Assembly (NCBI GenBank): GCA_913057195.1
Contig: CAJXNL010000002.1
Coordinates: forward strand, 108,307 to 172,306
Reading direction: 5' to 3'
Length of the DNA stretch: 64,000 nt
DNA from: an uncultured Wenzhouxiangella sp.
GTDB lineage: Bacteria; Pseudomonadota; Gammaproteobacteria; Xanthomonadales; Wenzhouxiangellaceae
In this document: positions 1-64,000 of the stretch, in pieces
Numbering within the stretch: the stretch's first letter is position 1
How the letters are laid out: the number at the start of each line of letters is the position of its first letter
Program-made: the position numbers and the translations under genes
The notes under the pieces: model-generated
Databases searched by the model: none
What the model was told of the DNA's origin: nothing
The model's input: only the letters and a program-made list of their open reading frames with translations

Positions 1-588
1 GATTTCATTGGCCAAAGAATCGATCTGGCCGATGCGCGCATACTCGACATCGGCTGTGGGGGCGGTCTGTTGTCAGAAGGATTGGCGCGCGCTGGTGCGC
101 AGGTGACGGGAATTGATCTGGCCAAGCGGGCGCTGCAGGTGGCCTCCATGCATGCTGAGGCCAGCGGGCTGAACATTGATTATCGACTAACTTCAGCCGA
201 GACTTTGGCCGCGTCTGAACCGGCGCAGTATGACGCGGTGTGTTGTTTAGAGGCTTTAGAGCATGTGCCCGAGCCCAGGTCGTTGATTAAGGCGGCTTTC
301 AATCTCACGCGTCCGGGTGGTGCGGTTTTTTTGAGCACGATCAACCGCCACCCGCTCGCTTGGGCGGGCGCCATATTTGGCGCTGAGACGGTGCTGGGGC
401 TGCTGCCCAAAGGCACCCACCGCTACGAGCGCTTGATCCAGCCGGGCGAGTTGGCAGCGATGGCGCGTCAGGTCGGCTGGGCCGTTGAGGAAATCACCGG
501 TCTGGCGTACAACCCCTTTTCACGCGCGGTGACAGTGGGCACTCGACCGTGGATCAATTACTTTTTGTACGCCCGAAGGCCCCACTGA
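1..588 (+). CDS. ubiG: UbiG, ubiquinone biosynthesis O-methyltransferase (5' end missing)
   Basis: This is the 3' part of a class I SAM-dependent methyltransferase that carries out both O-methylations of ubiquinone synthesis. The frame is open from base 1, so the gene begins before the window. The visible 195 residues start just before the SAM-binding motif I (DIGCGGG, residues 16-22). They continue through the acidic loop (GIDLAK), the CLEALEHVPEP motif and the family-typical end HPLAWAGAIFGAE and NPFSRAVTVG. Complete UbiG proteins are near 235 residues, so roughly 40 N-terminal residues are missing. The ORF track starts at an internal TTG (base 70), which is not the real start. The next gene begins 15 bases downstream on the same strand. 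Confidence 0.95.
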   Translation, partial: DFIGQRIDLADARILDIGCGGGLLSEGLARAGAQVTGIDLAKRALQVASMHAEASGLNIDYRLTSAETLAASEPAQYDAVCCLEALEHVPEPRSLIKAAFNLTRPGGAVFLSTINRHPLAWAGAIFGAETVLGLLPKGTHRYERLIQPGELAAMARQVGWAVEEITGLAYNPFSRAVTVGTRPWINYFLYARRPH

Positions 589-603
589 CCGCGACGGGCC
601 CCG

Positions 604-1272
604 ATGAGCAACCGTGGATGCGTGGTTTTATTTGATTTAGACGGGACATTGGTCGATTCTGCGCCGGATCTGGTGGCGGCTTTGGAGGCGATGCGCGCTC
701 AGTTGGGCCTTTCGCCGTTGCCGACACGCGACTGGTCGCATCAGGTTGCACAAGGCGGTCAGGCGCTGGTGGCGAAGGCGCTCGAGGACACCGATGGCGT
801 CGATCAGCAGGCGGCTTTGGCGCTTTTTTTAGCGCACTATCAATCGCATCCGTTTGAGCACTCAAAGGTCTATGTTGGCATGGTTGATCTATTGGATCGA
901 TTGCACCAAGCCCAACGCCCACTTGGGGTGGTCACCAACAAACGTCAGGCCTTGGCCGATCTCGTTTTGGCGCAAGCGCATCTGGCGCGGTACTTTGATG
1001 TGGTGATCGGCGGTGATGCCACCGCGCACCCCAAGCCGAATCCCGAGCCGGTGATCGCCGCCTGTCAGCGGTTGCAGGCCTCCCCCAGTCAAGCGGTCTT
1101 GATTGGCGATGACCGGCGCGATATCGAAGCGGCGAATCGGGCGGGTGCTGGGGGCATCATTGCCGGTTGGGGGTATGGGTCCTCACTTATCCCCTCGCCG
1201 ATGCGGGAATCCACCCCTTGGTGCGAGAATCCCGGCGAGCTTTGGGGTTGGCTTTGCGAGGGGCCAGGCTAG
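604..1272 (+). CDS. HAD-family phosphatase, Gph/MupP type
   Basis: A 222-residue haloacid-dehalogenase phosphatase. Motif I is FDLDGTLVDS (residues 10-19) with the nucleophile and acid/base aspartates. Motif II is the threonine in VVTNKRQ, and motif IV is GDDRRDIEAANRAGA. Family members dephosphorylate 2-phosphoglycolate (Gph). In Pseudomonas the gene immediately after ubiG is MupP, which acts on N-acetylmuramic acid 6-phosphate in peptidoglycan recycling. The same position after ubiG makes MupP a fair guess, but sequence alone does not separate the two. The ATG at 604 lies 15 bases after the ubiG stop. The stop is nearly contiguous with the start of the next gene. Confidence 0.88.
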   Translation: MSNRGCVVLFDLDGTLVDSAPDLVAALEAMRAQLGLSPLPTRDWSHQVAQGGQALVAKALEDTDGVDQQAALALFLAHYQSHPFEHSKVYVGMVDLLDRLHQAQRPLGVVTNKRQALADLVLAQAHLARYFDVVIGGDATAHPKPNPEPVIAACQRLQASPSQAVLIGDDRRDIEAANRAGAGGIIAGWGYGSSLIPSPMRESTPWCENPGELWGWLCEGPG

Positions 1273-1276
1273 AGTG

Positions 1277-2119
1277 ATGGATGCCATTGCGTGGTGTGAA
1301 GAAAGGCTGTGGGTGCCGCACAATCCGCTCAGCGCCAGTCTTTTGTTTGTAGCGACCGAACATCAAAAGCCCATTCTCGCGCTGCGCGCCGTGCACAGTG
1401 AGCTGGCCCAGATGACCGCGCTGTCACATGAACCCGGGCTGGCCCAGGCCAAGCTCAATTGGTGGCGTGAGGCTTTTTTGCGCCAGCACACTCATCCAGC
1501 GCTTGAAGCGCTCGATCAATTGGGGCTTCGTGAGCGGATCGATGTCACCCGATTGCTGGCGCTGTGTGATGCCGTTGAGGCCAGTCTCGATGTCTCACGC
1601 TCGGCAACCATCGAACAAGCTTGGGCCCATTGTCAAAGCCTCGGCGGCGAGGCCCTTGAGCTGGAGGTGGCCATGCTGAGTCAACACACCCCAACACAAG
1701 GCGTGGCGGCGGCCGTGCGCGATCTGGGTGCGGCCGGCTATTGGCTTCGCCAAGTCCGCGATCTCAGCGCCGACGCGCGTCAAGGCCGGTGGTTTGTCCC
1801 CCTCGAGCTGCAAGCCGAGCACCAAATCAGTCGCCAAGAGGTGATTGAAGGGCCGGCTGAAGCCAAGTGGGCTCGACTGATTGAGGCGTTGGTGGCGGTG
1901 GCCTCACAGCGCCTGATGGCGGCTCAAAAGGCACTTTCTGGCCAAATCGCACCCGCGCTGGTGCATGGCTTGATCATGTCCGCGTTGGATCAGAGACTGG
2001 CCAAGCACCTGACCCAGGCCCCCGCACGGGTGTTGACCGAGCGCGTCCTGCCAGGCCATTTGGGGAACGTGTGGACCGCTTGGCGACAGGCGCGCCAATG
2101 TCGCGCTAAGGCCGGCTGA
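1277..2119 (+). CDS. Squalene/phytoene-synthase-like protein (NDUFAF6-like)
   Basis: A 280-residue protein of the trans-isoprenyl diphosphate synthase (squalene/phytoene synthase) fold. The best marker is the second aspartate-rich region QVRDLSADARQGRWFVP, matching the RDL..D...GR.Y.P pattern of the family. The early LRAVHSEL and NWWREAF segments also fit. No convincing first DxxxD substrate-binding motif is visible, so it may be a non-catalytic relative like the mitochondrial complex I assembly factor NDUFAF6. I chose the ATG at 1277, just after the phosphatase stop (a GTG at 1274 is adjacent), because the ORF-track start at 1103 would run deep inside the phosphatase gene. No carotenoid or hopanoid genes are nearby. 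Confidence 0.75.
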   Translation: MDAIAWCEERLWVPHNPLSASLLFVATEHQKPILALRAVHSELAQMTALSHEPGLAQAKLNWWREAFLRQHTHPALEALDQLGLRERIDVTRLLALCDAVEASLDVSRSATIEQAWAHCQSLGGEALELEVAMLSQHTPTQGVAAAVRDLGAAGYWLRQVRDLSADARQGRWFVPLELQAEHQISRQEVIEGPAEAKWARLIEALVAVASQRLMAAQKALSGQIAPALVHGLIMSALDQRLAKHLTQAPARVLTERVLPGHLGNVWTAWRQARQCRAKAG

Positions 2120-2151
2120 GGCCCGCGGGGCGATGGCCCGACTTGGGTGAG

Positions 2152-2439
2152 TCAGTCCTCTTGTCCGATCACATTGGGCCCCCGACCGGCCGTCTTTTCA
2201 TAGACCCCTTGACCGATTTTTTTGTATTGCGTGAACCCGGCTTTTTCGATGTTGGAGGCCGACAGCGTGGCCTGGCCTTTGGTGGGCACATTCGGCGCGG
2301 AGATGATCTTGATCAGCGCCACACCGCAGTCAGGGCAGTGAGACAACGCCGGCGCGTTCAGTTTTTGCAAAATCACAAGCCCGCCGTGGCAACGCTGACA
2401 CCCGGGTGTGTGGGCAGGACGGTACTCATAAAAAGGCAT
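2152..2439 (-). CDS. FmdB-type zinc ribbon protein
   Basis: A 95-residue small protein starting MPFYEYRP, the usual start of FmdB-family regulatory zinc ribbons. Four cysteines in two pairs (CxxC at 14/17 and 35/38) form the predicted zinc ribbon. The rest is a low-complexity tail. The ORF track begins 14 codons earlier, but MPFYEY is the family start and begins at an ATG. The function of this family is not well established; a regulatory role is only suggested by its name and by the fmd operon of methylotrophs. It stands alone on the minus strand between two plus-strand genes. Confidence 0.8.
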   Translation of the reverse strand: MPFYEYRPAHTPGCQRCHGGLVILQKLNAPALSHCPDCGVALIKIISAPNVPTKGQATLSASNIEKAGFTQYKKIGQGVYEKTAGRGPNVIGQED

Positions 2440-2527
2440 GACCGCATGATAGCCCAAGCTTGGTCGGCAATCACAGTACAATGGCGGTCAGCCCTTGCCC
2501 GAGTTTCAAGCCACGCCCGTTTAGCCA

Positions 2528-3295
2528 ATGACACAGCATTCCAGTCAGCACACACCATCAGTTGAAAAAGCCCAGCCGGTTTGGGTGGTGACGGGTGCGG
2601 CCGGCACACTGGGGCAGGCACTGGTTCAGCGCGTGCTGGCTGACGGCGGCGAGTGTGTGGCCATCGATAAGAACCCATCTGGGTTGGAGGCGCTATCAGA
2701 CCAAGCGCAGCGCGCTGGCCGGGCACGCCCCTTGATCCATCCACTCGACTTGGCGGGGGCGACCCTACAAGATCTTTATGACACCGCAGATGCCATCGGT
2801 GATGCGGTTGGATCAATCAACCATTTGGTGCATGCGGCCGGGGCATTTAAGGCGATGCGTCCGCTGTTGCATCAACCGCCCCAAGAGTGGCTGGAGCTCA
2901 CTCAAGTTGGCATCCACGCCCCCTTGTTTTTGACTCAGCGCTTGACTCAATATTTTTCAGGTCAGCCCCGTGATTCGATTGTGTGGGTGGTGGATCCTGC
3001 GCCGACGTCGCAACCGGCCCATTGGGGCGCCTATGGGTTGGTTCAGCAGGCGCAACGTTGGATGGCCGCGACCCTTGATCAAGAGATTGGACCCAAAGGC
3101 CCGCGCGTTGTGACCTGGCAGCCGCCAACGTTTTACAGTCCGATCAGTGCTCAAGCGTGGCCGGCGCGCTCACAATCTGAGTATGCTGAACTGGCCCCAC
3201 TGATCGAGCAGTTGATGGGTCAAATTCAAGCGAGTGACGATACCCCACCCATCGACTCACAAAACAGCAATACACAAAAGGCACGCCATGAGTGA
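2528..3295 (+). CDS. SDR-fold protein, possibly non-catalytic (YciK position)
   Basis: A 255-residue protein with the Rossmann fold of short-chain dehydrogenases. The nucleotide-binding start is VWVVTGAAGTLGQAL (about residues 18-32), and NHLVHAAGA corresponds to the NNAG motif. In the ubiG-phosphatase cluster of pseudomonads this place is taken by yciK, an SDR of unknown substrate. Here the active site looks degraded: the usual YxxxK reads YGLVQ (tyrosine near residue 169, lysine replaced by glutamine), and the catalytic serine strand reads VWVVDPAP with no serine at the expected place. It may bind a nucleotide without acting as an oxidoreductase. A -10-like TACAAT lies at 2477-2482. The 3' end overlaps the HIT gene by 8 bases. 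Confidence 0.8.
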   Translation: MTQHSSQHTPSVEKAQPVWVVTGAAGTLGQALVQRVLADGGECVAIDKNPSGLEALSDQAQRAGRARPLIHPLDLAGATLQDLYDTADAIGDAVGSINHLVHAAGAFKAMRPLLHQPPQEWLELTQVGIHAPLFLTQRLTQYFSGQPRDSIVWVVDPAPTSQPAHWGAYGLVQQAQRWMAATLDQEIGPKGPRVVTWQPPTFYSPISAQAWPARSQSEYAELAPLIEQLMGQIQASDDTPPIDSQNSNTQKARHE

Positions 3296-3632
3296 TGATT
3301 TATTTTTAAAGATCATTGACCGGGAGATCCCGGCCGAGATTGTTTATGAAGATGACGAGATCTTGGCTTTTCGAGACATTCAGCCGCAAGCTCCGACGCA
3401 TGTTTTGATTGTTCCCAAACAGCGCATTGCCACATTAAATCACTTAACCCCTGATCAGGCGGCGTTGATGGGGCGGCTGGTTTTGGTGGCCAAAGACATC
3501 GCCCAATCGGAGGGGTTAGCCGAGGCTGGGTATCGGTTGGTCTTCAATTGCAATGAGGCCGGCGGGCAGTCGGTTTATCACATCCACCTGCATTTGCTCG
3601 GTGGCCGGCAGATGACTTGGCCACCAGGCTAA
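3288..3632 (+). CDS. hinT: HIT-family (HinT-like) nucleotide hydrolase
   Basis: A 114-residue histidine-triad protein. It shows the typical order MSDDLFLKIIDREIPAEIVYEDD, FRDIQPQAPTH and, near the C-terminus, the triad HIHLHLL followed by GG and WPPG. HinT proteins are purine nucleoside phosphoramidases that hydrolyse adenosine 5'-monophosphoramidates, including aminoacyl-adenylates. The start at 3288 gives the standard N-terminus; the ORF track begins 18 codons too early, inside the SDR gene. The start overlaps the SDR stop (ATGAGTGA), implying translational coupling. The 3' end overlaps the convergent csiV by 4 bases. Confidence 0.93.
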   Translation: MSDDLFLKIIDREIPAEIVYEDDEILAFRDIQPQAPTHVLIVPKQRIATLNHLTPDQAALMGRLVLVAKDIAQSEGLAEAGYRLVFNCNEAGGQSVYHIHLHLLGGRQMTWPPG

Positions 3633-4459
3633 CCGTCGCTCTCTAAAGGGGTGATCTGAACGAGCGCACCCAAGCTGGGGTGGTCAAAATACACCCATTG
3701 TTCGGTCGGTATCACCCGATCGGCGTCAAGCGTTTCAGTGAGGGCGCCAAACGGCGACAGCCAGCGCAGCGACAGGGGCCCTCGATTGTGACGGTGTGGG
3801 GTCGTTTTTTTCAGCTCCAGTTTGGCGCGCAAGAAGCGGTCTCGGGTCAGGGTCAGTTGGCCATCGATGCGCGGACGTGGGCCGCGAGCCAGGGGCGTGG
3901 GCCACGGCGGCAGGCTCAAGGAGGCGTCAGGAACCAAACGGACCGCGACGCCCGAGGCATTTTGGCGTAAGGGCTGATGCCAGCTCAAGGTCGACACCAC
4001 CTCGTAGCCTCTGGCTTGTTGAAGGCGCGCTGCGGCGCGCAGCAAATCTGTCGGCGGATTGACGGGCTGCTGCCAAAGGACAGGGTGATTGAGCAAAGGC
4101 GCTTCGGGCACGTCGATCCGAGGGGGTGGCCCGACCAAAGGCTGAGCAGCACGGATGAGCGCCTGGGTCACCAGCCAGTCCAGCCATTCACCAAGCGGTC
4201 GGATGCTTGGCGCTGGCCTCGGTTGGGCTTGAATCGTCAGAGCGTGAGCCGTAGCAGGAGACGACAGCTGACGGGCATTTTCAAACACGCTGACCACCCG
4301 TTCGGCGCGGACAGGCGGCGATGAATGCGCCTGTTCAAAGACGATGACATCGACTCGGTAGAGGCTATCGGCCGCGGGCCAATTGGATTGGGCGTGGGCC
4401 ATGCTCAGGCCGGTCAACACAAGCCAGCCCATCATGGCTTGCCAGCAGCGCCGGCTCAT
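3629..4459 (-). CDS. csiV: CsiV family periplasmic protein
   Basis: A 276-residue exported protein with a signal peptide ending near AHAQS (about residue 24). The mature start YRVDVIVFEQ and the C-terminal block EQWVYFDHPSLGALVQITPL match the CsiV family. CsiV (cell shape integrity, first described in Vibrio) is a periplasmic factor linked to peptidoglycan assembly through LpoA. As in Vibrio and Pseudomonas relatives it lies directly downstream of mfd. Here its ATG overlaps the mfd stop (ATGA), so the two are co-transcribed although functionally unrelated. The middle of the protein is proline- and alanine-rich and poorly conserved. Its stop overlaps the convergent HIT gene. Confidence 0.85.
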   Translation of the reverse strand: MSRRCWQAMMGWLVLTGLSMAHAQSNWPAADSLYRVDVIVFEQAHSSPPVRAERVVSVFENARQLSSPATAHALTIQAQPRPAPSIRPLGEWLDWLVTQALIRAAQPLVGPPPRIDVPEAPLLNHPVLWQQPVNPPTDLLRAAARLQQARGYEVVSTLSWHQPLRQNASGVAVRLVPDASLSLPPWPTPLARGPRPRIDGQLTLTRDRFLRAKLELKKTTPHRHNRGPLSLRWLSPFGALTETLDADRVIPTEQWVYFDHPSLGALVQITPLESDG

Positions 4460-7400
4460 GCGGCGGCCTCTTGTGTGAGGCCCAAGCGACCGAGAATGTC
4501 CTCGGCCAGAGCAACCCGGTCTTGGTAGGCATCATAATGGCCCTTGATGCGAAGGCGATTGGGTGCGGGCAGTTCGTAGGTGTGCGCCTCGTGCTGGATC
4601 ATTCGCAAAAACTCATCCACCTTAATGTCGGGCTTGTCGATAAACTCCACGCGCCCCCCATGTGGACCGATCTCTAAACGTTCAATGCCCATGGGTCGGG
4701 CCGCCAACCGAAGCCGGGCGGCGGTGAACAGCGCTTTCGTGGGCTCAGGCAACAACCCAAATCGGTCGATCATCTCCACCTCAAGATCATACAACGCCGT
4801 TTCATTTTGGGCCTGTGTGATTCTCTTGTATAGGACCAGGCGCTGATGGATGTCGGGAAGGTAGTGCTCTGGAATTCTGGCCTCAGTGTGCAGGTCAATA
4901 TCAGAGCTGGTGGCCAAAGGCTGCTCGAGATCAGGCTCATGGCCTGATTTAAGGGCATTCACCGCTCGGTTGAGCAAATCAGAATACAGCGAAAAACCAA
5001 TTGCCTCGATTTGGCCGGATTGATCCTCGCCCAACAGCTGACCGGCGCCGCGAATCTCTAAATCATGACTGGCAAGGCTAAAGCCTGCACCCAAATCTTC
5101 CATTGAGGCAATCGCCTCGAGGCGTTTGCGCGCATCTTTGGTCAAGGTTTTCCAAGGCGGGGTGATCAGGTAGGCAAACGCCAAGTGGTGTGAGCGACCG
5201 ACGCGACCCCTCAGCTGGTGGAGCTGGGCCAGACCAAACTTATCGGCGCGGTTGATGATGATGGTGTTGGCCGTCGGAACGTCAATTCCATTTTCGATGA
5301 TCGTACTGCACACCAAAAGATTAATTTTGCGCGCGTAGAAATCGCGCATGGTGCGCTCCATCACCGCCGCGGGCATTTGGCCATGCGCCATGCCGATTTG
5401 GGCATCGGGGAACAGTGCTTCAAGCTCGCGCACCGCCTTGTCCATGGTCCTGACCTCGTTGTGCAGATAATAAACCTGCCCGCCGCGTTGGAACTCTCGG
5501 CTCACGGCGTCTTTAATTGTGTCGGTATCCCACTGGTTGACGAAGGTTTTCACGGCCAGTCGTGACTGCGGCGGCGTGGCAATGATGGACAACTCTCGCA
5601 GGCCTGCCATGGTCATGTTGAGCGTGCGAGGGATCGGCGTGGCGGTGAGTGTAAGAAGGTTCACCTCGGCTCTGAGGGACTTCAACTTTTCTTTTTGTTT
5701 AACCCCAAAACGCTGCTCCTCATCAACCACCACCAAATGGAGATTTTTAAATTCAAGATCCGACTGCAGCAAGCGATGCGTCCCGATCACAATATCCACT
5801 GTGCCGTCTTTAAGCCCCTGAAGGGTTTTGGACGTTTCACCGCCGGTTCTAGAGAGCAGCGCGACGTTGACCGGCCAATCAGCGAACCGATCTAAAAATT
5901 GGCGATGATGTTGTTCAGCCAGCAGCGTGGTCGGCGCCAAAATCGCCACTTGAGCACCACTTTGGGCGACAACAAATGCAGCGCGAAGCGCGACTTCGGT
6001 TTTTCCGAACCCCACATCGCCACACACGACCCGATCCATGGGTTGTTCCGAGGCCAGATCAGCCAGCGTGGCCTCGATGGCCTGGAGTTGATCGTCGGTC
6101 TCGTCATACTCAAAGCCGGCTGAAAATCGGGCGTACAGCCCTTCATCCACGGCCACCGGCAGATTGGTCCGCGCGGCACGCCGTGCCTGAAGGTTCAATA
6201 GCTCAGCAGCCACATCGCGCGCCTGTTTGGCGGCTCTTTGCTTGGCTTTTTTCCACTGCTCAGAACCCAATCGATGAAGGCTGACGGTCTCGGGGTCTTG
6301 TCCCGTGTAGCGGCTGATGAGATCCAGATCGGTCACCGGGACATACAACAAATCCCCATCGGCGTACTCCAGGGTCAGGAACTCGCCGACATGATCGCTC
6401 GTTTGCAACACCTCAAGCCCGCGATACCGCCCAATCCCGTGATCCAGATGGACAATGAGGGCGCCGGGTTGAAGGTCCATGAGGCTTTTGATCAGCGCTT
6501 CGGGATCTTGTCCGCTGCGCCGTTGAGTGCGGCGTGTTCGCGTGTGGTCCGGGAAGCATTCGCTTTCAGAGATGACGGTGATTTCTGCCTCGGGCAGGGC
6601 CACGCCCGTGGTCAAAGGCAAGGTTGCAATGTTGAGCCGGTGGTCGGTGCTGCGAAAAGCCGCCCAATGATCCACAAGCTGAAAGCTTGCTCGGGCCGTG
6701 CGGAGTGCGCGCGTGATCAGCTCTCGTCGCGACGGTGTGTCGGCCGCAATCAGAATGCGGCCGGGCAACTGCTCCAGCGTCTCGACGGCTTGCTCAGGCT
6801 TCGATAAATCCACCACCGGTGGCCGCTTCACCGCCGGTGGGTCCGCCTGGGGCGATGCCACCCGCACGCGTGCCATCTGATGCAGCCGTGTCATGAGGGC
6901 ATCGGCCGGCCAAAATAACTCACCAGGTGGCAAAACAGGCCGCTCAATGTCATGCGCACGTTGGTCAAAACGCTGATGGATATGTTGGCTGTACTCGTGG
7001 GCGGCTTTGTCCAAACCGTTGAGCACGATCACTCGGCTGGGTTCGGGCAAATAGTCAAGTAGGTTATCGGTGGTGTCAAAAAACAGGGGCAAGTATTGCT
7101 CAAGCCCAGCGGTTTGAGTGCCCTCACTGACCTCTTGGTACGGCACTGCACGGCGAAGGTCGACATCAAACCGGAGCCTAAAGTTCTGTTTAAATCGATT
7201 TCGACCCGCGTCGTCGAAAGGGTACTCGCGCGCGGGCATGAGCGAAAAGTGCTTGATTTTTTCAACGGAGCGCTGTGAGTCTGGGTCAAAGGTCCGAATG
7301 GAGTCTATTTCGTCATCAAACAACTCTATCCGATAGGGCCGATGAGCCGCGCCCATTGGCCACAGATCAAGCACTGATCCGCGTTGGGCAAATTGCCCTG

Positions 7401-7896
7401 GCTGCCACACCTGATCGGTGGCCAGGTAGCCGGCTTGAAGCAGGCGCTCGCGAAAATCATCCAGGGGCAATGTCTCACCGATGGCCAGGCGCACACCTGT
7501 GGCATTCAGCCAGGCGCGTGGCGGCAAACGATGCATCAAGCTGGTCAAAGGGGCCAATATGACGCCTGCGTCCCACTCAGGCAGGGTCCGAAGCACCTCC
7601 AAACGCCGTGAAATCAGATCAGGGTGCGGGGAATAGAGGTCGTAGGGCAGTATTTCTAAATCGGGAAAAAGCTCAACGGGCACCTCGCCAAGCGCTGAGA
7701 GATCATCACGCAAATATCGCGCGGTATAGCCATCGGGGACCGCCACCAACACCGGCCCGCCTGCGCGCTTGGCGTAAGTTTGGATCGCCAAGGCCAGCCC
7801 CAGGCCCTCAAGGTGAGGCCATGTGCTCACTTCACCGGTGTGATCTTGAGGCGGATTTAGGACGCTGAAAGCACTCACCGGGCAAAGTTTACCCAA
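4456..7896 (-). CDS. mfd: Mfd, transcription-repair coupling factor
   Basis: A 1146-residue DNA translocase that removes RNA polymerase stalled at lesions and recruits UvrA. It has the full domain order: an N-terminal UvrB-like region, the RNA-polymerase-interacting domain with LIVHLDHGIGRYRGLE near residue 480, and a RecG-like translocase with Walker A GDVGFGKTEVA near 630. The DEEQ box VVDEEQRFGVKQKEK follows, then helicase motifs including THRLLQ and LRGRVGRS, and a C-terminal TRCF domain. The listed start is a TTG; a GTG six codons in (7878) is equally possible and no strong ribosome site decides. The 5' end faces the tRNA-Val promoter. csiV follows with an ATGA overlap. Confidence 0.97.
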   Translation of the reverse strand: MGKLCPVSAFSVLNPPQDHTGEVSTWPHLEGLGLALAIQTYAKRAGGPVLVAVPDGYTARYLRDDLSALGEVPVELFPDLEILPYDLYSPHPDLISRRLEVLRTLPEWDAGVILAPLTSLMHRLPPRAWLNATGVRLAIGETLPLDDFRERLLQAGYLATDQVWQPGQFAQRGSVLDLWPMGAAHRPYRIELFDDEIDSIRTFDPDSQRSVEKIKHFSLMPAREYPFDDAGRNRFKQNFRLRFDVDLRRAVPYQEVSEGTQTAGLEQYLPLFFDTTDNLLDYLPEPSRVIVLNGLDKAAHEYSQHIHQRFDQRAHDIERPVLPPGELFWPADALMTRLHQMARVRVASPQADPPAVKRPPVVDLSKPEQAVETLEQLPGRILIAADTPSRRELITRALRTARASFQLVDHWAAFRSTDHRLNIATLPLTTGVALPEAEITVISESECFPDHTRTRRTQRRSGQDPEALIKSLMDLQPGALIVHLDHGIGRYRGLEVLQTSDHVGEFLTLEYADGDLLYVPVTDLDLISRYTGQDPETVSLHRLGSEQWKKAKQRAAKQARDVAAELLNLQARRAARTNLPVAVDEGLYARFSAGFEYDETDDQLQAIEATLADLASEQPMDRVVCGDVGFGKTEVALRAAFVVAQSGAQVAILAPTTLLAEQHHRQFLDRFADWPVNVALLSRTGGETSKTLQGLKDGTVDIVIGTHRLLQSDLEFKNLHLVVVDEEQRFGVKQKEKLKSLRAEVNLLTLTATPIPRTLNMTMAGLRELSIIATPPQSRLAVKTFVNQWDTDTIKDAVSREFQRGGQVYYLHNEVRTMDKAVRELEALFPDAQIGMAHGQMPAAVMERTMRDFYARKINLLVCSTIIENGIDVPTANTIIINRADKFGLAQLHQLRGRVGRSHHLAFAYLITPPWKTLTKDARKRLEAIASMEDLGAGFSLASHDLEIRGAGQLLGEDQSGQIEAIGFSLYSDLLNRAVNALKSGHEPDLEQPLATSSDIDLHTEARIPEHYLPDIHQRLVLYKRITQAQNETALYDLEVEMIDRFGLLPEPTKALFTAARLRLAARPMGIERLEIGPHGGRVEFIDKPDIKVDEFLRMIQHEAHTYELPAPNRLRIKGHYDAYQDRVALAEDILGRLGLTQEAAA

Positions 7897-7900
7897 TTGC

Positions 7901-7930
7901 TTGTCAAAACGGACGCGAAACTGGGATAAT
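7901..7930 (+). promoter_or_regulatory. Promoter for tRNA-Val and probably thrS
   Basis: A sigma-70-like pair: -35 TTGTCA (7901-7906), an 18-base spacer and -10 GATAAT (7925-7930). It lies about 30 bases before the tRNA. Transcription would start near 7937 and read the tRNA, then thrS 27 bases further on. No terminator is visible between tRNA and thrS, so thrS is probably part of this transcript. Confidence 0.7.
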
Positions 7931-7959
7931 ATGTCACTTGGTTTAAAACATTGCTTTTT

Positions 7960-8036
7960 GGGCGATTAGCTCAGTTGGTTAGAGCGCTGTCTTGACATGG
8001 CAGAGGTCACTGGTTCAAATCCAGTATCGCCCACCA
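7960..8036 (+). tRNA. tRNA-Val (anticodon GAC)
   Basis: A complete 77-base tRNA. The acceptor arm GGGCGAT pairs with ATCGCCC, followed by discriminator A and an encoded CCA (8034-8036). The D-arm begins AGCTCAGTTGGTTAGAGC. The anticodon stem-loop is CTGTC-TTGACAT-GGCAG with anticodon GAC, which reads GUC and GUU valine codons. The T-arm is CTGG-TTCAAAT-CCAG. The ORF track wrongly runs a thrS extension through it. Confidence 0.97.
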
Positions 8037-8063
8037 GTCGTTGCCAATAAAAACGCGGATCCC

Positions 8064-10016
8064 ATGCCACAAATCACCCTGCCTGATGGCAGTCAAAAGC
8101 AGTTTGACGAAGCGCCCACTTTGGCTCAGGTGGCCGAATCCATTGGGCCTGGGTTGGCCAAGTCTGCACTGGCTGGCGACATCGATGGTCAGCTCTATGA
8201 CTTGAGTCATCGGGTGTCGGGCGATGCGAATGTGCGCATCATCACCGCCAAAGATGAACAGGGGCTGTACCTCATCCGTCATTCCACCGCGCACTTGATG
8301 GCTCAAGCGGTGCAGCGCTTGTTTCCTGGAACGCAGGTCACCATCGGGCCGGTGATTGATCATGGGTTTTACTACGACTTTGCGCGTGAGGAGTCGTTCA
8401 AGCCTGAGGATTTGGAGGCGATTGAAGCCCAAATGCACGCGATTGTCTCTGAGGATCTGCCCATTGAGCGAGATGTCATGGGGCGGGATGAGGCGGTGTC
8501 GTTTTTTAAATCGCTGGGCGAGGACTACAAGGCTGAGATCATCGCCTCGATTCCCGCCGACGAGACCCTGTCGGTGTATCGTCAGGGAGAATTCATTGAC
8601 CTTTGCCGTGGCCCCCATGTTCCGTCCACCGGTCGGTTGGGGGCGTTCAAATTGACCAAGCTGGCAGGCGCGTATTGGCGGGGCGATTCGGACAATGCCA
8701 TGCTCCAGCGGATTTATGGCACGGCGTGGCCGGACCAAAAGTCGTTGAAAGCCCACCTTGAGCGATTGGCGGAAGCTGAAAAGCGTGACCACCGCAAGCT
8801 GGGCAAACAGCTTGACTTATTTCAATTCCAAGAAGAGGCCCCGGGTGCAGTGTTCTGGCACCCAAAAGGCTGGCGGCTGTTTCGGAATTTGGTTGAGTAT
8901 GTGCGTGAACGCCAAGACCAGGCCGGCTACATCGAGGTCAACACCCCCGATGTGATGGATCGAGCACTGTGGGAGACCTCCGGGCACTGGCAGAACTATC
9001 GTGAGCACATGTTCACCACGCAAACTGAAGATGGTCGGGTGTTTGCGCTGAAGCCCATGAACTGCCCAGGCTCGCTGGCGTTATACAAGCAGGGCCTGAA
9101 AAGCTACCGTGATTTGCCCATTCGGATGTCCGAGTTTGGCAAAGTCCACCGGTACGAGCCCTCGGGCGCACTGCACGGGCTGATGCGGGTGCGCCACTTC
9201 ACTCAAGACGATGCGCACATTTATTGCACCGAAGAGCAGATGGAAGACGAGTGTCGTGCCGTCATCGAGCTCAACTTGTCGGTGTATCGGCAGTTTGGGT
9301 TTGACGATGTGCGTTTGAAATTTGCGGATCGACCGGCCGATCGGATTGGAGACGATGCCACTTGGGACAAGCTCGAAGGGGCTCTATTGGGGGCACTCGA
9401 GTCCATGGGACTGGCTTACACCCACAACCCGGGTGAGGGCGCATTTTATGGCCCCAAAATTGAGTTTGTCCTGCGCGATGCCATCGGGCGGGACTGGCAA
9501 TGCGGCACGCTGCAAGTGGATCTGAATTTGCCAGAGCGGTTTGATGCAAGCTATCGGACAGCCGATGGTGGAGAGAAACGTCCGGTGTTGCTTCATCGGG
9601 CCCTGTTGGGGTCTTTGGAGCGGTTCACCGGGATTTTGCTGGAGCACTTTGCTGGCCGACTGCCCCTGTGGCTGGCGCCGGTGCATGCGGCAGTGATGAC
9701 GATCACAGACGGCCAGGGCGCATACGTCGACTCGGTGGCTCAGCGGTTGAGGGAGGCGGGGTTGGCGGTCGAAGTCGATCGTCGAAACGAGAAGATCGGA
9801 TATAAAATCCGCGAGCACACGCTGGCAAAAATTCCGTATTTGCTGGTGGCGGGCGCAAGAGAGCAGGCCAACGATCAGATTGCGGTGCGGTTGGTTGACG
9901 GCACGGACTTGGGCGTGATGTCCGTGGAGGCGCTCTGTGACAGAATGCGACAAGAGCTCGCATCTCGCGGCGCAATGCCTGATAATGCCCTCGATACCAA
10001 AGTCGCTCGCGCATGA
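8064..10016 (+). CDS. thrS: Threonyl-tRNA synthetase
   Basis: A 650-residue class II aminoacyl-tRNA synthetase that charges and edits tRNA-Thr. The N-terminal TGS domain begins MPQITLPDGS. The editing domain carries the zinc-site-like HSTAHLMAQA (near residue 75) and YDF segments. The catalytic core has PMNCPGSLALYK and the motif 2 loop RYEPSGALHGLMRVRHF. Motif 3 lies near RALLGSLERF, and a C-terminal anticodon-binding domain begins around residue 540. I chose the ATG at 8064, which gives the conserved TGS start; the ORF-track start at 7992 lies inside tRNA-Val. It heads the thrS-infC-rpmI-rplT-pheST-ihfA cluster common in gammaproteobacteria. Confidence 0.98.
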   Translation: MPQITLPDGSQKQFDEAPTLAQVAESIGPGLAKSALAGDIDGQLYDLSHRVSGDANVRIITAKDEQGLYLIRHSTAHLMAQAVQRLFPGTQVTIGPVIDHGFYYDFAREESFKPEDLEAIEAQMHAIVSEDLPIERDVMGRDEAVSFFKSLGEDYKAEIIASIPADETLSVYRQGEFIDLCRGPHVPSTGRLGAFKLTKLAGAYWRGDSDNAMLQRIYGTAWPDQKSLKAHLERLAEAEKRDHRKLGKQLDLFQFQEEAPGAVFWHPKGWRLFRNLVEYVRERQDQAGYIEVNTPDVMDRALWETSGHWQNYREHMFTTQTEDGRVFALKPMNCPGSLALYKQGLKSYRDLPIRMSEFGKVHRYEPSGALHGLMRVRHFTQDDAHIYCTEEQMEDECRAVIELNLSVYRQFGFDDVRLKFADRPADRIGDDATWDKLEGALLGALESMGLAYTHNPGEGAFYGPKIEFVLRDAIGRDWQCGTLQVDLNLPERFDASYRTADGGEKRPVLLHRALLGSLERFTGILLEHFAGRLPLWLAPVHAAVMTITDGQGAYVDSVAQRLREAGLAVEVDRRNEKIGYKIREHTLAKIPYLLVAGAREQANDQIAVRLVDGTDLGVMSVEALCDRMRQELASRGAMPDNALDTKVARA

Positions 10017-10055
10017 TCGATCAGCGTCAGTGGCCTCTTCAGTGGTGATCGATCA
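10014..10055 (+). promoter_or_regulatory. Pair of TGATCGATCA palindromes between thrS and infC
   Basis: Two identical 10-base palindromes, TGATCGATCA, start at 10014 and 10046, exactly 32 bases apart. The first begins at the thrS stop codon. The second is the core of a longer perfect palindrome, TGGTGATCGATCACCA (10043-10058), that ends 18 bases before the infC ribosome-binding site. Three helical turns of spacing would suit a dimeric DNA-binding protein; RNA folding affecting infC translation is the alternative. No regulator is identified. Confidence 0.4.
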
Positions 10056-10088
10056 CCACCAAACCATGAACAGTTAGGAGCAGCACCC

Positions 10089-10607
10089 ATCGCAAGTGAA
10101 AAACATACCCGGCGCAATGAAGACATTATTGCGCGTGAGATTCGAGTTGTCGGCCCCGATGGTGAACAAATTGGGGTGATGCGCGTGCCAGACGCACTGG
10201 AAAAGGCGCAAGGGCTGGGCCTTGATTTGGTCGAGATCGCCCCGCAGGCAGAGCCACCGGTCTGTCGCATCATGGATTGGGGCAAGTATCGCTTTGAGCA
10301 GGCAAAGAAAGGCCAGGCAGCGCGCAAAAAACAAAAGCAAATTCAGATCAAAGAAATCAAATTTCGGCCCGGCACCGATGAGCATGATTATCAGGTGAAG
10401 ATGCGCAACCTCCACCGGTTTATCGAAGAGGGCAACAAGGTCAAAGTCACTCTGCGCTTTCGGGGCCGAGAAATGGCCCACCAAGAGCTTGGCCGAGAGT
10501 TGCTGCAGCGGATTGAAACCGAGATGGCTGATGCCACCACCGTTGAGCAATTTCCCCGCGTGGAGGGTCGGCAGATGGTAATGATGCTTGCCCCTAAAAA
10601 ACTCTAG
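10089..10607 (+). CDS. infC: Translation initiation factor IF-3 (AUC start codon)
   Basis: A 172-residue IF-3. It binds the 30S subunit, prevents subunit joining and discriminates against wrong start codons. The ORF track begins at an internal ATG (10176) and loses 29 residues. Reading upstream in frame gives [20 protein letters not shown], the normal IF-3 N-terminus, with an ATC codon at 10089 as the only sensible start. A strong ribosome site, TTAGGAG (10074-10080), lies 8 bases before it. Rare AUU/AUC starts are a known infC trait that lets IF-3 repress its own translation, as in E. coli (AUU). The C-terminal half includes [15 protein letters not shown]. rpmI follows after 130 bases. Confidence 0.95.
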
Positions 10608-10627
10608 CTTCTCACCTCACTCAAGGC

Positions 10628-10633
10628 TATAAT
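10628..10633 (+). promoter_or_regulatory. Possible internal -10 element before rpmI
   Basis: A perfect TATAAT lies 105 bases before the rpmI start, in the 130-base infC-rpmI gap. No good -35 sits 16-18 bases upstream (TAGCTT is the best match), so this is a weak candidate. The rest of the gap is a likely leader; in E. coli the corresponding leader is the L20 autoregulatory target, but I could not confirm a matching fold here. Confidence 0.3.
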
Positions 10634-10737
10634 AGGGGGCTTAAGTCCTGGTCACAGCCGTAATAAAGCGCGGATTCATTGGCAGTGGATCAGCCGCTGT
10701 GGCGAGGTTATTTTCAACTTCGATCTGGAGTTACGTC

Positions 10738-10935
10738 ATGCCAAAAATGAAGTCAAACCGAGGCGCCGCCAAGCGTTTCCGCGCCACAGGCAGTGGCCGA
10801 ATCAAACGCAAGCGCGCTTTCCACAGCCACATCCTCACCAAAAAAGACACCAAGCGCAAACGTCGCCTGCGCTCAACCGTCATGGTGTCAAAAGCGGATG
10901 AGAAATCGATCCGACAAATGCTGCCGCATCTTTAA
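10738..10935 (+). CDS. rpmI: 50S ribosomal protein L35 (bL35)
   Basis: A 65-residue basic ribosomal protein of the large subunit, normal length for bL35. The start [15 protein letters not shown] and the internal [17 protein letters not shown] are the family signature. The ATG at 10738 follows CTGGAG at a suitable distance. The ORF-track start at 10699 adds a non-conserved extension and is rejected. It sits between infC and rplT, the standard operon in which L20 controls L35/L20 translation. Confidence 0.97.
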
Positions 10936-10980
10936 TGCGCGCCCGATTCAATTGCGATTGAAGATTGAAGGAGAGGAACA

Positions 10981-11337
10981 ATGGCAAGAATTAAACGAGG
11001 AGTGGTGGCGCGTCGCCGCCATCGCAAAGTCCTAAACCAAGCCAAAGGCTACTACGGCGCGCGGCGTAAGATCTATCGCGTGGCCAAGCAGGCCGTGATT
11101 AAAGCCGGTCAATACGCCTACCGCGACCGGCGCCAGCGCAAGCGGGACTTCCGTCGGCTGTGGATTGCCCGGATCAACGCCGGTGCGAGGACGCATGGGC
11201 TGTCCTACAGCCGCTTTATGAATGGCCTAAAACGCGCTGATATCGCCGTTGATCGGAAAATGCTGGCCGATCTGGCGGTCAACGATAAGGCCGCGTTCAA
11301 AGCACTGGCAGAGAAAGCACAGGCCCACTTGTCCTAA
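10981..11337 (+). CDS. rplT: 50S ribosomal protein L20 (bL20)
   Basis: A 118-residue large-subunit protein needed for early 50S assembly. It begins [18 protein letters not shown] and contains [16 protein letters not shown] and the [15 protein letters not shown] block. The ribosome site GGAGAGG ends 6 bases before the ATG. In E. coli L20 represses its own operon by binding the rpmI leader. It is 45 bases after rpmI and 24 bases before pheS. Confidence 0.98.
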
Positions 11338-12366
<1,029 letters not shown>

Positions 12367-12378
12367 TCGGCGAGTCGC

Positions 12379-14754
12379 ATGAAACTGTCATATCAATGGT
12401 TACAAGACTGGGTGGAGTTCGATGCCACGCCGCAAGATCTCGCCGAGCAGCTGACACGTGGGGGCTTGGAGGTGGATGGCCTCGAACCCCTTGGGGCGGG
12501 ACTCGAGGGCGTGGTGGTTGCACAAATCGAAAGCGCTGAGCCCCACCCAGACGCCGATCGCTTGAGGGTGTGCCAGGTCAAAGGAGACAGCGACGTTCGC
12601 ACGATTGTCTGTGGCGCTCCCAATGCGCAGGCCGGCTTGAAGGCACCCCTGGCAACGCTGGGGGCAACCATTCCCAACGGTTTGACCATCAAGCGAGCAA
12701 AACTCCGTGGGGTTGAATCCGAGGGGATGCTGTGTGCCGCGGCCGAATTGGGTTTGGATGGCGACGGCGCGGCGAGCAGCGGCTTGATGGCGTTGCCGGC
12801 TGACGCCCCCGTGGGCACAGACCTCAAAACCTATCTCGATCTTGACGATGTGGTGTTGGATGTTGACCTCACCCCAAACCGTGCCGACTGCTTGTCCGTC
12901 TTGGGCATGGCGCGCGAAGTGGCCGCCCTGACGCGCGGGCGTTGGCATCCGCCTGCCATCGAGCCCATTGAGCCTGTCGCCACCACGAGTGTGTCTGTCT
13001 CGGTGAGCGCCCCAAACGATTGTCCCGTGTACATGGCTCGGGTCATCAGCGGCGTTGATGCCAGCCGTCCCAGCCCGGTCTGGTTAAAAGAGCGACTTCG
13101 TCGGTCAGGTGTCCGGCCCATATCAGTGGTCGTGGATATCACCAATTACGTCATGCTTGAGCTCGGTCAGCCCATGCATGCCTTCGATGCCCAGGCGCTC
13201 GATGGCGGCATTCAAGTGCGCCGCGCGCATTCGGGCGAGCCGCTTCAACTGCTGGATGGTCAAAGCGTCGAACTCGATGATGACTGTTTGGTGATTGCCG
13301 ATCAGTCGCAAGCCGTGGCTTTGGCTGGGGTGATGGGGGGCGCTGACTCAGCCGTGGGCGAGCACAGCGACACCATCGTGCTGGAGTCGGCCTGGTTCGA
13401 CCCGGCAATCGTCGCCGGACGCGCGCGCCGGTTTGGCCTCCACACCGAGTCCTCGCATCGGTTTGAGCGCGGCGTGGATCCCACCTTGCAGCGCCAAGCC
13501 CTGGAGCGCGCCACAGGTTTGATTCTTGAAATGGCCGGCGGCCAACCGGGTCCGGTCGCAGAGGCAGTGGCCTCTGAGCATGTGCCGCTGAACCAGCCGA
13601 TCACGTTGAGCATTGGGCACGTCAACCGCGTGTTGGGCACGGCGTTCAGCGCAGAGACCGTCACTGATGCATTGAGCGCTCTGGGCATGGCATGTGAGCC
13701 CATAGACCATGACACCCTGCAGGTGACCGCCCCAAATGCCAGGCGTGACATTGCGGTGGCAGTGGACTTGATTGAAGAGGTGGCGCGCCTGGTCGGCTAT
13801 GATGCGCTGCCCTCGAAGCCACCTGGGGGTGGGTTGACGCTGAAGGGCCATCCTGAGGACCAGATTCCAGTTCATGCGCTTCGGCATACCTTGATGGGGC
13901 GCGGGTTTCAGGAGGTGATGGGATGGAGCTTTGTGGGCGCAGGACGAGGCGGGTTCAATGGCCTGCCGGCGCATCCGCTGGAATTGGCCAATCCCTTAAG
14001 CCAGGAGCAATCAGGGCTGCGGTCAACGCTGTTGACAAGCCTGTTGGAGATCGCTCAAAGAAATCGTGCCCGTGGCTGGCAGGACATGCGCTTATTTGAG
14101 GTGGGGCATGTCTATGCCCCAGACAGTGAGCACAATCGGCTCGGCCTTTTAGCGATGGGCCGCGCGTTCCCAGAGCACTTTGATCAGCCCGACAGGGCCT
14201 TCGATTTTTATGATCTCAAAGGCGAGCTTGAGCACATGGCACAACGCCATGGGCTGGGTGAGGTGTCATTCGTCCCCACCCGCGAGCATGCATGGCTTCA
14301 TCCGGGTCAAAGCGCGGAGGTTGTCCGAGGCGAGGCGTCGGTGGGCTGGCTCGGGCGGCTTCACCCACAACTGGCTGAGGCGATGGATCTGAAATCCAAC
14401 ACCTTCGTCGCTGAGCTTGAGTTGGCGCAGTGGTGTCAGGGCGCCAAACCTTGCCATCGGCCTGTTTCACGTTTTCCCGCCGCCAGGCGCGATTTGGCGG
14501 TGCTGGTGCCCGATTCCGCGCCGGGGGGCGCGGTGCTCGATGTGGTCACTCAAGCCGGTGGTGAGCGCCTAGAACAGGTGATCTTGTTTGATCTATATCA
14601 AGGTGAGGGCGTTGAAAAAGGCTTTAAAAGTTTGGGTATAGGCTTGATTATTCGCGACAATTCGCGCACTCTAACAGATGACGACGTGGATGCCGTCACC
14701 GAACGTGTCGTCGCGCGTTTGGGTGAGGCATTTCAAGCGAGACTCAGAGGGTAG
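12379..14754 (+). CDS. pheT: Phenylalanyl-tRNA synthetase beta subunit
   Basis: A 791-residue beta subunit, the usual bacterial length. Domains in order: a tRNA-binding EMAP-II-like OB fold ([12 protein letters not shown] near residue 55), the B3/B4 editing domain, a B5 domain around 400-475, a catalytic-like core, and a C-terminal FDX-ACB anticodon-binding domain starting near [17 protein letters not shown] (about residue 695). It works with PheS and edits misacylated Tyr-tRNA-Phe. ihfA begins 5 bases after its stop. Confidence 0.98.
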
Positions 14755-14759
14755 GCACG

Positions 14760-15059
14760 ATGACGTTAACCAAGGCAGAGTTGGCCAGCATGCTTTTCGA
14801 TGAAGTGGGGCTGAACAAGCGCGAGGCCAAAGATTTTGTGGATGCTTGGTTCGAGACCATCAGTCAGGCACTCGAGTCTGGAGAAGATGTGAAATTGTCT
14901 GGGTTTGGTAATTTTCATCTGAGAGACAAAAGCGAGCGCCCTGGACGTAATCCCAAAACCGGTGAAGAAATCCCCATCTCAGCGCGACGTGTGGTGACGT
15001 TCAAGCCCGGGCAAAAATTAAGATCAAGAGTTGAGGCTTATGCTGGACCGAAGGAGTAA
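14760..15059 (+). CDS. ihfA: Integration host factor alpha subunit
   Basis: A 99-residue DNA-bending protein of the HU/IHF family. The start [28 protein letters not shown] and the beta-arm [18 protein letters not shown] identify the alpha subunit. IHF makes sharp bends at specific sites in promoters and recombination complexes. Its position directly behind pheT is the classic gammaproteobacterial order. Its last 20 bases overlap the start of the following merR gene. Confidence 0.97.
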
Positions 15060-15396
15060 TCAAGAGCTGCCGGTGATTCCGGCCAAACGATATTTCACCA
15101 TTGGTGAAGTCAGTGAGCTGTGCGCCGTCAAGCCTCACGTTTTGCGGTATTGGGAACAAGAGTTTCCGCAGCTCAAGCCAGTCAAGCGTCGGGGCAATCG
15201 TCGCTACTATCAGCGCCATGATGTGCTGATGATTCGCCAAATTCGCTCGCTGCTGCACGAGCAAGGGTTCACCATTGTTGGGGCCCGGCAGCAGTTGGAA
15301 AGCGAGCACTCACAGTCAGATGCGACGCGCAGCCAGCAATTGGCCAAACAAATACGCGTTGAATTGGAAGACGTTCTTCAGCTGTTGCGCCGCTGA
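15040..15396 (+). CDS. MerR-family transcriptional regulator after ihfA
   Basis: A 118-residue protein. The MerR-type winged helix-turn-helix covers residues 17-90 ([30 protein letters not shown]), followed by a short helical tail. It lacks the C-terminal effector-binding part of metal or drug sensors. It closely resembles the small MerR protein found between ihfA and tRNA-Pro in Pseudomonas, whose target is not established. I chose the ATG at 15040 because [14 protein letters not shown] matches the family start; the track uses a TTG three codons earlier. It overlaps ihfA by 20 bases. Confidence 0.88.
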
Positions 15397-15401
15397 GGCA
15401 T

Positions 15402-15433
15402 TTGACAGTTAGATGACACTTCTGCCGTAAAAT
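15402..15433 (+). promoter_or_regulatory. Probable tRNA-Pro promoter
   Basis: A perfect -35 TTGACA (15402-15407) is followed after 20 bases by TAAAAT (15428-15433), 16 bases before the tRNA. The spacer is longer than ideal, so the exact -10 is unsure. The location just after the merR stop suits a promoter for the tRNA and folE2. Confidence 0.45.
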
Positions 15434-15449
15434 ATCCACCTGTAAACGT

Positions 15450-15526
15450 CGGAGCGTAGCGCAGCCTGGTAGCGCACCACAATGGGGTTGTGGGGGTCGG
15501 GAGTTCGAATCTCCCCGCTCCGACCA
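15450..15526 (+). tRNA. tRNA-Pro (anticodon GGG)
   Basis: A complete 77-base tRNA. The acceptor CGGAGCG pairs with CGCTCCG, followed by A and an encoded CCA. The D-arm is AGCGCAGCCTGGTAGCGC. The anticodon stem-loop CCACA-ATGGGGT-TGTGG has anticodon GGG, reading CCC and CCU. The T-arm is CGGGAGTTCGAATCTCCCCG. The ihfA-merR-tRNA-Pro order is shared with Pseudomonas. Confidence 0.97.
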
Positions 15527-15551
15527 TTTTTAACGGATAGGATAAAAACGT

Positions 15552-16523
15552 ATGCCTTCTTCTCAGAACGTGATTTCAATGCCCGATGTGGCAAGCCACG
15601 CTGAGGCGGCCGTTCGTGGCCGTCTTGACTGGGTGGGGATGAACGACATCGAATTGCCCATCCAACTGGCCTCTGGGGTCGATGGCTCAATCTCAGCACA
15701 GGCCAAAGTCAACGCATTCGTTGATTTGGCCGATCCGGATAAGCGTGGCATTCATATGTCACGGCTCTACCTTCATCTTGATCAGCGGCTGTCACAGCAA
15801 ACCATAACGCCGGCGCAGCTGCAGGCCACGTTGGATGACTTTTTGTCATCGCACCGCGATCTGAGTACTCGAGCGATGGTTCGGCTGAACTTTGACTATC
15901 TGGTTCGTCGCCCCTCATTGGTCAGCAACAACACGGGCTGGAAGAAGTATCCATTCAGTTTGATTGCGAGCCTAGATGAGAACGGGTATGCCTTTGAAAT
16001 GTCCTTCCAGATCGTCTATTCGTCCACCTGTCCATGCTCTGCAGCGTTATCGCGCCAGCTGATCCAACAGCAGTTTGAAAAAGACTTTGACCGACAGGCC
16101 GCGCTTGATTTTGAGCAAGTGTTGGCATGGCTTGGGAGTGAACAGGGGATCGTGGCGACCCCGCACAGCCAGCGCTCGTCGGCCGATGTCCGCTTGAAAC
16201 TGAGCCAAGGCAGTGAGTCGTGTGCTTTTGATGCGGTCATCGATGTGGTCGAGGGCGCGCTCAAAACCCCGGTTCAGGCGGCCGTCAAACGAGAAGATGA
16301 GCAGGCCTTTGCGCTTTTGAATGGGCAAAATCTCATGTTTGTCGAAGACTCCGCGCGTCGGCTGCAAGACGCCTTGAGTGAGGTGGACAACGTGGATGAT
16401 TTTTGGGCGCGATGCCGGCACTTCGAGAGCTTGCATCCGCACGATGCGGTGGCGATCATTACCAAAGGGATCGACAATGGTTACAAACCCATCGATGGCC
16501 ACCCCTCGGGTTGGAAACTATAA
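15552..16523 (+). CDS. folE2: GTP cyclohydrolase FolE2 (type IB)
   Basis: A 323-residue GTP cyclohydrolase IB, which converts GTP to dihydroneopterin triphosphate in the first step of folate and queuosine synthesis. Family blocks are DWVGMNDIELPI, KRGIHMSRLYLHLDQ, the active-site stretch STCPCSAALSRQ and the C-terminal MRWRS-equivalent ESLHPHDAVAIITKG. FolE2 is unrelated to FolE in sequence and can use metals other than zinc, so some bacteria induce it under zinc limitation through Zur. I see no Zur-like palindrome before it; it lies 25 bases after tRNA-Pro. Another downstream enzyme of the 7-deazaguanine branch, queF, is also in this window. Confidence 0.93.
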   Translation: MPSSQNVISMPDVASHAEAAVRGRLDWVGMNDIELPIQLASGVDGSISAQAKVNAFVDLADPDKRGIHMSRLYLHLDQRLSQQTITPAQLQATLDDFLSSHRDLSTRAMVRLNFDYLVRRPSLVSNNTGWKKYPFSLIASLDENGYAFEMSFQIVYSSTCPCSAALSRQLIQQQFEKDFDRQAALDFEQVLAWLGSEQGIVATPHSQRSSADVRLKLSQGSESCAFDAVIDVVEGALKTPVQAAVKREDEQAFALLNGQNLMFVEDSARRLQDALSEVDNVDDFWARCRHFESLHPHDAVAIITKGIDNGYKPIDGHPSGWKL

Positions 16524-16614
16524 CGATCACCGCACGGTGTTGAGACAAGTCAGCGCTGAAACTTCTTTTAACCAGGGGCACTCATTGCTCTGATGGAATT
16601 GTTCTGACAGAAGC

Positions 16615-17550
16615 TCAGTCCGAACGGATGCGACGAAAAACCGCCTGCACCGTTTGATTGGCCCACCCCAAGGTGTCGCTGTTGGGGTCAGACAAGGCCT
16701 GTCCGAGCACGCGATTGCTTCCGGCCTCAGAGACCATCAAGCGAAGCTTGACCGTCTGGCCGATGTACACCCGATCGATGGCCACCACCACACCCAGCGG
16801 CATGCCCGCCGCATCCGCGGCCGAGTGGGGTTGACCGTCGGTGGCCAACTCAACCGGAGGCGAGGCGCGCGTCAGCTCGCCTTCTTCGATGCCGATGGTG
16901 CCGCGGAAGCGTGCCCGTGTAAAAAACTCAGTCACTTGCGGGGCAGGGGCGTCTTGCGAGGGGTTGGGCCCCATCACTCGGTCTGCAACGCGAAGGCGCT
17001 CGCCGTCAAAGGCAATTTCTTTCAGCAGCGCCATCGGGGCTTCGGCTGATCCAAACTGGCAGGTGGTGACATCGGTCCGGCCGAGCAATACCGGTTGACG
17101 GCCCGTCCCTCGGTCAGATCGGGCCAGCTGCCAGCGCAGCGGGCAACTTGGGCTGGCTGAGGCGGGGCGACCCATCGGCGAAAAACTGCTCACCAGCTGG
17201 CCATTTTGCTCGCTTACGCGAATCAGAAAGCGGCGTTTAGAGCGGTCGTCGCCGGGGTGGGTTTGTGTCCAAACATACCTTCGTTCATTGGCGTTTGGGG
17301 CAGGCTCTCGGCTGATGGTCAACGTCAGTGGGTCTTGCTCGCCGGGCCGAGTGGGGCTTGCATACGCGCCCAACCAAAGATCCATGAGCGTGAGTGACAG
17401 TGATGTTTGATCGTTGGTTGATGTCTCCGAAATCGGCCGATTGGATGGGGCCAGGGTCACACAGGCGCTTGTCACCAGGGCCAAGACCACAACGCTGAGT
17501 GCGCGCCAGAGGTGGTGAGGGCATCCCCGATGAACGGCCCGTCCAGTCAC
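16615..17550 (-). CDS. CpcT/CpeT-like exported lipoprotein
   Basis: A 311-residue protein from a GTG start. An N-terminal hydrophobic segment ends LVTSACVTL, a plausible but weak lipobox with cysteine near residue 30. Residues about 50-210 resemble the CpcT/CpeT chromophore lyase fold: MDLWLGAYAS, then CPLRWQLA, GRTDVTTCQFG and DGERLRVADRV follow the spacing of that family. In cyanobacteria these proteins attach bilins to phycobiliproteins; here there are no phycobiliproteins, so that role is unlikely. The C-terminal 100 residues are unrecognised. The start overlaps the stop of the M23 peptidase (GTGA), making it the last gene of an operon of envelope proteins. Confidence 0.6.
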   Translation of the reverse strand: MTGRAVHRGCPHHLWRALSVVVLALVTSACVTLAPSNRPISETSTNDQTSLSLTLMDLWLGAYASPTRPGEQDPLTLTISREPAPNANERRYVWTQTHPGDDRSKRRFLIRVSEQNGQLVSSFSPMGRPASASPSCPLRWQLARSDRGTGRQPVLLGRTDVTTCQFGSAEAPMALLKEIAFDGERLRVADRVMGPNPSQDAPAPQVTEFFTRARFRGTIGIEEGELTRASPPVELATDGQPHSAADAAGMPLGVVVAIDRVYIGQTVKLRLMVSEAGSNRVLGQALSDPNSDTLGWANQTVQAVFRRIRSD

Positions 17551-18431
17551 TGTTTAGGCACCAACAAGCCGGCATCCACGCGCACGTTGCGCCAACTCAC
17601 CCGCCAATCCAAGTGGGGGCCCGTGGCACGGCCCGTGGCGCCTACGGTGCCCAGGGAGGCCCCTTGGGGGACCTGTTGGCCCTCGGTGACATCGATCCTG
17701 TCCATGTGCAAAAACGCGGACATGACCCCATGGCCGTGATCAACAAACAGCGTGCCCCCGCTAAAATACATGTCCTCGTGGACCAAAACCACCCGCCCGC
17801 TCGCCGGTGATACCACCGGTGTGCCGGTGGGCGCGGCGATATCAATGCCCCAATGGGGGGCTCGAGGCTCACCATTGAGGATGCGCTGCGACCCATACAC
17901 ACCCGTGATGGGCCCCTTCACTGGCCAAATGAAAGCCTCGCGAAAGCCATCAAGATCGCTGACGATCTGTCGAGCCTGACGCGCCTGCCTGGCATCGTCT
18001 TTGATCCGCGCCAGGGTGTCTTTTGGCGGCGTGACCATGGCCTGATCCAGACCGTCAATGCTTTGCACCTCAAATTCTCGTTGGATGGGGAGCAGGGTTG
18101 TTTTTGCTGTGTGCCCATCGAGCCATTGCGCTTCGATCACCACCGGTTCGGTGTCGTCTTTGCCAATGCCAAAAACAAACTGGCCCTCAGAAGTGAGCGG
18201 AACTTGCAGCCCATTGATCTGGACCTTCGCCAGATTCTTCGCCTCACCCATCACTAAAGCGCCCTGAAGGGGCTCGCTGTGCCACTGGATGGGGCGCGAT
18301 GACGCTGTCTGGGCGCACACCTGCGCCATCACTGACATGGACATCACCGCCAGCGCCAGCCAAAACCCCGTCATGGGGCGCCGCCGAGCTTGATGATTGC
18401 CACGTGGTCGACTGTGGACGTTGCGCATCAT
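17547..18431 (-). CDS. M23-family (LytM) peptidase, periplasmic
   Basis: A 294-residue exported peptidase. A signal peptide ends near VCAQTAS (residue 42). The middle region is beta-rich. The C-terminal LytM domain (about residues 165-294) has GVYGSQRILNGEPR, the zinc ligand motif HWGIDIA, DHGHGVMS and the terminal TGPHLDWRV. Where most LytM enzymes have HxH this one reads HLD; I believe a subset of proteobacterial relatives shares this, so activity is likely but unproven. Such enzymes cut peptide cross-links in peptidoglycan. It overlaps mltD upstream (ATGA) and the CpcT-like gene downstream, so it probably works together with MltD in wall turnover. Confidence 0.85.
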   Translation of the reverse strand: MMRNVHSRPRGNHQARRRPMTGFWLALAVMSMSVMAQVCAQTASSRPIQWHSEPLQGALVMGEAKNLAKVQINGLQVPLTSEGQFVFGIGKDDTEPVVIEAQWLDGHTAKTTLLPIQREFEVQSIDGLDQAMVTPPKDTLARIKDDARQARQARQIVSDLDGFREAFIWPVKGPITGVYGSQRILNGEPRAPHWGIDIAAPTGTPVVSPASGRVVLVHEDMYFSGGTLFVDHGHGVMSAFLHMDRIDVTEGQQVPQGASLGTVGATGRATGPHLDWRVSWRNVRVDAGLLVPKQ

Positions 18432-20098
18432 TCCGCACTCGAGGTTGAGCTGCCAAGGCGCAGGGTCTGCCCAGGCTGGAGGACGGTCTCAGGGGTGAGG
18501 TTATTGTGTTCAAGAAGCTCAGCGAGCGGAATCCGATGGCGTCGAGCAATCGCCCAAAGTGAATCGCCCGTTTGCACCACATAGCGGGTGGCGCCGGCCG
18601 TGACAGAAGCCGGGCCCGCCTCGGGCTCTAAAACCACGCTCAAGCGCTGGCCTGGTCGGATCAAGTGGGTCTGGCCGAGGTTGTTCCACCGCTTCAAATC
18701 GTCAATGCTGACCCGATAGCGGCGCGCGATCACCCACAGACTCTCTCCTGGACGCACCCGATGGTCAATGCGCTTGGCCGGGATCAAACGTGCTTGAAGG
18801 CCCGCCAGTTCCTCATAGCGATCGGTGTAGTCGGACGCTTTGGTCGCGGCAACCGCGGTTGGGATTTCGAGGGTCTGACCGACCCGAATCAAGTCACCCT
18901 TAAGACCGTTGTGCGCCTTTAATGCCTCGGTGGTGGTGTCGTGGCGCTGGGCCAAGGTGGACAGGGTATCGCCAGAGGCCACGCGCACGCGCGAGTAGCG
19001 GACAAACCCCGCCTCAGGCCATGTCTCAACCAAGCGCTCGGCTTTCGCGCTCAGTTCGACGGGCACAATTAAATGGTGGGGACCCGTGGGCGAGGTGAGG
19101 TGACGATTCAACCCAGGGTTCAACGCCAAAAGCTCATCCATGGTCAAGCCCAACTGACTGGCAAACATCACCACATCGGTTGGACCGGGCAGCGCCACTC
19201 GAGCAACCAAGGGCTCATAGGGCCACCGGGGGACGTTCAGCCCATAGGTCTCCGCCTGTTGGAACAAGCACGCCAGGCCGTGAAGCTTGGGGATATAGGC
19301 CTTCGTCTCTCGGGGCAGGGCCAGGGATTGCCAGTCAGTGGGTCGCTTGGCGCGCTGGTTTCGGGCGATGGCACGCCCCACGCGTCCCTGACCGCCATTG
19401 TAGGCGGCCAACGCCAGGTTCCAGTCACCATCGAAGCGCTGATTCAGTTGTTTGAGGTAGCCCAAAGCGGCTCGGGTGGCCACGTAGACATCTCGACGAC
19501 CGTCGTAGTGGTCATTGATTTCGATGCCGTGGCTCCTGGCGGTGGCGGCCACAAACTGCCACGTGCCCGCTGCCCGGCCGTGAGAGTAGGCAAACGGGTC
19601 ATAAGCGCTCTCCACCACGGGCAATAAGGCCAGTTCGCCAGGGAGATCACGCCGCTCAATTTCGGTGACAATGTCATACAGCCACGGCCGAGCGCGGGTC
19701 ATGACACGCTCCATGTATTCAGGGCGTTCAGCGAACCACTTCGCCCAGGCCTCCGCCTTCGGGAAATCATTGCACTGAGCGAACTCAAAACGCTCAATCG
19801 TCCGTCCCCACAGATCACTCGCACCAACGCTGGACGGCGCTTGACGGGTGGCGCCCAACCGCCGGGTCGCCTGCTCAATGGCGGCAAACGGGTCATCCAG
19901 TTTGGCGCGCAAGTAGTATGGCGCCGGTGGCGGCGGTGGCGCCTCGTGCTGATTCAGCGCAAGACCGCCCGATAGGGTGGCACAGCCCGACAGCAGGGCT
20001 GCCGCGCTGATCACGCTCAGCCACGTGCGATGGCGCTTTGCGCTCAGGGGGCGCTCAGCGGGCCGGTGAGCCTGATGGGATGGATGGTGATCAAACAA
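18428..20098 (-). CDS. mltD: Membrane-bound lytic murein transglycosylase D
   Basis: A 556-residue lipoprotein transglycosylase that cleaves glycan strands with 1,6-anhydro products. The lipobox is ALLSGCATL (cysteine near residue 38). The SLT domain has LALLPVVESAYDPFAYS with the catalytic glutamate, GTWQFVAATARSHG, and LALAAYNGGQGRV. Three LysM repeats follow (about 375-420, 445-490 and 510-555), each starting with a GDTL, GESLW or GDSLW motif and binding peptidoglycan. The start is a TTG at 20098 with GAGGG ten bases upstream; no ATG precedes the signal peptide. Its 5' end is back-to-back with rnr. It leads a three-gene operon. Confidence 0.93.
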   Translation of the reverse strand: MFDHHPSHQAHRPAERPLSAKRHRTWLSVISAAALLSGCATLSGGLALNQHEAPPPPPAPYYLRAKLDDPFAAIEQATRRLGATRQAPSSVGASDLWGRTIERFEFAQCNDFPKAEAWAKWFAERPEYMERVMTRARPWLYDIVTEIERRDLPGELALLPVVESAYDPFAYSHGRAAGTWQFVAATARSHGIEINDHYDGRRDVYVATRAALGYLKQLNQRFDGDWNLALAAYNGGQGRVGRAIARNQRAKRPTDWQSLALPRETKAYIPKLHGLACLFQQAETYGLNVPRWPYEPLVARVALPGPTDVVMFASQLGLTMDELLALNPGLNRHLTSPTGPHHLIVPVELSAKAERLVETWPEAGFVRYSRVRVASGDTLSTLAQRHDTTTEALKAHNGLKGDLIRVGQTLEIPTAVAATKASDYTDRYEELAGLQARLIPAKRIDHRVRPGESLWVIARRYRVSIDDLKRWNNLGQTHLIRPGQRLSVVLEPEAGPASVTAGATRYVVQTGDSLWAIARRHRIPLAELLEHNNLTPETVLQPGQTLRLGSSTSSAE

Positions 20099-20178
20099 CG
20101 GCGAAGAACCCTCGAATCGGCGCTACAATGCGTGCTCAAACTTCCAATCTTCATTGTACTTCAGGATACCCAAAACCG

Positions 20179-22320
20179 TTGACAAAACCCGCTCCCGACT
20201 CAATTGCCCCTGAATCCGTTCGCAAAGCCCTAGCTCAAGCCAATCGCCCCCTGACACGGCGTGCCCTGTCAGCGCATTTTGGGCTGACCAAAGCGCAATC
20301 TGATGACATCCTCAAGCCGATCTTGGATGCGCTGACTCAAACCGGTGAGGTGATCCGCAACCGCCGGGCCGCCTATGGCCTCGCCCAGGAGATGAACCTC
20401 ATTCGGGGCCAGGTGTCTGCCCACCCGGATGGGTTTGGGTTTGTGGTGCCCGAGCAAGGGGAGGCGGGCGATCTCTATCTGTCGCCTAAGCAGATGCGAC
20501 AGGTCATGCACGGCGATCAAGTGATGGCGTCTGTGATCGGCGTGGACCGCCGTGGTCGTCGCGAGGGGGCGGTGGTGGAGGTCGTCGAGCGTGCGCACGA
20601 GCAGATTGTGGGGCGTTTGGTCGTCGATGCGGGCCTGGCCCACGTCGTGCCGGATGATCCAAGGCTCACGCAGGATGTCTTGGTGCCGCTGGATCGTTTG
20701 CATGAGGCCAAGCCTGGGCAAATTGTGGTGGTGCGAATCACCCAAGCCCCCAGCCTTCGACGCTCCGCGTTGGGTGAAGTTGTGCAGGTGCTGGGTCAGG
20801 CCGACGAGCCGGGCATCGCCACCGACATTGCCATCGCCTCACACCAGCTCCCGGCCATTTTTCCCGATGCTGCGTTGGCGCAAGCCGAAGCCTTGGGCGA
20901 CGCCGTTGACCCCGAGCGCATTGAGCGACGCCGCGACCTTCGAGCGCTGCCTTTGGTGACCATTGATGGGGCCGATGCGCGCGACTTTGACGATGCCGTC
21001 TTCGCTGAGCCGTTGGACAATGGCGGGCATCGGGTGATGGTGTGTATCGCCGACGTGGCTGAGTACGTGGCGATTCACTCCGCGCTTGATCAGGAGGCAA
21101 AAAAGCGGGGGACCTCGGTGTATTTCCCTGACCGGGTCGTGCCCATGCTGCCCGAGGCGCTGTCCAATGGGTTGTGCTCTTTGGTGCCGCAACAAGATCG
21201 CCTGTGCGTGTGTTGCGAAATGCGTTTGGATGCCAAAGGGAAAGTGACGGCCACCCGGTTTAGCGAGGCGGTGATGCGCTCGCACGCGCGACTGACCTAT
21301 CGGCAAGTCAAACAGATGCTCATCGATGGTGATGCGGCATTGAATGAGCGATTCAGCCACGTGCGTCCCCAGCTTGATGCGCTTTTCACCGTCTATCGGC
21401 AATTGGCCAAGAAGCGGGGCCAGAGAGGCGCACTGGATTTCGATTCTGATCAGGTCTATTTTGAATTTGGTGAGGATGGCCAGGTCAGCGATATCCGTCC
21501 GCAATCGAGAAACGATGCCCATCGATTGATTGAGGAGTTGATGATTTTGGCCAATGTGGAAGCCGCCAAGTTTGTGCGGCGGGCCGAATTGCCCATGCTT
21601 TACCGGGTCCATGAGCCTCCACAAGAGCGCAAACTCGAAGCCCTTGAAGGGTTCTTAAAAGCCGAAGGGATAAGAAAAAATTGGAAAGAAACGCCCGAGC
21701 CGAGTCAGTTTGCGGCGCTGCAGCAGCGTGTGAAAGGCACGGCCAATGACCATCTTTTGAATGCGGTGCTGCTGCGCTCATTGAGTCTGGCGGTGTATTC
21801 GCCAGACAACAAAGGCCACTTCGGTCTGGCCCTGGCTGAGTATGCCCACTTCACATCTCCCATCCGTCGTTATCCTGATTTGCTGCTGCACCGCGCGATC
21901 AAACACGCCGTGTCTCAGCAAAAGCCTGAACAGTTCCCGATCACATCATCAGACATCGAGCAGCTGGGCCGACGCTGCTCGATGACGGAGCGGCGTGCCG
22001 AAGAGGCGTCTCGCGATGTCGATGAGCGCCTCAAGTGTCAGTTCATGATGAGGCATTTGGGGGAGGTCTTTGAGGGTGTGATCACCGGCGTGGTGGGTTT
22101 CGGTCTGTTTGTTGAGTTGCTGGACAAGGGCGTCAGCGGTTTGGTTCATATCACTGCTTTGCCGGACGACTACTATGACTTTGATGCAACATCACACCGA
22201 TTGATTGGTAAAAAAAGCCGGCGCGAGTTTCGATTGGCAGAACGAATCACCATCCGGGTGCTGGCGGTGAACTTGGATGAGCGAAAGATCGACTTTGAGT
22301 GGGTCGGCGATGAGGCGTGA
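20179..22320 (+). CDS. rnr: Ribonuclease R
   Basis: A processive 3'-5' exoribonuclease that degrades structured RNA. Domains in order: an N-terminal helix-turn-helix (LTRRALSAHFGLTKAQSDDI), two cold-shock domains, the RNB catalytic domain with the metal-binding DGADARDFDDAV and YLADVAEYV-like segments, YRVHEPP, and a C-terminal S1 domain (GVITGVVGFGLFVELLDKG). The lysine-rich tail of E. coli RNase R is absent. The track start at 20038 lies inside mltD. I prefer the TTG at 20179 (713 residues), since the translation between it and the ATG at 20128 is not RNase-R-like and a TACAAT -10 box overlaps that ATG. The choice is tentative. Confidence 0.92.
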   Translation: MTKPAPDSIAPESVRKALAQANRPLTRRALSAHFGLTKAQSDDILKPILDALTQTGEVIRNRRAAYGLAQEMNLIRGQVSAHPDGFGFVVPEQGEAGDLYLSPKQMRQVMHGDQVMASVIGVDRRGRREGAVVEVVERAHEQIVGRLVVDAGLAHVVPDDPRLTQDVLVPLDRLHEAKPGQIVVVRITQAPSLRRSALGEVVQVLGQADEPGIATDIAIASHQLPAIFPDAALAQAEALGDAVDPERIERRRDLRALPLVTIDGADARDFDDAVFAEPLDNGGHRVMVCIADVAEYVAIHSALDQEAKKRGTSVYFPDRVVPMLPEALSNGLCSLVPQQDRLCVCCEMRLDAKGKVTATRFSEAVMRSHARLTYRQVKQMLIDGDAALNERFSHVRPQLDALFTVYRQLAKKRGQRGALDFDSDQVYFEFGEDGQVSDIRPQSRNDAHRLIEELMILANVEAAKFVRRAELPMLYRVHEPPQERKLEALEGFLKAEGIRKNWKETPEPSQFAALQQRVKGTANDHLLNAVLLRSLSLAVYSPDNKGHFGLALAEYAHFTSPIRRYPDLLLHRAIKHAVSQQKPEQFPITSSDIEQLGRRCSMTERRAEEASRDVDERLKCQFMMRHLGEVFEGVITGVVGFGLFVELLDKGVSGLVHITALPDDYYDFDATSHRLIGKKSRREFRLAERITIRVLAVNLDERKIDFEWVGDEA

Positions 22321-23062
22321 GTTGATCGGCGGCGTCCACGCGGTGGAGGCCTTACTCGAGCATGCCCCTGAGCGGGTGATTCGGCTGTGGGTCAAAGCAG
22401 GCGCCACGCGCCTGGATACGCTGGTGACCCAAGCGCAGTCGGCCGGCATCCCGATTGAAGCATGCGCCGATGGCGCTTTGGATCGGCGCTTGCCCAACAC
22501 CGCCCACCAAGGGGTGGTGGCGGAGTTCACCCCGCAAGCGCCTTTGGATGAGGGCCGTTTGCTCGAGCGCATTGAGCAGACGGCCGTGCCTTTAGTGATC
22601 GCACTCGATGGGGTGCAAGACCCGAATAACTTGGGGGCCATATTGCGCTCCGCCGCAGCCAGTGGCGCCAGCGCCGTGGTGACGGCCAAAGACCGAGCCT
22701 GTGGGTTAACGCCCGCTGCGCGCAAAGCCTCCGCTGGAGCGTCTGAGTGGCTGCCACTGGCGGTGGTGACCAATCTCGCCAGAACGCTGGAGCGGCTCAA
22801 AACTGCGGGTCTTTGGTCCATTGGGTTGGAGATGGGTGCCGATGAGTCAATCTTTGATGATGCGGTCGATGAGTGGCTGGTGGGGCCCGTGGTTTGGGTG
22901 GTGGGCAGCGAGAGCGACGGTCTGAGGACACTCACCGCGCAACGCTGTGATCGGCGGGTGCACATCCCCATGCCTGGCCCAATGGAGAGCCTGAACGTCT
23001 CAGTGGCGGCGGCGGTGGCGCTTTTTTCGACGGTGCGCGCCCGAGCGGGGCGAGGAAGCTGA
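22310..23062 (+). CDS. rlmB: 23S rRNA (Gm2251) 2'-O-methyltransferase RlmB
   Basis: A 250-residue SpoU-family methyltransferase. The substrate-binding N-terminus begins MRRELIGGVHAVEALLEHAPE. The C-terminal trefoil knot has motif 1 LDGVQDPNNLGAILRSA, motif 2 WVVGSESDGL and motif 3 IPMPGPMESLNVSVAAA. RlmB methylates G2251 in the peptidyl-transferase P loop. The chosen ATG overlaps the end of rnr by 11 bases; the track start 11 codons earlier is not conserved. The rnr-rlmB pairing is standard in gammaproteobacteria. Its 3' end overlaps the convergent rluB by 63 bases. Confidence 0.95.
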   Translation: MRRELIGGVHAVEALLEHAPERVIRLWVKAGATRLDTLVTQAQSAGIPIEACADGALDRRLPNTAHQGVVAEFTPQAPLDEGRLLERIEQTAVPLVIALDGVQDPNNLGAILRSAAASGASAVVTAKDRACGLTPAARKASAGASEWLPLAVVTNLARTLERLKTAGLWSIGLEMGADESIFDDAVDEWLVGPVVWVVGSESDGLRTLTAQRCDRRVHIPMPGPMESLNVSVAAAVALFSTVRARAGRGS

Positions 23063-23860
23063 GCCAGAGCGGCCTTTCTCAGGGACGAGGATCAGTTCTG
23101 AGACCGTTGGTGCAAGCCCGACATCCTCTCGCAATATCTCATGATCGCGCGGCGTTAAGTGTTGATAGCGGCCGCTGCGAACATGGGCAGGCAAGAACAC
23201 AGGGCCAAACCGGACTCGTTTTAAGCGCGCGACCTGGGCATCGACCGCCGCCCATAAGCGACGAACTTCTCGGTTTCGGCCCTCAAGCAGGGTCACCGTC
23301 ACCCAGGTGTGCGAGCCGGTGTACTCGCCAAGCACCACATCGCTGAACTTGGCGATGCCATCGTCTAACTGGACCCCCTCGACAAGCGCCTGAATCTGAG
23401 CCTCGCTGACTTCACCCCGAATGCGGCACAGGTACTCACGGTCAACCGCTCGAGAGGGGTGCATCATCTGATGGGCAAGCTCGCCGTCGGTGGTGAGCAA
23501 CAGCAACCCGGCGGTGTTGATGTCAAGACGACCGATGGCAATCCAGCGCCCGTTTTGAATCGAGGGCAGGCGGTCAAAAACCGTTTTTCGACCCTCAGGG
23601 TCATCGCGCGTGGTGATCTCACCTTCGGGTTTGTGATAAATCAACGTCTGATGAGGCCCCTCGGCCGACGTGACGGTATAACGTTTGCCCTGATAGTCGA
23701 TCTGGTCGCCAGGGCCCACCTGCGCGCCGAGGGTGGCACAACCGCCGTTGATCTCCACACGGCTCAGCTCGATGTCTTGCTCCAACCCACGTCGAGACCC
23801 CAACCCGGCGCGTGCCATGACCTTTTGGACGCGTTCACTGGCCACGCCCATGCTCATCAT
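23000..23860 (-). CDS. rluB: 23S rRNA pseudouridine(2605) synthase RluB
   Basis: An RsuA-family pseudouridine synthase of about 286 residues. An S4 RNA-binding domain (ERVQKVMARAGLGSRRGLEQ) is followed by the catalytic domain with GRLDINTAGLLLLTTDGELAHQMMHP, which carries the catalytic aspartate, and EGRNREVRRLWAAV. The C-terminal tail ends in a basic RRKKRHRRRH. Several close ATG codons (23860, 23857, 23851) are possible; the track start at 24256 lies inside scpB and gives a nonsense N-terminus. It is the third gene after scpA-scpB, overlapping scpB by about 26 bases. The scpAB-rluB order is common in proteobacteria. Confidence 0.94.
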   Translation of the reverse strand: MMSMGVASERVQKVMARAGLGSRRGLEQDIELSRVEINGGCATLGAQVGPGDQIDYQGKRYTVTSAEGPHQTLIYHKPEGEITTRDDPEGRKTVFDRLPSIQNGRWIAIGRLDINTAGLLLLTTDGELAHQMMHPSRAVDREYLCRIRGEVSEAQIQALVEGVQLDDGIAKFSDVVLGEYTGSHTWVTVTLLEGRNREVRRLWAAVDAQVARLKRVRFGPVFLPAHVRSGRYQHLTPRDHEILREDVGLAPTVSELILVPEKGRSGSASSPRSGAHRRKKRHRRRH

Positions 23861-24554
23861 CTGGTGCGCTGTGGTCCATGGCCTCAGCGCTCGGCGCAGG
23901 GCGCGAAGGGTCGCTTTCATGCGCGTCACTGGGCGGTGCCTCAACCGGGTGGGCGTCGGCAGCTGCTGCGGCCTCGGATTGAGTCTCGTGCTCGGGGTCA
24001 TTGAGGTTGAGTTCGGGCTCGAAATCATCGAGGTCTTTGATCTCGGCAAGCGTGGGCAATTCGTTGAGCGATTTGAGGTTGAAGTAATCCAAAAACTCAC
24101 GGGTCGTGCCGAGCAATTCTGGCCGACCGGGCACATCGCGATGCCCAATCGTTTTGATCCATTCGCGCTCTTGCAGGGTGCGCAAGATGGTTGAACTGAG
24201 CGACACGCCTCGGATCTGCTCAATCTCACCCCGCGTAATGGGCTGTCGATAGGCAATGATCGCCAGCGTCTCCAAAAGCGCGCGCGAGTATTTTGGGGGC
24301 TTATCGGACCACAGCTTGGCCAGTCGCGGCATCAGCTGTGGGCGCACTTGAATTCTGTAGCCCGATGCCACCTCGACCAGCTCGATCGAGCGGTCCACAA
24401 GATCACCATCCAAAGCCGCCAGTGCCTCTTTAATGGCGCTGGTGCCCGGCTTTTCATCCTCATCGAACAGGGCATCCAGCCTGGCCACGCTCAGCGGCTC
24501 GTTGGTCGCAAGCAATGCGGCCTCAAGGATTCTTTTCAATTCGTCTATTTCCAT
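23835..24554 (-). CDS. scpB: Segregation and condensation protein B
   Basis: A 239-residue winged-helix kleisin-associated subunit of the SMC-ScpAB condensin. It begins MEIDELKRILEAALLATNEPLSV and contains LLETLAIIAYRQPITRGEIEQIRGV, the core family signature, then GRPELLGTTREFLDYF. The C-terminal 50 residues are acidic and low complexity. The ATG at 24554 matches the family start; the track adds 21 residues upstream. It dimerises and binds ScpA, encoded just upstream; SMC is encoded about 2.6 kb away on the other strand. Confidence 0.95.
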   Translation of the reverse strand: MEIDELKRILEAALLATNEPLSVARLDALFDEDEKPGTSAIKEALAALDGDLVDRSIELVEVASGYRIQVRPQLMPRLAKLWSDKPPKYSRALLETLAIIAYRQPITRGEIEQIRGVSLSSTILRTLQEREWIKTIGHRDVPGRPELLGTTREFLDYFNLKSLNELPTLAEIKDLDDFEPELNLNDPEHETQSEAAAAADAHPVEAPPSDAHESDPSRPAPSAEAMDHSAPDDEHGRGQ

Positions 24555-24573
24555 GGGATCGCTCAAAAACGCC

Positions 24574-25452
24574 TTAGGTGTTCGTCTCACTGGGGCGACA
24601 CACGTAAATGGCCCCAAACTGTTCTTGCTGAATCAAATCGATCAAATGCTCGCGCAATAGCTCCAGCAGGGCCAAAAAGGTGACCACTGCGCCGACCCGA
24701 CCCTCGGCCAAATCAAAGCACTGATCAAACGCAACAAATTGATCGGCCTGGCCCACCAGCTCGGTGATCGCGCTCATTCGTTCCCTGACGGACAAAGGCT
24801 CACGCTCAATTTGGTGGTGCGCGACCAAATCGGCGCGCGCCATGACATCGCCCAGGGCAAGCAGCAGCGCCTTCAGTTCAACATCCGGCGGCGCGTGCAC
24901 CACTTGCGGCTGCTCGGCCGCGGCCTGAGCCATGACAATGTCACGCTCCAATCGGGGCATGAGGTCAATGTCATCGGCGGCTTGTTTAAATCGCTCATAT
25001 TCTTGCAGCCGCCGGATCAACTCAGCGCGCGGGTCATCCTCATCCGTCTCGTCGAGTTCGACGCGCGGCAGCAGCATTCTCGATTTGATTTCAGCCAAGA
25101 TGGCGGCCATGACCAAATACTCAGCCGCCAGCTCCATCCTGAGCGTGTTCATCATTTCAATGTAGCCGGTGTACTGTCGAGTCACCTCAGCGATGGGGAT
25201 ATCAACAATATCGAGGTTCTGGCGGCGTGTGAGATACAACAGCAAATCCAGCGGGCCCTCGAAAGCATCAAGGAACACCTCCAGCGCATCGGGTGGAATA
25301 TAAAGATCATCCGGCAGCTGCAGCATCGGCTGGCCTTGCACCACAGCAAAAGGCAGCTCGGCTTGCGATTGTCCCTGGGCGGCAACCGGCGCTTGAGCTG
25401 ACGTGTGTGAAGGCCCCGAGGGGTGGGGCGTATCGGTGGTGGTGTTGGTCAT
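24574..25452 (-). CDS. scpA: Segregation and condensation protein A
   Basis: A 292-residue kleisin. After a disordered N-terminus of about 45 residues comes the conserved FLDAFEGPLDLLLYLTRRQN, then DIVDIPIAEVTRQY, EYLVMAAILAEIKSRMLLP and a C-terminal winged helix with VTFLALLELLREHLI. It bridges the SMC heads and binds ScpB. The gap to scpB is 19 bases. The upstream region is shared with the divergent bolA gene; a TACAAT at 25487-25492 points toward bolA. Confidence 0.95.
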   Translation of the reverse strand: MTNTTTDTPHPSGPSHTSAQAPVAAQGQSQAELPFAVVQGQPMLQLPDDLYIPPDALEVFLDAFEGPLDLLLYLTRRQNLDIVDIPIAEVTRQYTGYIEMMNTLRMELAAEYLVMAAILAEIKSRMLLPRVELDETDEDDPRAELIRRLQEYERFKQAADDIDLMPRLERDIVMAQAAAEQPQVVHAPPDVELKALLLALGDVMARADLVAHHQIEREPLSVRERMSAITELVGQADQFVAFDQCFDLAEGRVGAVVTFLALLELLREHLIDLIQQEQFGAIYVCRPSETNT

Positions 25453-25549
25453 TGCGCTCAGTTTAGCGCCTCACAACGCGGATGGGTACAATGGGCGGCA
25501 TATTCCAGTTGCGCATCACACGGTCGTGGCCGGCCGAGGCGCTTTGCCC

Positions 25550-25816
25550 ATGATCGATAACACCGAACGCATTCACCAAATCAAAGACAGGCTCGATGCC
25601 GCGTTGTCCCCCGGCCTGCTGGAAGTCATTGACGAGTCTCACCTGCACGTCGGTCATGTCGGGGCTCAGGACGGTCGGGGGCACTTCCGGGTGCGCATTC
25701 AGGCGGATGTGTTCACCGGACTGCCCAGAATGGCCGTTCATCGCCAAGTGTATCGGGCGTTGGGGGAGATGATGCGCACCGACATCCACGCATTAACCAT
25801 TGAAGTGATTTCATGA
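25550..25816 (+). CDS. bolA: BolA-family protein
   Basis: An 88-residue BolA-like protein with the signature DESHLHVGH, then GHFRVRIQADVFTGLPRMAVHRQVYRALGEMM and IHALTIEV. BolA proteins bind monothiol glutaredoxins through an Fe-S cluster and in some cases DNA, affecting cell shape and stress responses. The start is MIDNTERIHQIK at 25550; the track start at 25403 lies inside the divergent scpA. It is followed after 1 base by a peptidyl-prolyl isomerase-like lipoprotein gene, so the two are co-transcribed. Confidence 0.9.
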   Translation: MIDNTERIHQIKDRLDAALSPGLLEVIDESHLHVGHVGAQDGRGHFRVRIQADVFTGLPRMAVHRQVYRALGEMMRTDIHALTIEVIS

Positions 25817-25817
25817 A

Positions 25818-26687
25818 ATGAACTACAAAATATTGATAATATTAGTATTTATGTTTCCCTTGCTTGTGGCTTGTGGCGATCAAGGCTCCAGTGGCCGCAC
25901 GCTCATCCACCCTGACGATACGGTTTTGCTTGAAGTGGATGGCGCCCCTGTGACCGTGGCCATGTTGGAATTTATGATGGACAACCGTGGCATCGGCGAA
26001 GATGACCGTGCGGCGATGCAAGCGCTGCTGGATGAACTGGTGCGTCTACAAGTCGTTGCCAACGCCGCCAAGGCCAGCGGCCTTGCCGATCAGCCCAGGC
26101 TTCGCGCCTCACGTGCGATTCGTGACTTAGAAGCCTTACAAATGGCGTATTTTGATGCGCTCTACCGGCGCGACCCCATCACCGATGAGGCGATTGAGCA
26201 GGCGTATCAATCTCAAATCAAACGCTCCGGCGATTACCAGTACCGTCTTGAGACCGTGGCCTTCGCCTCCCAGCAGGCGGCCATGGCAACCATTGTTGAA
26301 TTGTCCAGCGGCGATGGGGCACCAATCAATGATGAGGTCTGGGCACAGGCGGTCGAGTCCGGACAGTCCAGCCCGGACACCGATTGGGTGGATCGCTCGC
26401 AGCTTCCTGACCGCGTGCGTCCAGAGCTTGCCCAAGCGCCCGTCAACCACGTGCTGAGCTTGCCGTTGCCTGCCCCCGACGGGGAGCGCTGGCTGGTGGC
26501 TCGGATCAGCGATCGTCGAGCATTTGAAGCACCGCCGCTGGATCAGCTCCGGGAGGGCATCGCTCGAAGTCTGGTGCGGCAACGAATCAACGCCGAAGTG
26601 GATGCGCTTTACGACGAGGCCGACATTGTCCCCATGCGTCCAGCCTCAGCGCCGGCAGGAGCGACGGCCGCCGAGCCGTCGCCTTGA
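25818..26687 (+). CDS. PpiC/SurA-like periplasmic lipoprotein
   Basis: A 289-residue lipoprotein with a signal peptide and lipobox PLLVACGDQ (cysteine at residue 19). Residues about 40-115 resemble the N-terminal chaperone segment of SurA/PpiD-type isomerases (VLLEVDGAPVTVAMLEFMM, then a long helix). The following region corresponds loosely to a parvulin domain (YRLETVAFASQQAA, WVDRSQLPDRVRPELAQAPV), but classic active-site residues are hard to place. It probably assists folding of outer-membrane proteins. The start ATG lies one base after the bolA stop. The proline/alanine-rich end is not conserved. Confidence 0.75.
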   Translation: MNYKILIILVFMFPLLVACGDQGSSGRTLIHPDDTVLLEVDGAPVTVAMLEFMMDNRGIGEDDRAAMQALLDELVRLQVVANAAKASGLADQPRLRASRAIRDLEALQMAYFDALYRRDPITDEAIEQAYQSQIKRSGDYQYRLETVAFASQQAAMATIVELSSGDGAPINDEVWAQAVESGQSSPDTDWVDRSQLPDRVRPELAQAPVNHVLSLPLPAPDGERWLVARISDRRAFEAPPLDQLREGIARSLVRQRINAEVDALYDEADIVPMRPASAPAGATAAEPSP

Positions 26688-26728
26688 AGTCTTAGGTCGC
26701 CTTTTGTGTGTGCCCAGCCGTCAACCGG

Positions 26729-27136
26729 TCAAGACGATCCGGGGGTGGGTGGCAACGCCACCGGCGGCTGCGGCTCCCAGTGGGGGGCGCGGTGCTCGAC
26801 CACCACGCAGGTATAAATGCCCCCGCGGACATTGAAGTCTGCGCTCAAACGCATGAAGCGAGGTTGCGCGGCAGCGACAAAGTCTTCAAGCATTCGGTTG
26901 GTGACCGCTTCATGGAATGCGCCCTCATTTCGGTAGCTCCAGATGTAGTTTTTTAAGCCTTTAAGCTCAATGCAAAACCCATCTGGGATGTACTCCAGCG
27001 TCAATTCGGCAAAGTCGGGCTGACCGGTCTTGGGACACAGGCAGGTGAACTCTGGGATATCGATGCGAATGGTATAATCGCGCTCGGGCTGGGGGTTTGG
27101 GAAGACTTCTAAATCTTTACTGGGTTCACTCGGCAT
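26729..27136 (-). CDS. queF: NADPH-dependent 7-cyano-7-deazaguanine reductase QueF
   Basis: A 135-residue single-domain (YkvM-type) QueF that reduces preQ0 to preQ1 in queuosine tRNA modification. The catalytic cysteine sits in [16 protein letters not shown]. The QueF substrate motif is [24 protein letters not shown], followed by [16 protein letters not shown] start at the ATG 27136, preceded by AGGTGG, rather than the GTG three codons earlier. Together with FolE2 it covers the first and a late step of the pathway, but the genes are far apart. It is divergent from smc. Confidence 0.93.
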
Positions 27137-27217
27137 GATGGCCACCTGTCGGGTCTGATAGCGAATACAATGTTGTCGACGATATTAGTATAAATAACGA
27201 ACGGGCTGGCGCTTTCA

Positions 27218-30200
27218 ATGCAATTGACTGAGATCAAACTCTCCGGGTTCAAGTCGTTTGTGGACCCCACCCACATCAAATTTCCGTCCCATATTATGGG
27301 GGTGGTCGGCCCCAACGGCTGCGGGAAATCCAACGTGATTGATGCCGTGCGCTGGGTGATGGGCGAGTCGTCCGCACGCCAGCTCAGGGGCGAGTCGATG
27401 ACCGATGTCATTTTCTCTGGCTCTTCGGCACGCAAGCCTGTGACCACCGCCACGGTTGAGCTGATCTTTGACAACAGCGACGGGCGAGCCGGCGGTGAAT
27501 ACGCCAACTTTGGAGAGATCTCTGTCAAGCGGCAGGTCAGCCGCGATGGGCAATCGAACTATTACCTCAATGGCCAACGTTGCCGTCGAAAAGACATCAC
27601 AGACTTATTTTTAGGCACGGGACTGGGCCCGAGAAGCTATGCCATCATCGAACAAGGGATGATCTCCCAAATCGTTGAGGCGCGCCCGGAAGAGCTGCGC
27701 GGGTTTTTAGAAGAGGCCGCTGGCATCTCGCGCTATAAAGAGCGCCGCCGCGAGACGGAAAACCGGATTCGCCACACCCGCGAAAACTTGGAGCGCTTAA
27801 CCGATCTTCGAGAAGAGGTCACCAAGCAACTTGAAAAGCTCCAGCGCCAGGCCAAAGCAGCGAAGAAATACCGCGAACTCAAAGAGCGCTACCGAGTTGA
27901 TGAAGCCAAACTGCTGGCGCTTCGGTGGCGCGAGACCCAGCGCCAGCTCGATGAGCACAACAAGCGCATCAACGCCCTGAAAACCGAGCTTGAGTCACGG
28001 ATCGCTGAGCAGCGGGCGGCGGAAAAAGAGCTCGAGCGCCTAAGGCAGGCCCAGCAAGCGGCCAGCGAGGACACCCAAAAAATTCAGGCCAAGCTCTACG
28101 AGGTCGGCGCCGAGATTGCTCGTTTGGAACAGGCCATCGAGCACCAAAAAGAAATCAAAACGCGGCAAACGAAAGAGCACGCCCAGATTGAGCAACAAAT
28201 GGGCGAGCTTGAGCAGCACCTGGTCTTGGATAAGGCACAAGTCTCAGAGACCTCCACGGCCATCGCCGCGCTCGAGCCCGAGCTGGCTCAGGCGCAGACG
28301 CTGGAAAGTCATCAACAAGCGGCGCTTGATGATGCCGATGCGGCCTTAAAAGACTGGCAAGACGGCTGGGAGACATTGCAAAGCCAAAAAGGCGCGCTTG
28401 AGGGTGAGATCAAACTCACCCAACAGCAGATTGCCCACCTTGATGAGGGCATGCACCAGGCCAGCGAGCGCATCGAGGCCTTAAAGGCGAGCGAAATTGA
28501 CACCCAGCTGGCGGCGCTGTCTTCCGAGCAGCGCGAGCTGAGCGACCAAATCAAAGCACTGGAGGCCACCGCTCAGGCCCTCAAAGACGACGATGCCGAC
28601 CACCACCAGCAGGAAACGGCTTTGGTGGCGGCCATCGAGGAGGACCGCAACGCCTTAGAATCGGCCCGAACGGAAGCCGGGCGCCTCCAGTCGAGAATGG
28701 AGAGCCTGACAGTGCTCAACGACAGTGAGGCACCGTCTGAGGAAGCCAACGCATGGTTGAAGACGCTGTTAAAAGGCGCCGAAGCGCCGGTGGTTGTCGA
28801 CCAACTTAAAGTGACCGACACCGCTTGGACAGCGGCCGTTGAGCAGGTGCTGGGCGACTGGTTAAACGCCCGCGCTGTTGATGAGAGCGCCTTGGATCAT
28901 GGCGCGCCCGAGACGCCTTGGGGGCTGGGCTTTGTTTTTGATCAGGACATGGCCGCAAAGCCGGGGACGTTGGCTGAGAAAGTGTCGCACTCAGGTGGCT
29001 TGGTCGGCTTGCTTAACCAGGTTCATGTGGCCGATGACTTGACCGAAGCCAAACGCATGCTCCACCAGTTGCCTGCCGAGGCCTCGGTGATCTTGCCCGA
29101 TGGCACCTGGCTGGGCGTGGGCTGGCTCAAACAGCCCGTCAACCCTGATGACGCCTCGCTGGGTGCGCTGGCGCGGCAACAGGAGATCGAGGCGTTGACG
29201 CCCAAGTTAACCGAGCTTGATCACCAAATTCAGATGCTCACCGACCGATTGGCCAAGGCCCGTGAGCGTCTTGATGCGTTGAAAGACAAACGCCAAGCGC
29301 ATGCCGAAACAATGAAAGCCAACGAGCGCGATCGCTCGCAAGCGGTGGCCAAACTGACGGGTTTGGATACGCGCATTGAGAATCTTCAGGCCAATCAAAG
29401 CAAACAGCGCGAGGAGTTGGCCGCGCTGGAGGCGCGTCAAGACGACCATGCGCAGGCCGTAAAACGCGCGCGTCAAACCTTAGAAGAGCACTTGACGGCC
29501 ATGGAAGCGCTCCAAGACCAAGACAAAGCGCTGACCGAAGAACGCGAGCGTTTGAGAGAAACGCGGGCTGGACATCTCGAGCAGTTGAATGAGGCACGCC
29601 GTCAAAGAGAGGCTCATGCGCTGAAGCTTCAGTCGCTCCGCGCTGGTTTGGAGTCGTTGAGTCAGTCGATTGATCGCATGGACCAGCAGGTGGGTGAATT
29701 GCAAACGCGCTACGTTGAGCTCAGCGAAGTGCTTGCCCGAGGCGATGCCCCCATTGAAGCCTTGGAAAAAGATCGCGATGAGTTGCTCACTCGCCGCTTA
29801 AGCGTCGAAGAGGAGATGCGCCAAGCCCGCGTCAAACTCGACGAGATCGAAGCCAATCGCGCCAGTCACGACCAAAAACGCCAGGCCGCGGTCGCGGCCG
29901 TTGAACAGCTGCGGGAGCAAAGCACGCAAGCCACCGTCGAGCAGCGCGAGCTCGAGCTCCACGCTCAGGGGCTGATGGAGCGGATAGACGGATTGGAGGC
30001 CGACTTGGATGGCCTGTTGGCTGAGCTGACTGACGATGCCCAGACGCAGGCGTTTCAAGAGACCTTGGAGTCACTGGAGGCCCAAATCAAGCGCCTTGAA
30101 CCAGTGAATCTGGCCGCCATTGATGAGCTGGAGGCCGAGTCCGAGCGAAAGACCTACTTGGATCAGCAAAATGCCGACCTTGAAGAGGCGCTTGGCACGC

Positions 30201-30712
30201 TGGAAAAAGCCATCGAAAAAATTGATCGAGAGTCTCGCACGCGCTTTAAAGAGACCTTTGATCAAATCAACACCAACCTCGAGCGACTGTTTCCGCGGCT
30301 GTTCGGCGGGGGACACGCGCACTTGGAAATGGTCGGTGAGGACTGGCTGTCGGCCGGCATTGCCATCATGGCCCGCCCCCCAGGAAAACGGGTGGCTCGG
30401 ATTCATTTGATGTCGGGCGGCGAGAAAGCGTTGACAGCGGTGGCGTTCGTGTTTTCAATTTTCAACCTCAACCCGGCGCCATTTTGTTTGCTCGATGAGG
30501 TGGACGCACCGCTCGATGACGCCAACGTCGGTCGATTCACAGAAATGGTCAAGGAAATGGCGCAAACGGTGCAGTTTATTGTGGTCACACACAACAAAGT
30601 GACCATGGAGGCGGCCCATCAGATGCTGGGTGTCACCATGCGCGAGCCTGGGGTCTCACGCTTGGTGAGCGTAGATTTGGACAAGGCGGTCGAGATGGCT
30701 CAGGCCAGCTGA
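27218..30712 (+). CDS. smc: Chromosome partition protein SMC
   Basis: A 1164-residue condensin ATPase. The N-terminal head has Walker A GPNGCGKSNVIDAVRW (residue 29 onward). Long heptad-rich coiled coils (about 165-500 and 655-1000) flank a hinge near 505-650. The C-terminal head has the signature LMSGGEKALTAVAFVFS and Walker B FCLLDEVDAPLDD. It organises and segregates the chromosome with ScpA and ScpB, encoded nearby in opposite orientation. MukBEF is the alternative in enterics, so this supports a non-enteric host. The upstream 81 bases contain TATAAA (27189-27194) as a weak -10. zipA follows after 25 bases. Confidence 0.97.
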   Translation: MQLTEIKLSGFKSFVDPTHIKFPSHIMGVVGPNGCGKSNVIDAVRWVMGESSARQLRGESMTDVIFSGSSARKPVTTATVELIFDNSDGRAGGEYANFGEISVKRQVSRDGQSNYYLNGQRCRRKDITDLFLGTGLGPRSYAIIEQGMISQIVEARPEELRGFLEEAAGISRYKERRRETENRIRHTRENLERLTDLREEVTKQLEKLQRQAKAAKKYRELKERYRVDEAKLLALRWRETQRQLDEHNKRINALKTELESRIAEQRAAEKELERLRQAQQAASEDTQKIQAKLYEVGAEIARLEQAIEHQKEIKTRQTKEHAQIEQQMGELEQHLVLDKAQVSETSTAIAALEPELAQAQTLESHQQAALDDADAALKDWQDGWETLQSQKGALEGEIKLTQQQIAHLDEGMHQASERIEALKASEIDTQLAALSSEQRELSDQIKALEATAQALKDDDADHHQQETALVAAIEEDRNALESARTEAGRLQSRMESLTVLNDSEAPSEEANAWLKTLLKGAEAPVVVDQLKVTDTAWTAAVEQVLGDWLNARAVDESALDHGAPETPWGLGFVFDQDMAAKPGTLAEKVSHSGGLVGLLNQVHVADDLTEAKRMLHQLPAEASVILPDGTWLGVGWLKQPVNPDDASLGALARQQEIEALTPKLTELDHQIQMLTDRLAKARERLDALKDKRQAHAETMKANERDRSQAVAKLTGLDTRIENLQANQSKQREELAALEARQDDHAQAVKRARQTLEEHLTAMEALQDQDKALTEERERLRETRAGHLEQLNEARRQREAHALKLQSLRAGLESLSQSIDRMDQQVGELQTRYVELSEVLARGDAPIEALEKDRDELLTRRLSVEEEMRQARVKLDEIEANRASHDQKRQAAVAAVEQLREQSTQATVEQRELELHAQGLMERIDGLEADLDGLLAELTDDAQTQAFQETLESLEAQIKRLEPVNLAAIDELEAESERKTYLDQQNADLEEALGTLEKAIEKIDRESRTRFKETFDQINTNLERLFPRLFGGGHAHLEMVGEDWLSAGIAIMARPPGKRVARIHLMSGGEKALTAVAFVFSIFNLNPAPFCLLDEVDAPLDDANVGRFTEMVKEMAQTVQFIVVTHNKVTMEAAHQMLGVTMREPGVSRLVSVDLDKAVEMAQAS

Positions 30713-30737
30713 TGAACGCTCGGGTTACAATCAAACC

Positions 30738-33504
<2,767 letters not shown>

Positions 33505-33549
33505 ATGGCATCGACGCGAAATCGCCCGACAGTGGGCAAGGAGCAGAGG

Positions 33550-33990
33550 ATGACAGAGCAAGTAAAAGAAATTGTGGTGCCCGTCGACGGGTCAGACAAC
33601 TCAACGCGTGCTGCGTTGTTTGCGGTCGATTTGGCCCAGTCTTTCGGCGTCGGTATCCGACTGTTTTACGTGTTTCCAGCCGCCAGTGTCGAGATCATTG
33701 GCATGGCAGGGATGTCACGCGCCGACATTGACCAAGCGGCTCAGGCGGCGGCACAAAAAGCGTTTGATCAAACACGCCAAGCCTTGGGGGAGGCCGGCGG
33801 TGTCACCATCGAGCAAGAGACCTCCATGGGTGACCCAGCCGAAGAGGTGATTCGGTATACCGAAGACACCCCGGGTGTGATGGTGGTGATCGGGCGTCGT
33901 GGCCTGTCTCGCATGAAAAGCTTAATGATGGGCAGCGTCAGTGACAAAGTGATCCGCCATGCACAAACCCCCGTGCTGGTGATCACATGA
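33550..33990 (+). CDS. Universal stress protein (UspA family)
   Basis: A 146-residue single-domain Usp. It begins KEIVVPVDGSDNSTRAALFAVDLA and ends with the ATP-binding motif GRRGLSRMKSLMMGSVSDKVIRHA, then PVLVIT. The ATP-type signature (GxxG-x9-GS) is intact, so nucleotide binding is expected. The ATG at 33550 follows AAGGAGCAGAGG. It overlaps the next gene, a glutathione peroxidase, by ATGA, which links it to an oxidative-stress unit. It starts 45 bases after ligA. Confidence 0.9.
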   Translation: MTEQVKEIVVPVDGSDNSTRAALFAVDLAQSFGVGIRLFYVFPAASVEIIGMAGMSRADIDQAAQAAAQKAFDQTRQALGEAGGVTIEQETSMGDPAEEVIRYTEDTPGVMVVIGRRGLSRMKSLMMGSVSDKVIRHAQTPVLVIT

Positions 33991-34562
33991 CCCGGATCGC
34001 AATCGTTTGGAGGGCGGCCGTCGTGGCTTGCCTGTTGGCCGTCAATGGGGCAGGGGCGCTGGCTACCGAGGCCGGCGAGGCGCCTTGCTCGGGCGTGTTG
34101 GTTGGGGAGTATCGCCAGCTGGCCTCACAGACAAAAACGGATTTGTGTGAGGCCTTTCATGATCGCCTGGTGCTGATCGTCAACACCGCCAGCCAGTGTG
34201 GATTTGTGGGCCAGTTCGAAGGCCTGGAAACGCTGTATCAACGCTATCAAGACCGGGGCCTCGTGGTCATTGGATTTCCCTCTGATGACTTCAATCAAGA
34301 GCATGCCGACGAGGCTCAGACCTCTGAGGTGTGTCGGTTGAATTATGGAGTCAGCTTTCCAATGATGGCGACCACCACTGTGACCGGCGACGATGCCAAC
34401 CCGCTGTTTCAAAAACTCAACGCAGCCAGTGAAGCGCCCAGCTGGAACTTCAACAAATATCTTGTCGATCCAAAAACGGGCACGGTGGCGCACTTCGGTG
34501 CGCGAAGCGAACCATTGGGCGGCGAGCTCGAAGCGCTGATTCAATCCCGACTGTCTGAGTGA
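33987..34562 (+). CDS. Periplasmic glutathione peroxidase-family protein
   Basis: A 191-residue protein of the GPx fold with an N-terminal signal peptide (cleavage near GALATEAG, residue 25). The peroxidatic cysteine is in VNTASQCGF and the conserved tryptophan in SWNFNKYLVD. The usual FxxNQF motif, which supplies the catalytic glutamine, reads GFPSDDFNQE, so the glutamine is replaced by aspartate. A second cysteine (SEVCRLNYG) may serve as the resolving cysteine, as in thioredoxin-dependent members. It likely reduces peroxides in the periplasm. Its start overlaps the Usp stop (ATGA). Confidence 0.85.
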   Translation: MTRIAIVWRAAVVACLLAVNGAGALATEAGEAPCSGVLVGEYRQLASQTKTDLCEAFHDRLVLIVNTASQCGFVGQFEGLETLYQRYQDRGLVVIGFPSDDFNQEHADEAQTSEVCRLNYGVSFPMMATTTVTGDDANPLFQKLNAASEAPSWNFNKYLVDPKTGTVAHFGARSEPLGGELEALIQSRLSE

Positions 34563-34648
34563 CGCCCTTTCACAATCTCAAGGCCTGCACACGGGTGTGA
34601 CCACGCTCACACAGGCGCGCTGAGCCATCGACGACTGAGCGCCCTAGA

Positions 34649-36241
34649 CTACTGATCTTCTGAACTGGAAGATGCGGGCACCAGGCGGAGCCACTGTGGG
34701 AGCCCATCGTCGCCCATCAGGCGACGTTGTGCGCTCAGCAACAACGGATGCGCGGTCACCATTGCGTGATACAGGGCGTTTTGTTCTAACACACCTTGGA
34801 GGGGAGCGGCGCCTGGGCCTTGGCTGTAAACCGGCACGTCTTCACCAGCGTGGGTGGCCGAGTACTGCCACACGCCCGCATTTTGTTTATAGTCCGGCTC
34901 AAGCGGGTCCATCTTCCGAAAGTCAATCTCGGCATCAGCGCGACGATAGCCCGGCCCGTTGGCGTAATTGAGCACGGTCATCGGCCGATCTTTATGATCG
35001 CGCATGGGGCGCTGGGGTCGATCGCCTTCGGCCGGCCGGACCGCATAGCCCATGATGGGATTGCCGCGCCGACCATAGCCATCAAAGGTCAGCGCATGGG
35101 CATGATCGGCGGTGACAATCATCAGCGTTTGTTGAGGATCGATCTGGGATGCGGCGTGCTCGATCGCTTTGGCAAATTCAATCGTGTCTGTGAGTGCTCG
35201 CCAGGCGTTGTTGGCATGGTGGGCATGGTCAATTCTCGCGCTTTCCACCACCAGCAAAAAGCCGTTGTCACTGCGATTGGACAACACTTCGATGGCCCGG
35301 CCCACCATCTCCGACAGCGCGGGCTCACCAGCGGGGTCGTTGGGCCGATCAAACTCATATTGCATGTGGCCAGGTTCAAACAAACCCAAAATTGGACCGT
35401 CCGCATCGCGGTCTAGCGCATCAAAGCCGGCTTGGTCCCAGATAAATTGACCGCTGGGATGCCGAGTTTGCCATTCTTCAATCAAATCTCGCCCATCGCT
35501 TCGGTGCCCTGTGATCTCAGGATGCTCTGGGTCGGCTTGGTCAGCGGGATAAAATGCCCGACGGCCCCCGCCCAGGACAATGTCGAGACCGCGGCCGACG
35601 TCATAGTGAACGAGCTGATCGGCGATGTCGCGACACCCTTTTTCTTTTGCCGAGGGCGGCAAACCTCGATCGCTCTCCCACCGGCGATCGGGCGACTTGG
35701 CATACAGGGCTGCGGGCGTGGCATGGGTGATTCGGGCTGTGGAGACGATCCCAGTGGCCATGCCGCTCACCGCAGCCAAATCCAAAAGGCTGACCAGCTC
35801 GTGGCCCTGGCTGGCCGCGCAGTCACCTCGATCCACTGTGGGCGCAATTGCGATCGCACCGGCAAAACTCTTCACCCCAGTCACCATGGCCGTCATGGTG
35901 CCCGCTGAGTCCGGCGTTTGTTGATTGGTGTTGTACGTTTTTGCCAGGGCCAAATGATCGAATTGCTCAAAGAAGAGCAAATTTTCCTCACCACTTTGGC
36001 CGCGCTGTTGCCCCTCCAAAATACGGGCCGCCGCCACGGTGGTGAGGCTCATGCCATCCCCCACAAATAAGACAATGTTCTTGGCCGGGCCAGAATCGCC
36101 CACTGATCGCTCCGCGATCGCGCGCTCACCGGCCTGAAACCACTCAGCGGCGGGCACTTGCGCCACAGCGCTCGCACCGATCCACGCCACCGCCGGGAGG
36201 ATGATTAAACTTCGCATCACATGACCAGGCGACATCAACAC
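34649..36241 (-). CDS. Alkaline phosphatase (PhoA family)
   Basis: A 530-residue exported phosphomonoesterase. A signal peptide ends near AVAQVPAAE (about residue 28). Metal-binding and catalytic motifs are NIVLFVGDGMSLTT, QTPDSAGTMTAMVTG with the nucleophilic serine, ESARIDHAHHANNA, TADHAHALTFDGYGRRG and a late THAGEDVPVYSQGPGA. This is the long bacterial/eukaryote-like alkaline phosphatase type. The track start is a GTG with GGAG 6 bases upstream; an ATG eight codons in (36217) is an alternative. I saw no convincing Pho box in the 55 bases upstream. It stands alone on the minus strand, convergent with the GPx gene. Confidence 0.93.
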   Translation of the reverse strand: MLMSPGHVMRSLIILPAVAWIGASAVAQVPAAEWFQAGERAIAERSVGDSGPAKNIVLFVGDGMSLTTVAAARILEGQQRGQSGEENLLFFEQFDHLALAKTYNTNQQTPDSAGTMTAMVTGVKSFAGAIAIAPTVDRGDCAASQGHELVSLLDLAAVSGMATGIVSTARITHATPAALYAKSPDRRWESDRGLPPSAKEKGCRDIADQLVHYDVGRGLDIVLGGGRRAFYPADQADPEHPEITGHRSDGRDLIEEWQTRHPSGQFIWDQAGFDALDRDADGPILGLFEPGHMQYEFDRPNDPAGEPALSEMVGRAIEVLSNRSDNGFLLVVESARIDHAHHANNAWRALTDTIEFAKAIEHAASQIDPQQTLMIVTADHAHALTFDGYGRRGNPIMGYAVRPAEGDRPQRPMRDHKDRPMTVLNYANGPGYRRADAEIDFRKMDPLEPDYKQNAGVWQYSATHAGEDVPVYSQGPGAAPLQGVLEQNALYHAMVTAHPLLLSAQRRLMGDDGLPQWLRLVPASSSSEDQ

Positions 36242-36296
36242 TTCTCACTCCATTTCGGTCTGAATCTTACCGTAGGGCCAAAACATGTCAGTTCAA

Positions 36297-38372
36297 TTAC
36301 CAAATGCTGACCCGCTCATCGGGTGGCAAATATAAGTCATCGCCAGGCTGGACATCGAAGGCGTCGTACCAGGCGTCAATATTGCGAACCACGCCGTTGA
36401 CGCGATACCGGGCCGGGCTGTGTGGCCCTCGAATCAATCGAGCACGCAACGACTCCTCACTCTCAATGGTCCGCCAGACCTGCGCCCATGCCATAAAAAA
36501 GCGCTGATCGCCCGTGAAACCATCCAGAATCGGTGATTGACCATTGTGGTGGTCATCCAGATACATTTGGTAGGCCTGATGGGCAATCGATAGCCCACCG
36601 AGGTCACCGATGTTCTCTCCCAGTGACAAGGCACCGTTGACTTGCATGTTGGGCAGCGGGCTAAAGCCATCGTATTGGGCCACCAAGGCTTTTGTGCGTG
36701 CCTCGAACTGCTCACGCGAGCGGTCTGACCACCAGTTTCTTAAAACCCCCTGGCTGTCTGATCTAGAGCCTTGATCGTCAAACCCATGACCCATCTCGTG
36801 ACCAATCACGCCCCCAATGGCCCCGAAGTTGACCGCTGGATCGGCAAACGGATCAAAAAATGGCGGCTGCAGGATCGCCGCAGGAAACACGATTTCGTTT
36901 CGCGTGGGTGAGTAGTAGGCATTGACGGTTTGCGGGCTCATAAACCACTCCCAATCTCGCACAGGCTCACCCAGCTTCGACAACGAATCTTCCCAGGCCC
37001 AGTCTCGAAGCCGGGCCACGTTGCCAATCAAGTCATCCGCGCGAATGGCCACTGTCGAGTAGTCACGCCAGCGGTCAGGGTAGCCAATCTTGGGCGTGAA
37101 GGCCTCGAGCTTTGCCAGCGCCTCCGCTCGGGTGGATTGATCCATCCACTCTAAGGTCTCAAGTCTCGCCCGGAACGCCTGGCGAAGATAGTCCACCAGC
37201 GTTTGCATCTGTGCACGATACTCAGGGGGAAAGTGCTTTTCGACATACACCTGACCGATCAGCGCCCCGAGGCGACGCGAGACGAAACTCACCGCCCGAT
37301 CTTCGCGCGGACGTTGGGTCTCAACGCCGCCCAGACGCTGCCGAAAAAACGCAAAATGCGCGTTGGCATAGGGATCAGACAGCAACGGCGCATGGTTGTT
37401 GATCCAGTGGAACGCGTGATAGCTTTGCCAGGTGGTCACCGGGGTTTGGGCGAAAATCTCAGCGCTGGCCTGCAGCGCCTGATCGGTGGTCACCACAACC
37501 TCGCTGATCGCAGCCAGCTCGCGCTCAGCCATGAAAGTCTGCCACTCAAACTCCGGCGCAAAATCAATAAGTTCTGAGAATGTCTTCAAGTTATAGTTGG
37601 CTTGCCGATCGCGCTGCTGGACCCGCGACCAATGAACCTCCGCCAACTGGGTTTCCAGGGCCATAATCGCCTCGGCCCGCTGTCTGGCCTGATCAATGCC
37701 CGCTCGGGCAAGGGTGGCTTCAATGTAGTCAACATAAGCCTCGCGGTGCTCTGGAAAGGGCGCGTCGTCTCGGAAGTAGTAGTCGCGATTGGGAAGGCCC
37801 AGACCGCTTTGAGTGACATGGGTGATGTAGCGCTCTGGGTTGCCGGCGTCTTGGCTGATGTAGACCCCCACGAGGCTGTTGGTGCCGTCTTTGGCCATCC
37901 AACGCGCGATTTCTTCGTGGCTTTGAAGTGACAATAACGCCTCAAGCTCACTTTTAATCGGGGCCAAGTCTCTGGCGTTCAGGGCCTCGGTGTCCATGTA
38001 GGCCCGATACAGATCGCCAATCTGCTGCTCAGGGCCGGCATCTGGATCGTTTGCTGCCGCTTGCTGCGCGGAATCGATGATGGCGCTGACGTTGTCTTCG
38101 GCTTCCAAGGCCAATTCGGTGAATGCACCAAACCGAGAAAAGCCCGGGGGCATTTCAGCGGCCTTGATCCAGCCGCCATTGACAAAGGTATTGAAGTCCA
38201 CGCCGGGTCGGGTGTCTTGGGCAATGTGTTCAATTTCAACGCCCCAGTCGCCAAGCTGTGTAATGGTCTCATCGAGGGCCTGAGAGCCCTGTGGCGGCTG
38301 GCAGGCGGCAAGTGCTAACAAAATAAAGCCCAGAAGAGTTGGCGGCGCGAGGAAGAGACGAATCCGTTTCAT
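36297..38372 (-). CDS. M13-family zinc metallopeptidase (PepO/neprilysin-like)
   Basis: A 691-residue lipoprotein endopeptidase. Its signal peptide carries the lipobox ALAACQPP (cysteine near residue 24). It shows the M13 hallmarks: the N-terminal GVDFNTFVNGGW, the zinc site VIGHEMGHGFDDQG (HExxH), the third ligand in ENIGDLGG and the C-terminal SPARYRVNGVVRN. M13 enzymes cut oligopeptides with hydrophobic residues at P1'. It faces the alkaline phosphatase in the same direction after 55 bases. It is separated by 243 bases from the divergent FG-GAP protein gene. Confidence 0.94.
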   Translation of the reverse strand: MKRIRLFLAPPTLLGFILLALAACQPPQGSQALDETITQLGDWGVEIEHIAQDTRPGVDFNTFVNGGWIKAAEMPPGFSRFGAFTELALEAEDNVSAIIDSAQQAAANDPDAGPEQQIGDLYRAYMDTEALNARDLAPIKSELEALLSLQSHEEIARWMAKDGTNSLVGVYISQDAGNPERYITHVTQSGLGLPNRDYYFRDDAPFPEHREAYVDYIEATLARAGIDQARQRAEAIMALETQLAEVHWSRVQQRDRQANYNLKTFSELIDFAPEFEWQTFMAERELAAISEVVVTTDQALQASAEIFAQTPVTTWQSYHAFHWINNHAPLLSDPYANAHFAFFRQRLGGVETQRPREDRAVSFVSRRLGALIGQVYVEKHFPPEYRAQMQTLVDYLRQAFRARLETLEWMDQSTRAEALAKLEAFTPKIGYPDRWRDYSTVAIRADDLIGNVARLRDWAWEDSLSKLGEPVRDWEWFMSPQTVNAYYSPTRNEIVFPAAILQPPFFDPFADPAVNFGAIGGVIGHEMGHGFDDQGSRSDSQGVLRNWWSDRSREQFEARTKALVAQYDGFSPLPNMQVNGALSLGENIGDLGGLSIAHQAYQMYLDDHHNGQSPILDGFTGDQRFFMAWAQVWRTIESEESLRARLIRGPHSPARYRVNGVVRNIDAWYDAFDVQPGDDLYLPPDERVSIW

Positions 38373-38615
38373 AATTACTAGGCCTTTATCGGTTTAAGTC
38401 ATTGCATCAACCGAACCTAGTTTAGCGTATTTTGAGGTGAAGACGTTGAACTGTGTTAACAGCGTTTCTTGCTCAAAGGCTTGTTTTTAGTCAAATTTCC
38501 AGATGTCTGAGGTAACGCTCTCACTTGAAATCGATAAAACACTGACTCACCGTGGATTGACACGCAATCCTAGCTTTGGAAAACTATAAAACTAGATGAG
38601 CAAACAACCCACATA
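38373..38615. other. AT-rich divergent intergenic region
   Basis: This 243-base gap between the M13 peptidase and the FG-GAP protein gene is visibly AT-richer than most of the window. It must hold both divergent promoters. A perfect TTGACA at 38557-38562 points to the right, but the nearest TATAAA (38585-38590) is 22 bases away, too far for a standard promoter. No hairpin or RNA gene is evident. Confidence 0.5.
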
Positions 38616-41039
38616 ATGAAAGGGAGCCAACCTTTGCGAATCATTCTATTCACAATAGGACTAATCTTAAGTGTGTCAGCACACGCGGACTCCCCATGGA
38701 CTTTCACCGATGAATATAGCATCCCATTAGCTGAGGGTGCACGTGAACGCCTGCAAACAGACTACTACGAGCTTGGCCAATGGAACGTGCTCACTGGCAT
38801 GACAAAAGAGAAACATGGCGAATGGATTTATGGTGGCAAAGTCAATGGCCCCGGGACCTACAATATAGACGCCCACAAAGCGGGTGTGGGAGACTTTAAC
38901 GGTGATTCCGCGCAGGACATGTTGATCAATTGGACTATTTTTCCCAACCTGAGTAGCCGCGCACCTGTAGCGCCCTCGGTACTGATCAATCGAGATGGGG
39001 AGCTAGAACTTTCATCAGAAATCTGGGCCACCGAACCACCATCCAGAATGGTCTCATACAAAGTTGGCGTCGCAGACTTCAATCTTGATGGTAGCGATGA
39101 TGTAGTGCTCGGTTCTTTTGGTATCGGTGAGGAGCTCCCAGACGGAACAGAGAATTGGGTCCCCGAGCGTATTTCTCTGTTAATCAGTGAGAATGGCCAG
39201 CTTGCTGATTATTCAGATCAGATTGAAGGACAGGAAAACTCTCCACTGGCGAGTTTTGGCTTCGCCCATGATCTGGCCGTTGGAGATGTAAATGGGGACG
39301 GGAATCAAGATTTTTACCAAGGTAGGCATCTATTCATTGGTGACGGAACCGGTCGATTTACATTCAGGGATGATCTTGCTCCCGTGGAGGCCGGTATAGG
39401 CGTGCATAGCTCTTGGGCAATGTCCAGCGCTATTGGTGACTTGGACAACGACGGAGTTGATGATCTGGTGATTGGTCTTGCTGACGGTCAGCCACCTGAA
39501 GTGGCGCTCAGCGGGTGGATTTTCTTAAGTGATGGCGCGAATGATCTCTCCAACGCGAGAAAAATTCCTTTGCCTGACGGCCGTTATGGACTTCTGAATA
39601 CCAAGCACAATAGCATGGAAATTGCGGATGTGACTGGTAACGGATGGAACGACATTTTAATCGGCCAGACCAAAGCGGACCCTTATTATGAGGGTCGCCA
39701 ACTCCAACTACTGGCAAACAAAGGCGGTGGTGTCTTCGTCGATGAAACAGATCTTCGCTTATCCGAAGGAATTAGACTGAATGCCCACGGAGAGGGAATC
39801 ACATTCATCATGGACATCAATGGAGATGGCTATGTGGACATTGTTGATTCCGCAGGGGCGGGGCCAAAAGATGTTGGGCTTCTTGTAAACAATGGGCTGG
39901 GTTTTTTCGAACGAATACCGATGACGGAGCTGCCGATCGTACAGAATTACCATTTCGAGGGGCTAGAGGACTGGGAGGGTTTTGATTATGGAACTTCTCA
40001 AACTCTACAGATCTATCCCATCGATCTAGATGGAGATGGCATTGCTTCATTCGTAGTTCAAGTCAATGTACCCGCTGAATTTGCGCCAAATGATGGAGAC
40101 TACGACTTAACCCGACTGTACACTATCAGGCCGACTATGCCATTTAAGCCGGTTGCCAATCAGGAGCCCCAAGTCCCAGAAATACTCGGCGCTCTGTCAG
40201 GAAGTTGGTTTGACCCAACACGAAATGGTGAGGGCTTTGTACTTGACTTTAGCAAAAATCTCAGCGGCCCAGTGGCGACGGTTTATTGGTTTACTCACCG
40301 CAATGGGAAACCCTATTGGCTGATCGGCACCACTGAATACGACTCCGATGAGTTCTACGCCAGCGGACTTCTGAAATTCGATCTCTTCGAGGTCTCTGGG
40401 ACAGGCTTTGGAGATGAGTTTGATGCCAATGAGCTACGGCAAACCCTGCGCGGATCAATCAGTTTTCTCTTTAATGGATGTGACCACGCAGTCGCTTCAT
40501 GGGAAGCAGAAAACAGCTCTGATTTTTTTGAGTCTCCGACGCTGGCATATGACCTTGAGAGGATCACGCTTGGTCTGGACGGCGTACCATGCAGATCTGA
40601 TTCTGTTAGCCAACAAAGCAAGAAAGATAGGCGGCAGAGCATGGCTGGTGTATTGTCGGGTAGTTGGTACGACCCGGCCCGTGACGGAGAAGGTCTTGTC
40701 TTTGAATTCGCACAGAACAATAGCGGCCCTATTGCAACTGGATACTGGTTTACACATCGCGATGGTCAGCCGTATTGGATGATCGGAACGTCCGAATATG
40801 AAAGGGAAGAAAATGCCCTAGATCTGGAGTTTTTAGAGGTATCCGGAACAGGCTTTGGTGATAACTTTGACCCTAGCGCGGTTCGAACAAAGCCTTGGGG
40901 TCACGGCTCGTTTAGTTTCATTAACTGTTCTAATGCATTGGCAGGATGGAAGGCACTAAATGGCGAGGAGGGGGAACTCTCACTGAAGCGAATCACTCTT
41001 AGTCTGGATGGGGTTGAGTGTGAATCAGAATCAGAGTAG
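38616..41039 (+). CDS. Secreted FG-GAP/VCBS repeat protein with duplicated C-terminal domain
   Basis: An 807-residue protein with a signal peptide (cleavage near SAHADSP, residue 25). Residues about 85-480 hold a string of calcium-binding-type loops (DFNGDSAQD, DFNLDGSDD, DVNGDGNQD, DLDNDGVDD, DINGDGYVD, DLDGDGIAS) typical of FG-GAP/VCBS beta-propellers. The last 280 residues hold two copies of another unit, starting LSGSWFDPTRNGEG (about 525) and LSGSWYDPARDGEG (about 678). Each has YWFTHR(N/D)G(K/Q)PYW, GT(T/S)EY and FEVSGTGFGD-like blocks and ends LSLDGV.C. I do not know a name for this unit. Base composition and codon choice are AT-richer than the neighbours, suggesting acquisition. It may be extracellular or surface-bound; the ligand is unknown. 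Confidence 0.85.
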   Translation: MKGSQPLRIILFTIGLILSVSAHADSPWTFTDEYSIPLAEGARERLQTDYYELGQWNVLTGMTKEKHGEWIYGGKVNGPGTYNIDAHKAGVGDFNGDSAQDMLINWTIFPNLSSRAPVAPSVLINRDGELELSSEIWATEPPSRMVSYKVGVADFNLDGSDDVVLGSFGIGEELPDGTENWVPERISLLISENGQLADYSDQIEGQENSPLASFGFAHDLAVGDVNGDGNQDFYQGRHLFIGDGTGRFTFRDDLAPVEAGIGVHSSWAMSSAIGDLDNDGVDDLVIGLADGQPPEVALSGWIFLSDGANDLSNARKIPLPDGRYGLLNTKHNSMEIADVTGNGWNDILIGQTKADPYYEGRQLQLLANKGGGVFVDETDLRLSEGIRLNAHGEGITFIMDINGDGYVDIVDSAGAGPKDVGLLVNNGLGFFERIPMTELPIVQNYHFEGLEDWEGFDYGTSQTLQIYPIDLDGDGIASFVVQVNVPAEFAPNDGDYDLTRLYTIRPTMPFKPVANQEPQVPEILGALSGSWFDPTRNGEGFVLDFSKNLSGPVATVYWFTHRNGKPYWLIGTTEYDSDEFYASGLLKFDLFEVSGTGFGDEFDANELRQTLRGSISFLFNGCDHAVASWEAENSSDFFESPTLAYDLERITLGLDGVPCRSDSVSQQSKKDRRQSMAGVLSGSWYDPARDGEGLVFEFAQNNSGPIATGYWFTHRDGQPYWMIGTSEYEREENALDLEFLEVSGTGFGDNFDPSAVRTKPWGHGSFSFINCSNALAGWKALNGEEGELSLKRITLSLDGVECESESE

Positions 41040-41330
41040 TGGACAACATCAATATGGTCCAGAACGAGTGAAACCCTGATGATTTGCCAACCTCTTCAGT
41101 CAAAGTCCAACTCACCATGGATTACCTCAAAAAAGAGGCCTGTGGGCCCATCATCAGCATAGACGCCGTCGAGAGCGTCGTAACACTGACCGAGGTCTCC
41201 CATTATTACCCGGTGAGCATCCGGTCATGCGTTGAGTTGATAAGTCGCGGTGCCACAAGCGAACCCTAATCCTCTGTGGGCACCCGCTGCAGAGCGCAGC
41301 GCACCATCGTGCAACATTTAAACCTCTGGT
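41040..41330. other. Intergenic stretch without a recognised gene
   Basis: This 291-base region between the FG-GAP gene and the DUF427 gene has only a short ORF (41084-41269) without a ribosome site or recognisable protein. No RNA gene or repeat is evident. The composition returns gradually to that of the flanking chromosome, so it may contain the edge of the acquired segment. Confidence 0.4.
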
Positions 41331-41879
41331 TTACCAATGCTCAGTGCCGGGTTCACCTTTCCATGGCCCCACCAATTCCGAAGTCACCCAACCCCCGTAA
41401 TACCGACCCGCTTGAGCCGCCACAATCTCGTTGCCCACTTCACACTGCAACTTTTCGGGATAGCACGAGCACCAACCGGCAATAACTTCGGCCCCTGAGG
41501 CCGGTGTTGGATATGTCCAAACGGCGGCCTCGATGACCCCATTTGGCCCAATCACATCAAAATAATGCGCCACACCTTTCCACTCACAAAAAGTCTCGCG
41601 CGAGTTGGGTTTGAGGGCAGACCAATCAAAAGCTTGGGCGGGCAAATAGATTGCCGGTGGGCTGCCCGTTTCCAAAGCGCGTATGCATTGGTCACTTTGA
41701 GCCAAGATCTGCCCATCCACCCGCACCACCACCCAACGATCATCAGACACATAAGCCGGTGGCCTCGGGTAGTCCCAGACAGACTCCTGATTGGGGCCTG
41801 GCTCCACCGCAAAATCAGGCCGCGTTTGGCCTCGGTGTTGCCAGGAAGTGCCAAGCTTGTCTAGCTTTTTATTGTCCAT
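41331..41879 (-). CDS. DUF427 domain protein
   Basis: A 182-residue protein of the DUF427 family. VWDYPRPPAYV, then VRVDGQILAQSDQCIRALETGSPPAIYLP and the second block CEWKGVAHYFDV, AAVWTYPTPAS and IAGWCSCYPEKLQCEVG follow the family's usual order, in which a small beta domain of unknown role is found once or twice. The function is not established. Its start overlaps the end of the upstream homocysteine methyltransferase gene by 11 bases, so the two are coupled. The mature C-terminus is tryptophan- and glycine-rich. Confidence 0.82.
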   Translation of the reverse strand: MDNKKLDKLGTSWQHRGQTRPDFAVEPGPNQESVWDYPRPPAYVSDDRWVVVRVDGQILAQSDQCIRALETGSPPAIYLPAQAFDWSALKPNSRETFCEWKGVAHYFDVIGPNGVIEAAVWTYPTPASGAEVIAGWCSCYPEKLQCEVGNEIVAAQAGRYYGGWVTSELVGPWKGEPGTEHW

Positions 41880-42777
41880 TGATTCGACTCCTGAAGCATT
41901 GACTCAGCTCCTTGATGTGCTCGGGTCCAATTTCACAGCATCCACCGACAATGCTTGCCCCAGCATCCACCCAATCGGCTGCATACCGCGCGTACGCCTG
42001 AGGAGATAAGTCTTCCCGCTGGGTCAGACAATCCACCGTGCCCCCCGGCACCAGTGCCTCAATCGACTGGAACCCATTCCCATAGCCACCAAACGGCACG
42101 CCGAGCTTTGCCAGCTCATGCATAGAGGCACTGATCGCTTCAGGGGCAGAGCAGTTGACGAGCACCGCATCGGCACCGGCATCGACCGCTTTGGCGGCTG
42201 CTTCGATTAAAGGCTCTCCTGAACGCAACTGCGCGCCATCACCATCGGAGACGGTCAACGCCACCCAAACAGGCAGCCCGGTCAATTGAGCGGCCTCAGC
42301 CGCGGCGACAGCTTCACGTGTCAAAGACAACGTCTCGGCCAAAAATAGATCCACTCGTCTTGCCTGCGCCTCAACGATTCGCCGGTAGCTGTCCAAACAC
42401 GCTGAATGTCCAGGCGCGACGTCACTGTGATAGCTGGCGACAAGCGGCGGAAGACACCCCGCGATTTTGACATCGGGACAGCCACTGTGATTTCGCGCTT
42501 GGTGCGCCGCATCCAACGCGGTGGTGTGCAGAGTGTCAAACCACTCAGTGGCGCCGTCTCGTGCAAGCCGTTCTGGGGTGGCGGCATAGGTGTTGACGGT
42601 GAGGACCTGAGCGCCCGCCTCAATAAAATCTCGGTGAACGGCAACAACCAGTTCGGGCTCATCAAGCATGACCTGCGATGACCACAGAGGGGAGGCGGGC
42701 TTCGAGCTTCGACGACGAAGTTCCTGGCCCATGCCACCATCCAAAACAATGGGCTTGCCGTTGCTTAATGCGTCCAT
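41869..42777 (-). CDS. Homocysteine S-methyltransferase family protein
   Basis: A 302-residue TIM-barrel methyltransferase. It begins IVLDGGMGQELRRRS, contains VLTVNTYAATPERL and LVNCSAPEAI, and ends with SIVGGCCEIGPEHI. That end supplies the GGCC zinc-binding cysteines that activate homocysteine. MmuM-type enzymes use S-methylmethionine or related methyl donors to make methionine. The ATG at 42777 has GAGGG nine bases upstream; the track start 13 codons earlier is less likely. It shares an operon with the DUF427 gene. Upstream lies the terminator of tRNA-Asn, which isolates it from that transcript. Confidence 0.88.
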   Translation of the reverse strand: MDALSNGKPIVLDGGMGQELRRRSSKPASPLWSSQVMLDEPELVVAVHRDFIEAGAQVLTVNTYAATPERLARDGATEWFDTLHTTALDAAHQARNHSGCPDVKIAGCLPPLVASYHSDVAPGHSACLDSYRRIVEAQARRVDLFLAETLSLTREAVAAAEAAQLTGLPVWVALTVSDGDGAQLRSGEPLIEAAAKAVDAGADAVLVNCSAPEAISASMHELAKLGVPFGGYGNGFQSIEALVPGGTVDCLTQREDLSPQAYARYAADWVDAGASIVGGCCEIGPEHIKELSQCFRSRINGQ

Positions 42778-42860
42778 CGCTGCTGCCCTCAAAGGTGGCC
42801 CTATTGCTTCGAGCATCCTACAGCGGACTGCCTCATCGTCCCGTCAACACCGACCGATTA

Positions 42861-42900
42861 GAAAAACAAAAACGACAAAAGCACCCGCCATGGGGCGGGT
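42861..42900 (-). terminator. Rho-independent terminator of tRNA-Asn
   Basis: Read on the minus strand, ACCCGCC-CCAT-GGCGGGT forms a perfect 7-bp GC-rich stem with a 4-base loop (42883-42900), followed by GCTTTTGTCGTTTTTG. It starts 31 bases after the tRNA-Asn CCA end. This is the clearest intrinsic terminator in the window. Confidence 0.85.
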
Positions 42901-42930
42901 TGCACTTCGAGTGGAGCATTGGGATGGAGT

Positions 42931-43007
42931 TGGCTCCCCGGGTCGGACTCGAACCAACGACCTAGTGATTAACAGTCACCCGCTCTAACCAGCTGAGCTA
43001 CCGGGGA
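42931..43007 (-). tRNA. tRNA-Asn (anticodon GTT)
   Basis: A complete 77-base tRNA on the minus strand. The acceptor TCCCCGG pairs with CCGGGGA, followed by G and an encoded CCA. The D-arm is AGCTCAGCTGGTTAGAGC. The anticodon stem-loop GGTGA-CTGTTAA-TCACT has anticodon GTT, reading AAC and AAU. The T-arm is CGTTGGTTCGAGTCCGACC. It is a single-gene transcription unit with its own promoter and terminator. Confidence 0.97.
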
Positions 43008-43019
43008 ATCAAAACGCCT

Positions 43020-43048
43020 ATTATCTAACAGCTTGTCCGATGCGTCAA
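43020..43048 (-). promoter_or_regulatory. Promoter of tRNA-Asn
   Basis: On the minus strand, -35 TTGACG (43043-43048) and -10 GATAAT (43020-43025) are separated by exactly 17 bases, 12 bases before the tRNA 5' end. This is a strong sigma-70-type match and the best-defined promoter in the window. Confidence 0.8.
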
Positions 43049-43061
43049 GAAAGGGCCTGGG

Positions 43062-43256
43062 TCAATCCTCATCCGGCACCGTGCCAGCAGCGACGATCGC
43101 TGCCTCAATCACGCCTTCTTCTAAATAAAGCCCCTCGGACTCAGCGATTTCCATAAAGATGCTGACCAGCTCGGTGTGGCTCTCTGCTTGGCGCAGATTT
43201 TCTCGGTGTGTCGCATTATCTCGGATGACTTGGACCAATTCGTCGAGCTGACTCAT
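43062..43256 (-). CDS. Small Nif11-like protein
   Basis: A 64-residue acidic protein starting MSQLDELVQVIRDNATHRENLRQ, then ESHTELVSIFMEIAESEGLYLEEGVIEAAI. The pattern of a first helix, a central helix with a hydrophobic alanine/glutamate face and a Gly before the last helix resembles the Nif11 domain, found in nitrogen-fixation-associated proteins and as leader of some ribosomal peptide precursors. No cysteine-rich core follows and no maturation enzyme is nearby, so a RiPP role is unlikely. I use the ATG at 43256; the track extends to a TTG at 43313. The gene lies just upstream of the tRNA-Asn promoter, in the same orientation. Confidence 0.5.
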   Translation of the reverse strand: MSQLDELVQVIRDNATHRENLRQAESHTELVSIFMEIAESEGLYLEEGVIEAAIVAAGTVPDED

Positions 43257-43338
43257 CGCGTTGCCCAGAGCGCGGAAACTTTTGTAGTGTAACAAACTCA
43301 AAATCAATCTCAATGGTTCAATCAGGTATGCTGATCAT

Positions 43339-44190
43339 ATGAATCGTCTCTGTGCACACTCAAGCCTAAAACACCGACCTCCAAGGTCCACTCAGTTACG
43401 ACGGTGGCCCATTGCCAGCGTGATGCTGGGTTTGATTCTGACCGCACCGCTGTCGGCTGAGAAAAGCCAATTCACAACGCTGGAGGGCCAGGCGAGGGAC
43501 CCACAGACAGGAGAGGTCATCTATCAAGAGCGCCACTCTATGGCTCAAAATGCCAGCGGTCAGTGGGTCATGGAATCTGACTATTTAGCGCCCGACGGCT
43601 CACTGTTTGCAGAACGAACCGTCTCTTTCGATCCGAAGTATCCGCAGCGCCCAAATTATCGCTTAACCGATTACCGCGACGATTTTGAAGAGGGCGCAAC
43701 GACACTGGATGATGGGCGCGTAGAGCTGTTTCGAGTCGTTGATGGTGAACGCAAAAGCGAGATCATTCGCCCCTCTGAAGATATTCCGCTGGTCATCGAT
43801 GCCGGGTTCAGTGCCTTTATCGCCAGCCATTGGAGTGAACTGTTGGCCGGCCAAAGGCTGACGTTTGATTTCGCAAGTGCGGCGCGGTTGACCACCATTC
43901 CGTTTCGGCTCACACACGTCGAAACCATCAGTGATTCTGGCGGCAGTGATTCAGGTTCGTCTCGACAGCAAAAATTTAAGCTGGAGCCCAGCAACTGGTT
44001 TGTTCGCATGCTGGTCAGCCCCATTGTGCTCACCTACGCCAATGACACCCGTGCGTTGATTGGCTACAGTGGACTATCCAACATTCGAAAAGAGGGCGGG
44101 GGGAATCACAACGTCGACATTCGATTCCCCCCAGACCATCAATTTTCGATGCGCCAACTCCCATCCGGTTCGCGGCAAGCCGTGCCGTAG
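43339..44190 (+). CDS. Unknown exported protein
   Basis: A 283-residue protein that I do not recognise. An N-terminal signal peptide follows a basic stretch and ends near APLSAEKS (about residue 41). The mature part is rich in beta-strand-like segments (SGQWVMESDYLAPDGSLFAER, RLTDYRDDFEEG), with one central hydrophobic block (LVIDAGFSAFIASHW). It ends with a motif-like YSGLSNIRKEGGGNHNVDI. The general look is that of a periplasmic beta-structured lipid- or ligand-binding protein, which is only an impression. It is divergent from the Nif11-like gene and overlaps the convergent glycine-zipper gene by 52 bases. Confidence 0.7.
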   Translation: MNRLCAHSSLKHRPPRSTQLRRWPIASVMLGLILTAPLSAEKSQFTTLEGQARDPQTGEVIYQERHSMAQNASGQWVMESDYLAPDGSLFAERTVSFDPKYPQRPNYRLTDYRDDFEEGATTLDDGRVELFRVVDGERKSEIIRPSEDIPLVIDAGFSAFIASHWSELLAGQRLTFDFASAARLTTIPFRLTHVETISDSGGSDSGSSRQQKFKLEPSNWFVRMLVSPIVLTYANDTRALIGYSGLSNIRKEGGGNHNVDIRFPPDHQFSMRQLPSGSRQAVP

Positions 44191-44609
44191 ACTTGCTCAG
44201 TTCGCCCCCCGATTTGGGCGTCCATGGTGAATTCACGGCACGGCCCTTCGGCCGTTTCGGTGGTTTCGGTGGGGGTCACGGCGTATGTGTAGCCGGTGTC
44301 CGGGTTTTGCCACTGAGTGGCCACGCCGGTGCGCGTGGTCTCCATCGCAGTCGCCAATTTCATTCGGTCCAGCTCGTCCATTGAACGGCCCACCGAACCG
44401 CCGATGGCCATCCCAGCCATGGCCCCTGCAATCGTTGCCGCCGTTTGACCCCGACCATCGCCGACCTGGCTGCCGAGGATTCCGCCAAGGACGCCGCCGA
44501 TGATCATGCCCGCATCCTCGTTGGGCCCGGTGGTGGTGGCACACGCGGCCAGCACCAAGCTGGTCGCACCAATCGCAGTGGCTCTCCAACGTTTGATTCC
44601 TTGCCTCAT
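44139..44609 (-). CDS. Glycine-zipper outer-membrane lipoprotein (17 kDa antigen type)
   Basis: A 156-residue lipoprotein with lipobox LVLAACATT (cysteine near residue 23). The central glycine-zipper segment, GMIIGGVLGGILGSQVG followed by GAMAGMAIGGSVGRSMD, is typical of the rickettsial 17 kDa surface antigen family. The C-terminal half has CREFTMDAQIGGRTEQVYGTACREPDGSW, the matching conserved end. Members are small outer-membrane proteins of mostly unknown role. The 3' end overlaps the convergent unknown gene, so both coding frames share 52 bases. Confidence 0.85.
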   Translation of the reverse strand: MRQGIKRWRATAIGATSLVLAACATTTGPNEDAGMIIGGVLGGILGSQVGDGRGQTAATIAGAMAGMAIGGSVGRSMDELDRMKLATAMETTRTGVATQWQNPDTGYTYAVTPTETTETAEGPCREFTMDAQIGGRTEQVYGTACREPDGSWRIEN

Positions 44610-44679
44610 TGCCTGTCTCCTTTTGCTTACATTCAGTGGCCAGGCGGCAACTTCCCGCGCCGCTTTTTAGTTTGGACAA

Positions 44680-45291
44680 CTATTCTCCAAATTCGTCCTG
44701 ATAATCCAACATCGAAGCTTCAACAACCTTGGCCGCGTGCTCATGGCCATAAATCGTGTCCAAGGTCACGTTAGACGGCTCACCCGGCAACTGCTTGTAA
44801 GTCAAAAAATAGTGCCTCAACCGCTCAGCCAAGGAGTGGGGGAGTTCACTGATGTCTTGGGCATCACCCCACAAGCTGTCGTTTTCCAACACAGCGACAA
44901 TTTTGTCATCGGCCTCGCCATCATCAATCATTTGGAGGCCCCCAATCACTCGGACACTCAGCAGCACCTCAGAGCGGCTGATGGGTCGCTCGCTGAACAC
45001 GCAGATGTCCAAGGGATCGTGATCGCCCCCGCTGGCGTCCTCACAGAGTTTGCCGACGCGCTCACCACAGTAGGTCCGTGGGATAAACCCATACAATGTC
45101 GGGGGCTGGGACGAGGTCCTTTGAGGTCGATCGACACGCAAATAGCCGGTTTTTTTGTCAATTTCATATTTGACCGTGTCAAAGGGTGTGATCTCGATAT
45201 AGGCATGCACTCGATGCGGCGGTGCCTTGCCAAGATCCAAGCCATGCCAGGGGTGTGGACGCCAGCGGTAAAACGGTTGCGGAAATGCCAT
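44680..45291 (-). CDS. ppa: Inorganic pyrophosphatase (family I)
   Basis: A 203-residue soluble pyrophosphatase hydrolysing PPi to phosphate. The core has [27 protein letters not shown], the catalytic [10 protein letters not shown] and the downstream [11 protein letters not shown], giving the metal-binding aspartates. It is slightly longer than the classic 175-residue E. coli enzyme because of the N-terminus and C-terminal helices. A perfect minus-strand -10 TATAAT lies at 45332-45337, 40 bases before the ATG, without a good -35. It lies between the glycine-zipper gene and tpm, all on the minus strand. Confidence 0.93.
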
Positions 45292-45363
45292 TCAAAAGCC
45301 CTTAAGTGATTGATATTCGGTTGAACTGACCATTATAGCGGCCCACAGCAGAGGTCCGGTCGT

Positions 45364-46023
45364 TTAAAGCCGCACAAACCGATAGACGCACTCGGTTAAA
45401 TGGGTGAGCCCTTTGGCTTGCATCCCAGGGTGGTGAGCCAACACGTCACGACGCGTCAAGACCTCACTTGCCCAGCCTGCGCTTTGAGAAATCTCTTGAC
45501 TTGTGACTGAGAAAGGCGGCCCATCCATCTGATTTTGTTCATATTCAAAGGTCACCACCAGCCCCGAGCCGCCGGGCGCGACCAACCCGTGAAGGTGGGT
45601 CAGATAAGCCGGGCGCATCGATGGAGGTAGGGCGATCAAAGCCGCGCGATCATAAAAAACATCAAAAGGCTGTTCGGAGGCGTAGCTGAAAAAATCGCCC
45701 GCCACCAGTGTGAGGCCATTGATTCGTGTCCAGCGGTGGCCTCGGCTCAGGGTGTCCCAGCGCGCAGCAGGCGTTTCACCGCCAGGCCACTCCGCCAAGA
45801 AAGCCGCCAAAGCTGAGGCATCCAACTCCACGCCGGTCACATGTCGATGGCGAGCGGCCAACCAATGTAGATCAACCGATTTGCCACACAAGGGGACAAG
45901 GACACGCGCCTCAGGGTCATGACTGACCGCTGACCAGTGCGCATCCAACGCCCAGTGGGGCTCAGGGCGGTGAAAGCCGATTTCCCCCAAGGCCCAGCGC
46001 TCATGCCAAAAAGCGGGATCCAT
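45364..46023 (-). CDS. tpm: Thiopurine S-methyltransferase
   Basis: A 219-residue SAM-dependent methyltransferase. It starts MDPAFWHERWALGEIGFH, then VLVPLCGKSVDLHWLA (SAM motif I), VTGVELDASALAAF and AGDFFSY. In bacteria TPMT also methylates selenite/tellurite species, which may be its natural role. I start at the ATG 46023, giving the conserved N-terminus; the track adds five residues. Upstream is an AT-rich 88 bases containing repeated TATACA/ATATAC strings, the probable promoter. Confidence 0.92.
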   Translation of the reverse strand: MDPAFWHERWALGEIGFHRPEPHWALDAHWSAVSHDPEARVLVPLCGKSVDLHWLAARHRHVTGVELDASALAAFLAEWPGGETPAARWDTLSRGHRWTRINGLTLVAGDFFSYASEQPFDVFYDRAALIALPPSMRPAYLTHLHGLVAPGGSGLVVTFEYEQNQMDGPPFSVTSQEISQSAGWASEVLTRRDVLAHHPGMQAKGLTHLTECVYRFVRL

Positions 46024-46111
46024 GCCTTGCCTACCCAATAGAATTATACATAATATACATTATGCGAACTCATGCCTGATTCTGAATCCATCCATCAGAC
46101 TGCGCCCGCCC

Positions 46112-48202
46112 TCAATCCAAGAGGTATCGCTCGAACCAAGCATTGAGCTCACCATAGAAATGTCGGCTGTTGGGCCCACTCATGATCCAATGGTCTTCAT
46201 CAGGATAGACCAGCAGCCGGCTTTCCACCTGTTGCCGCTGCAGTGCGGTCCAGTACTCCAAGGTGTTGGCCAATGGCACGCGCTGATCTTTCATTCCAAT
46301 CGTGACCAGGACGGGCGTGGACCAGTTTTCGGCGTAGTTGATTGGGTTCTGATCGGCCCAGACCTCGGGAATGGCCCAGTGCGGCCCACCCATCGTGGCC
46401 TCACGGTGATACACCGCATCGCTGGTTCCCCACTGCGTGATCAGATTCACCAAACCGGCATGAGAGACCAAACAGCGGTAGCGGTCGGTTGACGATTGCA
46501 TCCAGTTGGCCAAATGCCCGCCATAACTGGCCCCCGTCGCGCACTGACGGTCACCATCAATGAAGTCAAACCGTGCGATGGCTTCATCCATGGCCTCATT
46601 TATGTCATTGCCGGGGCCACGCAGAGGATCACCTTGAATAGACTGAGCAAAGGATTCTCCAAAGCCGGTGGACCCTCGATAATTGGTCAACACCAGCACA
46701 AAGTCTTCCCGCGCCAACAAGTGATAATTCCAACGGATAAAGAAGTAATCCCGCCACATTGAGTGCGGGCCCCCATGCATCAGCGCGATCACGGGGTACT
46801 GCCGGTCGGGATCAAAATTGGCCGGTTTCACCACCATGCTGTGAATGGGCATGCCTTCGCTGTTATCAAACCAAAAATGTTCGACCGGGGGCATATCCAG
46901 ATCGCTCATCGCTTCAGCAGTGAAGGCCGTCAAGGCCGTGTGCGCGCCGCTTTTATGGTCGATCGAGACCACCTCACCGGGCTGATGCGCAGCCTGCCAG
47001 TTGGCGATCAAACGAACCTCACCATCCGCCATGGCGCCTTGGAGTCCCGCATACATCCCACTGGTCATATCGAAACTTAACCGCGCCTGGCGCTCGGCAC
47101 GCAAATCCGCTTCAAAAAGCTTGAGATGACCCGCGTCTTGCCCCAAGGCATACACCTGCCCATTGCCGGGAAGCACAAACGCGCCGACCCGTCGGTTCTC
47201 AGGCATGCCAATGACATTCACGCGCTGGCGATCTGGCCAAGACCACACCACCAACCGAGACCCGTTGAAGACTTGCTCAGTTCTGGGGTGCTCTCTGGCC
47301 ACCAGATACTGACCGTCGGGCGTGAAAGCCTGCCCCGAGTAGCTGTCATCGCCTGCCAGATCGTCATCCCCAGTCAAACGCATGGGTTCACCCCCACTGG
47401 CGCTGACTTGCCACAAATCTTGATTGGTGAAATCAAAAGCGTAGCGGTGACGATTGTCTGAGGCTGAAAAAATCAAAGACTGGCCGTCAGGCGTCCAGAT
47501 GGGGTTTAACCGAGCGCCTGAGCTGGCCCGCGATCCCGCAAATCCGGGCTGATCAACCAACGAGGTGCCTGCCAACACATCCACGGCCTCACCACCCTGT
47601 ACTGGCAGCACGTAAAGTCTTGGCTTTTTGCTGTCAAGCCATCGGTTCCAATTGCGAATGGGAAATCCAGTGTACGTGCGGACATTCACGCCCTCCCCTT
47701 GCTCATTCTCATCGTTCGTATCGCTCACCTCTGGCTCAACGTAGGACACAAACGCCAGCCGTTCCCCGTCGGGCGAAAAAACAGGTTCAGATGCGCCATG
47801 AGGCCGGTCGGTCACTCGGCGCGCCTCGCCTCCGCGAGACAAAGACAACAGGTAGATCTGAGGCGCCTCGTCATCCCCCCGACGCGCCCTGAAAGCCAGC
47901 GTGGTGGAATCGGGCGACCAGGCAACCTGGGACTCCGAGCCAGCAGAGAATGTCAACTGTCGTGGCGGCGTATTCGATTGGAGATCCAGCAGGTAAAGAT
48001 CTGCGCTTTGCTCATCGCTCTCATAGGCCGGACGGCTGACACGAACCACCGCATGCTGCCCGTTTGGACTGATCACCGGCGCCCCAACCCGGGGCATCAA
48101 CCACACGTCGGCATGCGTGATCGGCCGCGCTTGTGCGGTCGATGCAACCAATACTGTCATTAAAAATAAAACATTTGCCCATAAACTCACTGCGCGTTTC
48201 AT
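46112..48202 (-). CDS. S9-family serine peptidase (acylaminoacyl/dipeptidyl peptidase type)
   Basis: A 696-residue exported peptidase. A signal peptide ends near STAQARPI (residue 26). A TolB-like beta-propeller follows (about 40-420) with repeated SPDG/SPDS motifs. The C-terminal alpha/beta-hydrolase domain carries MHGGPHSMW, the nucleophile in TGASYGGHLAN and the catalytic histidine in YPDEDHWI. Such enzymes remove dipeptides or acylated residues from short peptides in the periplasm. It is a monocistronic minus-strand gene divergent from yajQ. The M13 peptidase elsewhere in the window may share its peptide-scavenging role. Confidence 0.92.
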   Translation of the reverse strand: MKRAVSLWANVLFLMTVLVASTAQARPITHADVWLMPRVGAPVISPNGQHAVVRVSRPAYESDEQSADLYLLDLQSNTPPRQLTFSAGSESQVAWSPDSTTLAFRARRGDDEAPQIYLLSLSRGGEARRVTDRPHGASEPVFSPDGERLAFVSYVEPEVSDTNDENEQGEGVNVRTYTGFPIRNWNRWLDSKKPRLYVLPVQGGEAVDVLAGTSLVDQPGFAGSRASSGARLNPIWTPDGQSLIFSASDNRHRYAFDFTNQDLWQVSASGGEPMRLTGDDDLAGDDSYSGQAFTPDGQYLVAREHPRTEQVFNGSRLVVWSWPDRQRVNVIGMPENRRVGAFVLPGNGQVYALGQDAGHLKLFEADLRAERQARLSFDMTSGMYAGLQGAMADGEVRLIANWQAAHQPGEVVSIDHKSGAHTALTAFTAEAMSDLDMPPVEHFWFDNSEGMPIHSMVVKPANFDPDRQYPVIALMHGGPHSMWRDYFFIRWNYHLLAREDFVLVLTNYRGSTGFGESFAQSIQGDPLRGPGNDINEAMDEAIARFDFIDGDRQCATGASYGGHLANWMQSSTDRYRCLVSHAGLVNLITQWGTSDAVYHREATMGGPHWAIPEVWADQNPINYAENWSTPVLVTIGMKDQRVPLANTLEYWTALQRQQVESRLLVYPDEDHWIMSGPNSRHFYGELNAWFERYLLD

Positions 48203-48316
48203 GTGTCTTGTCTCCGTCGCCCGTTGTCAATTCGTGTCAATCGATGTAGACATCATGTCACATCTTGCATACCCTAGACCAGAGGTTGATTTCTCAACTA
48301 AGGGGGTAATACGGCC

Positions 48317-48799
48317 ATGGCCAGCTTCGATATATTCTGTGAGCCGCACATGGGCTGCGTGAAAGCCGCAGTCGATCATGTCATCGGCATCATTCCCAAC
48401 CGGTACGATTGGCAAGGCACTTCAGCGGCCTATTCGCTGAAGGCCAACTCCATCGAAATGACCGCAAGCTCCTACCTTCAACTCGACCAAATGCTCCAAG
48501 AGTTGTGCTGGGCATTGCGTCGTGAGTTGGTCAGCTTGGCATTTATTTCGGTGGGGAAACCAAAAAAAGTCAACGGAGACTACACCGTTCGCCTGGGGAT
48601 AGAGCGCGGGCTGACCAAGGCGTGGGGTCGATATTTAATCGACCTGATTGACAGCATGCCAATTGAGGCCAAATGCACCTATCAAAATGAGGAGGTGCGG
48701 GTTCAAACGGACAATTTAGAGGACGCCCAGCGTCTCATCGGACAGCTCAGGATGCAGCCTTTTGATATTCCGATTCACTACCGAAACCTTCAAGAGTGA
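48317..48799 (+). CDS. YajQ-family protein, divergent
   Basis: A 160-residue protein with the YajQ start ASFDIFCEPHMGCVKAAVDHV and end PFDIPIHYRNLQE. Normal YajQ proteins have a strongly conserved IVK.[22 protein letters not shown]-like block. Here the equivalent is LIDLIDSMPIEAKCTYQNEEVRV, so most of its lysines are gone. Characterised YajQ proteins bind nucleotides, cyclic di-GMP in Xanthomonas. Whether this relative binds the same ligand is doubtful. AAGGGGG precedes the ATG at a suitable distance. It converges on nrdJb with a 34-base gap. Confidence 0.75.
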   Translation: MASFDIFCEPHMGCVKAAVDHVIGIIPNRYDWQGTSAAYSLKANSIEMTASSYLQLDQMLQELCWALRRELVSLAFISVGKPKKVNGDYTVRLGIERGLTKAWGRYLIDLIDSMPIEAKCTYQNEEVRVQTDNLEDAQRLIGQLRMQPFDIPIHYRNLQE

Positions 48800-48833
48800 G
48801 CGGCTGCAGGCCGACGGCCACCCGATCACGCCA

Positions 48834-49610
48834 CTAGCCGCATTTTGAATAGCCGCAGGCCAGGCATGTTTGGCAACCGTCCAACAGCACCATCGCTTTG
48901 GTGTTGCACTTATGACACAAGGTGGCGCTTGCGGGGAAAGCATCGGCTGATGAACCAGTGGATGGGCCTACACCCGCGGCTGGATCATGGGCTGTTTTTT
49001 TTTCAGCCGCCTCGCTCTCAGCCACCGCGCGTTCTCTGGCCTCCACCTCGGCGCGTTTTTGCTCCAACATCAGAAGCTGCTGCTCACTGAGTTCATCGGG
49101 CTCGAGTAATCCAATGCGCCGCAGGTGATGTTCAACCACGGCCCCGATGTCCGCCACAATGGAGGGAACGAACCGGCCGCCGGGCTTAAAATAGCCGCCC
49201 TTGGGATCGAACACGGCCTGGAGCTCCTCAGACAAGAAGGTCACATCGCCGCCTTTTCGAAACACCGCCGACATCACACGCGTCAGCGCCACGATCCACT
49301 GAAAGTGGTCCATGTTTTTTGAATTGATGAAAATCTCGAAAGGCCGACGCTGTTCGTGTTCCGTGCCCGCGTTCAGCACAATGTCGTTGATCGTCACGTA
49401 AAGCGCATGGTCATCTAAGGGCGTTCTGATTTTATAGGTGGCCCCTTCCAGGCACTCCATCCCCTCGGGACGCTCCAGCTTCTCATGCATCCGAATGATT
49501 TCGGCTTTTTGCGGCGATGCCTCGGTCGAAGCCGGTACCGCCGCCGCATCGGCGCTTTTTTCTTCACCCACCTGGTAATTGATGATTTTTTTATCGATTT
49601 TAATGGCCAT
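48834..49610 (-). CDS. nrdJb: Class II ribonucleotide reductase, NrdJb part
   Basis: A 258-residue protein encoding the C-terminal part of a split B12-dependent ribonucleotide reductase. The N-terminal half matches the end of long NrdJ proteins (KLERPEGMECLEGATYKI, INDIVLNAG, FEIFINSKNMDHFQWIVALTRVMSAVFRKGGD). The tail after a charged helix carries CHKCNTKAMVLLDGCQTCLACGYSKCG, the zinc-ribbon-like cysteine cluster that reduces the active site. The split into NrdJa and NrdJb is as in Pseudomonas aeruginosa. It is 20 bases downstream of nrdJa. Confidence 0.9.
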   Translation of the reverse strand: MAIKIDKKIINYQVGEEKSADAAAVPASTEASPQKAEIIRMHEKLERPEGMECLEGATYKIRTPLDDHALYVTINDIVLNAGTEHEQRRPFEIFINSKNMDHFQWIVALTRVMSAVFRKGGDVTFLSEELQAVFDPKGGYFKPGGRFVPSIVADIGAVVEHHLRRIGLLEPDELSEQQLLMLEQKRAEVEARERAVAESEAAEKKTAHDPAAGVGPSTGSSADAFPASATLCHKCNTKAMVLLDGCQTCLACGYSKCG

Positions 49611-49630
49611 GCCGCGTTCTCCAGAATCTC

Positions 49631-51775
49631 TTAAAACTTACCGTAGTACCCTTCTTTCAAGGCATCAAACAGGTTGGCTGCGGTGTGCACCTCGCCGTCA
49701 TACTCGACCTCCTCATGCCCTTTCAGCTCGACCGTTGACCCATCCTCAAGCTCAAATCGGTAAGTCGTCGACTCCAGGTCTTTATCGGTGACCAGCACCC
49801 CTTGAAAAGCCTCTGGATTGAATCTAAACGTTGTGCAGCCTTTTAAGCCCTGTTCCCAGGCAAACATGTAAATGTCTTTGAAATCTTCATATGGATAGTC
49901 TGTGGGAACGTTGGCCGTTTTCGAGATGGATGAGTCAATCCACTTTTGAGCCGCCGCCTGCACAGACACGTGCTCTTTTGGGGTGATGCTCTCTGCGGTC
50001 ATGAAGTAGTCAGGCAGCTGCTCGTCTTCCTCATCCGAATACGGCATGGCCTTGGGATTGACAAGGGTGCGATACGCCAGCAGCTCGTAAGAAAACACGC
50101 TGACTTTTTCTTTGGATTTACGGCCCTCACGAATCACATTGCGGTTGTAGTGATGCGCAAAACTTGGCTCAATGCCGTTTGAGGCATTGTTGGCCAGTGA
50201 CAGGGAAATGGTCCCAGTCGGCGCAATGGAGGTGTGGTGTGAAAAGCGTGCGCCAACCTCTGCCAAACGACTCACCAACTCAGGCGCCACCTCGGCCACT
50301 TTTTGCATATACCGACTGTAGCGCGCATGCAACACCTTCCCGCTGACCTGATCGCCGACCTTGTACCCATCGGCTTTCATCTCAGGGCGCTGACGGAGCA
50401 TCACCGCCGTCACCTCAAACTCGTCATTCATAATGGGGGCTGGTCCCTTCTCTTCAGCCAGCTCCAACGCCGCCTCCCAGCCCGTGACCGCCATTTCTTT
50501 TGCCACACGCTCGGTGAACGCTAAAGAATCTGGCTGCCCGTAGCGCATACCCATCATGGTCATGGCAGACCCCAATCCCAAAAAGCCCATGCCGTGGCGG
50601 CGTTTATATTCAATTTCATCGCGCTGGCGCCCAAGAGGCAAACCATTAACTTCCACCACGTTATCCAGCATTCGGGTAAAAATCTTGACCGTTTTTTGGT
50701 ACTCAGGCCAATTGAACGTCGCATTTTCGGTGAACGGATTGTCCACAAACCGTGTCAGGTTCACCGACCCCAACAGGCACGCGCCATACGGCGGCAGTGG
50801 CTGCTCGCCACACGGATTTGTCGCGCGGATGTTTTCACACCACCAGTTGTTGTTTTGCTCATTAATGCGGTCAACGAGCACAAAGCCTGGCTCAGCAAAG
50901 TCATACGTCGAGGTCATGATCATGTTCCACAGCCGTTTGGCCGGGACTTTAGAATAAATTTTGCACGCGACCAAACCCTCATCATTGCTGACATAGCCCT
51001 GTGATGTGGGCCACTCCCGCCAAATCACCTGCTCGGGATCGTTGATGTCAACGTCTTTGGCCTCTTTTTCCAAAACAGGAAAAACCAAAGGCCAGTCGGC
51101 GTCGTCTTGAACCGCCTGGACAAAGTCGTCGGTGATCAACAACGAGCAGTTGAATTGGCGAAGCACGCCATCTTCGCGCTTGGCACGAATGAACTCCATG
51201 ACATCGGGGTGCGACACATCAAAAGTCGCCATCTGTGCGCCCCGGCGACCTCCCGCTGAAGACACTGTGAAACACATCCGGTCATAGATGTCCATAAAAG
51301 ACAGCGGGCCTGAAGTGTACGCGCCCGCGCCGGAGACATACGCGCCTTTCGGCCTCAGCGTCGAGAACTCATACCCAATGCCACATCCCGCTTTGAGGGT
51401 TAAGCCCGCTTCGTGAACCTTGTCCAAAATGTCATTCATGGAATCTTCGATGGTGCCCGAGACGGTGCAGTTGATCGTTGAGGTGGCTGGCTTGTGCGCC
51501 TGAGCGCCCGCATTTGAGGTGATCCGCCCAGCGGGTATCGCGCCGCGTCTCAGCGCCCACAAAAATTCGTTATACCAGCGCTCTTTGAGCGCTTCAGTGG
51601 CCTCAACATCGGCCAAAGCCCGAGCCACGCGTTGATAAGTCGCATCGATGTCCTCATCAATGACTTCGGCGGTCTTGGACTTCAGACGGTACTTTTTGTC
51701 CCAAATGTCCAATGACGCTTCTTGGAAGTCGATCTCTGGGAGCGCTGCTGACAAGGCCTCTGCTGAAACACTCAT
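49631..51775 (-). CDS. nrdJa: Adenosylcobalamin-dependent ribonucleotide reductase, NrdJa
   Basis: A 714-residue catalytic subunit that makes deoxyribonucleotides with or without oxygen, given vitamin B12. Active-site features include STINCTVSGT (substrate cysteine region), GCGIGYEFSTLRPKGAYVSGAG, the SSAGGRRGAQMATFDVSHPD loop, NPCGEQPLPPYGACLLGSVNL with the radical-site cysteine, and SIAPTGTISL. The remaining C-terminal reductant domain is encoded by nrdJb. Upstream lie two NrdR boxes and two DnaA boxes, but no cobalamin riboswitch is apparent in the 179-base gap. No B12 synthesis genes are in the window. Confidence 0.96.
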   Translation of the reverse strand: MSVSAEALSAALPEIDFQEASLDIWDKKYRLKSKTAEVIDEDIDATYQRVARALADVEATEALKERWYNEFLWALRRGAIPAGRITSNAGAQAHKPATSTINCTVSGTIEDSMNDILDKVHEAGLTLKAGCGIGYEFSTLRPKGAYVSGAGAYTSGPLSFMDIYDRMCFTVSSAGGRRGAQMATFDVSHPDVMEFIRAKREDGVLRQFNCSLLITDDFVQAVQDDADWPLVFPVLEKEAKDVDINDPEQVIWREWPTSQGYVSNDEGLVACKIYSKVPAKRLWNMIMTSTYDFAEPGFVLVDRINEQNNNWWCENIRATNPCGEQPLPPYGACLLGSVNLTRFVDNPFTENATFNWPEYQKTVKIFTRMLDNVVEVNGLPLGRQRDEIEYKRRHGMGFLGLGSAMTMMGMRYGQPDSLAFTERVAKEMAVTGWEAALELAEEKGPAPIMNDEFEVTAVMLRQRPEMKADGYKVGDQVSGKVLHARYSRYMQKVAEVAPELVSRLAEVGARFSHHTSIAPTGTISLSLANNASNGIEPSFAHHYNRNVIREGRKSKEKVSVFSYELLAYRTLVNPKAMPYSDEEDEQLPDYFMTAESITPKEHVSVQAAAQKWIDSSISKTANVPTDYPYEDFKDIYMFAWEQGLKGCTTFRFNPEAFQGVLVTDKDLESTTYRFELEDGSTVELKGHEEVEYDGEVHTAANLFDALKEGYYGKF

Positions 51776-51810
51776 GCCCTAACCTCTTGATTATGCTGTT
51801 GCGACAATGG

Positions 51811-51842
51811 TTATCCACAGGTTATGCATGCGCTCATCCACA
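51811..51842 (+). promoter_or_regulatory. DnaA boxes upstream of nrdJa
   Basis: A perfect TTATCCACA (51811-51819) and a one-mismatch copy TCATCCACA (51834-51842) lie in the same direction, 23 bases apart. DnaA controls the E. coli nrdAB operon, so a similar link of dNTP supply to replication is plausible here. The second box overlaps the first NrdR box. The gap is too small and lacks AT-rich DUE features for an origin. Confidence 0.6.
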
Positions 51843-51884
51843 ACCTGTTGTGTATATCTTCCTGGGGCAACACAATATCTTGTG
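51839..51884 (-). promoter_or_regulatory. Paired NrdR boxes in the nrdJa promoter
   Basis: Two palindromes fit the NrdR consensus CACWATATWTWGTG: CACAACCTGTTGTG (51839-51852) and CACAATATCTTGTG (51871-51884). Their spacing is 32 bases start to start, the three-turn spacing expected for paired NrdR boxes. On the minus strand TATACA abuts the first box and could be the -10. Repression by NrdR-dATP/ATP is the natural inference. Confidence 0.8.
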
Positions 51885-51954
51885 CTACGCACCTACTCTA
51901 CTGACAACGATGTGAAGAATCAAGTCGGGCGACTCAATTAGGAATGAAATAGTG

Positions 51955-52962
51955 TTATTCGGGTTTTTGAGCGCGATCAAGCAGGACCTCAACGCCTTTG
52001 GCTGGGCGCCAGCCTCGGTGCACAATCCCGTGGACTTGTTCGGTGATCGGCATGTCGACTCCGCAGCGATCGGCCAGGCGCATGGCCTCTTGGGCGGTGT
52101 TCACGCCTTCAACCACCTGCCCGATCTCGGCAAGCGCTTCGTCCACGCCCTGCCCGCCACCCACCATCAGCCCAAAGCGCCGATTCCTGGACAGATCGCC
52201 GGTGCAGGTGAGCACCAAATCCCCCACCCCTGCCAGCCCAATTAGGGTCTTGGTCTGCGCGCCCAGCGCTTCACCCAAGCGGATCATTTCAGCCAAACCG
52301 CGGGTGATCAATGCCGCTCGGGTGTTCAAACCCAACCCCAACCCATCCGCCAGCCCGCACGCCACGGCGATGACATTTTTGAGCGCGCCACCCAATTCCG
52401 CACCAATTAAATCGTCGGTGTAGTACGCCCTGAAAGCCTCGCCATGCAGCCGGCTGGCCCACAGCGCACCAAACGTGGCATCGCTGGCGGCCACCGTCAC
52501 CGCAGTGGGCAAACCGCGCGCCACTTCATGGGCAAATGACGGCCCACTGATCAACGCCATGGGCCGCTGATCGCCCCCCATGGACTGAGCCACCTCGTGC
52601 AAAAACCGCCCCGTTTCAGGTTCAAAGCCTTTACACGCCCACGCCAGGCCCGCCTCGGGCCGAAGCAGGGGCAACAGCTGGGTCAGGGTCGGGCCAAAGG
52701 CATGGCTGGGCGTGGCCAGCAGCACATCCGCCGCCGAGTCCACCGCGATGGCCATATCCGCGGTGACCATGATCTGATCAGGCAGCTTGACATCGGGCAA
52801 ATAGCGGGCGTTGACGCGATCACGCTGAATCGTCTCGGCATGCTCAACAGAGCGCACCCACAGGTGCACCGAGTGACCCAGCCGGGCCAGCTGCAAGGCC
52901 AGCGCTGTCCCCCACGCACCGCCCCCAAGCACCGCCAGCGGCGAATCACTCATCTGCGGCAT
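51955..52962 (-). CDS. gpsA: Glycerol-3-phosphate dehydrogenase [NAD(P)+]
   Basis: A 335-residue soluble dehydrogenase making sn-glycerol 3-phosphate for phospholipids. The dinucleotide-binding start is LAVLGGGAWGTALALQLA. The middle has ISGPSFAHEVARGLPTAV, and the C-terminal domain GAELGGALKNVIAVACGLADGLGLG with the catalytic lysine, then GLAGVGDLVLTCTGDLSRNR. Its start overlaps the secB stop by one base (TAATG). The secB-gpsA pairing is classic. The stop is followed by the nrdJa promoter region. Confidence 0.97.
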   Translation of the reverse strand: MPQMSDSPLAVLGGGAWGTALALQLARLGHSVHLWVRSVEHAETIQRDRVNARYLPDVKLPDQIMVTADMAIAVDSAADVLLATPSHAFGPTLTQLLPLLRPEAGLAWACKGFEPETGRFLHEVAQSMGGDQRPMALISGPSFAHEVARGLPTAVTVAASDATFGALWASRLHGEAFRAYYTDDLIGAELGGALKNVIAVACGLADGLGLGLNTRAALITRGLAEMIRLGEALGAQTKTLIGLAGVGDLVLTCTGDLSRNRRFGLMVGGGQGVDEALAEIGQVVEGVNTAQEAMRLADRCGVDMPITEQVHGIVHRGWRPAKGVEVLLDRAQKPE

Positions 52963-53465
52963 TACTGGGTGGGGGCGTCGCTTTGTTCTGCCTTCGCTTG
53001 CGATTCAGCCAACCGCTGGCGAAAGACCGTCTCAAAATTGATCGGCTGCATGGGCGGCATCATGAACCCGCCGGCATTGACCAAATCGGCGATTTTGGCG
53101 CGGTTGTACGGGTAGAGAACGTTCGGACAAAGCACATTGATGGCATAGGGCATCTGCTCATCGGTGAAGCCCTGGAACTGGAATAATCCGCCGTACTGTA
53201 CTTCAGACACGAAGACCGTTTTTTCGCCATCTTTCGCCGTGACGGTCACGGTCAAGATGACCTCCCAGCGGCCATCGCCCATGTCAGTGGTGCGCTGAGC
53301 CAAGTTCAAATTGACATCAGGCTGCCCCGTGGCTTGGTCAAGTTCATGCGGCGATTTGGCTTCAAACGAGGCGTCTTTTAGATAAATGTGCTGCAGCGCC
53401 ATGTGAGGCGCGGCTTCGGCGCCGTTGGCCGCACCTTGTGCGGCGTTGTCTTTTTCTTCAGTCAT
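52962..53465 (-). CDS. secB: Protein-export chaperone SecB
   Basis: A 167-residue tetrameric chaperone that keeps precursor proteins unfolded and delivers them to SecA. The core has ALQHIYLKDASFEAKSPHEL, then FQFQGFTDEQMPYAINVLCPNVLYPYNRAKIADLVNAGGFMMPPMQPINF. The first 20 residues are charged and variable. It lies 33 bases after the rhodanese gene; the glutaredoxin gene (grxC) that usually sits between them is missing. Confidence 0.96.
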   Translation of the reverse strand: MTEEKDNAAQGAANGAEAAPHMALQHIYLKDASFEAKSPHELDQATGQPDVNLNLAQRTTDMGDGRWEVILTVTVTAKDGEKTVFVSEVQYGGLFQFQGFTDEQMPYAINVLCPNVLYPYNRAKIADLVNAGGFMMPPMQPINFETVFRQRLAESQAKAEQSDAPTQ

Positions 53466-53498
53466 TTCTAAGAACTTCCGTCTAGGTGATTGATTTAA

Positions 53499-53978
53499 TT
53501 AATTATCGTCTTTCTTTTTGCCGCCCTTTTTATCGGCTTTTTTGGGTTTTGACTTGCCTTGCGACACCGGCTGCTTGTCGCTCTCCCACTGCGCCAGCCC
53601 ACCGCTGAGCATCTTGACGTCCTCAAAGCCCAGCTTAACGAGCTTGTTGGCCATTTGGGCGGAGACCTGCCCGCTTCGACAATAGACCAGCACCGGGCGA
53701 TTCAACTCCTTGGTTAACGCTTGGCTGCCGCTGGTCAATTTCGATGGCGGCAGATGAACAGCACCGGCAATGTGACTTTTCTGGAAATCGGTGCTGTTTG
53801 AGACATCCACAATCAGTGGATCTTGTTGATTAATAAAACGCACTGCACCCAAGGTATCGACCTCTTGCCACTTCCGCGTCAACCGCGAAACCTCCCAAGC
53901 GATCCAGGCCACGAGCACGACCACAAATAAACCGCTCAACAGCAGATTGTCGGCCAGAAATTCAAACCACTGATTCAT
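53499..53978 (-). CDS. Membrane-anchored rhodanese-like protein (YibN type)
   Basis: A 159-residue protein with an N-terminal transmembrane helix (LLLSGLFVVVLVAWIAWEVS, residues 12-31). A single rhodanese domain follows with the active cysteine in LVYCRSGQVSAQMANKL (about residue 100). The C-terminal tail is lysine-rich (KPKKADKKGGKKKDD). It corresponds to YibN of E. coli, encoded next to secB-gpsA. The sulfur acceptor is unknown; an effect on SecYEG-linked membrane protein biogenesis has been discussed for YibN. It is divergent from gpmI. Confidence 0.87.
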   Translation of the reverse strand: MNQWFEFLADNLLLSGLFVVVLVAWIAWEVSRLTRKWQEVDTLGAVRFINQQDPLIVDVSNSTDFQKSHIAGAVHLPPSKLTSGSQALTKELNRPVLVYCRSGQVSAQMANKLVKLGFEDVKMLSGGLAQWESDKQPVSQGKSKPKKADKKGGKKKDDN

Positions 53979-54106
53979 TGCTTCGGCCTCGATGCCTCCA
54001 AGTCAATCCGGCCATTATCGTTCATCTCAAACCCTGATGCCAGCACATCGAACACCTGAGAGTGTCTGTGGGATAATGAGGCGCATGTCGATCAAGGACT
54101 GAGTGT

Positions 54107-55645
54107 ATGCCCACCCCGAAACCTGTTGTCCTATTGATTCTCGACGGTTGGGGACAGCGCCAAGCCGCACCCGACAACGCCATCACCTGTGCGCACACGC
54201 CCCGCTGGGATGCCCTTGTTGACGACCGGCCGGTTTGTCAGTTGACCACGCATGGATTGGCCGTCGGATTGCCAGAGCATCAGATGGGCAATTCTGAAGT
54301 GGGGCATATGAACATTGGCGCGGGTCGGGTGGTCTACCAAGACTTCACGCGCATCAGCCAGGCCATCACCGACGGCACTTTTCAAACCAACGCTGCCCTG
54401 CTGTCGGCCATTGAGCATGCCCGATCCACTCACACCACGCTGCACCTGTTTGCTTTGATGTCGCCCGGGGGCGTACACAGCCACGAGGACCATTTGTTTG
54501 CGGCCATTGAGCTGGCGTTGAGTCACGATGCCCCACAGATTGCCCTGCACTTATTTACCGACGGGCGCGATGTGGCGCCTCAATCTGCGCTGGCGTCCTT
54601 GGAGCGATTGGCGCCGATGTTGACCCCAAATCGAGTCTCAGTGGCCAGCCTGTCGGGGCGTTACTTTGCCATGGACCGCGATCGCCGTTTCGAGCGAACA
54701 GAACAAGCATGGCGCGCGATGGCGCTGGCCGACGCCCCCCATCAAGCAAACTCCGCGATTGAGGCCGTTGAGGCCGCTTACGCGCGGGGCGAGACCGATG
54801 AGTTCATCACGCCCACCACCATCGGCACAGGCGCCCCATTTGGCGCTCATGACGCGGGCATCTTCATCAACTTTCGCTCCGACCGCGCCCGTCAGCTTGC
54901 GCATGCTTTAATTGAGCAACGCTTCACCGAGTTCAGTCGGGACAACGACACCCGTTTAGAGACGCTGGTCACCATGACCGAGTATGCCCCCACGCTCCAC
55001 TGCCCAGTGGCGTTTCCACCGCAAACGCTCAAGCATGGGCTGGGCGAGACGGTCTCCCGCGCGGGTCTGACTCAACTTCGGATCGCCGAGACAGAAAAGT
55101 ATGCTCACGTGACCTACTTTTTCAACGGCGGGGACGAGACCGTATTCGACGGTGAGACGCGCGTTTTGATCCCCTCACCCAAAGTCGCAACGTACGATCT
55201 GAAACCAGAAATGAGCGCCCCCGCGCTGGCCAGCGCTTTGGCAGAAGCCATCGCCGGGCAGCAATACGATTTGATTGTGGCAAACGTCGCCAATCCGGAC
55301 ATGGTGGGTCACACGGGTGATCTCAGCGCCGCCATCCAGGCGGTTGAGGCGGTCGATCAGGTCATCGGGCAAGTGGTCGATGCGCTCGCTGAGGTCGGCG
55401 GTGAAGTCATCATCACCGCCGATCACGGCAATGCAGAACAAATGCTCGATCCCAGCACACAAGGCGCCCACACCGCGCATACGGTGAACACGGTGCCTTT
55501 GATCTATGTGGGGCCGAGAGCCTGGTCGCTGCAAGCCACCGGCACGCTTCGAGACATCGCACCCACCCTGCTGACGCTTCTGAATTTACGGGTGCCTGAT
55601 GAAATGACCGGCCAGCCACTGCTGGAATCGGTGCACACAGCATAG
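54107..55645 (+). CDS. gpmI: 2,3-bisphosphoglycerate-independent phosphoglycerate mutase
   Basis: A 512-residue manganese-dependent enzyme interconverting 3- and 2-phosphoglycerate. The alkaline-phosphatase-like phosphatase domain has VVLLILDGWG and the serine nucleophile in QMGNSEVGHMNIGAGRVVYQ. The transferase insertion spans about 80-300, and the C-terminal metal ligands are in VANPDMVGHTGDL and ITADHGNAEQM. A -10-like GATAAT lies at 54072-54077, 35 bases before the start. envC begins 6 bases after its stop, as in E. coli and Pseudomonas. Confidence 0.97.
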   Translation: MPTPKPVVLLILDGWGQRQAAPDNAITCAHTPRWDALVDDRPVCQLTTHGLAVGLPEHQMGNSEVGHMNIGAGRVVYQDFTRISQAITDGTFQTNAALLSAIEHARSTHTTLHLFALMSPGGVHSHEDHLFAAIELALSHDAPQIALHLFTDGRDVAPQSALASLERLAPMLTPNRVSVASLSGRYFAMDRDRRFERTEQAWRAMALADAPHQANSAIEAVEAAYARGETDEFITPTTIGTGAPFGAHDAGIFINFRSDRARQLAHALIEQRFTEFSRDNDTRLETLVTMTEYAPTLHCPVAFPPQTLKHGLGETVSRAGLTQLRIAETEKYAHVTYFFNGGDETVFDGETRVLIPSPKVATYDLKPEMSAPALASALAEAIAGQQYDLIVANVANPDMVGHTGDLSAAIQAVEAVDQVIGQVVDALAEVGGEVIITADHGNAEQMLDPSTQGAHTAHTVNTVPLIYVGPRAWSLQATGTLRDIAPTLLTLLNLRVPDEMTGQPLLESVHTA

Positions 55646-55651
55646 GCGCGC

Positions 55652-56821
55652 ATGCGAAAGACGCTGGGTGCATGGCTGGTGGTGGGCGCACTCCTCGCGC
55701 CGCTGCCATGGCAGGTCGCAACGGCCGATCCCACCGAACAACAGTTGGCGCAACTGCGATCGGAGATGGCGAAGCTGCAGGCTCAGCTGGATCAAGAGCT
55801 CGCCGCGCGCGATGAGCTGCTCGCGCAACTGGCGCAAACCCAAAAGGCCCTGGGCCGCACCCAGAATGCCATCGATGCAGCAGCCAATGAACAAACGCAG
55901 CTGCAACAGCAGCTGGAGACTTTGCGCAAACGCCAAAGTGAGCTGGATGCACAAGCCCGCCAAGGCCTCGTGACCTTGACTGACCTGCTCATTCGAGGCT
56001 ACCCATTGGCAAACAACAGTGGCCTAAAAGCGTTATTCAATCAAACCGACCCCGCGCGTGCGGCGCGTTTATTGGCGTATCACCGCCTTTTAAGCCAACA
56101 CACCGCCAAGCAACTCACCCAAATTGAAAACAACATTGCCGCGGCTCAGGCGGCGCAAGCCAACATCAACGCCAGCCTTGATCGGCTGGATGAACTCAAA
56201 GCAGAACAAAGTCAGCGATTGGCAAGACTTGAAACCCTTGACCAACAGCGGCAGGCGGATTTAGAAGCGTTAAGCACGCGGATTCAATCCGATGCCGACC
56301 AGCTTGATTCACTGAGAGAGGACGAGCAGCGCCTGGCGGAGGTGCTCAGAACGGCCGAGGCCGCGGCGCCTGACCCTCAGTTGGACGAAGACCGCCCACC
56401 TGTGACGGCATTAAAAGGCGCCCTGCCGATGCCGGTGGTGGGCGAAATTATCAAACGCTTTGGCCAGCGCCGCCAAAATGATGCGCGCTGGCGTGGGTGG
56501 CTGATTGCAACCGACGAGCCCGCCCCCGTTCACGCGGTGGCACCCGGGCGGGTCGTCTATGCCGATTGGCTCAGGGGCTATGGGCTATTGCTGATTGTGG
56601 ATCATCAAGACGAACTGTTGAGTTTATATGCGCACAACGAGCGCCTATTCTATGAAGTGGGCGATTGGGTTCGGATGGGAGCGCGCATCGGCATGGCCAG
56701 CCGTCCCGGTCGAGACCCACTGCCCAATGGTGCAGGCATGTACTTTGAGCTTCGCCACCGAGGCCAGCCCACCGACCCCGGTGAGTGGCTAGACATCCAG
56801 CGATCGCCTGCCGAACCTTAG
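55652..56821 (+). CDS. envC: EnvC-type murein hydrolase activator
   Basis: A 389-residue periplasmic protein with a signal peptide ending near VATADPT (about residue 26). A long coiled coil (about residues 28-245) contains repeated heptads such as QLAQLRSEMAKLQAQL. The C-terminal LytM domain (about 270-385) lacks zinc ligands: HxGxD reads WLIATDEP and the HxH end reads MYFELRHRG. A degenerate LytM domain is the hallmark of EnvC, which activates the amidases AmiA/B at the septum through FtsEX rather than cutting itself. It overlaps the convergent AbgT gene by 4 bases. Confidence 0.9.
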   Translation: MRKTLGAWLVVGALLAPLPWQVATADPTEQQLAQLRSEMAKLQAQLDQELAARDELLAQLAQTQKALGRTQNAIDAAANEQTQLQQQLETLRKRQSELDAQARQGLVTLTDLLIRGYPLANNSGLKALFNQTDPARAARLLAYHRLLSQHTAKQLTQIENNIAAAQAAQANINASLDRLDELKAEQSQRLARLETLDQQRQADLEALSTRIQSDADQLDSLREDEQRLAEVLRTAEAAAPDPQLDEDRPPVTALKGALPMPVVGEIIKRFGQRRQNDARWRGWLIATDEPAPVHAVAPGRVVYADWLRGYGLLLIVDHQDELLSLYAHNERLFYEVGDWVRMGARIGMASRPGRDPLPNGAGMYFELRHRGQPTDPGEWLDIQRSPAEP

Positions 56822-58386
56822 GTGGCAGGATAAGCGTAGCCCGCCTGGAGCCCCAAAGGCACCCCCAGCAACCAAAACACCATCAATGTGACAGTCCACA
56901 CGGCAAACAACACCACCGAGTACGGCAACATCAAGGAGATGAGGGTCCCAATGCCTGCGCCCGTGAAGTAACGCTTACAAAACACCACCACCAAAGGAAA
57001 GTACGGCAGCAGCGGCGTGATAATGTTCGAAGACGAGTCACCAATGCGATAGGCGGCCTGCGTCAACTCAGGTGAAATGCCCAACTGCATCAGCATCGGC
57101 ACAAAAATCGGGGCAATGATCAACCACTTCGCTGAAGCAGAGCCGACAAATATGTTCACAAAAACAGTCAAAAATAAAATCCCAATGATGGTCAACTGGG
57201 CCGGCAGGGCCATCGCCTCCAAGACACTGGCGCCATTCATTGCCAACAACAGCCCGATGTTGGATTGACCAAATGCGGCAATAAACTGTGCGGCGAAAAA
57301 TGCCATCACGATGTAATAGCCCATCGATGACATGGACTTGGACATGCCTTCAATCACATCGCGGTGCGACTCGATTGTTTTGGCCACATAACCATAAACA
57401 ATGCCTGGCACCATAAAAAAGATCAAAATAAACGGCACGATCGACAGCATCATCGGAGAACTGAAAGACCCCAGCTGCCCCTGCTCATCTCGAAGCGGTG
57501 ATGATTCGGGGTACGCGACGGCCACCAGCAGGCTCGCCAGAATCACAATGGTGATTCCAGCCCACCGCAGGGCGCGCAGCTCGGTCGCCTGAAGCGGTTC
57601 CATCGTGGGCAAATCCGAGGTGTCTGCGTCAATGGGCGTCTCTTTTTGTAGACGCGGCTCGATGACCCGATCGGTCAACCACCACGAGGCGGCAACAACC
57701 ACCAGGCAGGACGCGGACATGAAAAACCAATTCGAGAGTGGATTCACCATCAGCCCCGGCTCGATGACCTGAGCGGCTTCTTGCGTGATGGCGGCGAGCA
57801 TGGGATCCAACGCCGATGGAATAAAGTTGGCTGAGAAGCCACCCGAGACCCCCGCAAATGCCGCCGCCACCCCGGCCAACGGATGCCGACCCGCGGCGTA
57901 AAACATCACGGCCCCCAGTGGGATCACCACCACATAACCGGCATCCACCGCTGTCGAGCTCATTACACCAACAAACGTCACCAGCGGGGCCAATACCGCC
58001 GTTGAGCTCATGCCCAGGATGTTCACAGAGAGGGTCTTTCTTAAAGCCGCGTTGATAAAGCCTGTGTGCTCAGCGACGCCAACACCCAGCATGGCCACCA
58101 ACACCACGCCCAACGGCGCAAACAAAACAAAGGTGCGAACCATGTTGGAGAGAAACTCGGCCATTTGAGCCCCTGCCAACTGGTTGATGATTTGGATGGG
58201 CTCTCCGGTTTGTGGGTGAATCGCCCCAAACTCGATGCCTGACAACAACCACGACAGCCCCCAGGTCACAATCAGCAAGATAAAAAACAGCACCGCCGGG
58301 TCCGGCAATTTGTTTCCAACGCGTTCAATGCCGTTGAGGGCTCGCTCAAGTGGGGTGGTCTTTGTCGATTGTGCTGCAGTGTTCAT
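56818..58386 (-). CDS. AbgT-family transporter
   Basis: A 522-residue polytopic membrane protein with about 12-13 hydrophobic segments. The N-terminus (ERVGNKLPDPAVLFFILLIV) and the motifs FVLFAPLGVVLVAMLGVGVAEHTGF, GGFSANFIPSALDPMLA, FVNIFVGSASAKWLIIAPIFVPM and YRIGDSSSNIITPLLPYFPL identify the AbgT family. Members import p-aminobenzoyl-glutamate (E. coli AbgT) or export p-aminobenzoate and sulfonamides (MtrF). The direction is not decidable here. No abgAB hydrolase genes are adjacent. The ATG at 58386 overlaps the stop of the upstream unknown gene (ATGA), supporting a two-gene operon. Confidence 0.92.
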   Translation of the reverse strand: MNTAAQSTKTTPLERALNGIERVGNKLPDPAVLFFILLIVTWGLSWLLSGIEFGAIHPQTGEPIQIINQLAGAQMAEFLSNMVRTFVLFAPLGVVLVAMLGVGVAEHTGFINAALRKTLSVNILGMSSTAVLAPLVTFVGVMSSTAVDAGYVVVIPLGAVMFYAAGRHPLAGVAAAFAGVSGGFSANFIPSALDPMLAAITQEAAQVIEPGLMVNPLSNWFFMSASCLVVVAASWWLTDRVIEPRLQKETPIDADTSDLPTMEPLQATELRALRWAGITIVILASLLVAVAYPESSPLRDEQGQLGSFSSPMMLSIVPFILIFFMVPGIVYGYVAKTIESHRDVIEGMSKSMSSMGYYIVMAFFAAQFIAAFGQSNIGLLLAMNGASVLEAMALPAQLTIIGILFLTVFVNIFVGSASAKWLIIAPIFVPMLMQLGISPELTQAAYRIGDSSSNIITPLLPYFPLVVVFCKRYFTGAGIGTLISLMLPYSVVLFAVWTVTLMVFWLLGVPLGLQAGYAYPAT

Positions 58387-59018
58387 GGTGTGTGTCCCCA
58401 AGCCATGGGTGGTGTGTCCACCGACTCAGTCAAATCAAACTTGACGCTGAAGTGGCGGTCGGGCCGTGTCAGCCCATAGGTCAGTGATTGGCCGTCATCG
58501 ATGGCCAGATACCAAATGTTGTCGACGGACACATCGAGTCCTTGAGCATAAAAAAGCGATTTTGAATAGCCATCGGCGACAAAAGCCTGCCTTTGATGGG
58601 TACCGCCATCGTGGGTTTGTCCCCCATACCAACTCACCGCGTCCTCTTCGCCATTGGCATGTCGATGAATGTGCTTGAGCTCCAAGCCATTGGCTCGCCG
58701 AGTCAGCACCCATGTCCTGGAACGATCATCGCCCACCATCAGTGGGATCTTCAGCTGCTGCGAACTGCAGTCTCGCACGTGGATTGTCATGGGCTGCCCA
58801 ACCCAGCGGGCATCTTCAACCGGCTCATACGTCACCAGCTCACCCGCAAACGCATTGCCGCACAGTGCGCTGAGTTGATTCCAAAACGCGGTCTGCGCAT
58901 CAAAATCATGCCGATCATGCTGGGCAGTGGCCACCGACGAGGCGATCATAATCAATGCGGTAGCAAGACCACGTCCTAGCCATTGGCTGCAAATACAGTA
59001 TCGGCGAGATTGAACCAC
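58383..59018 (-). CDS. Conserved secreted protein of unknown function
   Basis: A protein of about 211 residues if it starts at the GTG at 59018, which has AGGATC nine bases upstream and gives a proper signal peptide (LATALIMIASSVATAQH). The track start at 59066 is possible but leaves a long charged extension. The mature part has FWNQLSALCGNAFAGEL, then IHVRDCSSQQLKIPLMVGDDRSRTWVLTR, LKHIHRHANGEEDAVSWYGG and RHFSVKFDL. I believe similar proteins occur widely as uncharacterised conserved proteins, but I know no function. It is translationally coupled to the AbgT transporter gene and may be a periplasmic partner, which is only inferred from position. Confidence 0.78.
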   Translation of the reverse strand: MVQSRRYCICSQWLGRGLATALIMIASSVATAQHDRHDFDAQTAFWNQLSALCGNAFAGELVTYEPVEDARWVGQPMTIHVRDCSSQQLKIPLMVGDDRSRTWVLTRRANGLELKHIHRHANGEEDAVSWYGGQTHDGGTHQRQAFVADGYSKSLFYAQGLDVSVDNIWYLAIDDGQSLTYGLTRPDRHFSVKFDLTESVDTPPMAWGHTP

Positions 59019-59141
59019 GGGGTTGATCCTGTCACGTCGGGCCGAAGTGAAGATAGCACAGGCCATCCCTCGCCGTCACCCACCATCGTTGCGGCCATCG
59101 CTGTAGCGAGTGACCAAGCGGCGGTGTTCAACCAGGACTGA

Positions 59142-59456
59142 TCAGCGCTTGGAGCGCGGTTTATCAATCGGCAACGCGGTGACTTTTTCGCCGGCGCGGC
59201 CATCACGGATCACACTCTGGCCTCGTTTTTTGACCTTTTCGACGCGAATAATGGCATGCATCGGCACGCTCATTGATTCAACATCAGCGAACTCCTCTTT
59301 GAGCCGCTCCTCGGTGGGATCGACCACCAATTCATGCGACGATTCAAAGACGAAATCCGACAGTTCAACAAACCCATATGAGAATTCAGCCCCGCTGACG
59401 CGCTGGCAAAAGACCTCATAAACTTGCTCGTTGTTGTGAAAAATCACTTTGTACAT
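59142..59456 (-). CDS. DUF1820 family protein
   Basis: A 104-residue cytosolic protein of the DUF1820 family: MYKVIFHNNEQVYEVFCQRV, then GFVELSDFVFESSHELVVDPTEERLKEEF and MSVPMHAIIRVEKVKKRG follow the family pattern. Its function is not known. The ATG lies 3 bases after the rhomboid gene's stop, making it the last gene in the putA-exeA-gspB-rhomboid string. The basic tail IDKPRSKR is variable. Confidence 0.85.
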   Translation of the reverse strand: MYKVIFHNNEQVYEVFCQRVSGAEFSYGFVELSDFVFESSHELVVDPTEERLKEEFADVESMSVPMHAIIRVEKVKKRGQSVIRDGRAGEKVTALPIDKPRSKR

Positions 59457-59459
59457 TCA

Positions 59460-60131
59460 TCACGCCTTTTGACTTCGTCTGCGTTTGCCACTGCCCATCA
59501 TCCATCGACCGACCGACCCCAGCGCCACCCCGGTCATAAAGCCAACCAAATGAACCATCGCCGTTGTGGTTGCAACAGTGGGGGCGTGGCCCACAAAAAT
59601 CAACTGGACCATTAACCACGAGGCAATGATCACCCCGGTGGGGACCACCACGAATTGAGGCACCAGACCCAACGGCAGCCAAAACCCCATTTTATCGGCC
59701 GGTTTCAGCACCAGCAAAAGCCCGAGCACACCAGACACCGCCCCGCTGGCACCGATCAACACAGCGTCTGAGTGAGCCCAATTCAGCGTTGTCACCGCCA
59801 TCGCCACAGTGCCCATCAATAGTGTGCTCAACACCAACGTCGTGCCACCGACAATGCGCTCAAGTTGTGTCCCAAACACCAAAAAATAGGCCGCGTTGCC
59901 CAGTAAGTGAACGCCGTCAACATGAAAAAACTGTGCGCTGAAAGCATGGAGCAGCCCACTCAAGGACCCAAGTGAGGACCCATGACCGGACAGGGTCTCG
60001 GGCGATGTCAGCGCCCACCCACTGAGCCAACGATACCAAGCACCGTTATGGCCAACATGATCGCTCAACCCCACCGCGCACCACGCCGCCAAAATCATGC
60101 CCACCCCCCATGGAACCGTCGCCCGCTTCAT
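59460..60131 (-). CDS. Rhomboid-family intramembrane serine protease
   Basis: A 223-residue membrane protein with about six transmembrane helices. It carries the conserved HVDGVHLLGNAAYFLVFG on helix 2, the catalytic serine in LIGASGAVSGVLGLL and the catalytic histidine in MVHLVGFMTGVALG. Rhomboids cleave transmembrane segments; the substrate is unknown. Its start overlaps the gspB stop by ATGA and the next gene follows after 3 bases. The upstream gene products are envelope proteins with single TM helices, so they are conceivable substrates, but this is only inference. Confidence 0.88.
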   Translation of the reverse strand: MKRATVPWGVGMILAAWCAVGLSDHVGHNGAWYRWLSGWALTSPETLSGHGSSLGSLSGLLHAFSAQFFHVDGVHLLGNAAYFLVFGTQLERIVGGTTLVLSTLLMGTVAMAVTTLNWAHSDAVLIGASGAVSGVLGLLLVLKPADKMGFWLPLGLVPQFVVVPTGVIIASWLMVQLIFVGHAPTVATTTAMVHLVGFMTGVALGSVGRWMMGSGKRRRSQKA

Positions 60132-61000
60132 TGGCTGAGCAAAAACCGATAATCGTTGAAATCAATCAGCGCGCCTTCGGGGCGAATTTCTGCCAATCGC
60201 AAACCGCTGGTGTGAAAGACATCACCCTGTTGCAAACGTCGTCCGTTGATCAACACAAACCGATTCTCAGGCAAATCGGCATAGACATGAACATTTAATC
60301 TCAAAGAAGGCAGCGACTGACGCACCGACACCGGCAGCTCCCAATACTGCAGATAATCCGGCTCCTCAGGCGCCCACGCGCCGGATGATTCCTCGACGCT
60401 GGCGCCCTCGGCTGCAGGCGCCCCATTTGTGCGAGGCTCCTCAGGAGCCGCGGACTCGCCCCCGTCTTCAAACGCCTCGGGAAGCGGAATCTCAGCCAAC
60501 GCTTCGGCCACCCGCGCATTGTCGACCTCCTGAGACGCTGTGTCGGTCGGTGGCCTCACCGTCTGATCAGACGACGCCGATGGATCTTCTGTCTGAGGCG
60601 GGTTCGTTGAGCGATCAGGCGCTGGGTCTTGCGCGGCACTCGCCAACGTTGTGGCCGCTGCAGGCGGCGGGCTGACTGGGGCTGTTGGCTTGGGGGATGA
60701 GGATGCCATCATCGCTTCCGATGTGAGCTCCGTTGGCTCGGCAGGTGCGACATCGTCGCTGCGCTCAGCCACCGGTGGGCGGGCATCCTCAGCCGCGTCG
60801 GGCCGAAGGCCCCACCAAACGACCGCGGCGGCCGCCACAGACAGCACGATGAGGCTTGTGACGCCCACTGCCCTGGACAAGGTCAGGGTGCGCGATGGCC
60901 GCGCGTATGGGGTGGGTGGCGGTGGCGCGGCCAGCGTGGGTCGGTCACCCGCCCGCCGCTTGGCGTCCGATTTTTTTAAAGCATCAAGGATAAAAGACAT
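60128..61000 (-). CDS. gspB: General secretion pathway protein B (GspB-like)
   Basis: A 290-residue inner-membrane protein. The cytoplasmic start MSFILDALKKSDAKRRAGDRPTL is the strong signature of GspB-type proteins. A transmembrane helix follows (VGVTSLIVLSVAAAAVVWWG, about 45-64), then a long proline/alanine/threonine-rich linker (about 68-205) and a C-terminal PF16537-like domain (LPVSVRQSLPSLRLNVHVYA, GDVFHTSGLRLAEI). GspB works with GspA/ExeA to insert the type II secretin through peptidoglycan. The ATG at 61000 is 5 bases after exeA; the track start lies inside it. Confidence 0.9.
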   Translation of the reverse strand: MSFILDALKKSDAKRRAGDRPTLAAPPPPTPYARPSRTLTLSRAVGVTSLIVLSVAAAAVVWWGLRPDAAEDARPPVAERSDDVAPAEPTELTSEAMMASSSPKPTAPVSPPPAAATTLASAAQDPAPDRSTNPPQTEDPSASSDQTVRPPTDTASQEVDNARVAEALAEIPLPEAFEDGGESAAPEEPRTNGAPAAEGASVEESSGAWAPEEPDYLQYWELPVSVRQSLPSLRLNVHVYADLPENRFVLINGRRLQQGDVFHTSGLRLAEIRPEGALIDFNDYRFLLSQ

Positions 61001-61005
61001 GGCCG

Positions 61006-62571
61006 TTACCGCTCCATCGTGCCCTGCGTAATGGAATCCGGAGCGCCCCTTTGCGCCTGCGGGTAACCCAAATGCAGTCGCGTCACCGGACCAATGATGC
61101 CATCGCTGGCAATGCCTTGACGACGCTGAAAAGCCATGAGCCATTGGGCAAAGGACGCATCGAATGTGTCATTCAAATCCCCCTGCCAAGGCTGGCTGGA
61201 TTGCGCTGCAGCCAAGCCTTTCACCGCGCTGATGATCGGATCTGACTCTCCCGGCGACAGTCGAGACCCATCGTCGGGCCAAACAACAAAAAACCGTCCC
61301 GCCCACAAACGATCCAGCCGGGTCAAAGCCACCGAGTGGCGCTGCCCTCGGTGTTGGACAATGGCTTCAACATCACTCAAGCCCACCAACAACACGTGCG
61401 ACATCGGTGGCCCGGTGAGCTGAATCACCACCGGCAGGTTCAACGCACTCACCGCCGACCAATCGCCCTCAACCAACAAACATGCCGTGCGGTTTTGGAC
61501 TTCGGCGCGTGGGGTGTCACAAGCGGTGTCGATACTGGCCGCATCCAGCTCTGCCCACAGCGTCGCCAGTTCTTGCCAGGCTTGCTCAGCCGGGGCGGCT
61601 TCAATCGCTTGTTGCCACATGGGCTGGGCGCTGGAGGCATCGAATGGATCGATTCGTGCCATCAGCCCTGCCAAGCCCAAGCCAAGGGCCATCAACAGCA
61701 CCACCGAGCCAACAGCCAATGCCCCTCGCAACGGAGATGCCTTTTGCTCGATATGCTCACCGGCCACCTCCTCGGCGGCTTGCAAAACCAAAGGCGCATC
61801 AATGCTTGTCTGGTCCATCGAATACCCCGCCAAAAGCGCCCGGTCGGCGATGATGTTGATCAACCTGGGCACGCCGCCCGATTGGGCATGGATGGCATCG
61901 ATGGCCGCATCTGAGAATGGACAATGCTCGGCCCCCGCCACGCGAAGCCGGTGATGAATGTAGTGATGTGTCTCATCCTGAGTCAGTGCATCCAAGTGAT
62001 AACGCGCGGTGATCCGCTGGGCCAACTGTCTGAGGTGGCGTCTTTTGAGCACATCACGAAGCTCAGGCTGACCAATCAAGATAATCTGCAAAAGCTTATC
62101 GGTCGAGGTCTCTAAGTTGGTCAGTAACCGCACTTGCTCCAGCGCATCGCGACTTAAGTTTTGGGCCTCATCGATGATCAGGACCACGCGCTCACCCCGC
62201 GCGTGGGCCTCCAGCAAGTACCGATTCAAAGCGCCATGGATTTTGAGAATTCCTTGTCCAGACTGCGCCTGATGGTCGATCTGCAGCTCATCGCAGATCG
62301 CCTCCAATAGCTCGCGCGGGCCCAACATGGGATTGAGGATCAAGGCAACGCGCGTTTTGTCGGGTGCTTGCTCCAGCGCGAGCCGACACAGGGTTGTTTT
62401 GCCGGTCCCCACCTCACCTGTCAGCTGGACAAACCCCCCTTGGCCACCGCTGCCAAAGCCGTACAGCAAATGTGCCAAAGCCTCTTGGTGCCGCGCGGTC
62501 AAATAAACAAACCGCGGGTCTGGGGTAATGGAAAATGGTCGCTGTGTCAGCTGATAAAACGCTTCGTACAT
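61006..62571 (-). CDS. gspA: ExeA/GspA-like AAA+ ATPase with peptidoglycan-binding domain
   Basis: A 521-residue inner-membrane ATPase. The N-terminal AAA+ domain begins MYEAFYQLTQRPFSITPDPRFVYLT, with Walker A GEVGTGKTTLCRL and Walker B RVVLIIDEAQNLS. A transmembrane helix lies near 275-297 (GALAVGSVVLLMALGLGLAGLMA). The C-terminal periplasmic end carries a peptidoglycan-binding fold (FAQWLMAFQRRQGIASDGIIGPVT). ExeA/GspA with ExeB/GspB opens the wall for secretin assembly. The ATG follows the putA stop directly (TAGATG) with no gap, so translation is coupled to putA. The other gsp genes are absent from the window. Confidence 0.88.
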   Translation of the reverse strand: MYEAFYQLTQRPFSITPDPRFVYLTARHQEALAHLLYGFGSGGQGGFVQLTGEVGTGKTTLCRLALEQAPDKTRVALILNPMLGPRELLEAICDELQIDHQAQSGQGILKIHGALNRYLLEAHARGERVVLIIDEAQNLSRDALEQVRLLTNLETSTDKLLQIILIGQPELRDVLKRRHLRQLAQRITARYHLDALTQDETHHYIHHRLRVAGAEHCPFSDAAIDAIHAQSGGVPRLINIIADRALLAGYSMDQTSIDAPLVLQAAEEVAGEHIEQKASPLRGALAVGSVVLLMALGLGLAGLMARIDPFDASSAQPMWQQAIEAAPAEQAWQELATLWAELDAASIDTACDTPRAEVQNRTACLLVEGDWSAVSALNLPVVIQLTGPPMSHVLLVGLSDVEAIVQHRGQRHSVALTRLDRLWAGRFFVVWPDDGSRLSPGESDPIISAVKGLAAAQSSQPWQGDLNDTFDASFAQWLMAFQRRQGIASDGIIGPVTRLHLGYPQAQRGAPDSITQGTMER

Positions 62572-64000
62572 CTAATCATCCGACAACGCAAGCAGTGAGG
62601 CATTGCCGCCGACAGCCGCTGTGTTGGTGGTCCGCACGCGCTCGACCACAAAGCGATTCAGGTAGTTCGGCCCACCCGCCTTGGGCCCGGTCCCTGACAA
62701 CCCCTCACCACCAAAGGGTTGCACCCCGACCACCGCGCCGGTCATGTTGCGATTGACATAGCAGTTGCCGACGCGCGCGCGACGGGCAATGTGGTCTTGG
62801 GTCTTTTCAATGCGGCTGTGAATGCCTAAAGTCAGTCCATAACCGGTGGCATTAATTTGATCAATCAGTGCATCCAAATCCTTGGCGCGGTAGGTCACAA
62901 TGTGCAGCACCGGCCCAAAGATTTCCTCACCCAAGTCGTTGATCGAGTCAATCACAAACGCTTTGGGAACACACCAATGCCCAGGAGGCAAGTCATCGGG
63001 CTGGGGCGCTTGTGCGACACAGCGCGCATTGGACGCTAAGCGCGCGGCGTGCGCGTCAAGCATTTTCTTTTGATCGAGATCGATGATCGGACCAATGTCT
63101 GTGGTCAGCTGATCGGGCAGGCCGACGTTGAGCTCAGCCATGGCCCCTTTGAGCATGTCGATCATCCCTTCAGCAATGTCCTCTTGCAGGCACAACACCC
63201 GAAGTGCGGAACAACGTTGCCCTGCGCTTAAAAAAGCCGAGCTGATGACATCGGCCACCACCTGCTCCGGCAACGCTGACGAATCCACCACCATCGCATT
63301 TTGACCACCCGTCTCGGCGATTAAGGTGGGCAACGAGGCATTGGGCCGATCCAACAACGTCTGTGCGATCGACCGCGCCGTGGCCGTTGAACCGGTAAAA
63401 GCCACACCAGAGACCGCAGGATGCTCGGTCAGCGTCCGGCCCATCACACCATCGCCCGGCACAGCATGCAAAACGTCTTTTGGCACGCCGCTGGCGTGAA
63501 ACAACTCAACGGCCCGAGTGGCGATCAAAGTGGTTTGCTCGGCGGGTTTAGCAAGCACCGCATTGCCAGTCACCAACGCCGCTGCGACCTGACCCACAAA
63601 AATGGCCAGCGGAAAATTCCATGGGCTGATACAGACAAAAAGCCCGCGCCCACGGTACGCCAACACATTGTGCTCGCCGGTGGGCCCAGGCAACTCGACC
63701 GGCTCAGCCATGCCCGCCCGCGCCTGGGCCGCGTAATAGCGACAAAAGTCAGCCGCCTCTCGAACTTCTGCAACCCCATCGCGCAAAGTCTTACCGGCCT
63801 CTTGGGCACACAGCGCGATCAACTCCATACGATGCGCCTCCAAAGCATCGGCCATGCGCTCCAAAACGTCCGCTCGATCATGTACGTCTGCCGCGTCCCA
63901 GCTGACCTGGCCGGCCAAGGCCGCTTCGATCACGCCATCAACATCGGTCGCTTCCATCGGGCTGATGTGGCCAACCACGCATTGCGTATCGGCAGGCGAT
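62572..64000 (-). CDS. putA: PutA C-terminal P5C dehydrogenase part (5' end missing)
   Basis: About 476 residues of an aldehyde dehydrogenase-family domain, open through the right edge. It holds the conserved ISPWNFPLAIFVGQVAAALVTGN, GVAFTGSTATARSIAQ, AETGGQNAMVVDSSA with the general-base glutamate, and the nucleophile in SAGQRCSALRVLCLQ. NRNMTGAVVGVQPFGGEGLSGTGPKAGGP and the end AVGGNASLLALSDD are typical of the C-terminus of bifunctional PutA rather than stand-alone enzymes. PutA converts proline to glutamate via P5C. Bases 63979-64000 continue the frame (PADTQCVVGHI), so the GTG at 63978 is not the real start. exeA starts immediately after the stop. Confidence 0.9.
   Translation of the reverse strand, partial: SPADTQCVVGHISPMEATDVDGVIEAALAGQVSWDAADVHDRADVLERMADALEAHRMELIALCAQEAGKTLRDGVAEVREAADFCRYYAAQARAGMAEPVELPGPTGEHNVLAYRGRGLFVCISPWNFPLAIFVGQVAAALVTGNAVLAKPAEQTTLIATRAVELFHASGVPKDVLHAVPGDGVMGRTLTEHPAVSGVAFTGSTATARSIAQTLLDRPNASLPTLIAETGGQNAMVVDSSALPEQVVADVISSAFLSAGQRCSALRVLCLQEDIAEGMIDMLKGAMAELNVGLPDQLTTDIGPIIDLDQKKMLDAHAARLASNARCVAQAPQPDDLPPGHWCVPKAFVIDSINDLGEEIFGPVLHIVTYRAKDLDALIDQINATGYGLTLGIHSRIEKTQDHIARRARVGNCYVNRNMTGAVVGVQPFGGEGLSGTGPKAGGPNYLNRFVVERVRTTNTAAVGGNASLLALSDD

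Follow-up and report, generated by a model that had tools for sequence, protein, structure and literature searches.

The window, a 64,000-nucleotide stretch of contig CAJXNL010000002.1 from an uncultured Wenzhouxiangella sp., contains an intact open reading frame on the forward strand (38616-41039) that encodes an exported protein of 807 amino acids (aa). The N-terminal signal peptide of this protein is evident by eye (MKGSQPLRIILFTIGLILSVSAHA, followed by D), in agreement with the first-pass annotation, which had described a secreted protein in which a calcium-binding propeller is fused to a duplicated C-terminal domain, and which had proposed a profile search, a structure prediction and a survey of the proteins carrying the domain. 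Genes for an M13 peptidase and an alkaline phosphatase flank the open reading frame on one side and a DUF427 gene on the other; as all three lie on the opposite strand, no operon is evident. The features of the gene, in which the repeated domain is referred to as the module, are as follows.

38616..41039, + strand: gene for the 807-aa exported protein, comprising signal peptide, FG-GAP propeller, module, linker and module (open reading frame, Pfam)
38616..38687, + strand: predicted signal peptide, aa 1-24, with the boundary ...VSAHA/D (read from the sequence)
38688..40130, + strand: FG-GAP beta-propeller region, approximately aa 25-505 (Pfam FG-GAP_3, motifs)
40188..40592, + strand: module unit 1, aa 525-659, 135 residues; key residues Trp aa 531, Arg aa 649 and Cys aa 622 and 659 (BLASTP, genome placement, AlphaFold2)
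40593..40646, + strand: charged 18-residue linker RSDSVSQQSKKDRRQSMA between the units (translation)
40647..41021, + strand: module unit 2, aa 678-802, 125 residues; Cys aa 771 and 802 (BLASTP, genome placement)
41022..41039, + strand: five-residue tail ESESE and stop codon (translation)

The propeller region matches the Pfam model FG-GAP_3 with an E-value of 3.3e-23 (82.5 bits, against a curated cut-off of 26.9) and contains six calcium-loop-like motifs of the D-x-[NDT] type (aa 93, 154, 224, 275, 338 and 400), which bears out the proposed fusion to a propeller, calcium binding being putative and read from the loop motifs. FG-GAP repeats and calcium-loop motifs are shared with the FG-GAP propellers of integrin alpha, to which remote matches were obtained (E 0.0017). 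In contrast to those proteins, the window propeller is bacterial and lacks a close relative in 42 other genomes of the family at an E-value of 1e-30, the only matches to 38688-40130 being two paralogues within the window genome.

The two C-terminal units share 51% identity and 66% similarity (BLASTP, E 2e-48), a value that excludes chance likeness, and the repeat described in the first-pass annotation is real. The motifs quoted for it, SGSW(F/Y)DP(T/A)R(N/D)GEG, YWFTHRxGxPYW and SGTGFGD(E/N)FD, are present in the translation, while the C-terminal motif given as LSLDGVxC is in place with the exact form L(G/S)LDGVxC, unit 1 having LGLDGVPC. The start proposed for the repeat, 40180, is out of frame and approximately 8 bases too early, with unit 1 beginning at 40188.

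The cysteines noted in the repeat behave as a pair across the family. Exactly two cysteines are found in 122 of 138 modules, and of the two conserved cysteines, 121 modules have both, 7 have neither and 10 have one (Fisher p 1e-6, with kinship ignored), the double losses being spread over seven different proteins. Cysteines that are kept or lost together imply a disulfide, and this pattern provides strong evidence, at the level of sequence, that the two conserved residues form one. A disulfide would also fit the export of the carrier proteins.

Neither unit matches a Pfam or NCBIfam model at E-values up to 10, and no model of either database reaches its cut-off on 25 diverse members of the family, so that no confident hit to a named domain contradicts the earlier statement that the module lacks an established name. 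The weak matches among the 25 members were to CBM_56 in two of them and to ATP-synt_Z, Cupin_5 and an NCBIfam flavodoxin model in one each, those to CBM_56, ATP-synt_Z and Cupin_5 all lying below the curated Pfam cut-offs when inspected. The module has no sequence relative in the PDB, and six of its motif strings have no occurrence in a search of 5.39 million open-access papers. The designed beta-trefoil ThreeFoil appeared as a PDB profile hit (E 7.5e-4), but this value adds up three weak repeat matches, none of which passes alone, and the hit was rejected. Membership of CBM56 (PF22184) was also rejected, on partial matches of 17 and 15.8 bits against a cut-off of 27; two carriers gave CBM_56 scores of 20.1 and 20.3 bits against the same cut-off. 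The likeness to CBM56 is limited to a short local stretch of conserved glycine- and aromatic-rich sequence, but the match spans approximately 24 of the 75 profile positions and stays under the curated cut-off.

The suggestion that the module is beta-structured agrees with the structures predicted using AlphaFold2. Unit 1, modelled with 25 relatives, is predicted with high confidence to be all beta, with eight strands (E5-8, E16-24, E27-38, E41-50, E61-70, E84-95, E100-107 and E118-125) and one helix (pLDDT 90.0, pTM 0.83), and a canonical 122-residue member, modelled from 138 sequences, likewise has eight strands (pLDDT 96.5, pTM 0.87), the first of which is closely followed by a helical turn of three residues (10-12). 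A lipocalin-type protein was the top match for both models in Foldseek searches of the PDB. The nearest solved folds to the canonical member reached a probability of 1.00 with a best E-value of only 4.5e-3, and included nitrophorin 2 (TM 0.56, probability 1.00, E 4.5e-3, rmsd 6.0), the amine-binding protein 4hfo (TM 0.55) and redesigned eight-stranded barrels (TM 0.53-0.62). The module is thus predicted, in two separate members, to fold as an eight-stranded antiparallel meander barrel, as in the calycins (lipocalins, avidins and fatty-acid binding proteins). Because no Foldseek E-value for either model was below 0.001 and the best TM for window unit 1 was 0.47, we term this predicted fold calycin-like, a label that carries no claim of lipocalin homology.

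Calycins have a signature in which a Trp on the first strand is stacked with an Arg or Lys on the last strand (PMC2954199). The module recalls this signature in having an aromatic residue within a first-strand G-x-W motif, with W at the expected site in 115 of the 138 modules and Y or F in the others, and in having R or K at the expected last-strand site, also in 115 of 138; the co-occurrence of Trp with Arg/Lys across these modules is weak (p 0.027). The short 3-10 helix that caps calycin barrels has a candidate counterpart in the helical turn of the canonical model. Export and the probable disulfide are further likenesses. The module differs from calycins, however, in being a mobile accessory unit that is often found in tandem and in lacking a lipocalin or avidin profile match, and its predicted model lacks the C-terminal helix of lipocalins. 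The lipocalin profile PF00061 gave no match to 25 members at E-values up to 1 or to ten members at E-values up to 10, and homology to avidins was rejected on an hhalign probability of 3.1% over 22 columns for streptavidin (a query checked against the PDB), the similarity comprising nothing beyond a G-x-W-Y-N motif. The family appears to be undescribed, with a known type of fold and no named family.

The predicted fold raises the possibility that the module is a lipocalin-like cup which carries, on behalf of its partner protein, a hydrophobic molecule or a cofactor, since the structures closest to it are binders of the lipocalin type and designed barrels that bind ligands. With the Pfam lipocalin model matching no member scanned, and with a set of unrelated cargoes that would all need one small ligand, we consider this reading very improbable.

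Carriers of the module were surveyed in a set of 97 proteins drawn from the best-scoring matches, and the proportions given here describe that sample. A signal-peptide-like stretch is present in 88 of the 97, several of the remainder being fragments. The module is N-terminal, directly behind the signal peptide, in 39 carriers and C-terminal in 54, where the last cysteine is often the end of the protein, and 56 carriers contain two or more modules. Its partners extend from M14, S8 (subtilases), M12-type reprolysin, M36, S41 and M10 peptidases to MauG peroxidases and a beta-lactamase fold, and further to Kelch, NHL, FG-GAP, cyclophilin and DUF1800, with M14 carboxypeptidases representing 8 of the first 36 carriers scanned. 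Because these partners have unrelated activities, the module is non-catalytic by association. Our computations establish that it is exported and mobile, having shifted, either singly or in tandem, from one terminus to the other among exported proteins that are unrelated. A C-terminal sorting signal (type IX CTD, GlyGly-CTERM and the like) was rejected as an identity, since copies at the N-terminus exist.

In being non-catalytic, modular, single or repeated, and shuffled among unrelated exported enzymes, the module resembles the accessory modules of secreted bacterial enzymes, such as carbohydrate-binding modules. It differs from modules of the carbohydrate-binding type in occurring at either end of its carriers, in matching no such named family at the curated cut-off and in having partners that share no substrate class. 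These comparisons bear on a role in substrate targeting, in which the module, like a carbohydrate-binding module, would bring enzymes to particulate food such as cell walls, polysaccharides or protein aggregates. Peptidases make up many of the carriers, the family alignment has many conserved aromatic positions (W7, W31, F/Y32, Y34, W42, F66, F70 and W80) and partial CBM_56 matches exist, but these matches are confined to approximately 24 residues under the curated cut-off, and MauG, cyclophilin and Kelch partners have no common substrate; on balance, we regard substrate targeting as possible but somewhat unlikely.

A further arrangement is found in the contig 16 protein of the window genome (L006:223-3236), in which the module heads a repeat-rich, possibly beta-helical protein encoded directly downstream of a TonB-dependent receptor gene. 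Module-headed, repeat-rich proteins following a TonB-dependent receptor gene recur at no fewer than a dozen related loci (L009-L016, L019, L026 and L037-L041), across the genus and beyond, and the two products possibly constitute a receptor/surface-protein pair.

The module was detected in 56 of 61 related genomes, with up to 54 matches per genome, and the five named loci obtained by a strict-pattern scan of contigs belong to Wenzhouxiangella and Lysobacterales. Six sampled genomes from family f2 of the order had no module. The window genome has four copies in three proteins (the window protein, a contig 9 paralogue and the contig 16 protein). This genome (G000; 1.78 Mb, 98.9% complete) is small beside most of its relatives, and its 4 modules compare with 5 to 22 in near-complete genomes of the same genus. 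In a class-wide sample of 369 genomes, at least six matched (the window genome, one more of the same order and four outside the order), and in a phylum-wide sample of 399 genomes, at least three matched, all from the order; counts outside the order are lower bounds, as the initial scoring took in a limited number of candidates. On these lower-bound counts, the module is rare outside the order.

Spread by phages or plasmids was rejected, the canonical member matching none of 72,556 plasmid records, no relative of the window pair being found in viral contigs and the single phage record being doubtful. This record (PP438435.1, labelled Dolichospermum phage Dfl-JY45) contains two adjacent module genes with exported products (L116:4874-6804), with a module match in XAI97177 (E 7e-29) and a more distant one in XAI97176 (E 6e-12, hhalign probability 96.7%). 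The module-bearing stretch may be bacterial DNA in the record. An integrase-like gene is present among hypothetical genes near the two module genes. A protein related to XAI97176 and annotated as hypothetical is encoded on a Diaphorobacter plasmid (NZ_CP049906.1, L118:2941-3801), and a single-sequence search of the class with XAI97176 added just one genome. Relatives of Burkholderiales type include WP_166071759.1 and XAI97176.1. It is likely that a broader superfamily extends to other Pseudomonadota.

First and second copies tend to fall into separate lineages in a tree of 138 modules including 46 tandem pairs, with 20 label changes compared with a null mean of 32.8 and minimum of 22 (2000 within-pair swaps), in a tree that few columns support and in which many forks are open. 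This separation suggests that two modules were transferred together, as an old cassette, from protein to protein and from one end to the other. The window pair has a separate history: units 1 and 2 form a four-member clade (support 100) with the contig 9 copy and a module from another species (L008), which indicates that the pair is, as judged from the sequences, a recent and local duplication distinct from the ancient tandem lineages. The module has moved within this clade, since the contig 9 paralogue (L004:7-2028), whose propeller is 66-68% identical to that of the window protein (66% over 495 residues), has one N-terminal module compared with two C-terminal modules in the window protein, and the L008 module is attached to an unrelated protein that lacks FG-GAP.

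The tandem lineages also bear on whether the module is an export or stability domain, aiding folding, resistance to proteolysis or passage through type II secretion with no outside ligand. Varied cargo fits a role in folding, stability or export too, the carriers are exported, a compact barrel with a probable disulfide would suit such a role, and the type II secretin GspD is present in 60 of the 61 related genomes, including that of the window. However, GspD is also present in the module-free genomes G037, G048, G056 and G057, so this co-occurrence does not discriminate, and the separate, ancient lineages of the tandem copies point to distinct roles and not to a simple tag. We consider an export or stability domain an unlikely explanation, less so than a small-ligand binder.

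Our main reading, with a probability of approximately 0.5, is that the two units are copies of an unnamed module of approximately 125 residues, a disulfide-latched, eight-stranded calycin-like barrel, by which, without catalysis, cargo is retained at one common location, most likely the cell surface or matrix. The module would bind, through the barrel or its conserved aromatic loops, and keep its cargo at that place, most likely on the producer's own surface or matrix, and tandem copies would add avidity. For the window protein, this would mean that a calcium-stabilised FG-GAP propeller is kept there by its two modules. A common location is favoured over a common substrate because the cargo is so varied. 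A hint comes from a study of one Wenzhouxiangella strain that reports no excreted proteolytic activity, and whose authors infer for that strain, with no link to the module, that the exoproteases are anchored at the outer membrane (PMC7691419). More tentatively, the calycin-like barrel might provide Lysobacterales, together with a few further Gammaproteobacteria, with a universal tag for surface retention that functions from either end and often takes the form of an ancient cassette of two barrels with separate roles.

Beyond the view taken in the first-pass annotation, these results show how large the family is and how the module moves from one end to the other among unrelated proteins, and they add the predicted barrel fold and the ancient tandem cassette. 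The module reaches 54 copies per genome and is attached to many exoenzymes of one order, yet neither Pfam nor NCBIfam has an entry for it; a name would allow one end of many exported proteins now called 'hypothetical' to be annotated. Here a predicted calycin-like fold serves as an accessory module that is shuffled among proteins and repeated in tandem. Should its role be retention, the module would account for the way in which these proteolytic, partly bacteria-eating organisms retain enzymes on the cell, and would offer a compact, position-independent tag.
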